A stretch of 29,243 nt of DNA from a virus. The translations under genes and the position numbers were made by a program. Positions within the stretch are counted from its first letter, which is position 1, and the number at the start of each line of letters is the position of its first letter. The notes beneath the pieces are model-generated. The model saw only the letters and a list, made by a program, of their open reading frames with translations, was not told where the DNA came from and did not search any database. Where the stretch lies: positions 1 to 29,243 of IMG/VR virus record IMGVR_UViG_3300032214_000568. One strand, given 5' to 3'. Positions 1 to 29,243 of this stretch are shown here, piece by piece.

Positions 1-1
1 A

Positions 2-562
2 CGAAAACTGTACAGAGCAGTCGCAAACGTTAATATTCTTGAAGGTATTCGCTTCTACGTTAGTTTTGCTTGTAGTTTCGCCTTTGGCGAACTTAAGCTT
101 ATGGAAGGATCCGCTAAAATCATCTCTCTTATCGCAAGAGACGAAAACCAACATCTAGCCATTACTCAGAACATTCTGAACAAATGGAGAGATGGTGATG
201 ATCCAGAAATGAAGCAGATTATGAAAGAAGAGGAAGAGTGGACATATGCCATGTTTGATCGTGCTGTAAATGAAGAAAAGCGTTGGGCAGACTATCTGTT
301 CAAAGATGGAAGCATGATTGGATTAAACGATAAACTTCTTCAACAATACGTTGAGTGGATTGCCAACAGAAGACTTAAAGCGATTGGACTTAAACCCCAA
401 TACGATATTGCCGCAAACAATAATCCACTTCCTTGGACCCAGCACTGGATTTCCTCTAAAGGTCTCCAGGTGGCTCCCCAGGAAACAGAAGTAGAAAGTT
501 ATGTAGTAGGTGGAATAAAACAGGATGTGAAGAAAGACACATTCAGTGGTTTCAAACTTTGA
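2..562 (+). CDS. nrdB: Ribonucleotide reductase class Ia beta subunit, C-terminal part
   Basis: The reading frame is open from base 2, so this is the 3' end of a gene that begins upstream. The translation starts RKLYRAVANVNILEGIRFYV and continues SFACSFAFGEL, typical of the helical iron-binding core of NrdB. The motif DENQH (E-x-x-H, encoded around 140-155) supplies metal ligands of the diiron site. The C-terminal tail ends in a short flexible segment (DTFSGFKL), which in this family docks into the alpha subunit NrdA. The enzyme reduces ribonucleotides to deoxyribonucleotides for phage DNA synthesis. T4-like cyanophages carry nrdA and nrdB side by side, so nrdA is expected just upstream. The radical tyrosine lies outside the window. 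A strong terminator follows the stop codon by a few bases. Confidence 0.95.
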   Translation, partial: RKLYRAVANVNILEGIRFYVSFACSFAFGELKLMEGSAKIISLIARDENQHLAITQNILNKWRDGDDPEMKQIMKEEEEWTYAMFDRAVNEEKRWADYLFKDGSMIGLNDKLLQQYVEWIANRRLKAIGLKPQYDIAANNNPLPWTQHWISSKGLQVAPQETEVESYVVGGIKQDVKKDTFSGFKL

Positions 563-568
563 TAGATA

Positions 569-592
569 GGGGAGAGCAATCTCCCCTTTTTT
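569..592 (+). terminator. Rho-independent terminator after nrdB
   Basis: A 6-bp stem GGGGAG/CTCCCC (569-574 with 581-586) has loop AGCAAT and is followed by six T residues (587-592). It lies 6 bases after the nrdB stop. The next ATG begins at 593, directly after the T run. Confidence 0.85.
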
Positions 593-748
593 ATGCCTAA
601 AAATCAACTTACCAAAGACGAAATAAAAGTTCGTGTACTAAAATTAAAAGATAGATTATATCGAGATCAACCAGGTTGGGACTCCAAAGGACTTGCCCAT
701 AAATATCTCAACGAAGTCCTTGATATAATTGATGAGTACAGATATTGA
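593..748 (+). CDS. Small conserved-type cyanophage protein, 51 aa, unknown function
   Basis: An ATG directly after the nrdB terminator opens a 51-residue frame (MPKNQLTKDEIKVRVLKLKD..., ending YLNEVLDIIDEYRY). It is charged, helical and lacks membrane segments. Codon use matches its neighbours. The stop overlaps the next gene, whose ATG is at 732. I recognise no domain. It resembles the many short hypothetical proteins next to nrdB in cyanomyoviruses, but that is an impression and not a homology result. Confidence 0.6.
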   Translation: MPKNQLTKDEIKVRVLKLKDRLYRDQPGWDSKGLAHKYLNEVLDIIDEYRY

Positions 749-1175
749 CTATGAAAACCCTTGGGTTTATAATGGGAAACCTTTTACTTCAGATCATATT
801 CAAGATCATTTTGGTTTTGTTTATCTTATCCAGAATAATCTTAATGGTAGGAAATATATTGGTAGGAAGTACTTATGGAGTTTTAGAACTCCTAAAGGTA
901 AAAAAAGAAAAGTAAAATCAGAATCCGATTGGAAAAATTATTATGGGTCTTGTCCAGAACTTAAAGAAGACATTATCAAATTTGGCAGAGAAAATTTTAG
1001 TAGAACTATCTTATCATTACATAAAACAAAGGGCAAAACAAACTTTGAGGAGACCAGACGACTCTTCAACCACAATGTTCTCACTGAAGCCCTTGACGAC
1101 GGCACCCCAGCCTGGTACAATAGTAACATCCTCAACAGGTACTTCCGAAAAGACTATTATGGCAACAACGACTGA
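732..1175 (+). CDS. GIY-YIG nuclease-like protein
   Basis: The 147-residue product has the GIY-YIG signature near its N terminus: GFVYLIQNNLNGRKYIGRKY at about residues 27-46, where VYL matches the GIY half and KYIG the YIG half. A Lys/Arg-rich stretch (KGKKRKVKSES) follows, then KNYYGSCPELKEDI. GIY-YIG domains cut DNA and occur in homing endonucleases such as T4 Seg proteins and I-TevI. This copy has no clear DNA-binding extension, so it could be a free-standing or decayed homing enzyme. A TTG at 729 is in frame, but ATG 732 is the better start. It overlaps the gene before (17 bp) and the gene after (17 bp) and sits at the edge of a tRNA cluster, a common place for such genes. Confidence 0.72.
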   Translation: MSTDIDYENPWVYNGKPFTSDHIQDHFGFVYLIQNNLNGRKYIGRKYLWSFRTPKGKKRKVKSESDWKNYYGSCPELKEDIIKFGRENFSRTILSLHKTKGKTNFEETRRLFNHNVLTEALDDGTPAWYNSNILNRYFRKDYYGNND

Positions 1176-1359
1176 AGACATCGTTGCACATGTACGAGAA
1201 TGGTCTCTCGATCGTGCTGCAGACATGAATGTTGACAAGGGGGATGCAAGATCTATTCTTGCGGAATTTTATGAATGGATTGAACCAGAAACTTCTGAAT
1301 TGGAAATTGTAAGTCTTGACGAAATCAGCGAAGATGAGTATAATGATTACATCGGGTAG
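1159..1359 (+). CDS. Small acidic protein, unknown function, ending inside tRNA-Tyr
   Basis: ATG 1159 opens a 66-residue acidic protein (MATTTEDIVAHVREWSLDRA..., ending SEDEYNDYIG). The frame stays open further upstream to 943, but that part is the shadow of the GIY-YIG gene, so I take the ATG that follows a 17-bp overlap. No domain is recognised. The stop codon TAG (1357-1359) lies within the acceptor stem of the tRNA-Tyr gene, so the last codons and the tRNA 5' end share sequence. Processing of the tRNA would cut this message at its stop codon. Confidence 0.65.
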   Translation: MATTTEDIVAHVREWSLDRAADMNVDKGDARSILAEFYEWIEPETSELEIVSLDEISEDEYNDYIG

Positions 1360-1435
1360 GTGTCCGAGTGGTTAATGGAGGCGGACTGTAAATCCGCTGG
1401 CTCAGCCTACGGGGGTTCAAATCCCTCCCTGCCCA
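1354..1435 (+). tRNA. tRNA-Tyr (GTA)
   Basis: Acceptor GGGTAGG (1354-1360) pairs with CCTGCCC (1428-1434), and A1435 is the discriminator. Anticodon stem GCGGA/TCCGC encloses loop CTGTAAA with anticodon GTA at 1388-1390. A long variable arm (1398-1410) and T arm GGGGG-TTCAAAT-CCCTC fit bacterial type II tRNA-Tyr. CCA is not encoded. The first six bases overlap the end of the preceding CDS. Confidence 0.95.
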
Positions 1436-1436
1436 T

Positions 1437-1516
1437 TGCCGTGGTTCAAGACTTAAGATAAGATGCAGTGGGGCGCTTATCAAAGAGGATTGATTTGGAT
1501 TCACAACCACACGGCA
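1437..1516 (+). ncRNA. tRNA-sized stem-enclosed element, possible decayed tRNA or structured spacer
   Basis: The spacer between tRNA-Tyr and tRNA-Ile is closed by a perfect 7-bp stem, TGCCGTG (1437-1443) with CACGGCA (1510-1516). With a 2-base bulge this can extend to TGGTT/AACCA. The enclosed 80 bases match tRNA length, but I find no normal anticodon arm or T loop. It may be a worn-out tRNA or a processing structure. Nothing in it looks coding. Confidence 0.35.
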
Positions 1517-1519
1517 TAC

Positions 1520-1593
1520 GGGAGATTAGCTCAGTTGGTTAGAGCGCACGACTGATAATCGTGAGGTGCCAAGTTCGAGTCTTGGATTTCCCA
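1520..1593 (+). tRNA. tRNA-Ile (GAT)
   Basis: Acceptor GGGAGAT (1520-1526) pairs with ATTTCCC (1586-1592), and A1593 is the discriminator. Anticodon stem CACGA/TCGTG encloses CTGATAA, with anticodon GAT at 1554-1556. The T loop is TTCGAGT. CCA is not encoded. Confidence 0.96.
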
Positions 1594-1594
1594 C

Positions 1595-1627
1595 TTGACA
1601 ATCAAATCCTAAACTGGTATGATTGTC
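1595..1627 (+). promoter_or_regulatory. Sigma70-type promoter inside an inverted repeat (copy 1)
   Basis: TTGACA (1595-1600), exactly 17 bp, then TATGAT (1618-1623). The two hexamers sit in opposite arms of the inverted repeat GACAATCA (1597-1604) / TGATTGTC (1620-1627). It begins two bases after tRNA-Ile and would drive tRNA-Arg and later genes. A near-identical copy follows tRNA-Leu at 1954. Confidence 0.7.
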
Positions 1628-1709
1628 TCATGAGTTTTGAAGGTCCAAACTTCATGTAAATCTCACCCCTCCCATGCCTCTCATAGAAGCACAAACAGGG
1701 AGGTCTCTT

Positions 1710-1783
1710 GGGTTAGTAACTCAGTGGAATAGAGTAACGCTCTTCTAAAGCGTGAGTCGTAGGTTCGAATCCTACCTAACCCG
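1710..1783 (+). tRNA. tRNA-Arg (TCT)
   Basis: Acceptor GGGTTAG (1710-1716) pairs with CTAACCC (1776-1782), and G1783 is the discriminator. Anticodon stem ACGCT/AGCGT encloses CTTCTAA, with anticodon TCT at 1744-1746, reading AGA. The T loop is TTCGAAT. Confidence 0.95.
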
Positions 1784-1867
1784 TTGGAGTTTATCTCCAT
1801 ATATAAAAGTGATAGAGGGTAAGTCACTGTTATATCCTTATGAGGTATATCACACTTACTCCATCTT
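1784..1867 (+). other. Non-coding spacer with inverted repeats between tRNA-Arg and tRNA-Leu
   Basis: It contains TGGAG-TTTAT-CTCCA (1785-1799), then overlapping pairings such as AGTGA/TCACT, GTGATA/TATCAC and GTAAGT/ACTTAC that cannot all form at once. No reading frame and no normal tRNA fold is visible. The length (84 bases) equals that of the spacer between tRNA-Tyr and tRNA-Ile. Confidence 0.4.
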
Positions 1868-1952
1868 GTCCGAATGGCGGAATTGGTAAACGCAATAGGT
1901 TTAGGTCCTATCGCCCTAAGACGGCTTACAGGTTCAAGTCCTGTTTCGGATA
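1868..1952 (+). tRNA. tRNA-Leu (TAG)
   Basis: Acceptor GTCCGAA (1868-1874) pairs with TTCGGAT (1945-1951, first pair G-T), and A1952 is the discriminator. Anticodon stem ATAGG/CCTAT encloses TTTAGGT, with anticodon TAG at 1902-1904. The long variable arm (CGCCCTAAGACGGCTT) and 85-nt length fit a type II leucine tRNA. Confidence 0.95.
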
Positions 1953-1953
1953 C

Positions 1954-1986
1954 TTGACAATCATATGAAAATAGTTTATGATTGTC
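1954..1986 (+). promoter_or_regulatory. Sigma70-type promoter inside an inverted repeat (copy 2)
   Basis: TTGACA (1954-1959), exactly 17 bp, then TATGAT (1977-1982). The hexamers lie in the arms of GACAATCA/TGATTGTC, as in the copy at 1595. It starts two bases after tRNA-Leu and precedes tRNA-Gly. Confidence 0.7.
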
Positions 1987-1990
1987 ATAT

Positions 1991-2027
1991 GGAAAACATG
2001 GAGACCACCACCTCCTCCATGTTTTCC
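1991..2027 (+). repeat. Perfect 13-bp hairpin before tRNA-Gly
   Basis: GGAAAACATGGAG (1991-2003) pairs perfectly with CTCCATGTTTTCC (2015-2027) around an 11-base loop. No T run follows, so it is not a normal terminator. It lies 4 bases upstream of tRNA-Gly and may guide tRNA processing or protect an RNA end. Confidence 0.7.
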
Positions 2028-2031
2028 ACCT

Positions 2032-2103
2032 GCGGAATTAGTTCAGTGGTAGAACGTCAGCCTTCCAAGCTGAATGTCACCGGTTCGAATCCGGTATTCC
2101 GCT
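2032..2103 (+). tRNA. tRNA-Gly (TCC)
   Basis: Acceptor GCGGAAT (2032-2038) pairs with ATTCCGC (2096-2102), and T2103 is the discriminator. Anticodon stem TCAGC/GCTGA encloses CTTCCAA, with anticodon TCC at 2064-2066. A small GAACC-TTCG-GGTTC hairpin with a UUCG tetraloop (2106-2119) follows. Confidence 0.96.
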
Positions 2104-2128
2104 CTGAACCTTCGGGTTCTAAATTTAT

Positions 2129-2201
2129 TGCCCTATAGCTCAATTGGCAGAGCACGGAGCTGTTAACTCTGGGGTTCTTGGTTCGAGTCCAAGTGGGGCA
2201 G
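2129..2201 (+). tRNA. tRNA-Asn (GTT)
   Basis: Acceptor TGCCCTA (2129-2135) pairs with TGGGGCA (2194-2200), and G2201 is the discriminator. Anticodon stem CGGAG/CTCTG encloses CTGTTAA, with anticodon GTT at 2162-2164. T arm CTTGG-TTCGAGT-CCAAG. Confidence 0.95.
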
Positions 2202-2202
2202 T

Positions 2203-2303
2203 TGATAGGGTTGGAAATATCCGATTCTATCATGTTTTCACTGCCCTCTAATGTAGTGAAAATTGCAGAAAGTGTCTTCTGCTGGTGATGGGCACTCATC
2301 ACC
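2203..2303 (+). repeat. String of four consecutive perfect hairpins
   Basis: Four perfect inverted repeats follow one another: TGATAG/CTATCA (2203-2208, 2227-2232), TTTTCACT/AGTGAAAA (2235-2242, 2255-2262), GCAGAA/TTCTGC (2265-2270, 2277-2282) and GGTGATG/CATCACC (2284-2290, 2297-2303). The gaps between them are only one or two bases, so nearly every base is in a hairpin. There is no open reading frame and no terminator T run. Confidence 0.7.
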
Positions 2304-2308
2304 GTTCT

Positions 2309-2397
2309 GTAGGTGCCAAAACCTCTCCTCATCCCTAGTATTCTGTGGGTGAGTGAATGTAAAGAGTGGGGACATAGGTAAAGTCCTCAACACCTAC
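2309..2397 (+). ncRNA. Candidate structured RNA with a three-way junction
   Basis: An outer 7-bp stem GTAGGTG (2309-2315)/CACCTAC (2391-2397) encloses two inner stems. These are CTCATCC (2328-2334)/GGGTGAG (2347-2353) and GGGGAC (2368-2373)/GTCCTC (2383-2388). The 89-base unit has no reading frame and lacks a T loop or anticodon arm, so it is not a tRNA. It sits in the tRNA cluster among other hairpins. It could be a phage regulatory RNA; marine cyanophages are known to carry structured RNAs such as the manA and wcaG motifs, one of which this might be. Confidence 0.4.
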
Positions 2398-2402
2398 CAC
2401 AA

Positions 2403-2474
2403 CCTCTGGTAGTCTATTGGTAAGGACGGGTGGACAACACACATGGAAACTAGGTTCGATTCCTAGACAGAGGA
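2403..2474 (+). pseudogene. Decayed tRNA
   Basis: The acceptor ends pair at six of seven positions (CCTCTGG 2403-2409 with ACAGAGG 2467-2473). The D arm is recognisable (GTC...TTGGTA...GAC) and the T arm CTAGG-TTCGATT-CCTAG is perfect (2450-2466). The middle has no proper anticodon stem and no U33: the region 2429-2449 contains only two T residues. Length 72 is right. I read it as a tRNA that has lost its anticodon arm, so its former identity is unknown. Confidence 0.6.
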
Positions 2475-2477
2475 AAC

Positions 2478-2550
2478 GGGAGCATAGCTCAGCGGTAGCA
2501 GCGTCTGCTTTACACGCAGAATGTCGGGGGTTCGAATCCCTCTGCTCCCA
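2478..2550 (+). tRNA. tRNA-Val (TAC)
   Basis: Acceptor GGGAGCA (2478-2484) pairs with TGCTCCC (2543-2549), and A2550 is the discriminator. Anticodon stem TCTGC/GCAGA encloses TTTACAC, with anticodon TAC at 2511-2513. T loop TTCGAAT. Confidence 0.96.
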
Positions 2551-2553
2551 TTG

Positions 2554-2561
2554 TATAAATA
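2554..2561 (+). promoter_or_regulatory. Late promoter TATAAATA upstream of the Dps gene
   Basis: A perfect T4-type late promoter octamer that also fits the cyanophage form NATAAATA. It ends 19 bases before the Dps ATG. The leader contains a small hairpin ACTTC-A7-GAAGT. Confidence 0.85.
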
Positions 2562-2580
2562 CTTCAAAAAAAGAAGTGTA

Positions 2581-3015
2581 ATGGAAACCCTATATAAATT
2601 ACTTTCTGATACTCAGGCAAGTCTTTTTGTTTTGTTCCAAAAGACTTGGGTATATCATTGGAATGTTTCTGGAGACGATTTCAAACAGTTTCATGATCTC
2701 TTCGGAGAACAGTACGAAGCAATGTTTGAAGAGGTTGACAGAATCACTGAACATATGAGATACTTAAATGTAAAACCAGTTCCTACTCTTTCTAGAATTA
2801 CTGAAGTTTCTCATATCTCAGAAGCAAATAGTGGACTAGATACTATGAGTATGGTTCGTGATTTGTTAGAAGGTAATCAAAAGATTATCGAACTTCTAAC
2901 TCAAGTATCAGAAGAAGCAGAAAATCAAAAATCAAAAGGTACAATTAACCTTGTTGATGATTTAAATGAAGCACATGGCAAATTTGTTTGGATGTTAAGA
3001 TCATTTACGCAATGA
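2581..3015 (+). CDS. dps: Dps/ferritin-like DNA-binding iron-storage protein
   Basis: This 144-residue product matches the Dps family in length and motifs: YHWNVSG followed 12 residues later by FHDLF and then EVDRITE. Dps proteins form 12-subunit shells that oxidise and store iron and shield DNA from peroxide. Aligned to E. coli Dps, ligands H51, H63, D78 and E82 correspond to H26, H38, D53 and E57. The D67 position is Gly42, with Glu43 next to it, so one ferroxidase ligand may be changed. The frame is open upstream into tRNA-Val, but ATG 2581 follows the late promoter and gives the normal N terminus. A phage copy could guard DNA or manage iron late in infection of a photosynthetic host. Confidence 0.88.
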   Translation: METLYKLLSDTQASLFVLFQKTWVYHWNVSGDDFKQFHDLFGEQYEAMFEEVDRITEHMRYLNVKPVPTLSRITEVSHISEANSGLDTMSMVRDLLEGNQKIIELLTQVSEEAENQKSKGTINLVDDLNEAHGKFVWMLRSFTQ

Positions 3016-3030
3016 TAGGATTTATGAATT

Positions 3031-3276
3031 ATGATTACTGTAAGATGCAGAGATTGCAACAAAGAATTAACTAGCACAAATAAAACGCAGGTTTGTGGTT
3101 GTCCAAACACAATGACCGTTAAAGGTGATAGTGTTTCAGCAGTTGACTTAAGTAGAGTAGTTATGGTAAACTCTACAAAGAAAGAACAAAAAAATGTTCT
3201 GACTTCTCAAGATCTTGCTTTTCAGGAAGCAAGAAGGCAACGTAAAGTTAGACGATTAGATTTTGAAATTCGTTGA
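3031..3276 (+). CDS. Small Cys-rich protein with possible zinc-binding N terminus
   Basis: The 81-residue product begins MITVRCRDCNKELTS and continues TQVCGCPNTMTVKGD. The cysteines, C-x2-C followed by C-x-C, look like a small zinc knuckle. The C-terminal part is basic (EARRQRKVRRLDFEIR). No named family is recognised. It lies 15 bp after the Dps gene and 8 bp before tRNA-Ser, so it is probably co-transcribed with Dps from the late promoter. Confidence 0.75.
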   Translation: MITVRCRDCNKELTSTNKTQVCGCPNTMTVKGDSVSAVDLSRVVMVNSTKKEQKNVLTSQDLAFQEARRQRKVRRLDFEIR

Positions 3277-3284
3277 TTAAAAAT

Positions 3285-3371
3285 GGAAGGTCAAGCCGAT
3301 AGGTGACGGCAGCTGTCTTGAAAACAGTCGAGGTGTTAAAGCCCTTAGGCGTTCGATTCGCCTACCTTCCG
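3285..3371 (+). tRNA. tRNA-Ser (TGA)
   Basis: Acceptor GGAAGGT (3285-3291) pairs with ACCTTCC (3364-3370), and G3371 is the discriminator. Anticodon stem GCTGT/ACAGT encloses CTTGAAA, with anticodon TGA at 3319-3321. A long variable arm and T arm AGGCG-TTCGATT-CGCCT give an 87-nt type II serine tRNA. Confidence 0.95.
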
Positions 3372-3448
3372 TTACATAGAATACCAAATTAAGATTTTAT
3401 TCCGTTTTCTGTATCGTAGTGTTACAGAATCCTGACACTTAGTTGACT

Positions 3449-3486
3449 TTGAAAGTTCTGTGATTAGTATATAATAGTACTATCAC
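3449..3486 (+). promoter_or_regulatory. Promoter-like sequence with the -10 box in a palindrome loop
   Basis: TATAAT (3470-3475) lies in the 8-base loop of an inverted repeat: GTGAT-t-AGTA (3460-3469) pairs with TACT-ATCAC (3478-3486) with one bulged T. A possible -35, TTGAAA (3449-3454), is 15 bp away, which is short. The gene of 49 residues starts 22 bp after the -10. Confidence 0.45.
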
Positions 3487-3496
3487 TAAACTCCCA

Positions 3497-3646
3497 ATGG
3501 ATCAGCATACTTACGAAAATTGGGTGAAAATAAAAGCAACTTTTGAATCTTCTGGTAATACCGATAATATGTTCTATAAGAGAGCAGTTGAAATAGTAAA
3601 GACTAGAAGAGATCCTTTGGCAAAGTTTCTTGGTGATGAAAAATGA
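3497..3646 (+). CDS. Small protein, 49 aa, unknown function
   Basis: ATG 3497 gives a 49-residue protein (MDQHTYENWVKIKATFESSG..., ending KTRRDPLAKFLGDEK) with amphipathic helices and a basic C terminus. It overlaps the next gene by ATGA, a sign of coupled translation, which supports both genes. It is the first gene after a promoter-like palindrome. No domain recognised. Confidence 0.6.
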   Translation: MDQHTYENWVKIKATFESSGNTDNMFYKRAVEIVKTRRDPLAKFLGDEK

Positions 3647-3849
3647 TGGAACCATTTGATGATGATTATGTAACTCGTACAGAAGTGCAGGAGATGATTG
3701 ATGCTGCAATACGACGACACAACCGTAATGCTTCTATCATTAGTATGTGCGTCGGTTGGGTGGTTCTTGCTTTATTTGCTGAGGGACTTTTGAGACTTGT
3801 TGGTGTTATTCCACCATTACTTCCTTTTCTTAAAATTACTCTAAACTAA
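3643..3849 (+). CDS. Small single-pass membrane protein, 68 aa
   Basis: The 68-residue product has a charged N-terminal half (EPFDDDYVTRTEVQEMIDAA) and a C-terminal hydrophobic stretch of about 25 residues (SMCVGWVVLALFAEGLLRLV). This predicts one transmembrane helix with the N terminus outside the lipid. Its start overlaps the previous stop as ATGA. Function unknown. Confidence 0.65.
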   Translation: MMEPFDDDYVTRTEVQEMIDAAIRRHNRNASIISMCVGWVVLALFAEGLLRLVGVIPPLLPFLKITLN

Positions 3850-3854
3850 TAGGG

Positions 3855-3962
3855 ATGATCACAGAAGAAGATTTGCAGAAGTTGCAAGAAAGAGTTTTGC
3901 GACAAAAAATGGAAGAGTTGTTTGAAGAACCATCTACTTATGAGGATGAGGATGATGAGTAA
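3855..3962 (+). CDS. Acidic micropeptide, 35 aa
   Basis: ATG 3855 opens a 35-residue frame (MITEEDLQKLQERVLRQKME..., ending TYEDEDDE), a probable helix with a strongly acidic tail. It lies 5 bp after the preceding stop, and the start of the next small gene is nested in its end. Gene spacing and codon use support it. Function unknown. Confidence 0.5.
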   Translation: MITEEDLQKLQERVLRQKMEELFEEPSTYEDEDDE

Positions 3963-4044
3963 CACACTTTTTTACGCTTTGTGTGTTTTTAGTCTTATAG
4001 CAATTTTCTTAAATTGGGGACTCACACATGCATATCCACAATAA
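3952..4044 (+). CDS. Membrane micropeptide, about 30 aa
   Basis: Tandem ATGs at 3952 and 3955 open a frame reading (M)MSNTLFYALCVFSLIAIFLN..., ending HAYPQ. This is one hydrophobic helix of about 20 residues. It overlaps the previous gene (11 bp) and the following gene (17 bp), as is common in this genome. It belongs to a run of very short membrane peptides in this region. Evidence is limited to the hydrophobic pattern and gene packing. Confidence 0.45.
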   Translation: MMSNTLFYALCVFSLIAIFLNWGLTHAYPQ

Positions 4045-4228
4045 ACAGAGATATAATTTTGCCATGTCTGCTTTTGTGAGGATGTATGGTCATTCTGTAC
4101 TACATAATCATGACATCAAACAGTTTTGTCTTGAGTGGTCCTATAGAGAAGAGACCACACCACTACATGGGCTTGACGAAGTAGATCAATTCCTGTATTA
4201 TGAATACAAGCACTGGAGGGGTAGATGA
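4028..4228 (+). CDS. Small protein, 66 aa, unknown function
   Basis: The 66-residue product (MHIHNKQRYNFAMSAFVRMY..., ending DQFLYYEYKHWRGR) is rich in His, Tyr and Trp and lacks a membrane helix. Its stop overlaps the next ATG (ATGA). No family recognised. Confidence 0.6.
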   Translation: MHIHNKQRYNFAMSAFVRMYGHSVLHNHDIKQFCLEWSYREETTPLHGLDEVDQFLYYEYKHWRGR

Positions 4229-4341
4229 TCTTCCATCTCGTTGAGACACTCGCAGCAAGTCCTTTCTTTCTTTTTCTTTGTGGAGTGGGGTTGACAATCG
4301 TTCCTTTTGCTGGTATTATGTATATACATAGAGATAAGTAA
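4225..4341 (+). CDS. Membrane micropeptide, 38 aa
   Basis: ATG 4225 overlaps the preceding stop as ATGA and opens a 38-residue frame. The hydrophobic stretch LAASPFFLFLCGVGLTIVPF predicts one membrane helix, followed by YIHRDK. The stop codon ends at 4341, exactly one base before tRNA-Pro begins. A consensus promoter (4291-4319) lies inside this frame, so the DNA serves two purposes if both are real. Confidence 0.5.
   Translation: MIFHLVETLAASPFFLFLCGVGLTIVPFAGIMYIHRDK
4291..4319 (+). promoter_or_regulatory. Sigma70-type promoter before tRNA-Pro
   Basis: TTGACA (4291-4296), exactly 17 bp, TATTAT (4314-4319). Transcription would begin about 15 bp before tRNA-Pro and continue into the antitoxin-like gene. 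Confidence 0.65.
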
Positions 4342-4417
4342 CGGAGTATCGCCTAACTTGGTCATGGCACCTGCTTTGGGAGCAGGAATAATTTCGGTTC
4401 AAATCCGAATACTCCGA
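4342..4417 (+). tRNA. tRNA-Pro (TGG)
   Basis: Acceptor CGGAGTA (4342-4348) pairs with TACTCCG (4410-4416), and A4417 is the discriminator. Anticodon stem CCTGC/GCAGG encloses TTTGGGA, with anticodon TGG at 4377-4379. T arm TTCGG-TTCAAAT-CCGAA. Confidence 0.95.
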
Positions 4418-4431
4418 TTCATAATCACTTT

Positions 4432-4659
4432 ATGAAAATGCAAGAACTAGAAGAACTTCAATCTTTTACAATAGAAGAGTTTCAAGCAGATTTTGACAAT
4501 CTAATGATAAGAGTTGAAAATGGTGAATCATTTATTATACGAGACGGAAATAATAGCGCAGTGATAGTTCCTTACAACGAAACCATAAAGTACGCAATAG
4601 AATCAGTTGTGGATGATGAACTGATACACATTCACACTGATCACGAAGAAGGTTCGTGA
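4432..4659 (+). CDS. Phd/YefM-like antitoxin-type protein
   Basis: The 75-residue product contains EEFQADFDNLMIRVENGESF followed by IIRDGNNSAVIVPYNE at about residues 16-51. This follows the pattern of Phd/YefM antitoxins (x-F-r-x-x-l-x-x-l-l-d-x-V-e-n-G-e-x-x-x-I-x-r-x-g-x-x-x-A-v-l-V-P). In that family the N-terminal part binds operator DNA and the C terminus neutralises a toxin. No toxin-sized partner gene is adjacent: a tRNA lies on each side. It may be an orphan antitoxin that counters a host toxin, or a small regulator. The acidic tail (DHEEGS) is short. Confidence 0.7.
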   Translation: MKMQELEELQSFTIEEFQADFDNLMIRVENGESFIIRDGNNSAVIVPYNETIKYAIESVVDDELIHIHTDHEEGS

Positions 4660-4668
4660 CACAGCGTT

Positions 4669-4692
4669 CCAGATCCGCTACTATAGATCTGG
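4669..4692 (+). repeat. Perfect hairpin upstream of the aberrant tRNA
   Basis: CCAGATC (4669-4675) pairs with GATCTGG (4686-4692) around the 10-base loop CGCTACTATA. It ends 6 bases before the tRNA-like gene at 4699 and has no T run. Confidence 0.6.
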
Positions 4693-4698
4693 TCTTAA

Positions 4699-4786
4699 GC
4701 GAGTGAGACTTGGTAGTCAGAGAGGTCTTATAAACCTTTTCCGCCAGATTAGCGGCTTTGAGGTGGTTCGAATCCACCCACTCGTA
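4699..4786 (+). tRNA. Aberrant type II tRNA, anticodon read as TAT
   Basis: Acceptor GCGAGTG (4699-4705) pairs with CACTCGT (4779-4785, first pair G-T), and A4786 is the discriminator. T arm GGTGG-TTCGAAT-CCACC is perfect. Stem GAGGT/ACCTT (4722-4726, 4734-4738) encloses CTTATAA, giving anticodon TAT (4729-4731), which would read the Ile codon AUA. A long variable arm CCGC/GCGG is present, as in Leu, Ser or Tyr tRNAs, which never carry UAU. The D arm is short (GAC-TTGGTA-GTC) and position 8 is A, not U. Identity is therefore uncertain: a decayed Leu-type tRNA, or a chimera. Confidence 0.6.
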
Positions 4787-4790
4787 TTAA

Positions 4791-4817
4791 CTCATAATAT
4801 TAATAAATAGTTATGAG
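4791..4817 (+). promoter_or_regulatory. Late promoter AATAAATA in the loop of a palindrome
   Basis: The cyanophage late motif NATAAATA occurs as AATAAATA (4802-4809). It lies in the loop of a perfect 7-bp inverted repeat CTCATAA (4791-4797)/TTATGAG (4811-4817). It is placed to drive the HNH gene, in which case translation would start at ATG 4834. Confidence 0.55.
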
Positions 4818-5208
4818 TTATTTACAACTTAATATGCCTAGAAAAAGAAAAACCTCAGCAGATTGTGATGTGATACGAGAGTATCAGCGCAATTGGTTAA
4901 AAGAAAAACTTAAAAATGATCCAGAGTACAAAGCAAGACATTACGCCAACAGACAAAATCGAGCAAAACAAAACAAAGAAAATTTAACTAATTTAAAAGA
5001 AAGTATTTCTTGTTCTGCTTGTGGAGAATATCATCCAGCGTGTTGTATGGATTATCATCATTTAGACCCAGATATAAAGGAAAAGGGAGTATCTCAAATG
5101 ATACAAGGAAATTCTTGGAAAAAAATTCAAGAAGAAATTTCTAAATGTATTTTAGTTTGTGCAAATTGTCATCGCAAAATACACGAAGGTTTAATTACGC
5201 TCGTTTAG
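4813..5208 (+). CDS. HNH endonuclease
   Basis: The product is up to 131 residues with a C-terminal HNH domain. It has a zinc pair CSACG (about residues 68-72), the core MDYHHLDP (79-86), then CILVCANCHRKIHEG (113-127) with the second C-x2-C and the final His. A basic, Gln/Asn/Lys-rich helix (residues 20-60) could contact DNA. HNH homing endonucleases of this size are common in T4-like phages and often sit by tRNA genes. ATG 4813 lies inside the promoter palindrome, and ATG 4834 (MPRKRKTSADCD) is the likelier start. The last ten bases, including the stop TAG, are also the start of tRNA-Met, suggesting insertion precisely against a tRNA gene. Confidence 0.85.
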   Translation: MSYLQLNMPRKRKTSADCDVIREYQRNWLKEKLKNDPEYKARHYANRQNRAKQNKENLTNLKESISCSACGEYHPACCMDYHHLDPDIKEKGVSQMIQGNSWKKIQEEISKCILVCANCHRKIHEGLITLV

Positions 5209-5272
5209 CCATCTGGTGAAGGCAGCGTTCTCATAAAGCGCCGTAGGAAGAGTTCGATTCTCTCAACGAGCA
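5199..5272 (+). tRNA. tRNA with CAT anticodon (Met, or Ile2 if modified)
   Basis: Acceptor GCTCGTT (5199-5205) pairs with AACGAGC (5265-5271), and A5272 is the discriminator. Anticodon stem GCGTT/AGCGC encloses CTCATAA, with anticodon CAT at 5232-5234. The first pair is G-C, so it is not an initiator. It could be elongator Met or, with lysidine at the wobble base, an AUA-reading Ile tRNA. The T stem has one mismatch (A-C). It overlaps the HNH gene by 10 bp. Confidence 0.88.
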
Positions 5273-5274
5273 TA

Positions 5275-5326
5275 GGACACCACTCCAAGTGTCCACCTTG
5301 ACTTCTCCAAGTCAAACCTTTATAAT
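5275..5326 (+). promoter_or_regulatory. Sigma70-type promoter preceded by, and partly in, hairpins
   Basis: TTGACT (5298-5303), exactly 17 bp, TATAAT (5321-5326). The -35 box is part of the inverted repeat TTGACTT/AAGTCAA (5298-5304, 5309-5315). Just upstream is another perfect hairpin, GGACAC/GTGTCC (5275-5280, 5289-5294). The next gene starts 22 bp after the -10. Confidence 0.75.
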
Positions 5327-5348
5327 ACTAAGGTCAACATTCAAAACA

Positions 5349-5564
5349 ATGACTCTTACAGAAAAATTCAAGAAAGACGTTTTCACTCTTCGCGGTGCAG
5401 CAAATGGTGAGTTTTACCTTGATGTAAAGAATCCGAAACTTTTCAAAAAGGTCCGCCGCTACTACGAAAACGAAGGTGTGGTGTTCTCGGGTGATCCTCT
5501 GGATGATTATGAGATGCTTATGGAATATGTTCTTGCTGATCTTGAATCTGTTGAGGTTGCTTGA
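5349..5564 (+). CDS. Small protein, 71 aa, unknown function
   Basis: ATG 5349 is taken as start because the -10 box at 5321 places transcription start near 5333; the open frame further upstream is not transcribed from it. The product (MTLTEKFKKDVFTLRGAANG..., ending VLADLESVEVA) is acidic and soluble, with mixed helix and strand. Its stop overlaps the next ATG by one base. No family recognised. Confidence 0.7.
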   Translation: MTLTEKFKKDVFTLRGAANGEFYLDVKNPKLFKKVRRYYENEGVVFSGDPLDDYEMLMEYVLADLESVEVA

Positions 5565-5806
5565 TGAAAGTAGTAAGAAAACCAACTGTTCTTATGGAGA
5601 GGTTTCCTTATCGTTATGTCCAAGTTGGCACCTTGGAAATTAATGGGAAACCTGATTGTCGTATTCAAAAAGTAGATTCTTATACTGGTCGTTATAGGGA
5701 CATGTATCTTTGTGATAATGAAACTCAATTGATGACTGCTATGGAAGACTTTGAATACACTAAATGGTTGGACCCCGATAGGGTTCCATGTTATGTGAAA
5801 GATTAG
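5564..5806 (+). CDS. Small protein, 80 aa, unknown function
   Basis: ATG 5564 shares its A with the stop of the preceding gene (TGATG), suggesting coupled translation. The 80-residue product (MKVVRKPTVLMERFPYRYVQ..., ending DPDRVPCYVKD) is rich in Tyr and Arg and has no membrane helix. No family recognised. Confidence 0.7.
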   Translation: MKVVRKPTVLMERFPYRYVQVGTLEINGKPDCRIQKVDSYTGRYRDMYLCDNETQLMTAMEDFEYTKWLDPDRVPCYVKD

Positions 5807-5837
5807 TCTAAATAAAAGTAAAGTTTACTTGTAAAAA

Positions 5838-5999
5838 ATGTCTAAGAGATCTTTCACATCAACTGCTTCATATGAAACTTCAACCAAATATGAAGTTGAA
5901 GAAGCACCAAAAGTAGAAGCAACTAAGGTTGAATCACCTAAAGTTGAAGAAGCACCAAAAGTAAGACCTGGTAGTTTTGCTGCTCTTATCTCTCAATAA
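5838..5999 (+). CDS. Low-complexity repeat protein, 53 aa
   Basis: ATG 5838 opens a 53-residue frame with an internal repeat: YEVEEAPKVEATKVESPK is followed by VEEAPKVRPGSFAALISQ. The unit VEEAPK occurs twice, with VE-x-TK and VESPK between. The Glu/Lys/Pro-rich middle suggests an extended linker, and the C terminus is mildly hydrophobic. A 15-base palindrome AAGTAAA-G-TTTACTT (5817-5831) precedes the ATG by 6 bases and may affect translation. Function unknown. Confidence 0.6.
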   Translation: MSKRSFTSTASYETSTKYEVEEAPKVEATKVESPKVEEAPKVRPGSFAALISQ

Positions 6000-6052
6000 A
6001 CCGTTAGTCTCGGGAAGACTATAAAAGCGCACTGGTCGGGAGCAACCCCTTT

Positions 6053-6280
6053 ATGGCAAAATCTAATGTATGTAGATACATTGGTAATATTCTACTCTTA
6101 TCGGGATACTTTTTCCTGTTATGGGGAGACATGAAGATTGGATTATTTGTAAAGTGTATTGGGAACATTTTTGTTGTTCCTTTTGCAATCAAATATAAGT
6201 TCTGGGACATTTTATTCTTATGTGGTTTCTATGCTGCTATTGAAGTACCAAAACTAATCCAACTTTTCCTAGTTAAGTAA
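6053..6280 (+). CDS. Membrane protein, 75 aa, unknown function
   Basis: The 75-residue product has three hydrophobic stretches: IGNILLLSGYFFLLWG (about 10-25), a middle one around FVKCIGNIFVVPFAI (32-46) and DILFLCGFYAAIEV (52-65). It is therefore probably an inner-membrane protein with two or three helices. The charged ends (MAKSN, LFLVK) are small. No family recognised. Its stop (6278-6280) abuts a structured RNA candidate that begins at 6281. Confidence 0.7.
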   Translation: MAKSNVCRYIGNILLLSGYFFLLWGDMKIGLFVKCIGNIFVVPFAIKYKFWDILFLCGFYAAIEVPKLIQLFLVK

Positions 6281-6369
6281 AACTAGGTGGTGGAGTCAAC
6301 ATGACCCTATTATGAGTTTACTGCTTCTCTCAAGAGCAGTTGGTGCGGATGGGGCAACCCCGCCTAGTT
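6281..6369 (+). ncRNA. Candidate structured leader RNA before the glycan cluster
   Basis: A long stem AACTAGGTGG (6281-6290)/CCGCCTAGTT (6360-6369), ten pairs with one G-U, encloses 69 bases. Inside are hairpin ACTGCT/AGCAGT and GGGG-CAA-CCCC (6351-6361), which competes for the last Cs of the outer stem and hints at a pseudoknot or switch. A further hairpin CTTGCTT/AAGCAAG follows, and a terminator closes the region at 6446. There is no reading frame. In marine cyanophages the wcaG and manA RNA motifs precede sugar-nucleotide genes, so this may be a member, but I cannot confirm the consensus from memory. Confidence 0.5.
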
Positions 6370-6418
6370 TCTTGCTTCTAGTCAAAAAGCAAGTGGCGAG
6401 CCTGCATATACTGAGCAA

Positions 6419-6446
6419 AGGAGGTTGACAACAACCTCCTTTTTTT
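6419..6446 (+). terminator. Strong terminator before the glycan cluster
   Basis: Stem AGGAGGTTG (6419-6427)/CAACCTCCT (6432-6440), 9 bp perfect, loop ACAA, followed by seven T residues. The TTGACA -35 box of the next promoter spans the 3' end of the upstream arm and the loop. Confidence 0.9.
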
Positions 6447-6462
6447 GTATCATATATAAATG
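6425..6462 (+). promoter_or_regulatory. Tandem host-type and late promoters for the glycan cluster
   Basis: TTGACA (6425-6430), exactly 17 bp, TATCAT (6448-6453) forms a sigma70-type promoter whose -35 lies in the terminator hairpin and whose spacer holds the T run. Two bases later TATAAATG (6455-6462) matches the late motif at seven of eight positions and ends 17 bp before the first glycan gene. Confidence 0.65.
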
Positions 6463-6479
6463 GCGTTTAGTTATTTTAA

Positions 6480-7394
6480 ATGAATGTAATTGCGGGAAAT
6501 TGTGCAGGAGTTTTTAGTGGATTTCTTTTGCAACTTGCTTGGATGGAAACAGTTGAAAAATCCGATGGAGATATAAATCTTTTTTTACACACAAGAAATA
6601 AAACAAATTATCCTGGTAGTAGTTACTCAAATTATAGATGGATAGAATCATCTCAAGTTAATAATTTTGATGAAGTTCTAGAGAAAAACGTTCTTTTAGA
6701 TTTCTTTGAACCAAATGAGTATCTGGGTAGAGAATATCCAAAAGACTTTATCTATTTTGAAGCTTACCCTGCAGATATAAAGTCTCAATTAAAATACTAC
6801 CCAGAAGATACTCTGAAGTATGACGGTAGAGGCAGCAAGAAAGAGCAATATGTTGATCTGGAAAATCTTACTAGAACTAGATTGTCATTAAATAATCAAT
6901 GGAAAAAATTCAAACCAGTAAATGATTTTGCTGAAAAGATAAAGGATGAAGAAAAATTAATTGAAGGAAAAAAAGTAATGTCTGTTATGCTAAGACAAAC
7001 TGGACATTATCAGGGAGTTTCTAATGTAGTTGAACCTGCCATTGAATCAGTTAAAAATAAAATTGATGAGTATGATGCAGTTCTCCTGACTACAATGATT
7101 CAACCATTTGTTGATGAGTTCAAAAAAGTTTTTGGAGATAGATGTATTGTTGCAGATAGACCAAGGCTTTCTGAAGATATTGATTGGAAGGGAGGTAGAA
7201 ATCCTCAACAGGGTGGACAAGAATATATGGGAGATGAAGAATATAAAGTAGAATATCAAAATGCATTTTTAGATGTAATTTTGTCTAGTAAAACTGAGTA
7301 CATTATTGGCAGTAGTAGTAACATGTTTCTTGCTGCTTTATTAATGAACCCAAGTATCGCATACGATCTTTTTTATTTCGCTGACGGATATTGA
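6480..7394 (+). CDS. Fucosyltransferase-fold glycosyltransferase (O-FucT/GT11-like)
   Basis: This 304-residue protein has features of GDP-fucose-using GT-B enzymes. It has a small N-terminal domain starting with a G-x-C-A-G-x-F-S-G loop, then SVMLRQTGHY (about 168-177) in the place of the H-I-R-R-x-D signature, YDAVLLTTMIQPFVDEFKKV (198-217), and EYIIGSSSNMFLAALLMN (273-290). That last segment matches the nucleotide-sugar site segment 'S-N-S-S-x-x-x-x-L-a'. The strict Arg-Arg pair is replaced by L-R-Q. It is the first gene of the glycan block and is followed by a GT10 fucosyltransferase with 3-bp spacing. Sugar donor inferred as GDP-fucose or a related GDP-L-sugar. Confidence 0.65.
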   Translation: MNVIAGNCAGVFSGFLLQLAWMETVEKSDGDINLFLHTRNKTNYPGSSYSNYRWIESSQVNNFDEVLEKNVLLDFFEPNEYLGREYPKDFIYFEAYPADIKSQLKYYPEDTLKYDGRGSKKEQYVDLENLTRTRLSLNNQWKKFKPVNDFAEKIKDEEKLIEGKKVMSVMLRQTGHYQGVSNVVEPAIESVKNKIDEYDAVLLTTMIQPFVDEFKKVFGDRCIVADRPRLSEDIDWKGGRNPQQGGQEYMGDEEYKVEYQNAFLDVILSSKTEYIIGSSSNMFLAALLMNPSIAYDLFYFADGY

Positions 7395-7396
7395 TT

Positions 7397-8197
7397 ATGA
7401 AAAAGAAGTTTAATTTGGTTGGCAATACATTTACTCATCTTACTGGAGGAAACAAAGGTTATTCTGTCCATGGTAAAGAATCCAAATACATTGAATGGGT
7501 TCAGACTGGTGGTGATGGGACTTTTTACATAGACAATACTATCAATGAGGGAGTTACTGATGGTAGACCAGGACCAAAGTATCTCTGGCTTTTGGAATCT
7601 AAGTTTATCAAACCAGGTCTTGTTGAAAGCATCATTGCGAATCGTGAGTTAGTTGAAAATACATATGATGTAATTTTCACTCATGATCAAAGACTTCTTG
7701 CCCTTGGTGATAAATTTAAATGGGTTCCCGCTCAAGGGTTCTGGATTAAAGAACCAAAGATTTATGAGAAGTCTAAAATGATTTCTATGATTTCCTCAAA
7801 CAAGCGTATGTGTGAGGGACATTTGAAAAGACTAGAGTGGGTTGATAGGATAGGAGATCAAGTTGATCTTTATGGTCGTGGTTTCAATGAGATTGAATTA
7901 AAAGAAGATGGTCTCTGCGACTACATGTTCTCGGTTGCGATTGAGAATGGTCAGTACGGAACTTACTTCACTGAGAAACTTTTAGATTGCTTTGCGACAG
8001 GAACAATTCCTGTTTATCTTGGAGCACCAGATATAGGTAATCATTTTAACATGGATGGAATCATCGTGTTGAGTGATGAGTTTGATGTTTCAGAAGAAAT
8101 CTATTATAGTAAAATGGATGCAATTCAAGACAATCTTGAACGTGCAAAGAAAATGGAAATTTTAGAAGACTTTATTTGGGAGAACTATTATGTTTGA
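7397..8197 (+). CDS. GT10 fucosyltransferase-like protein
   Basis: The 266-residue product carries the hallmark of GT10 alpha-1,3/4-fucosyltransferases: FSVAIENGQYGTYFTEKLLD at about 178-197, then CFATGTIPVYLGAPDI. This is the GDP-fucose-binding motif F-x-l-x-f-E-N-s-x-x-x-d-Y-x-T-E-K-l-x-x-a-x-x-x-G-x-v-P-V-x-x-G. In this family it transfers L-fucose (or related GDP-L-sugars) to GlcNAc-, Gal- or Glc-containing acceptors. The N-terminal half (strands VGNTFTHL, YLWLLES, YDVIFTHD) forms the acceptor domain. A TTG at 7391 is in frame, but ATG 7397 is preferred. The end overlaps the next gene by 8 bp. Confidence 0.82.
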   Translation: MKKKFNLVGNTFTHLTGGNKGYSVHGKESKYIEWVQTGGDGTFYIDNTINEGVTDGRPGPKYLWLLESKFIKPGLVESIIANRELVENTYDVIFTHDQRLLALGDKFKWVPAQGFWIKEPKIYEKSKMISMISSNKRMCEGHLKRLEWVDRIGDQVDLYGRGFNEIELKEDGLCDYMFSVAIENGQYGTYFTEKLLDCFATGTIPVYLGAPDIGNHFNMDGIIVLSDEFDVSEEIYYSKMDAIQDNLERAKKMEILEDFIWENYYV

Positions 8198-8777
8198 TAA
8201 AAACAAATACTTTGAAGAGTTGTATGAAACTGAGTCAAAGAATATACCAACATGTGCATTTCTGTTCAGAGACTTTGGTGTAAAACTTGGATGTAAATAT
8301 TTTGTTGAAACTGGAACTCATCTGGGTCACGGTGTTCAGTATGCCTTGAATCATGGGTTTGAGCAAGTGTTGAGTTGTGAGTTTATGAATGAACGCTATC
8401 AACACTGCATGACGCGGTTTGCTGAAAACGACAATGTAAGTTTGTATCTTGGAACATCTTTGGATTGTATGCCAGATATGTTAAAAGCAATTGATGATAA
8501 AGCATGTTTCTGGTTGGATGCTCATGATGAAGGTGGTGGAGTTCCTACCTTTGAAGAACTAGAACTTATCAAAAATCATCCAATCAAAAATCATACAATC
8601 GTCATTGACGATATTCCTGTTTATTTCTCCGACAAAAAAGAGAGTTTGGAAAACTTAATTTTGTCAATCAACAGTGAATATAAAATTGAATATGTTCCAG
8701 TATACTTTGGAAATGCTCCAGACTATACTACACATAGAATTGTTAATGATTATCAGTTAGTTGCATACGTGGAGTGA
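8190..8777 (+). CDS. Class I SAM-dependent methyltransferase-like protein
   Basis: The 195-residue protein shows a Rossmann methyltransferase plan. Strand YFVETGTHLGHGV (about 37-49) holds the glycine-rich SAM loop, SCEFMNERY (62-70) the acidic residue that contacts the ribose, LGTSLDCMP (87-95) the next loop, and CFWLDAHDEGGG (106-117) the catalytic strand end. In a sugar cluster it likely methylates a glycan residue. The Rossmann fold is fairly clear but the substrate is not known. ATG 8190 overlaps the GT10 gene by 8 bp. Confidence 0.7.
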   Translation: MFDKNKYFEELYETESKNIPTCAFLFRDFGVKLGCKYFVETGTHLGHGVQYALNHGFEQVLSCEFMNERYQHCMTRFAENDNVSLYLGTSLDCMPDMLKAIDDKACFWLDAHDEGGGVPTFEELELIKNHPIKNHTIVIDDIPVYFSDKKESLENLILSINSEYKIEYVPVYFGNAPDYTTHRIVNDYQLVAYVE

Positions 8778-8781
8778 TCTA

Positions 8782-9126
8782 ATGACTAAATTTGGAAATT
8801 TAATTGACGAATGTATTAAAGAAACTATTGATGAAGTTCTGTCTCGCAGAGAACTGCCCGATGTTGAATACATTGAAACCGACAATCTTGGAGAGGTTGT
8901 GGAAAAACTTTCTATCCTTCACACCCGCATGTGGATGTTGGAAGATGCAATTCAGGAAGCAAAGACTGATCAAGAGGTTGCTGAACTGAAAAGAAAAATT
9001 GATATTTGCTTTAAGGTAAAGCGTCCTCGTTTAGTACAGGCGGTTAATCTCCTTGTTGATAATGCAATTGCAACTGGAAGAACCCTCCGCGAAGATTCTG
9101 TAAAACTCTATAAGGGGGTAGAATGA
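8782..9126 (+). CDS. Helical protein, 114 aa, unknown function
   Basis: ATG 8782 follows a GGAG ribosome site (8771-8774). The product (MTKFGNLIDECIKETIDEVL..., ending REDSVKLYKGVE) is nearly all helix and acidic. Segment EKLSILHTRMWMLEDAIQEA could form a coiled coil. It is unlike its sugar-enzyme neighbours and resembles a phage structural or regulatory small protein displaced into the block. It overlaps the next gene by ATGA. Confidence 0.7.
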   Translation: MTKFGNLIDECIKETIDEVLSRRELPDVEYIETDNLGEVVEKLSILHTRMWMLEDAIQEAKTDQEVAELKRKIDICFKVKRPRLVQAVNLLVDNAIATGRTLREDSVKLYKGVE

Positions 9127-9851
9127 AAGTCTGTTTGATTAATCAACCAGCAGGGATTGGTGATGTATTTTTCCTTCAATACATTGCCAGAAAGTATCTC
9201 TCGATGGGATATAAAGTTATTTGGCCTTTACAAGAGAGATTGCTCTGGATCAAAGATTATATTACTGATATTGATTTTTGCTCCCAGAACGATAATTTCC
9301 CTGGGAAAGAATACTATGGTCAAATGGGAATCATTCAATCTCCCCAATTTATCTACTTAGGAATGGACATGATTCATTTCTGGCAAAATGATTTTGGTAT
9401 TTCTGAGTCAGAAACTTGCATGTGTATGCACGCAAAGTATCTACAACTTTTTCTTGACTGGAATAAGTGGTCTGAAGGTTTCAAGTTTACACGAAACATT
9501 GAAAGAGAAAATCATCTTTATTATGATGTATTAGGTTTGAAAGATGACTCTGAATATGTCTATGTCAATCGCTATGCAAACACGGACAATAAGAAAAATA
9601 ATGTCCTTGAGTTTCCTGAATTTGATTTACCTACTGTAGAAAACGACATTAACTATTGTCTGTTTGACTATTGTAAGGTTCTAGAAAACGCAAAAGAAAT
9701 TCATACAGTCCATACATCTATTCCTTATTTGATCGACGTTCTGAATATCAAAGCGGAGAAGTATTTGATGTACCAAGGAATTCATAATGATGACATCAAA
9801 TACATTCCATTCATAAACACGAATCCAATTTACGTGCCAAATAAAGGTTGA
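9123..9851 (+). CDS. Heptosyltransferase-like (GT9-type) protein
   Basis: The 242-residue protein begins MKVCLINQPAGIGDVFFLQY and continues IARKYLSMGYKVIWPL. The G-I-G-D loop followed by a helix and a second strand is the usual N terminus of GT-B sugar transferases of the ADP-heptose type. Near the end, EIHTVHTSIPYLIDVL (about 190-205) resembles the segment that binds the donor ('h-x-x-x-h-T-x-x-x-h-l-x-a-h'). It is shorter than typical GT9 enzymes (about 320-350), so it may have lost parts of the C-terminal domain. Starts with ATGA overlap. Confidence 0.5.
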   Translation: MKVCLINQPAGIGDVFFLQYIARKYLSMGYKVIWPLQERLLWIKDYITDIDFCSQNDNFPGKEYYGQMGIIQSPQFIYLGMDMIHFWQNDFGISESETCMCMHAKYLQLFLDWNKWSEGFKFTRNIERENHLYYDVLGLKDDSEYVYVNRYANTDNKKNNVLEFPEFDLPTVENDINYCLFDYCKVLENAKEIHTVHTSIPYLIDVLNIKAEKYLMYQGIHNDDIKYIPFINTNPIYVPNKG

Positions 9852-9855
9852 TATT

Positions 9856-10194
9856 ATGTACACGGAACAAAGACCTTGGGGTATTTTTGACACTTTATAT
9901 GATGAGGAAACTTATAAAGTAAAAAGAATTTATGTAAACCCAAACCAATCTTTCTCTCTTCAATATCATAATCAAAGATGGGAAGATTGGATTGTCGTTC
10001 AAGGTAGTGGTATAATTAATGATGGGTGGGAGGAAAGAAATTGTATCGTTGGTGATAGATTTCACATCCCACCAAAAAATATTCATAGAGCAACTGCTGG
10101 TCCAGATGGTCTGACTTTCATCGAAGTTCAACGCGGAGTTTGTGATGAAACAGACATTGTTAGACTGCAAGACAGTTATGGAAGGGTTGCGTGA
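9856..10194 (+). CDS. manA: Mannose-6-phosphate isomerase type II-like cupin (ManC C-terminal domain)
   Basis: The 112-residue cupin follows the C-terminal domain of bifunctional ManC/AlgA closely: RPWGIFDTL, YKVKRIYVNPNQSFSLQYHN, EDWIVVQGSG, GDRFHIPPKNIHRA, TFIEVQRG and a final DIVRLQDSYGR. Those domains interconvert fructose 6-phosphate and mannose 6-phosphate with a metal held by His/Glu residues; H38, E43 and the His of NIHRA are present. The nucleotidyltransferase domain is absent. It would feed the mannose route that ends in GDP-mannose, the substrate of gmd and the GME-like gene downstream. Mannose-1-P formation and GDP-mannose synthesis must come from the host. Confidence 0.8.
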   Translation: MYTEQRPWGIFDTLYDEETYKVKRIYVNPNQSFSLQYHNQRWEDWIVVQGSGIINDGWEERNCIVGDRFHIPPKNIHRATAGPDGLTFIEVQRGVCDETDIVRLQDSYGRVA

Positions 10195-10215
10195 TAGATT
10201 TTTTTATGATATTAT
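10187..10215 (+). promoter_or_regulatory. Possible weak promoter before nadE
   Basis: TTGCGT (10187-10192), 17 bp, TATTAT (10210-10215). The -35 is poor and overlaps the end of the cupin gene, but spacing and -10 are good. It lies in one of the few gaps (46 bp) of the glycan block. Confidence 0.35.
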
Positions 10216-10240
10216 TATAGTAAGTTATTAAGAAAAAACA

Positions 10241-10981
10241 ATGAATCGCATTGAAAACTATTCTGACCTTGAAAGACGTATTGTTGGTTGGTTAAAAGAT
10301 TATGTTGTAACCAATAACATTAAATCATTTGTAATTGGAGTTTCTGGTGGTATTGATTCCGCAGTTTCTTCAACTCTTGCTGCAAAAACTGGTCTTCCAG
10401 TATATGCTCTTGGAATGCCAATTCATCAGAAAGAAGAACAAGAAACACTCTCAGATGTTCATCTTGAATGGCTTTCTAATAATTTTAGCAACGTCACTAC
10501 ACTTAAGTATGATCTGACTGGTGTTTTTGATACGTTTAAGCAAACTATGAATGGTTATGGTGAGAACACTCATGCTCTTGCCAATAGTCGTTCACGTATT
10601 CGCATGGTTACACTTTATCAGGTTGCAGGATCTGTTGGTGGAATTGTAGTAGGTACTGGTAATAAAGTTGAAGACTATGGAGTAGGTTTCTACACTAAGT
10701 ATGGTGATGGTGGAGTGGATATTGCTCCAATTGCAGATCTTTATAAGACTGAAGTATGGGAACTTGGAAAGTTCTTTGGTGTAGATTCTAGAATTGTTGA
10801 AGCTAAACCAACTGATGGTCTTTGGGATGATGGTCGTACCGATGAAGATCAATTGGGCGCTTCCTACGAACAACTTGAAGAAGCGATGGAAAATGGATCT
10901 GGTCCTGGTCTGGAGTCTCTTCTCAAGTTCTCTTCGATGAACAGTCATAAAATGCAACCAATTCCTACCTTTAAACTATGA
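10241..10981 (+). CDS. nadE: NH3-dependent NAD+ synthetase
   Basis: The 246-residue product is a complete NadE. It has the ATP pyrophosphatase loop SGGIDSA (residues 35-41), NSRSRIRMVTLY, GTGNKVEDYGVGFYTKYGDG with GVDIAPIADLYKTEV, and PTDGLWDDGRTDEDQLG. The enzyme adenylates nicotinic acid adenine dinucleotide and aminates it to NAD+. It lacks the N-terminal glutaminase domain, so ammonia is the nitrogen donor. Several enzymes of this block (Ugd, Fcl, Gmd, GME) need NAD(P), so NAD supply could support the cluster or general phage metabolism. It is unusual among glycan genes. It ends with ATGA overlap into the next gene. Confidence 0.95.
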   Translation: MNRIENYSDLERRIVGWLKDYVVTNNIKSFVIGVSGGIDSAVSSTLAAKTGLPVYALGMPIHQKEEQETLSDVHLEWLSNNFSNVTTLKYDLTGVFDTFKQTMNGYGENTHALANSRSRIRMVTLYQVAGSVGGIVVGTGNKVEDYGVGFYTKYGDGGVDIAPIADLYKTEVWELGKFFGVDSRIVEAKPTDGLWDDGRTDEDQLGASYEQLEEAMENGSGPGLESLLKFSSMNSHKMQPIPTFKL

Positions 10982-11901
10982 GTGTCTGCCTAACCCTAAG
11001 TAACAAAGTTTCTGACGATAGTTGGAAAACAAAAATCCCATTGATTGATGGGTTTGGAACTGAGGGAATAGGGTCCATGCTCCAATATCATCTGCTATTG
11101 AATTTCTTTTCAGATTTTATTGGAGTTGGATTTACTTATCCTGGTTCTGACAATTTTGCACATCATTCATATACAGGATATTCGAAGGAAGAATATTTTA
11201 GAATGATAGATTCTTTTTTTAATTTTCCAAATATAAACGGTTGTTGGGACGAAGTATATACCGTTTCTGAAATTAATGATAATCTAATGTCGTTGATTAA
11301 TGATAGTAGAAATGGCGATAAGAAAATATTAATTAATCTGCACGACTGCCACAAAGCCCTAGCGTCTTTGTGTGGTCAGTATATGAATGAGATCTTCACC
11401 AAAGAAAGGATAGACAAGATTAGAAATAATCTATCTTTTTCTGGTGAAAAGTATTTTGATGACAATATAAATATCTCATTGCACATTAGAACTGCAAACC
11501 CAAACGATATTCCTGCGGAAATTGTTTCAATATACAGAGAAAAATATATTTTTGAGAAAGACTTTTACAGATATAAAAATCTTGTCAACTTTCTAAAGCA
11601 AAATACGAAAAACGAAAAGGCAACTCTGCATATACACTCTCAAGGATTTACTACAAACTTTGAAGAATTTTTTGAACTAAAAGAAGATAATTTTGATATT
11701 AAACTTCACATTGATGATCATCCCATAAGTGACATATATCATATGGTGAATGCAGATCTTCTTGTGATGTCCAATAGTTCTTTTTCTTGGTTGTCCTCTT
11801 TACTCAATAGCAACCAAAAGATTATGCGAGACAATTTTATTAATGGGCCGTTTGTGCATAACTTTTTAAAAGCAAATTATGACTATAGTCAAATTTCATA
11901 A
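10978..11901 (+). CDS. Fucosyltransferase-fold glycosyltransferase
   Basis: The 307-residue protein has the N-terminal loop DGFGTEGIGSMLQYHLLLNF (about 24-43), NISLHIRTANPND (164-176) in the place of the H-x-R-R-x-D motif, LHIHSQGF (217-224), and ADLLVMSNSSFSWLSSLLNS (259-278), which matches the donor-site motif S-N-S-S-F-S-W of GT11 and related enzymes. The second Arg of the pair is Thr. It belongs with the GDP-L-sugar transferases but is too diverged for a family call. A perfect TATAAATA inside the gene (11466-11473) is probably fortuitous. Confidence 0.68.
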   Translation: MSVCLTLSNKVSDDSWKTKIPLIDGFGTEGIGSMLQYHLLLNFFSDFIGVGFTYPGSDNFAHHSYTGYSKEEYFRMIDSFFNFPNINGCWDEVYTVSEINDNLMSLINDSRNGDKKILINLHDCHKALASLCGQYMNEIFTKERIDKIRNNLSFSGEKYFDDNINISLHIRTANPNDIPAEIVSIYREKYIFEKDFYRYKNLVNFLKQNTKNEKATLHIHSQGFTTNFEEFFELKEDNFDIKLHIDDHPISDIYHMVNADLLVMSNSSFSWLSSLLNSNQKIMRDNFINGPFVHNFLKANYDYSQIS

Positions 11902-11931
11902 AGTGCATTATAATTAAAGGAGACTTTTTTG

Positions 11932-13092
11932 ATGAGTATGAAGATTGGTGTAATCGGCGCCGGTAGACTTGGCATCTGTTTTGCTCTTCTTTGTGAAGCA
12001 GCAGGATATGATGTTTTGGTTTCCGATATTAGAGAAGACTATGTTCAAGGGTTGAATGAACGAAAGATCGTTACTAATGAACCAGAAGTAGAAAATCTTC
12101 TCCGTGTTGCAAAGAATTTCAGAGCAACCACAAGCAATAAAGAGGTTATTGATGAGTGTGATCTAATCTATACTTTGGTCGCAACTCCATCTCTTCCTGA
12201 CGGTTCATATGATGTTTCATCTGTATGGGATGTTGTTGAGTGTTTTGATGGAGTAAAAGATAAAAAATATTTTGTTGTTGGATGTACAACAAATCCTGGA
12301 GACTGCGAAGAGTTCTCTAAGAAACTTCCGAGCAACATTGATGTATTTTACAACCCAGAGTTTATTGCACAGGGATCAATCGTTAATGATTTGAGAACTG
12401 CCGACATGGTTCTTCTTGGAAAAAATCCTTTCAGGGACAATGATAGTGTTGTTTCTGAAATAAGAAAGTTGTATGAGAAGATCCAGACCACTCGTGCAAT
12501 TGTTTGTAGCATGTCAACCACTGCTGCAGAAATTACTAAGATCGCAATTAACTGCTTCTTAACCACAAAGATCAGTTATGCAAATATGTTGGGAGATGTT
12601 CTACATCATTCTGGTTGTGGAGATGAAGTATCTGCAGTGTTGAGTGCTGTTGGAACTGATAGTAGAATTGGTAGAAAGTATCTTGGATATGGATTTGGTT
12701 ATGGTGGACCTTGCCTTCCTAGAGACAACCGTTCCTTCGCTGCTTTTGCAAAGAAAGTTGGTTTAGAATATAACCTGGGAACAGTCACTGATGAGATTAA
12801 TAATCAGCACGCAACATTTATCTGCGATTATTATGAAAAAATCAATACTGATAAGAAACCTTTCTACTTTGAATACATTACATACAAAAAAGGAACTGAT
12901 ATTTTAACTGAGAGTCAGCAATATCGTCTCTGTACGGATCTGTTAGATAGAGGTTTTTCTGTTTACATTTGCAATGATAATAGAGTTACTCCTTTGATCT
13001 GTGATGAACTTTTGGATAAGTATGGCGATAGAGTGAAGTTTGTTGACGATAAAAAATATATCACTGAACCGATTTTTATTGTGAGTATGTAA
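11932..13092 (+). CDS. ugd: UDP-glucose/GDP-mannose 6-dehydrogenase family
   Basis: The 386-residue product has an N-terminal Rossmann NAD site (KIGVIGAGRLG), NPEFIAQGS (141-149, compare N-P-E-F-l-x-E-G), the central helix EITKIAINCFLTTKISYANM with catalytic Lys203, and GFGYGGPCLPRDN (255-266) with catalytic Cys261. Such enzymes oxidise UDP-glucose to UDP-glucuronate with two NAD+. UDP-glucose is the likelier substrate because no downstream use of GDP-mannuronate is seen. The C-terminal UDP-binding domain is somewhat diverged. ATG 11932 is chosen since GGAG (11919-11922) sits 9 bases before it. A weak TATAAT at 11909 may act as a local promoter. Confidence 0.88.
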   Translation: MSMKIGVIGAGRLGICFALLCEAAGYDVLVSDIREDYVQGLNERKIVTNEPEVENLLRVAKNFRATTSNKEVIDECDLIYTLVATPSLPDGSYDVSSVWDVVECFDGVKDKKYFVVGCTTNPGDCEEFSKKLPSNIDVFYNPEFIAQGSIVNDLRTADMVLLGKNPFRDNDSVVSEIRKLYEKIQTTRAIVCSMSTTAAEITKIAINCFLTTKISYANMLGDVLHHSGCGDEVSAVLSAVGTDSRIGRKYLGYGFGYGGPCLPRDNRSFAAFAKKVGLEYNLGTVTDEINNQHATFICDYYEKINTDKKPFYFEYITYKKGTDILTESQQYRLCTDLLDRGFSVYICNDNRVTPLICDELLDKYGDRVKFVDDKKYITEPIFIVSM

Positions 13093-13817
13093 TGATCAAA
13101 CATACAAACTTTCCCTATATTAATGGAACTGAAATTTCAGTATCAGAGAATTGTCTCTATCTAAATTCTTCATGGGTTCATCCTTCAAAAGATGGTAAGT
13201 GGGATACTCATTTTGTTTGGGAACTTGATGTTATACAAAAATTTGTTGATCAGATTCAAGATGATTCTGTCATTCTGGATGTTGGTGCAAACACAGGAAC
13301 TTTCTCCTTGATTGCAAAGACTTATCCGAATACAAAGTGGCACTTATTTGAACCTGATCCATTTAATGTGTCTCTTCTGAAAGAGAATATTGAACTTAAT
13401 GAAATTGATAATGTAGTGATCTATGAAGAGGCATTGAGTGATAGTGTTGGTGAATGTGTATTAAATATCTGTCCAAATCACAGAGGATTAAACACTATTG
13501 GTAAGGATGTTAAAAGATTTTCTCAAGCAGAAATTCAAGAGCATCCTGTCAAGATGAATACGATTGATAATCTATTCATTGATACTAAGATTGATCTTAT
13601 CAAGATTGATACAGAAGGATCTGAGTATGATATTATTATGGGTGGAGTTGAAACCATTCGCAAGTACAAACCAAAGATTTTGATGGAATATAATCCAGGA
13701 AATATGAGTCAATGTGGACATACTCCTGAAAAATTAAATACCCTCATTAATGAAATCGGATACAGACCTTTTTGGTTTGATAATGGTGAGAACCTTTTTA
13801 TTTCTTCTATTGATTGA
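13092..13817 (+). CDS. FkbM-family methyltransferase
   Basis: The 241-residue product has the FkbM signatures: ILDVGANTGTFSLIA (61-75), WHLFEPDPFN (83-92), and IDLIKIDTEGSEYDIIMGG (167-185) with K-I-D-x-E-G-x-E. FkbM enzymes O-methylate hydroxyls of natural products and surface sugars using S-adenosylmethionine. Its ATG shares one base with the stop of the ugd gene, so the two are translated together. Substrate probably a sugar of the phage-encoded glycan. Confidence 0.9.
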   Translation: MIKHTNFPYINGTEISVSENCLYLNSSWVHPSKDGKWDTHFVWELDVIQKFVDQIQDDSVILDVGANTGTFSLIAKTYPNTKWHLFEPDPFNVSLLKENIELNEIDNVVIYEEALSDSVGECVLNICPNHRGLNTIGKDVKRFSQAEIQEHPVKMNTIDNLFIDTKIDLIKIDTEGSEYDIIMGGVETIRKYKPKILMEYNPGNMSQCGHTPEKLNTLINEIGYRPFWFDNGENLFISSID

Positions 13818-13820
13818 ACT

Positions 13821-14924
13821 ATGACTAATACAAAATATCTAAAAATTAAATCCGTTAGTGAAATTGGAAATATCCTAAAGTCAATTAATACTGAAGAATA
13901 TTCTCTAGTAAACTATGTGTGGACAGAGTATGGATTTCATCCTACTTTTTTCAATGAACTTTTTATAGAATTTTTCAATCAGGTAAAAGGTCCAAAGATT
14001 GGATTTTGTTTTCCTGGACACGAAATCTTCTATGAAAAGTATGTTGATATTCTTGTGACTCTGGATGGTTTTATTGATACGTCAAAAGCATATAAGGATA
14101 GTCAAGAAACAGAACTTCTTCTGAATAATTTTAAAAATATATCTGATAGAGGTATTGCATTCTGGTATACTCTTCGCAACTTTGATGAAGATGAATATGA
14201 AGATGCCTTCAGTGGATATACTTTCAAAAACATTCTGTATCCGATTGGAAAAGACTTGCATTGGAAACTTGGTTGGCCACCTGGTCCTGGACATAAGTAT
14301 GCTGAAGGTGAAGATGGAACTTGGTATTTTCCTTCCTGCAAATATTATGAGTGTGGTATTCAAGCATATGATCTTGATCTCTGGGATCCTACCTTTAAAA
14401 AAACTGAAGGTCTTGGAATTGATAGGTATAATACTTTCTTCGTTAAGAACAGTTGGAAGACTAGAAATTATGGATCGGCAAATATCAATGATTTCTTAGT
14501 TGGAAAAGATGGTACGTCTGGAGATCTTGGATTTGGAAGTGTTGAGTTTGATTTATACGCAAAGGTAATTGATTATCATATTAAAAATAAAATAAACTTA
14601 GTAATCATTAATGATCTGGTTAAGTTCCCTGTTGTTGATAATGAATATATCTCCTATGTTGACATGACTGGATTTTTGGATGTAAGATACTTCTTAACCA
14701 TCATTGAAGAATCAAACAACTTCATAAACACTGGAACTAGTCCTGGAGATCTTGCCGCTTATTACTGTAATACAAATCAGGTTATTGCTGGTGATGATCG
14801 TATTCAAAACAGAACTCAGTTCTCTGATACTATCTTAGGAAAGAGAGATAAGAAAGTCTTTAGGTTCCATAAAGATAAGAAAAACTATGATGAGTTGTTC
14901 AAATTCTTAGATCAATATTCTTGA
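13821..14924 (+). CDS. Protein of unknown function, 367 aa, in the glycan block
   Basis: I do not recognise this family. The 367-residue soluble protein alternates strands and helices. [20 protein letters not shown] (about 53-72) and [20 protein letters not shown] look like Rossmann-type segments. The end, [20 protein letters not shown] with DLAAYYCN, resembles the donor-site helix start of GT-B transferases ([13 protein letters not shown]). A glycosyltransferase is therefore possible. It lies between FkbM (3 bp before) and gmd (overlap by TTG/ATG), clearly in the operon. Confidence 0.6.
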
Positions 14925-14929
14925 AAAAA

Positions 14930-15931
14930 ATGAAAGTAGCATTAATCACTGGAATCACAGGACAAGACGGTTCCTACCTTGCAGAATTCCTTCTAGAGAA
15001 AGGATATGAAGTTCACGGTATTATTCGCAGATCTTCATCAATCAACACTAGTAGAATTGATCACATCTTCAGTAAGATAAAACTGCACTATGGAGATCTG
15101 ACAGACTCTACGAATATGGTTAGAGTTATTCAGTTGGTCCAACCAGATGAAATTTATAATCTGGGGGCACAAAGTCATGTGAAGGTGTCCTTTGAGATGC
15201 CAGAATATACTGGAATGGTGGATGGTCTCGGAACTCTTAGGGTTCTTGAGGCTGTCCGTCTTTTGGGTCTTGAGGATAAAACAAGAATTTATCAAGCATC
15301 TACCTCTGAGATGTTTGGAAAAGTTAGAGAAATTCCTCAAAAAGAAACAACACCTTTTCACCCAAGATCACCTTACGGATGTGCTAAGGTCTATGCATAC
15401 TGGGCAACCAAGAACTATAGAGAAGCATATGGATTATATGCTTGTAGTGGAATCCTTTTCAATCACGAATCTCCGCGTAGGGGTGAAACCTTTGTGACTA
15501 GAAAAATTGTTAGAGGTCTCAAGTCTATTAGTGAAGGTAAACAAAACGTTTTGATTCTTGGAAACCTAGATGCAAAACGTGATTGGGGACATGCTAAGGA
15601 TTATGTTCGTGCTATGTGGTTGATGCTACAGCAAGAAGTTGCTGATGATTATGTGATCGCAACTCATGAACAATATTCTGTTCGTCAGTTTGTTGAAGCA
15701 TCTGCACCATACTTTGGTATGAAGATTGTTTGGGAAGGATCTGGTGATGATGAGATTGGAATTGATGTAAATACAGGCAAAACTGTTATTCAAGTCAATC
15801 CAAAATACTATAGACCATCTGAAGTAGATACTCTTCTTGGTGATGCTACTAGAGCAAAGAATGAACTTGGGTGGGAGCCAGAGATTTCTTTTAACCAACT
15901 AGTTGAGGACATGTGTAAAAATGAATCTTGA
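14930..15931 (+). CDS. gmd: GDP-mannose 4,6-dehydratase
   Basis: The 333-residue protein is a full Gmd: NADP site [30 protein letters not shown], and catalytic residues T125, E127, Y149 and K153. These match T133, E135, Y157 and K161 of the E. coli enzyme with a constant offset of 8. It converts GDP-D-mannose to GDP-4-keto-6-deoxymannose, the branch point for GDP-L-fucose (Fcl) and GDP-colitose (ColD then ColC). ATG 14930 is preferred over TTG 14921. The next gene's start overlaps its end by 11 bp. Confidence 0.95.
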
Positions 15932-16850
15932 TAGTAAGATATTTGTTGCTGGTCATAATGGTTTAGTTGGATCTGCAATTGTTCGTTCATTAAGAGAACA
16001 TGGTTATAAGAACCTAGTGCTTGTCACTAGTAAAGAACTTGATCTACGCAATGAAAGTGCAGTATTAAATTTTTTTAAACAGACTAAACCCGAATATGTT
16101 TTCTTAGCTGCTGCAAAGTGTGGTGGGATTAAAGATAATATTGAGCACCCTGTTCAATTTCTTGAAGATAATTTGAAGATTCAAAATAGTGTTATTTCAT
16201 CTTCATATAAGACTGGTGTTAAAAAGTTAATGTTCCTTGGATCTGCTTGCATCTATCCAAAGGAGTGCCCACAACCGATTAAAGAAGAATATCTTTTATC
16301 TGGATATCTTGAACCAACAAATGAAGCATACTCTCTTGCTAAGATTGCAGGAATAAAATTGTGCCAAGCATATAATAAGCAGCATGGTACTAATTTCATC
16401 TCTGTAAACCCATGCAATGTTTATGGACCAAAGGACAACTTTAGTTCAGAAACGAGTCATGTGATCGCTGGTTTAATTCGTCGTATACATGAAGCAAAAA
16501 AATCTAAAAAGACATCTGTAGATTGTTGGGGAACAGGGAGCGCAAGACGTGAATTTATTTACGTTGAAGATCTTGCTGCAGCACTAATATTCCTAATGAA
16601 TACTTATGATGACAATGAGGTTATTAATGTTGGTGTCGGTAAAGATGTTTCAATTAAAGAACTTGTCGCTCATATAGTTGATGTGATAAAATATGATGGG
16701 GAAATAAACTGGGATACTTCAAAACCAGAAGGTATGAAGCAACGTTTACTTGACACAACTAAACTTGAAAAACTTGGATGGAAACCTGTTACATCTATTG
16801 ATCAAGGATTACAATTAACATATGAGTATTTTAAATTAGAGGAAAGATGA
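15921..16850 (+). CDS. fcl: GDP-L-fucose synthase (epimerase/reductase)
   Basis: The 309-residue protein starts with [14 protein letters not shown] and keeps every catalytic residue of GDP-fucose synthase: S108, C110, Y137, K141 and H180, one position later than S107, C109, Y136, K140 and H179 of E. coli. The motif [12 protein letters not shown] follows. The gene is also called wcaG. It epimerises C3 and C5 and reduces C4 of GDP-4-keto-6-deoxymannose. Because the next gene is ColD-like, this enzyme could instead act as ColC on the 3-deoxy product; ColC and Fcl share the fold and many residues. A TTG at 15903 is in frame, but ATG 15921 gives the normal N terminus. Confidence 0.92.
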
Positions 16851-18016
16851 CTTATTGGCCACTAATGGAAGATACGATCTCCTTTAGAGATCGTTTAAAA
16901 ATGGCAACTTTTTTGTTGACTAGCAGCAGACTTACCAATGGACCAAAGGTTCGTGAGTTTGAATCTAAATGGTCTGAGTGGTTGGGTGTCAAACATTCTT
17001 TGTATGTTTCAAGTGGTAGTACTGCTAATTCTTTATTGATTGCTGCCGTTAAGGAACATTATAATCTAAAAGATGGAGACAAAGTTTTAGTCCCAGCAAC
17101 AACCTGGATGACTAATATTGCTCCAGTTTTTCAGAATGGACTGCAACCAATCTTTTGTGATATTAATCTTCAAAACTTTTCTTTTGACATTGATGAGTTG
17201 AAATATATTGCAACTCAGCATTCCGATATCAAAGTCGTCTTTATTACTCACTTGATTGGATTATCATCTGATGTTGAAAAGGTTCGTGAGATTTTTCCAA
17301 ACGCTTTGATTCTTGAAGATGTTTGTGAATCTCATGGTGTTGAAGGACCTGATGGTAAGAAACGTGGAACTGATTCTGTTGGATCTACATTTAGTTTCTA
17401 CTTTGGTCATCACATGACTACTATTGAGGGTGGTGTTGTTTGTACAAATAATACTGAACTTTATGAATTGATGAGGTTGAAGCGTAGTCATGGTATGGCA
17501 AGAGAAGGTTCTCCTCATATGTTCAAGAAATATAGTGAAGAAAATCCTGATATAGATCCTGCTTTCCTTTTCATGACTGATGGATATAACTTCCGCAATC
17601 ATGAAGTCTGTGCTGTTCTCGGACTATCTCAAATCAAACGTCTTGATAAGAATATTGAGATTCGTAAGAAGAACTATCATTATTGGATGGAGGGTATTAT
17701 GTCTGGGTTGGGTCCAGAAAACTATATCATCCCAGAAAATCAGTCAGGAAATAGTAGTTTCTCTTTCCCAATCATTGCAAAAGAAAAATCTCTTGCAGAT
17801 TATTTGAAAAGATCTTTTTTGAAAGCAGATATTGAATATCGTCCAATTATCAGCGGCAACATTCTTTTGCATCCTGCGTTTAAAAAATATAAACTTTGCA
17901 CTACAAAAGAGAGTTCAAATGTTTCTGTTCTTCACAGCAATGGTTTATATGTTGGTAATAGTCAATTTGTAAACAATCAGAAGATTGATAGACTTATCTC
18001 TCTGATGGGTGTATAA
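16847..18016 (+). CDS. colD: GDP-4-keto-6-deoxymannose 3-dehydratase (ColD-type PLP enzyme)
   Basis: The 389-residue product belongs to the DegT/DnrJ/EryC1 fold: SSGSTANSLLIAA for phosphate binding of PLP, TTWMTNIAP, and LEDVCESHG with the Asp that binds the PLP nitrogen. At the Schiff-base position the motif reads FSFYFGHHMTTIEGG, so His188 stands where aminotransferases have Lys. This exchange is the hallmark of ColD and its position equals the His188 reported for E. coli ColD (388 aa). ColD uses PLP and glutamate to remove the C3 hydroxyl of GDP-4-keto-6-deoxymannose, the first committed step to colitose. It starts with ATGA overlap after fcl and directly shares the Gmd product. Confidence 0.88.
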   Translation: MTYWPLMEDTISFRDRLKMATFLLTSSRLTNGPKVREFESKWSEWLGVKHSLYVSSGSTANSLLIAAVKEHYNLKDGDKVLVPATTWMTNIAPVFQNGLQPIFCDINLQNFSFDIDELKYIATQHSDIKVVFITHLIGLSSDVEKVREIFPNALILEDVCESHGVEGPDGKKRGTDSVGSTFSFYFGHHMTTIEGGVVCTNNTELYELMRLKRSHGMAREGSPHMFKKYSEENPDIDPAFLFMTDGYNFRNHEVCAVLGLSQIKRLDKNIEIRKKNYHYWMEGIMSGLGPENYIIPENQSGNSSFSFPIIAKEKSLADYLKRSFLKADIEYRPIISGNILLHPAFKKYKLCTTKESSNVSVLHSNGLYVGNSQFVNNQKIDRLISLMGV

Positions 18017-18022
18017 TACTAA

Positions 18023-18030
18023 AATAAATA
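18023..18030 (+). promoter_or_regulatory. Late promoter AATAAATA before the GME gene
   Basis: AATAAATA matches the cyanophage late motif NATAAATA, 34 bp before ATG 18065, in the only sizeable gap (48 bp) of the second half of the glycan block. A TATAAT (18012-18017) just upstream lacks a good -35. Confidence 0.55.
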
Positions 18031-18064
18031 TCATAGAATTAATTAATTTCACTGAGGTTTTAAC

Positions 18065-19147
18065 ATGAGTCAATATAGGAAAACTGCACTGGTGTTTGGT
18101 GCGGGTGGATTCATTGGAAGTCATATGGTTAAGAGACTTCGTGCTGAAGGTTATTGGGTTAGAGGAGTAGATCTCAAGAGACCAGAATACTCTGAAACTG
18201 AAGCAAATGAATTCATTCAGGGTGATCTGACAGATTACAATCTTGTTGAAAGGTGCATTGAATTTAAAGGTTTCCTTGGAAACTTCTATCAATACGTTCC
18301 TGATCAGCATGTAGATACTTTTGATGAAATCTACCAGTATGCTGCTGACATGGGTGGAGCAGGGTTTGTTTTCAGTGGCGAAAATGATTCTGAGATCATG
18401 ACCAATTCTGCAGCAATCAACCTTAATCTTTTGCTTGCACAGAAAAAAATAAATGACCGTAAGAATGTAAACAAGACTAAGATCTTCTACAGTTCTTCTG
18501 CTTGCATGTATCCCGAGTATGCACAGATGGAAGTGAACAATCCTGGTCTGAAGGAAAGTGATGCATATCCTGCAGGACCTGACTCTGAGTATGGTTGGGA
18601 AAAACTGTTCTCAGAAAGACTCTTCTTGGCATACAACCGCAATCATGGTATTCCCGTTCGTATCGGTAGGTTTCATAATATCTTTGGTCCAGAGGGAACT
18701 TGGACTGGTGGTAGAGAAAAGTCTCCTGCTGCTATGTGCCGTAAAGTAGCAGAAGCTGCTGATGGTGGTGAAGTTGAGATTTGGGGTGATGGAGAACAAA
18801 CTCGTTCTTTCCTTTATGTTGATGAATGTATTGAAGCAACACGTCGTCTGATGGAGTCTGATTTCTTGGGACCTGTGAATATTGGTTCTGAAGAGATGGT
18901 GACAATTAATCAACTTGCAGATATTGCTGCTAAGGTTGCTGGAAAGACCATTGTTAAGAAGCACATTGATGGACCTCTTGGTGTCCGTGGTCGTAACTCT
19001 AATAATGATCTCATTCGTGAGAAACTTGGTTGGGACTACGAAATGACTCTTGAGGAAGGAATTGCTAAAACTTATGCATGGATTTCTGAAAAGGTTGAAG
19101 AGCAGGAAAGAATCTACAATTGGCAATACACTCCAGCTTTTTCCTGA
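18065..19147 (+). CDS. GDP-mannose 3,5-epimerase (GME-like)
   Basis: The 360-residue protein closely resembles plant GDP-mannose 3,5-epimerase: FGAGGFIGSHMVKRL, YAADMGGAGFV, SSSACMYPE, PDSEYGWEKLFSERL, GRFHNIFGPEGTWTGGREKS and LGVRGRNSNNDLIREKLGW. Catalytic residues C147, Y176, K180 and K219 each lie two positions after C145, Y174, K178 and K217 of the Arabidopsis enzyme. The plant enzyme makes GDP-L-galactose (and GDP-L-gulose) from GDP-mannose. An insert around residues 68-83 lengthens the N-terminal domain. A GAGG ribosome site precedes the ATG. In this cluster it would add a third GDP-L-sugar beside fucose and colitose. Confidence 0.9.
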   Translation: MSQYRKTALVFGAGGFIGSHMVKRLRAEGYWVRGVDLKRPEYSETEANEFIQGDLTDYNLVERCIEFKGFLGNFYQYVPDQHVDTFDEIYQYAADMGGAGFVFSGENDSEIMTNSAAINLNLLLAQKKINDRKNVNKTKIFYSSSACMYPEYAQMEVNNPGLKESDAYPAGPDSEYGWEKLFSERLFLAYNRNHGIPVRIGRFHNIFGPEGTWTGGREKSPAAMCRKVAEAADGGEVEIWGDGEQTRSFLYVDECIEATRRLMESDFLGPVNIGSEEMVTINQLADIAAKVAGKTIVKKHIDGPLGVRGRNSNNDLIREKLGWDYEMTLEEGIAKTYAWISEKVEEQERIYNWQYTPAFS

Positions 19148-19161
19148 TTGAGGAATAAATT

Positions 19162-20031
19162 GTGATTGGTTATAACAGACTTGGAACAAATGGTCGCTTA
19201 GGCAACCAAATGTTCCAATATGCTGCTCTGAGAGGGATCGCAGCAAATAACAATTTAGACTGGTGTATCCCTCCTCACGACACACCAAACTATGCAAATT
19301 ATGGGTTGTTTGATGCATTTAAACTGAAGAATGTAAAACACACTGGACTTATTAATGGTCCAACATATAATGAACCTGGATTTGATTTTGATGAAAGTCT
19401 TTTTAATAACTGTCCGGATAATGTAAACATTGATGGATATCGTCAGTCGGAAAAGTACTTCAAGCATATTGAAGACTCTATTCGTGAGGACTATGAGTTC
19501 AGGGATGAAATCTATGAACCTTGTGCGGAATATATGAGTCAGTTTGATGGGAAGATTATTCTTCTTCACATTCGTCGTGGTGATAATGTTGGTCGTCCAG
19601 ATTGGTATCCTATGCCAACTGTTGAGCATTATGAGTATCTCTTAGACAAATACTTTAATGATGATCGTCCAGTGTTAATTTGCTCAGATGATTTAAACTG
19701 GGTAAAAGAACAAAAACTTTTCAAGAGTGATCGCTTTCACCTTTCTGAGACAAGAGTTTATTATCCTCACCAAACTTTAAATGGCGCTGGACAAATGGAA
19801 ACATCTCTTGTTCCGTATTATGATTTGTGTTTGATGAGTTTGTGTAATGATGCAATCATTGCTAATAGTTCCTTATCTTGGTGGGGCGCGTGGTTACAAA
19901 AAAATCCAAACAAAAAAATCATTACACAAACTCCTTGGTTTGGACAAAGACTTGCCTTTAATAATTTGAAGGATCTAATTCCAGAATCTTGGATTATTGA
20001 AAAAATTCCTGAGGAGAGAATTCAGAGATGA
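19162..20031 (+). CDS. GT11 alpha-1,2-fucosyltransferase-like protein (first copy)
   Basis: The 289-residue product has all GT11 landmarks: GRLGNQMFQYAALRG at 11-25, the signature HIRRGDN at 136-142 and ANSSLSWWGAWLQ at 234-246. GT11 enzymes transfer L-fucose, and sometimes related GDP-L-sugars, in alpha-1,2 linkage with a GT-B fold. The start is GTG 19162, which gives the family N terminus MIGYNRLGTNGRLGNQ and follows GAGGAA. A second GT11 gene lies at 20831, separated by one GT-A gene; the two share the segment EKYFKHIED-x-IRED, so they probably arose by duplication. Confidence 0.93.
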   Translation: MIGYNRLGTNGRLGNQMFQYAALRGIAANNNLDWCIPPHDTPNYANYGLFDAFKLKNVKHTGLINGPTYNEPGFDFDESLFNNCPDNVNIDGYRQSEKYFKHIEDSIREDYEFRDEIYEPCAEYMSQFDGKIILLHIRRGDNVGRPDWYPMPTVEHYEYLLDKYFNDDRPVLICSDDLNWVKEQKLFKSDRFHLSETRVYYPHQTLNGAGQMETSLVPYYDLCLMSLCNDAIIANSSLSWWGAWLQKNPNKKIITQTPWFGQRLAFNNLKDLIPESWIIEKIPEERIQR

Positions 20032-20834
20032 TGAATCTTACTTTCCTGATTCCAACCAGGATTGAATCTGAAGACCGACTGAGAAACATAATCTCATCGG
20101 TCTCTTATTTGTTGAGACATATACCAGCAAAGGTAATAGTAAAAGAAGTTTCTGGACGTGAAACGTTTAAGTTTCGTGCGATTCCAGAAATTAGAAAGTA
20201 CGCCAATACTGAAAACTTAACCTACTTGTTTGAAGAAAACAATGACCCTTTATTCTGTAAGAGTAAAGTTCTAAATGATCTGATCGTTGCATCAGATACT
20301 AAAGTTGTTGTAAACTACGATGCGGATTGTATTCTTCCAATTTCATCATACCACTATGCATATAGTGCAATTAACGATGGACAAGCAGATGTAGTGTATC
20401 CTTATGGATGTGGTGTCTATCAGTGGCGTGCTGAATATAATATGAATATCTATAATGAGTTTGTAAGTTCTTTGGATACTTCTGTACTTGATAAGAACAA
20501 AACATTATCAAACTCAACGATTGGTTGGACACAATTCATCAATCGTCAGAAGTATATTGACTGCTATATGATGAATGAAAACTTCATCTCATGGGGATGT
20601 GAGGATGATGAGTTCTACTACAGAATGAGTTTACTTGGAAATCGTATTGCACGAATTGATGATTATGTTTACCATTTAGAGCACAGTAGAACACATAACT
20701 CTTGGTTCAGTAATCCAAACTTTAACAACAACTGGAATCTCTGGAATACGATTAAAACGTTTGACAGAAACCAACTTGTGCAGTATTATGAAAACCAGGA
20801 CTATCTAAAAACACGCAGAGCACAATTGAAATGA
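20028..20834 (+). CDS. GT-A fold glycosyltransferase (GT2/GT27-like)
   Basis: The 268-residue protein begins MMNLTFLIPTRIES. It has the metal-binding DXD motif in NYDADCILP (DAD at 98-100) and ends the catalytic domain with FISWGCEDDEFYYRM (186-200). That segment matches the G-W-G-x-E-D-x-D/E-F motif of chondroitin polymerase-type and N-acetylgalactosaminyl/galactosyltransferases. It is an inverting or retaining transferase using a nucleotide-sugar with Mn2+ or Mg2+. It overlaps both flanking GT11 genes by ATGA, so three transferases are translated together. Confidence 0.8.
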   Translation: MMNLTFLIPTRIESEDRLRNIISSVSYLLRHIPAKVIVKEVSGRETFKFRAIPEIRKYANTENLTYLFEENNDPLFCKSKVLNDLIVASDTKVVVNYDADCILPISSYHYAYSAINDGQADVVYPYGCGVYQWRAEYNMNIYNEFVSSLDTSVLDKNKTLSNSTIGWTQFINRQKYIDCYMMNENFISWGCEDDEFYYRMSLLGNRIARIDDYVYHLEHSRTHNSWFSNPNFNNNWNLWNTIKTFDRNQLVQYYENQDYLKTRRAQLK

Positions 20835-21643
20835 TAGGATTTAATGCCCTAGGTAGGATGGGACGTTTGGCAAACCAAATGTTTCAGTATGCATCTTTAA
20901 AAGGAATTGCAAGAAATATTGGAGCAGATATTATTATTCCAAATCACACTCAAGCAGTGGATGATGGAATCGGTAATATGCTAAGAACTGAACTATTTGA
21001 TTCTTTTGATCTTAGAGTTAATGTCGGTCTCCTAAACAATGGTCATTCTCCAGTTGTTCAAGAAAGGTTCTTTCACTTTGATGAGGAACTTTTTAAGATG
21101 TGTCCAGATCATGTGAGTCTTCAGGGATATTTTCAAACTGAAAAATACTTCAAGCACATTGAAGATGAGATTCGTGAAGACTTTACTTTCAAGGATGAGA
21201 TTCTCAATCCTTGCAAAGAAATGATTGCATCTGTTGATAATCCACTTGCTCTTCATGTTCGTCGCACGGATTATGTGAGTAATAGTGCTAATCATCCTCC
21301 TTGTACTTTGGAATATTATAAAGCAGCACTTAATCACTTTGATTCTGATCGCAATGTGATCGTATTCTCAGATGATCCTGCATGGTGCCAAGAACAAGAA
21401 TTATTTGGTGATGATCGTTTTATGATCTCAGAGAACACTGACAATAGAATTGATTTGTGTTTGATGTCTCTTTGTGATGATTTTATCATTGCAAATTCAA
21501 CATTCTCTTGGTGGGGTGCATGGCTCTCTACTAATAAGGATAAAAAAGTTATTGCCCCGATCCAGTGGTTTGGAACTGGATATACAAAAGACCACGATAC
21601 TAAAGATTTGATTCCCGATGGATGGACAAGAATTACTGCTTGA
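20831..21643 (+). CDS. GT11 alpha-1,2-fucosyltransferase-like protein (second copy)
   Basis: The 270-residue product has the GT11 motifs GRLANQMFQYASLKG (11-25), HVRRTDYV (142-149) and ANSTFSWWGAWLS (221-233). It lies one gene after the other GT11 and resembles it along the whole length, but the donor-site loops differ (HVRRTD versus HIRRGD). The pair may have split roles, for example one for fucose and one for another GDP-L-sugar such as colitose or L-galactose. It ends inside the start of the next gene (26 bp overlap). Confidence 0.93.
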   Translation: MIGFNALGRMGRLANQMFQYASLKGIARNIGADIIIPNHTQAVDDGIGNMLRTELFDSFDLRVNVGLLNNGHSPVVQERFFHFDEELFKMCPDHVSLQGYFQTEKYFKHIEDEIREDFTFKDEILNPCKEMIASVDNPLALHVRRTDYVSNSANHPPCTLEYYKAALNHFDSDRNVIVFSDDPAWCQEQELFGDDRFMISENTDNRIDLCLMSLCDDFIIANSTFSWWGAWLSTNKDKKVIAPIQWFGTGYTKDHDTKDLIPDGWTRITA

Positions 21644-22436
21644 TAAAAATAAATCAGCATATAAACTGAAAGGTATTCCCCATATCTACTGGTTGAATCT
21701 TGATTCAGATACTCATCGTCGTGAGTATATGGAGCAACAGTTTAAATACTGGGAAATAGAAAATCACACTCGCATTGCAGGATATGATGCGAGAGAAGAT
21801 GATGTATCTGGGCATCTAAAGGGTAGAATCCCTGATAATGTTTCGCAGAATGAACTTGGATGTTGCTTATCTCATCTGAAAGCAATTAAAACTTTCTATG
21901 AAGAAACAGACGATGAGTATTGTCTCATTCTAGAAGATGATGTAAATTTTGATATTGTTCGATACTGGAACTTCACTTGGACGGATTTCTTTTCTCTTGC
22001 CCCATATGATTGGGATTGTCTACAACTAACTACAATTTGTACAGGAGATATTCATGTCAAACTCCATCTAAAGTTTATCAATGATTTCTCTGCAGCAATT
22101 TATGTAATAAGTAGACATCATGCTTCTAAAATTATGAAGCATCATATTCGTGGTGATAAATTTAAACTTGATAATGGGGTAAAACCAAGGGCAGTTTCTG
22201 AGGACACAATTCTAGAAACTGGTAAGACTTATACCATTCCTTTGTTTCTTTATAACTTGCAGATGGGTTCTACGATTCATCCAGAGCATCTTAGTATCTT
22301 TCACAAAGGACCTCACGATGCATTGTTGAACTATTGGCAACAGCAAGGTGCAAATATTGATATTAGGGATTATATGAACTATGATCCTTATTTGGGTCGG
22401 ATAACCGAAAACTCAAACGCCCCCAAAGAAACTTGA
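21618..22436 (+). CDS. GT25 LPS-type glycosyltransferase
   Basis: The 272-residue product shows GT25 features: YWLNLDSDTHRREYMEQQF at about 24-42, RIAGYDARE, NELGCCLSHLKAIKTFYEE (78-96) and LILEDDVNF (103-111) with an acidic metal site. GT25 enzymes are galactosyl- or glucosyltransferases of LPS outer core and of some glycoproteins. ATG 21618 is the only start before the conserved part and creates a 26-bp overlap with the GT11 gene. It is the last gene of the glycan block. Confidence 0.87.
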   Translation: MDGQELLLDKNKSAYKLKGIPHIYWLNLDSDTHRREYMEQQFKYWEIENHTRIAGYDAREDDVSGHLKGRIPDNVSQNELGCCLSHLKAIKTFYEETDDEYCLILEDDVNFDIVRYWNFTWTDFFSLAPYDWDCLQLTTICTGDIHVKLHLKFINDFSAAIYVISRHHASKIMKHHIRGDKFKLDNGVKPRAVSEDTILETGKTYTIPLFLYNLQMGSTIHPEHLSIFHKGPHDALLNYWQQQGANIDIRDYMNYDPYLGRITENSNAPKET

Positions 22437-22500
22437 CAGAATCCAAAGAAACTGTTAAGATAAATACCGTGATGTAACCGTGCCGCAACTATTTGCACGG
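22433..22500 (+). promoter_or_regulatory. Overlapping host-type and late promoters plus leader hairpin for the porin
   Basis: TTGACA (22433-22438), 17 bp, TAAGAT (22456-22461). The late motif GATAAATA (22459-22466) overlaps the -10. The -35 and -10 regions can pair as TTGACAG/CTGTTAA. The leader then holds hairpin CCGTGC/GCACGG (22478-22483, 22495-22500), 35 bp before the porin ATG. Confidence 0.65.
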
Positions 22501-22535
22501 ATACTCAATATGTCGTTTAGTACTAAAACACTTTT

Positions 22536-24002
22536 ATGAAACTCAAACAACTGATGCTTGCGCCTGTTGCTCTGGGTATGGTTGCTCCTGTTGCTGCAAA
22601 TGCGGCAGATCTTAACATGGCAGCAGTCAACCAATACTCCTCTGAGCAGGTCACAAGCGTCACTCAATTCTCTGATGTACAACCCACCGATTGGGCATAT
22701 CAGGCACTCAGCAACCTAGTAGAGCGTTATGGTTGCGTTGCTGGTTATCCTAACGGCACCTATGGTGGCACCAAGGCAATGACCCGTTATGAAGCAGCAG
22801 CACTTCTGAATGCTTGTCTTGATCGTGTAACTGAAGTTACTGATGAACTTCGCAAACTACAAACTGAGTTTGCTGCAGAACTTGCAGTTCTCAAAGGTCG
22901 TGTAGATGGTCTGGAAGCACAAGTTAATACACTTGAAGCACAACAGTTCTCGACCACTACTAAACTGCGTGGTGAAGCAAACTTCGTGATCGGCGGTGTT
23001 GACAATTACCAGACCAAGACTGGTGATATTGCCCGTACTGCATTCAACTATGATCTTCGTCTGAACCTGGATACTTCATTCACCGGTAAAGACTTGCTGA
23101 AGACTCGTCTGCGTTCTTCTAATTTCAGCAGTAATCCTTTCGGTTCCAGTTCGTCTATCTTCAAACTTGATAAGGCAGACAACACTCAAGGAGATATGGG
23201 TGATGCTGTAGTTATTGACCGTCTGTATTATTCATTCCCCGCTTTCAATAACACTACCACTCTTACTGCTGGTGCTCTGGTTCGTAATACTGAAATCGCT
23301 TGGATCCCTACTGCTTACAAGTCAAACATTCTTGACTTCTTCCAAGTAGCAGGTGCTCCTGGTGTTTATAACAAGGCAACTGGTGCTGGTTTTGGTATTC
23401 AGTATGGTAAGAAAGGTCTTGTTGCTGGTGTAAACTACGTTGCTCAAACTGGCAGCGATAGTTCTACTGGTGAGTTTGATCGCTCTGGTGCTCTGAATAC
23501 TCTTGCACAAATTGGTTATCGTGGTGACAATTGGGGTGCTGCTTTTGGTTATCGTTATGGTACTGAAGGCACCCGTGTTCGCACCTATAACGGTCTGAAT
23601 GGTGCTTCTGGTACTCTTGTTCCTGGTCAAACCTCTAACGGTTATGCCATTAACGCTTACTGGCAGCCCACTCAATCTGGTTGGGTTCCCTCCATCTCTG
23701 GTGGTTATGGTTGGAACACTGTAAGTGGTACTCAAAGTGCTGCTACTAACAGCCAATCCTGGTTTGCTGGTCTGACTTGGGATGATGTGTTTGTTGATGG
23801 CAACTCTGCTGGTGTTGCTATTGGTCAAGCTCCTACTGGTTCTAACCTTGAGAAGTCCACGATGCTTGAGATCTTCTACAAGTATCAAGTGTCTGACAAC
23901 ATCAGCGTCACTCCTGCTATTATCTACGGCAGTGACAACCAGCGTCTTGTTGGCAACTCCTCTAACTGGGGTGGTGTAATCCAGACTACCTTCAAGTTCT
24001 GA
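22536..24002 (+). CDS. som: Cyanobacterial Som-type outer-membrane porin
   Basis: The 488-residue product has a Sec signal peptide (MKLKQLMLAPVALGMVAPVA then ANA before ADLN). An SLH domain spans about 42-97 (FSDVQPTDWAYQALSNLVER, GYPNGTYGGTKAMTRYEAAA), a coiled coil about 98-138 (TEVTDELRKLQTEFAAELAV), and a beta-barrel of alternating strands runs to a terminal Phe (TTFKF). That order is the plan of marine cyanobacterial porins of the SomA/B type (OprB-like). The gene is almost certainly of host origin. It might renew or alter outer-membrane permeability during infection, for ion, phosphate or iron uptake, or change receptor exposure. Its own promoters and terminator make it a separate unit. 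Confidence 0.93.
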   Translation: MKLKQLMLAPVALGMVAPVAANAADLNMAAVNQYSSEQVTSVTQFSDVQPTDWAYQALSNLVERYGCVAGYPNGTYGGTKAMTRYEAAALLNACLDRVTEVTDELRKLQTEFAAELAVLKGRVDGLEAQVNTLEAQQFSTTTKLRGEANFVIGGVDNYQTKTGDIARTAFNYDLRLNLDTSFTGKDLLKTRLRSSNFSSNPFGSSSSIFKLDKADNTQGDMGDAVVIDRLYYSFPAFNNTTTLTAGALVRNTEIAWIPTAYKSNILDFFQVAGAPGVYNKATGAGFGIQYGKKGLVAGVNYVAQTGSDSSTGEFDRSGALNTLAQIGYRGDNWGAAFGYRYGTEGTRVRTYNGLNGASGTLVPGQTSNGYAINAYWQPTQSGWVPSISGGYGWNTVSGTQSAATNSQSWFAGLTWDDVFVDGNSAGVAIGQAPTGSNLEKSTMLEIFYKYQVSDNISVTPAIIYGSDNQRLVGNSSNWGGVIQTTFKF

Positions 24003-24027
24003 TAATATACTCATAACTTGAGTGAAG

Positions 24028-24052
24028 GCACCCCATTCTGGGGTGCTTTTTT
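24028..24052 (+). terminator. Terminator after the porin
   Basis: Stem GCACCCC (24028-24034)/GGGGTGC (24040-24046), loop ATTCT, then six T residues (24047-24052). Confidence 0.92.
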
Positions 24053-24068
24053 ATTAGGTAATCAAAAC

Positions 24069-24113
24069 CTTAACCAAATCTTAGTGGACTTTAAGGTTTC
24101 CTTCCAGTATTAT
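24069..24113 (+). promoter_or_regulatory. Pho-box-like array and -10 box upstream of pstS
   Basis: Three 8-bp units with an 11-bp period occur: CTTAACCA (24069-24076), CTTAGTGG (24080-24087) and TTAAGGTT (24091-24098), separated by 3 bases. The first fits the cyanobacterial Pho box (PyTTAAPyPyT/A) fully; the others partly. A TATTAT (24108-24113) follows nine bases later, the position at which PhoB replaces a -35 box. Host PhoB control of cyanophage pstS is known from other phages. Confidence 0.7.
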
Positions 24114-24148
24114 TACTTACGAAGTCAATTCACTTCTAAAACTTTTTT

Positions 24149-25114
24149 ATGAAAATGAAACATATTTTTGCTGCTGGTCTAGTTGCTGCTGTTCCTACTG
24201 CTGCTCTTGCTGGACCTGCTATTAATGGAGCAGGTGCTTCATTCCCTGCCCCAATTTATCAACGATGGTTTGCTGACTATGCACGAGCTACTGGGAATCG
24301 GGTTAATTATCAGTCCGTTGGTTCTGGTGCTGGTGTTCGTCAATTCATTGCGGGCACAATTAACTTCGGAGCAAGCGACGAAGCAATCAGCGCAGCAGAC
24401 GCCGCCAAAGTAAAGCGTGGAGTTGTCCAAATTCCTATGGTTGGTGGAACGATTGCTGTTGCTTATAACAAACCTGGATGCACTCTGAAACTGACCCAGA
24501 AGCAAACTGTTGATATTTTTGCTGGTCGTATTAAGAACTGGAACAAAGTTGGATGTGCTGCTGGTCCTATTACTACGGTGTATCGTTCTGATGGTTCTGG
24601 TACTACCTATGCTTTTACTAACTCTCTGGAAGCATTTGGTGGTTGGACTCCTGGTGCTGCCAAATCTGTAAAGTGGCCTACTGGTATTGGTGCCAAGGGT
24701 AATGAAGGTGTTGCTGGTCGTATTCGTCAAACTCCAGGTGCGATTGGTTATGTGAACACTGGATTTGTGAGAGCAAACAAACTTCAGGCAGCTGCAATTC
24801 AAAATAAGGCAGGTAAGTTTGTTCTTCCTACTGCTGCTTCTGGTTCTGCTGCACTGAATGGTATCAAACTGGATGCAAATCTTGCAGGTGAAAATCCAAA
24901 TCCCGTTGGGGCAACTGCATACCCAATTTCAACTCTGACTTGGATTCTTGCATATAAGTCTGGCAATGGTTCTAATACCGATGCCATTCGTAAGGCACTC
25001 AACTATGCTCTGAGTTCTAAAGCACAATCCATTGCTGATGACCTTGGATATGTTCCCTTGAGTGGTTCTATCCTTAACCGAGCACGACTTGCCGTAAACC
25101 GAATCGGTCAGTAA
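24149..25114 (+). CDS. pstS: Phosphate ABC transporter substrate-binding protein PstS
   Basis: The 321-residue protein starts with a signal peptide (MKMKHIFAAGLVAAVPTAAL, cleavage near ALA/GPA) and shows the phosphate site: GAGASFPAPIYQRW, SVGSGAGVRQF, GASDEAIS and YRSDGSGTTYAF. PstS binds phosphate in the periplasm and passes it to PstCAB. Many marine cyanophages carry pstS to keep phosphate entering the infected host. A Pho-box-like array lies upstream and an intrinsic terminator downstream, so it forms its own unit under probable host PhoB control. Confidence 0.97.
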   Translation: MKMKHIFAAGLVAAVPTAALAGPAINGAGASFPAPIYQRWFADYARATGNRVNYQSVGSGAGVRQFIAGTINFGASDEAISAADAAKVKRGVVQIPMVGGTIAVAYNKPGCTLKLTQKQTVDIFAGRIKNWNKVGCAAGPITTVYRSDGSGTTYAFTNSLEAFGGWTPGAAKSVKWPTGIGAKGNEGVAGRIRQTPGAIGYVNTGFVRANKLQAAAIQNKAGKFVLPTAASGSAALNGIKLDANLAGENPNPVGATAYPISTLTWILAYKSGNGSNTDAIRKALNYALSSKAQSIADDLGYVPLSGSILNRARLAVNRIGQ

Positions 25115-25131
25115 ATCTAAACAAAATCTTA

Positions 25132-25158
25132 AGAGGGTCTTGACAGACCCTCTTTTTT
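25132..25158 (+). terminator. Terminator after pstS whose loop is a -35 box
   Basis: Stem AGAGGGTC (25132-25139)/GACCCTCT (25146-25153), 8 bp perfect, T run 25153-25158. The six-base loop (25140-25145) is exactly TTGACA, the -35 box of the promoter for hli. Confidence 0.92.
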
Positions 25159-25168
25159 GCTATATAAT
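25140..25168 (+). promoter_or_regulatory. Perfect consensus sigma70 promoter for hli
   Basis: TTGACA (25140-25145), exactly 17 bp, TATAAT (25163-25168): both hexamers match consensus fully. The -35 is the loop of the pstS terminator and the spacer carries its 3' arm and T run. The hli ATG is 26 bp after the -10. Confidence 0.9.
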
Positions 25169-25194
25169 TGTGTAACAATTCGTAATAAAGCGAA

Positions 25195-25404
25195 ATGACT
25201 GTAACTAAAAATGAGTTCGGGCAAATGAATATGTTTGCTAAAGAACCCTCTATGTACATGACCAAGGAAGACCTTGAGCGTTATGGTATCGAACCCTATG
25301 CTGAGAAAGCGGAGAAAATGAATGGACGCTGGGCTATGGTCGGTATTGTTGCTGGGGCTATTTCTTACGCTCTCACTGGCAACCTCTTCTTTGGAGTAGT
25401 TTGA
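25195..25404 (+). CDS. hli: High-light-inducible protein
   Basis: The 69-residue protein ends with a single helix carrying the chlorophyll-binding HLI signature AEKMNGRWAMVGIVAGAISY (about 41-60), then ALTGNLFFG. The N-terminal 35 residues are polar. HLIPs bind chlorophyll and carotenoid in the thylakoid membrane and help protect photosystem II from excess light. Cyanophages carry several, which support photosynthesis during infection. Its perfect consensus promoter implies strong early expression. Confidence 0.96.
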   Translation: MTVTKNEFGQMNMFAKEPSMYMTKEDLERYGIEPYAEKAEKMNGRWAMVGIVAGAISYALTGNLFFGVV

Positions 25405-25407
25405 GAC

Positions 25408-25436
25408 TTGACAATGACTTCACTCTTGTTTACAAT
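25408..25436 (+). promoter_or_regulatory. Sigma70-type promoter before ferredoxin
   Basis: TTGACA (25408-25413), exactly 17 bp, TACAAT (25431-25436). The start point would lie near 25443, inside the micropeptide frame, so it most likely serves ferredoxin at 25500. Confidence 0.65.
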
Positions 25437-25500
25437 GACATCAGTTGCCTTCTTTGTTCTGTTGGCAGCATCTGTAGAAAAACTCTGTGACACTTACTAA
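25414..25500 (+). CDS. Membrane micropeptide, 28 aa
   Basis: ATG 25414 opens a 28-residue frame: [20 protein letters not shown] then VEKLCDTY. It is one hydrophobic helix, in size like the small subunits of photosystems and cytochrome b6f, though I recognise no specific family. Its stop TAA shares the A of the ferredoxin ATG (TAATG), as expected for coupled translation. It overlaps a promoter, so only one of the two functions may be real. Confidence 0.45.
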
Positions 25501-25793
25501 TGACTGTCTTTAACATTACTCTTCAATCTCCTGACGGCACTGAAACTACTATCGAGTGCCAAGATGATCAATACATTCTTGAGGCTGCTGAAGAAGCAGG
25601 ACTTGATATGATGTATTCTTGTCGTGCAGGTGCTTGCTCTTCTTGTGCAGGAAAACTGATTTCTGGTACTGTTGACAATGAAGAACAATCTTTCCTTGAT
25701 GATGATCAGATTGCAGACGGATTCATTCTCACTTGTGTGGCATATCCCACAAGCGATTGCGTAATTCTTACCGAACAGGAAGAGAACCTGTGA
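25500..25793 (+). CDS. petF: Plant-type [2Fe-2S] ferredoxin
   Basis: The 97-residue product has the four iron-sulfur ligands C41, C46, C49 (in [12 protein letters not shown]) and C79 (in LTCVAYP), with the spacing of cyanobacterial PetF. It carries electrons from photosystem I to FNR and other acceptors. A phage copy could support reductive reactions such as nucleotide reduction or bilin synthesis. It overlaps the gene before by one base and the next by GTGA. Confidence 0.97.
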
Positions 25794-26068
25794 GTGCTGA
25801 TATGCTAGGGCAATTCGCAATTGCTCTTGAAACTCTTGGATGGGATCGTGATGATGAACTCTCTGTAGAGATCGGTGGTGTGGCAGTAACAGGAACTGCT
25901 ACACACCCAGACGCAAATCCAAAATGGGCAAAACCATTTGGAACTGTGACTTATCAAAATGATGCTTTTATCATCATTAAAAACAAATCAAGGAACCCTG
26001 TAGTTCCTTCACAACCAAACCCTGAACTCAAACAAAAACATCCTTATAATGGAACACTCTCTAATTGA
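25790..26068 (+). CDS. Small protein, 92 aa, unknown function
   Basis: GTG 25790 overlaps the ferredoxin stop (GTGA); ATG 25802 is an alternative. The product ([20 protein letters not shown]..., then [20 protein letters not shown]) has a strand-rich middle and a Pro/Asn/Lys-rich tail ([18 protein letters not shown]). No domain recognised. It is probably co-expressed with ferredoxin and the following genes. Confidence 0.65.
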
Positions 26069-26234
26069 ACTGCTGACTTATTATGTGATTATTGCTGTGC
26101 TTTTTATTGGAGCACCAGCAGTATTTTTCACAATTGTTTTTATGCCTGCACTAATGAATACAAAGGGTGCTGTGGTTGGTTATAAAATTCACCGCGATTA
26201 TGGTGAAACATCTATCTATTCTAACGTAAAGTAA
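26049..26234 (+). CDS. Small membrane protein, 61 aa
   Basis: The 61-residue product starts [20 protein letters not shown] and continues GAPAVFFTIVFMPAL: one long or two short hydrophobic segments, then a polar tail GYKIHRDYGETSIYSNVK. It overlaps the previous gene by 20 bp and precedes a second hli by 15 bp, so a thylakoid role is conceivable, but the family is not recognised. Confidence 0.65.
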   Translation: MEHSLIELLTYYVIIAVLFIGAPAVFFTIVFMPALMNTKGAVVGYKIHRDYGETSIYSNVK

Positions 26235-26249
26235 ACTGGGAGAAAACAA

Positions 26250-26357
26250 ATGAACGAACGCGCAGAACGTATTAATGGTTGGGCAGCAATGATTGGCATT
26301 GTTGCCGCAATGGGTTCTTATGCCCTGACTGGACAAATCATCCCTGGTATTTGGTGA
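26250..26357 (+). CDS. hli: Short high-light-inducible protein (second copy)
   Basis: ATG 26250, with GGGAG 9 bases upstream, opens a 35-residue frame: MNERAERINGWAAMIGIVAA then MGSYALTGQIIPGIW. It keeps the HLI motif A-E-r-x-N-G-x-x-A-M-x-G in ERAERINGWAAMIG, but the usual Arg after N-G is Trp. The Glu and Asn ligands for chlorophyll are kept. It is a minimal one-helix HLIP without the N-terminal extension of the first copy. Confidence 0.9.
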   Translation: MNERAERINGWAAMIGIVAAMGSYALTGQIIPGIW

Positions 26358-26358
26358 G

Positions 26359-26502
26359 ATGAAATATGAAGTGCAATTGTATGTTGGAGGCACAGTCTTT
26401 TACGAGACAGTTCAAGCAACAAACTATCAAGATGCAAAAGAAACTGCACTTGCACGAAATCCAAAAGCAAAAGTTATTAGTGTTAATGCTAAATTGAATT
26501 GA
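26359..26502 (+). CDS. Small protein, 47 aa, unknown function
   Basis: ATG 26359 follows the short hli stop by one base. The 47-residue product (MKYEVQLYVGGTVFYETVQA..., then KETALARNPKAKVISVNAKL) looks like a small alpha-beta domain: two strands, a helix, then a strand. Its stop overlaps the next ATG by one base. I have the impression that similar short proteins are common in cyanophages, but the function is unknown. Confidence 0.7.
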   Translation: MKYEVQLYVGGTVFYETVQATNYQDAKETALARNPKAKVISVNAKLN

Positions 26503-27092
26503 TGAATATGTTTAATATTTTTAAGAAAGAAGAAACGACTAGGGAGGTTCCTATGCGTAAAGAAGGTTATCAAATTCCTCAAGTAGAATTTGCATTCCGT
26601 GAGAATGGAGAATTTGTTTATCGTAAGTCTAGTGAACTTTTCGATGGGAAGCGTGTTGTCATTTTTAGCCTGCCTGGTGCTTTCACTCCTACTTGCAGTG
26701 CCTATCAGCTTCCTGGATTCGAAGAGAAATATGACGACTTTATTAGTAACGACATCGACGCTATTTACTGCATCTCTGTTAATGATGGGTTTGTGATGAA
26801 TGCTTGGGCAAAAGACCAAGGCATTGAGAAAGTACAACTCATTCCTGATGGTAATGCATACTTCACCCGTTCGATGGGACAACTGGTAATGAAGTCCAAT
26901 CTTGGTTTTGGTGAGCGTTCTTGGCGTTATGCTGCAGTTGTGGATAATGGAATTATCGAAAAACTGTTTGAAGAACCTGGCAAGTGTGATAATGCTAGTG
27001 AAGATCCTTATGGTGAAACAAGTCCAGAGAAAGTCTTGACTTATGTGAAAACTACTATTAGGGAAACTTCACGAGATTTGCAAACTGCATAA
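26502..27092 (+). CDS. Peroxiredoxin (Prx5/hybrid-type)
   Basis: The 196-residue protein contains the peroxidatic motif LPGAFTPTCSAYQLPGFEEK, with Cys65 of ATG 26502 in the PxxxTxxC pattern. ISVNDGFVMNAWAKDQG and RYAAVVDNGIIEKLFEEPGK follow, as in Prx5 proteins that use glutathione/glutaredoxin. A further Cys (EEPGKCDNAS) lies near the C terminus. It reduces peroxides, useful in a host making reactive oxygen by photosynthesis. A charged extension precedes the domain. An intrinsic terminator follows. Confidence 0.93.
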   Translation: MNMFNIFKKEETTREVPMRKEGYQIPQVEFAFRENGEFVYRKSSELFDGKRVVIFSLPGAFTPTCSAYQLPGFEEKYDDFISNDIDAIYCISVNDGFVMNAWAKDQGIEKVQLIPDGNAYFTRSMGQLVMKSNLGFGERSWRYAAVVDNGIIEKLFEEPGKCDNASEDPYGETSPEKVLTYVKTTIRETSRDLQTA

Positions 27093-27101
27093 ACACAATT
27101 A

Positions 27102-27123
27102 AGCGCCAATAAGGCGCTTTTTT
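27102..27123 (+). terminator. Terminator after peroxiredoxin
   Basis: Stem AGCGCC (27102-27107)/GGCGCT (27113-27118), loop AATAA, T run 27118-27123. Confidence 0.9.
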
Positions 27124-27131
27124 AATAAATA
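27124..27131 (+). promoter_or_regulatory. Late promoter AATAAATA for the lysis genes
   Basis: AATAAATA matches the cyanophage late motif NATAAATA, directly after the T run of the preceding terminator and 23 bp before ATG 27155. Confidence 0.7.
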
Positions 27132-27154
27132 TAGTGCAGGGTTTGGATACTATA

Positions 27155-27853
27155 ATGCTCATAGATCTTCATAACTTCTTTAAGTTCTACGACGAAAAAA
27201 ATCCAAAACACGTTGCTGCTGTAGAACAACTTGAGAAGGATTTGCTTCTAAAAGCACAAGAGTTGATGCAGGATGATGCTAATTGGGTAAGAATCTATAG
27301 AACAAAAGAGGACAAACCTCAATCAAGTATTTTGCAAGTTCCTTTTTATCCACAGACAGATAATTACAGAGACGCTAATAGAACCTGTAACTCTTCTGCT
27401 TGTGCTATGTGTCTTGAGTATTTCAAACCTGGTACACTAAAAGGACCTAAGGGCGATGACGCCTATGTACAAAAAGTTTTCTCAATCGGTGACACAACTG
27501 ATCACTTGGTTCAGACCAAGGTTCTTGCGTCATACGGTATTAAATCCAGTTTTTCCTATAGCCTTTCTTTTGCTGATCTTGATAGAGAGCTTGCCGCTGG
27601 TAGACCTATTGTTATTGGTATTCTTCATCGCGGTCCTCTATCTAACCCCACAGGTGGGCATATGGTAGTTGTGATTGGTAAGACACCATCAGGCGATTAT
27701 GTTGTCAATGATCCTTATGGTTCATTGAATGATGGTTATACTGGATCTGTAAATAATGGTAAAGGTGCTGTTTATAAGCGTAGTGAATTATCACGTAGAT
27801 GGTGTCCCAAAGGCAATGATGGTTGGGGAAGAATCTTCGACGTAAAAAAGTAG
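27155..27853 (+). CDS. C39-like cysteine peptidase, probable lysis enzyme
   Basis: ATG 27155 gives 232 residues. After a helical N-terminal region (1-58) comes a C39-type papain-like domain: VPFYPQTDNY, then NRTCNSSACAMCLEYF with Cys78, TGGHMVVVIGK with His169, and DYVVNDPYG with Asp186. Such domains cleave peptides and in phages often accompany cell-wall lysis enzymes. Its last codons are GTA AAA AAG followed by TAG, i.e. the -1 slippery heptamer A-AAA-AAG immediately before the stop. Slippage would fuse it to the T4-type lysozyme that follows, giving about 392 residues. GGGGAAG (27825-27831) upstream may act as the stimulating Shine-Dalgarno-like site, as in dnaX. Confidence 0.82.
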   Translation: MLIDLHNFFKFYDEKNPKHVAAVEQLEKDLLLKAQELMQDDANWVRIYRTKEDKPQSSILQVPFYPQTDNYRDANRTCNSSACAMCLEYFKPGTLKGPKGDDAYVQKVFSIGDTTDHLVQTKVLASYGIKSSFSYSLSFADLDRELAAGRPIVIGILHRGPLSNPTGGHMVVVIGKTPSGDYVVNDPYGSLNDGYTGSVNNGKGAVYKRSELSRRWCPKGNDGWGRIFDVKK

Positions 27854-28332
27854 AATCGACGCCACAATCTAAAATCCCTCAATGTGGTGTTGATTTAATT
27901 AAGGAGTTTGAGGGATGTCACTTAAATGCTTATCCTGATCCATTGACTGGTGGACTTCCTATCACAATTGGTTGGGGAAGCACAAGAGATTTTAATGGAC
28001 AACCATTTAAACTTGGAAGAAAGATTACGCAGGATTATGCTGACAAACTATTAATGTTTGACCTTGAGCAAAGATTCCTTCCATCACTTCAAAGAATTCC
28101 TTATTGGGGAGAAATGACAGATGGACAAAGAGGCGCTCTGCTCAGCTTTGCTTATAATCTTGGTGCCGGTTTTTACGGTGGTTCTGGCTTTAATACTATT
28201 ACTAAATGCTTGAGAAATAAAGAATGGTCAAAAGTTCCTGATGCTTTATATCTCTATCGCAATCCAGGAACTAATGTAGAGAAAGGACTTGCTCGTAGAA
28301 GAACTGCTGAAGGAAACTTATGGAAAAAATAA
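27823..28332 (+). CDS. T4-type lysozyme (GH24), expected as -1 frameshift extension of the C39 gene
   Basis: The frame encodes a GH24 lysozyme: GVDLIKEFEGCHLNAYPDPL with the catalytic Glu (FEG) and Asp nine residues later (PDP), ITIGWGST, and DGQRGALLSFAYNLGAGFYG, then LARRRTAEGNLW. It would cut peptidoglycan. The frame opens after a stop at 27817, and the only early start codon is TTG 27823, inside the C39 gene with no clear ribosome site. The slippery site A-AAA-AAG (27844-27850) would instead carry ribosomes in at VESTPQSK. A homopolymer sequencing error in the A6 run that split one fused gene is the alternative. Confidence 0.85.
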   Translation: MGKNLRRKKVESTPQSKIPQCGVDLIKEFEGCHLNAYPDPLTGGLPITIGWGSTRDFNGQPFKLGRKITQDYADKLLMFDLEQRFLPSLQRIPYWGEMTDGQRGALLSFAYNLGAGFYGGSGFNTITKCLRNKEWSKVPDALYLYRNPGTNVEKGLARRRTAEGNLWKK

Positions 28333-28479
28333 TTTCCTTCCTCTTTTAGCAGGTCTTCTAATAAATCTAATAATTTCTGGGGGTTGTTTCTTGGGGATAG
28401 GTCTTCTATTCTCAAGCATGATCCCCTCGTTTGTAATGAGGCGAGATATTATTAGAAACTCTAAAAGAATGGATTTCAT
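28318..28479 (-). CDS. Small basic protein, 53 aa, minus strand
   Basis: On the minus strand ATG (28479-28477) overlaps the stop of the gene before it as ATGA. The product (MKSILLEFLIISRLITNEGI, then PEIIRFIRRPAKRGRKLFFP at the C terminus) has a hydrophobic start and a very basic, Pro-rich end. An internal ATG at 28419 with GAGGGG before it could give a 33-residue form. It converges on the lysozyme gene and overlaps its end by 15 bp. Function unknown. Confidence 0.5.
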   Translation of the reverse strand: MKSILLEFLIISRLITNEGIMLENRRPIPKKQPPEIIRFIRRPAKRGRKLFFP

Positions 28480-28667
28480 CTTCCTTCTTGTTTGTGTATC
28501 CAGGTCTTTAGTTCGTCAAGATATTGTCTTAAGTTTTCTGCTTTTCGTAGATGCCACATATCACCACTCTTGAAGTATTCTTGAGTGTGATTATCTATTG
28601 CTTTTAGAATATTATGTATCGGTGCATTCCAAGGCTCCCTTTTGGGAGTGTTCCATTCCCTTGGCAT
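28476..28667 (-). CDS. Small protein, 63 aa, minus strand, unknown function
   Basis: The 63-residue product (MPREWNTPKREPWNAPIHNI..., then SGDMWHLRKAENLRQYLDEL) is soluble, with Trp/Pro-rich start and two likely helices. A late motif AATAAATA lies on the minus strand 21 bp upstream, and the gene is coupled to a second minus-strand gene by ATGA. This favours a true gene over the opposite-strand frame. It may be a conserved cyanophage protein, but I cannot name it. Confidence 0.75.
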   Translation of the reverse strand: MPREWNTPKREPWNAPIHNILKAIDNHTQEYFKSGDMWHLRKAENLRQYLDELKTWIHKQEGR

Positions 28668-28687
28668 TTTGGTATAAGCTTACGCTA

Positions 28688-28695
28688 TATTTATT
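28688..28695 (-). promoter_or_regulatory. Late promoter on the minus strand
   Basis: Minus-strand AATAAATA (plus-strand TATTTATT) fits NATAAATA and precedes the minus-strand gene start at 28667 by 20 bp, the same spacing as for the Dps gene. Confidence 0.65.
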
Positions 28696-28717
28696 TGCAA
28701 CTTCGAAATTATGCTTC

Positions 28718-28746
28718 TTGACAATCTCTAAATATTAACTTATTAT
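28718..28746 (+). promoter_or_regulatory. Sigma70-type promoter before a terminator
   Basis: TTGACA (28718-28723), exactly 17 bp, TATTAT (28741-28746). The expected start near 28753 is almost at the first base of the following hairpin, so the transcript would begin with it. Confidence 0.65.
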
Positions 28747-28754
28747 GTTAAAAT

Positions 28755-28777
28755 CCCTGTTATGAGCAGGGTTTTTT
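28755..28777 (+). terminator. Terminator (possibly bidirectional)
   Basis: Stem CCCTG (28755-28759)/CAGGG (28767-28771), loop TTATGAG, followed by T6 and preceded by AAA, so it could also stop minus-strand transcripts weakly. It lies about 100 bp before the exported lysozyme-like gene. Confidence 0.75.
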
Positions 28778-28805
28778 ATTATGAGTCTTTGAGTTTGATT
28801 TAGAG

Positions 28806-28853
28806 CCGTGGAAAGTGCCCTTTGAGAAAAGGGTGTACCCCCTTTCTATACGG
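28806..28853 (+). promoter_or_regulatory. Leader with two mutually exclusive hairpins
   Basis: AAAGGG (28828-28833) can pair with CCCTTT upstream (28818-28823; GAGA tetraloop) or with CCCTTT downstream (28840-28845; loop TGTACC). CCGT (28806-28809) and ACGG (28850-28853) can close the region. Such alternative pairing resembles a switch or attenuator in the leader of the next gene. Confidence 0.45.
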
Positions 28854-28875
28854 ATGTAGAGTTCAATTAAATTTA

Positions 28876-29243
28876 GTGCAAAATTTCTTTACAGTAGCCC
28901 TGCCTCTCCTGGCAACGGTTACAACCAACGCGGCGTCACTGCCATTCATCAACTACAAGATGCAAGGTCCGCCTCCTCCAGTTCCTGGACAAGCACCTTT
29001 CTCCATCATTAAAGAATTTGACCTTGTAGATGAAAAGAAGACAGCAATCCGAGAGGTTGCATTACCAAAGCCAAAAGAGAAAAGGTTAATTTGTAAAGGG
29101 TGTAATGAACATGAGAATGCTACCCTGGCATACTTCCAGGATCGTGGTATTAAAGACAGAAACGCCCTTGCTACCATTATGGGCAATATACGTCAGGAAT
29201 CTACTTTTATTCCTAACATTTGCGAAGGTGGTAGTAGAACCAG
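28876..29243 (+). CDS. Exported lysozyme-like protein, N-terminal part
   Basis: GTG 28876 opens a frame that runs off the window. It begins with a probable signal peptide (MQNFFTVALPLLATVTTNAA), then SLPFINYKMQGPPPPVPGQ and a proline- and charge-rich linker with a CKGCNEHENA element. The lysozyme-like motif follows: LAYFQDRGIKDRNALATIMG then NIRQESTFIP. The latter follows the pattern of phage tail-lysozyme domains (f-l-x-x-x-G-l-x-x-x-x-A-a-x-i-m-G-N-i-x-x-E-S-x-f-x-P), with Glu in RQES as catalytic candidate. The signal points to export, so it may be a secreted endolysin or a virion-associated hydrolase. The first 122 residues are visible. Confidence 0.7.
   Translation, partial: MQNFFTVALPLLATVTTNAASLPFINYKMQGPPPPVPGQAPFSIIKEFDLVDEKKTAIREVALPKPKEKRLICKGCNEHENATLAYFQDRGIKDRNALATIMGNIRQESTFIPNICEGGSRT

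Follow-up and report, generated by a model that had tools for sequence, protein, structure and literature searches.

Composite promoter-terminator motifs are known from T4-like phages under the name PeSLs (promoter-early stem-loops), the source studies given by title being Arbiol 2010 and Comeau 2014 (via PMC4503421). These motifs are said to mediate modular shuffling, and PMC4503421 reports that few PeSLs were found in the cyanophage S-PM2. In cyanomyoviruses, the unmodified host polymerase is believed to transcribe the early genes (PMC2984593).

Here we describe an element between the genes pstS and hli of a 29-kb IMG/VR virus record (29,243 nucleotides, hereafter "the window"), whose genes match those of T4-like cyanophages. 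Like PeSLs, this element combines a terminator stem-loop with a host-type early promoter, lies between variable genes, and is located at a module boundary. From its sequence and that of its relatives, we consider it highly probable that the element is a composite intrinsic terminator and sigma-70 promoter of PeSL-like character, with an overlapping geometry, positioned at the boundary of two transcription units.

A terminator-like hairpin whose loop is a −35 box

The gap between pstS and hli contains, in order, AAGAGGGTC-TTGACA-GACCCTCTT-TTTTGCTA-TATAAT, an element of 38 bp from the start of the hairpin to the end of the −10 box (Table 1). The arms AAGAGGGTC (25131–25139) and GACCCTCTT (25146–25154) form a 9-bp stem, which can be extended to 10 bp with a 4-nt loop if the outer T and A of the loop also pair. 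Folding of the RNA from 25131 to 25154 yields −14.8 kcal/mol (z −4.2). A T run that begins within the 3′ arm of the hairpin follows, giving the region the G+C-rich stem and subsequent T run characteristic of intrinsic terminators. The same nucleotides carry a sigma-70 promoter (TTGACA, 16–18 bp, TATAAT) that agrees with the consensus at 12 of 12 bases with a 17-bp spacing. This is the sole 12/12 promoter in the window when spacings of 15–19 bp are scanned, and base composition predicts 0.009 such promoters on the + strand.

An earlier note on this DNA had described a six-base TTGACA loop in the pstS terminator, a perfect −10 box exactly 17 bp beyond it, and a 3′ arm and T run that serve as the spacer. 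All three features are present as described, and the coordinates given there are exact except that the hairpin begins at 25131 rather than at 25132. The same note proposed a competition between DNA and RNA forms for these bases. This is unsupported, since a terminator hairpin takes shape in the nascent RNA, and the DNA strands pair again once the polymerase has passed. We also set aside a DNA cruciform that would expose the TTGACA loop, because the arm is short and because sigma reads the −35 box as a double strand, which extrusion would remove. A terminator on the minus strand was ruled out by its poor T tract, and an Rfam search produced only matches below threshold.

Table 1. Features of the pstS-hli region and of the second composite in the window
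Feature	Position	Strand	Basis
Second composite: hairpin AAAGGAGGTTGACAACAACCTCCTTT, −35 at 6425–6430, −10 TATCAT at 6448–6453	6417–6453	+	sequence, fold
Ordinary terminator-like hairpin GGCACCCC/GGGGTGC and T run, preceding the promoter region of pstS	24026–24052	+	sequence
Pho-box-like site CTTA-N7-CTTA, upstream of pstS	24069–24083	+	exact consensus match; putative function
pstS, phosphate-binding protein (upstream unit)	24149–25114	+	PF12849, phrog_5385
Intrinsic-terminator-like hairpin and T run, end of pstS unit	25131–25158	+	fold; pairing kept despite base changes in relatives
−35 box TTGACA, the hairpin loop	25140–25145	+	sequence; TTGAC in 57/63 distinct relatives
17-bp promoter spacer (3′ arm and T run)	25146–25162	+	sequence
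−10 box TATAAT	25163–25168	+	sequence; transcript start near 25175 inferred
hli, high light inducible protein (downstream unit)	25195–25404	+	phrog_178
2Fe-2S ferredoxin gene, after hli	25500–25793	+	PF00111, phrog_844

The pstS unit is probably Pho-controlled, as judged from the site upstream of it. The motif concerned is the Pho-box consensus that has been applied to cyanophages (PMC3037559), and control by PhoBR has been cited for pstS of phage P-SSM2 in a paper that also warns that Pho-box predictions in cyanophages are unreliable (PMC10976474). Just 5′ of pstS, the window carries a porin gene (22536–24002) with SLH and OprB domains, and S-SRM01 likewise has a gene annotated as a porin. 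On the other side, the hli leader past the −10 box (25169–25194) reads TGTAACAATTCGTAATAAA, and the leaders of relatives resemble one another (TGTAAAGATTCATTACAAA-like). This leader carries a partial inverted repeat, which is possibly an operator or a leader element. A near-perfect promoter (TTGACA-17-TACAAT, 25408–25436) is present right behind the hli stop codon and upstream of the ferredoxin gene.

The second composite of the window precedes an open reading frame (6480–7394) that has no Pfam or PHROG match. Elsewhere, 12 tRNA genes occupy the + strand between 1354 and 5272. Two promoter-like repeats, TTGACAATC...TATGAT, begin at 1595 and 1954, where they abut the genes for tRNA-Ile (ending at 1594) and tRNA-Leu (ending at 1953), respectively.

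Recurrence of TTGAC loops in cyanophages and viral contigs

Nine cyanophage genomes and the window, searched with hairpin thresholds that we set for this analysis, contain 334 strong terminators; end pieces are absent from three of the genomes (S-SRM01, 0.8 kb; S-SCSM2R, 4.2 kb; Sf-CH8, 15 kb). Among loop 5-mers in these terminators, TTGAC (21) ranks second to the TTCGG of UUCG-type loops (23), and it becomes the most common (11) once a −10 box matching at least five of six positions is required 16–18 bp past the −35 position. Under a stricter definition, the same sequences yield 20 composites, compared to a mean of 0.2 and a maximum of 2 in 30 dinucleotide shuffles. As with PeSLs, there are multiple copies per genome: two in the 29 kb of the window and one to four in each cyanophage genome, with none found in Syn9.

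A wider scan of IMG/VR with the pattern GGGNN-TTGACA-NNCCC-N12-TATAAT recovered at least 120 stretches, whereas control patterns with unpaired arms recovered 20 (GGG/GGG) and 43 (CCC/CCC). Both scans argue against a chance overlap of two ordinary signals, a terminator and a promoter, as do the 37 fused elements found at a single locus, that of hli (see below). Relatives that carry no hairpin do exist, and phage RB49 holds the two parts apart, as a fortuitous overlap would allow. Taken together, these data make coincidence an explanation to which we give almost no credence.

A palindromic DNA operator for a repressor, overlapping the −35 box and involving no terminator, could produce a similar arrangement, and TTGACA-centred palindromes that lack a T tract do occur in viral contigs. 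The NN positions of the IMG/VR pattern are unconstrained. Among the matches listed, the second pair is Watson–Crick in 37 of 50 distinct sequences with a T tract (16.6 expected if the positions were independent), and these pairs are of four types. In comparison, the inner pair is Watson–Crick in only 2 of the 34 listed matches without a T tract. Pairing at the free positions thus depends on the T tract, which is terminator-like rather than operator-like behavior. Moreover, the stem is free to vary in sequence so long as pairing is kept, whereas an operator would conserve its sequence. Covariation therefore leads us to reject an operator palindrome at the pstS-hli element, an origin that we judge to be very improbable.

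A second class of sequences was also observed, in which GGG-TTGACA-CCC palindromes lie over a promoter but have unpaired inner positions and no T tract (loci L097, L161, and L067, and similar IMG/VR loci). These palindromes could be repressor operators.

The hli site in relatives

For the region preceding hli, the window was compared with 14 isolates and 80 IMG/VR loci, and together these sequences provide 63 distinct elements; the relatives are correlated, and the counts that follow are not numbers of independent events. TTGAC is present in 57 elements, and the fused geometry, with the hairpin built around the −35 box, is found in 37; examples from cultured relatives that infect Synechococcus are S-RIM44, Syn1, and Sf-CH11. 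Nine others have a hairpin ahead of the promoter, either separate from it and 41–50 nt upstream (five elements) or abutting it, with no TTGACA in the loop and a poor −35 box (TTGTTT; four elements). The remaining 17 have no detected hairpin, although the promoter is nearly always still there, and two elements counted in this group (L010 and L360) resemble imperfect hairpins. A stem kept without the TTGACA loop, which the earlier note named as counting against its reading, is therefore observed in part, in the four elements with an abutting hairpin, and the 17 elements with no detected hairpin likewise depart from the fused form.

Among relatives, the register of the stem shifts around a fixed −35 box, which appears in TTGACA, TTGACG, and TTGACC versions, and pairing is preserved. 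The occurrence of the stem in several registers indicates that the promoter is the constant part and that the hairpin is built around it. The hairpin probably arose around the hli promoter more than once.

The gene upstream is co-directional in 45 of 46 elements that have a terminator of either geometry, compared to 12 of 16 that do not (p 0.014, based on crude open reading frame calls). A strict rule that a co-directional upstream gene is always followed by a hairpin is not absolute, given these 12 hairpin-free exceptions. In most of them, 40–115 nt separate the upstream stop codon from the hli ATG, and this stop codon often falls on the −35 box or beyond it. Because 17 of the 63 elements lack a detected hairpin, 12 of these with a co-directional gene upstream, the terminator is not essential, and fusion of hairpin and promoter at hli is common but not obligatory.

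Homology to the window stops at or inside the element in approximately 70 of 91 relatives, and it continues through the element mostly where pstS is likewise located upstream. Such breakpoints are consistent with gene exchange at the element.

Possible consequences for transcription

The anatomy of the element, its recurrence, the retention of pairing, the association with co-directional upstream genes, and the homology breakpoints are all features of the sequences themselves. From these we infer termination, the start site, insulation, and a role in gene exchange. A polymerase exiting pstS would make the hairpin and T run and then release at approximately 25156–25160. Host polymerase carrying its primary sigma factor would use the loop as a −35 box, together with the T-rich 17-bp spacer and the −10 box, and the hli-ferredoxin unit would begin near 25175. 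By placing a stop and a start so close together, the element would insulate pstS, with its probable Pho control, from a sigma-70 hli-ferredoxin unit. Each unit would become a self-contained cassette, with the element marking the module boundary. Such a fusion costs little, since a terminator puts no constraint on the sequence of its loop and a promoter spacer can accommodate a T run. The suggestion made earlier, that one element ends one unit and starts the next, agrees well with its recurrence, its variable stem with pairing kept, and its location at a unit boundary.

It is also conceivable that the overlap couples the two units, either because a terminating polymerase occludes the promoter such that pstS transcription tunes hli initiation, or because polymerase bound at hli affects termination of pstS. 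The predicted release point lies between the −35 and −10 boxes, and with this geometry a polymerase that terminates there would sit on top of the promoter. Occlusion by a polymerase that pauses and terminates on the promoter may occur, and it is the only coupling that the geometry suggests. However, composites of the same kind are found downstream of many unrelated genes, and the hli promoter is also found with a separate upstream terminator or with none. We therefore consider regulatory coupling to be unlikely, and keeping pstS and hli as separate units is a simpler reading than linking their levels. Also unlikely is the broader proposal that several phage lineages have converged on a −35 box in a terminator loop as a regulatory device, wherein the terminating polymerase would occlude the promoter or be handed to it, such that the activity of the next unit would be set directly by transcription from upstream. 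Fused, tandem, and hairpin-free elements at the hli site form a natural series in which to ask whether termination atop a promoter affects initiation.

Comparison with known promoter-terminator cassettes

The pstS-hli element matches a PeSL in that a terminator stem-loop and a sigma-70-type early promoter are present in one intergenic element. It is unlike the PeSLs of RB49, which are tandem in 14 of 14 detected pairs, with the centre of the −35 box 29–56 nt past the hairpin centre. Here that order is absent: the −35 box is the loop, and its offset from the hairpin centre is 0. No match to a rigid motif was obtained in RB49, KVP40, T4, Syn9, or MSShimriz1; the geometries given here for RB49, KVP40, and MSShimriz1 come from a hairpin-based scan that supersedes that search.

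Vibrio phage KVP40 was reportedly among the phages compared in the 2014 PeSL paper. Its genome has near-identical elements, AAAGGGTTGAC...GTCAGCCCTTT...TATTAT, in seven places (for example, at 85853 and 121371). As in the pstS-hli element, hairpin and promoter fully overlap and the −10 box lies past the hairpin, but TTGAC is within the 5′ arm rather than in the loop. Because KVP40 elements also overlap, we regard the tandem arrangement as belonging to RB49 rather than to PeSLs in general.

The geometry of the pstS-hli element is shared by composites of the Mammaliicoccus phage MSShimriz1 (four copies) and of diverse IMG/VR contigs, in which a terminator with a TTGACA loop is followed by TATAAT 17 bp on. 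These composites differ from the pstS-hli element in lineage and in stem sequence, and they are possibly convergent. The sampled IMG/VR contigs with loop-centred composites carry an SbcC-like, ClpA-like, or DNA polymerase gene. A terminator loop containing TTGAC, with a −10 box 17 bp past the −35 box, provides a searchable signature for the boundaries of phage transcription units.

By these comparisons, the pstS-hli element appears to work like a PeSL whose geometry differs from that of RB49. Composite promoter-terminator cassettes now extend to auxiliary metabolic genes of cyanophages, where the geometry is the tightest, and the device between pstS and hli looks like a tighter version of the cassettes of T4-like phages that recurs in many phages.
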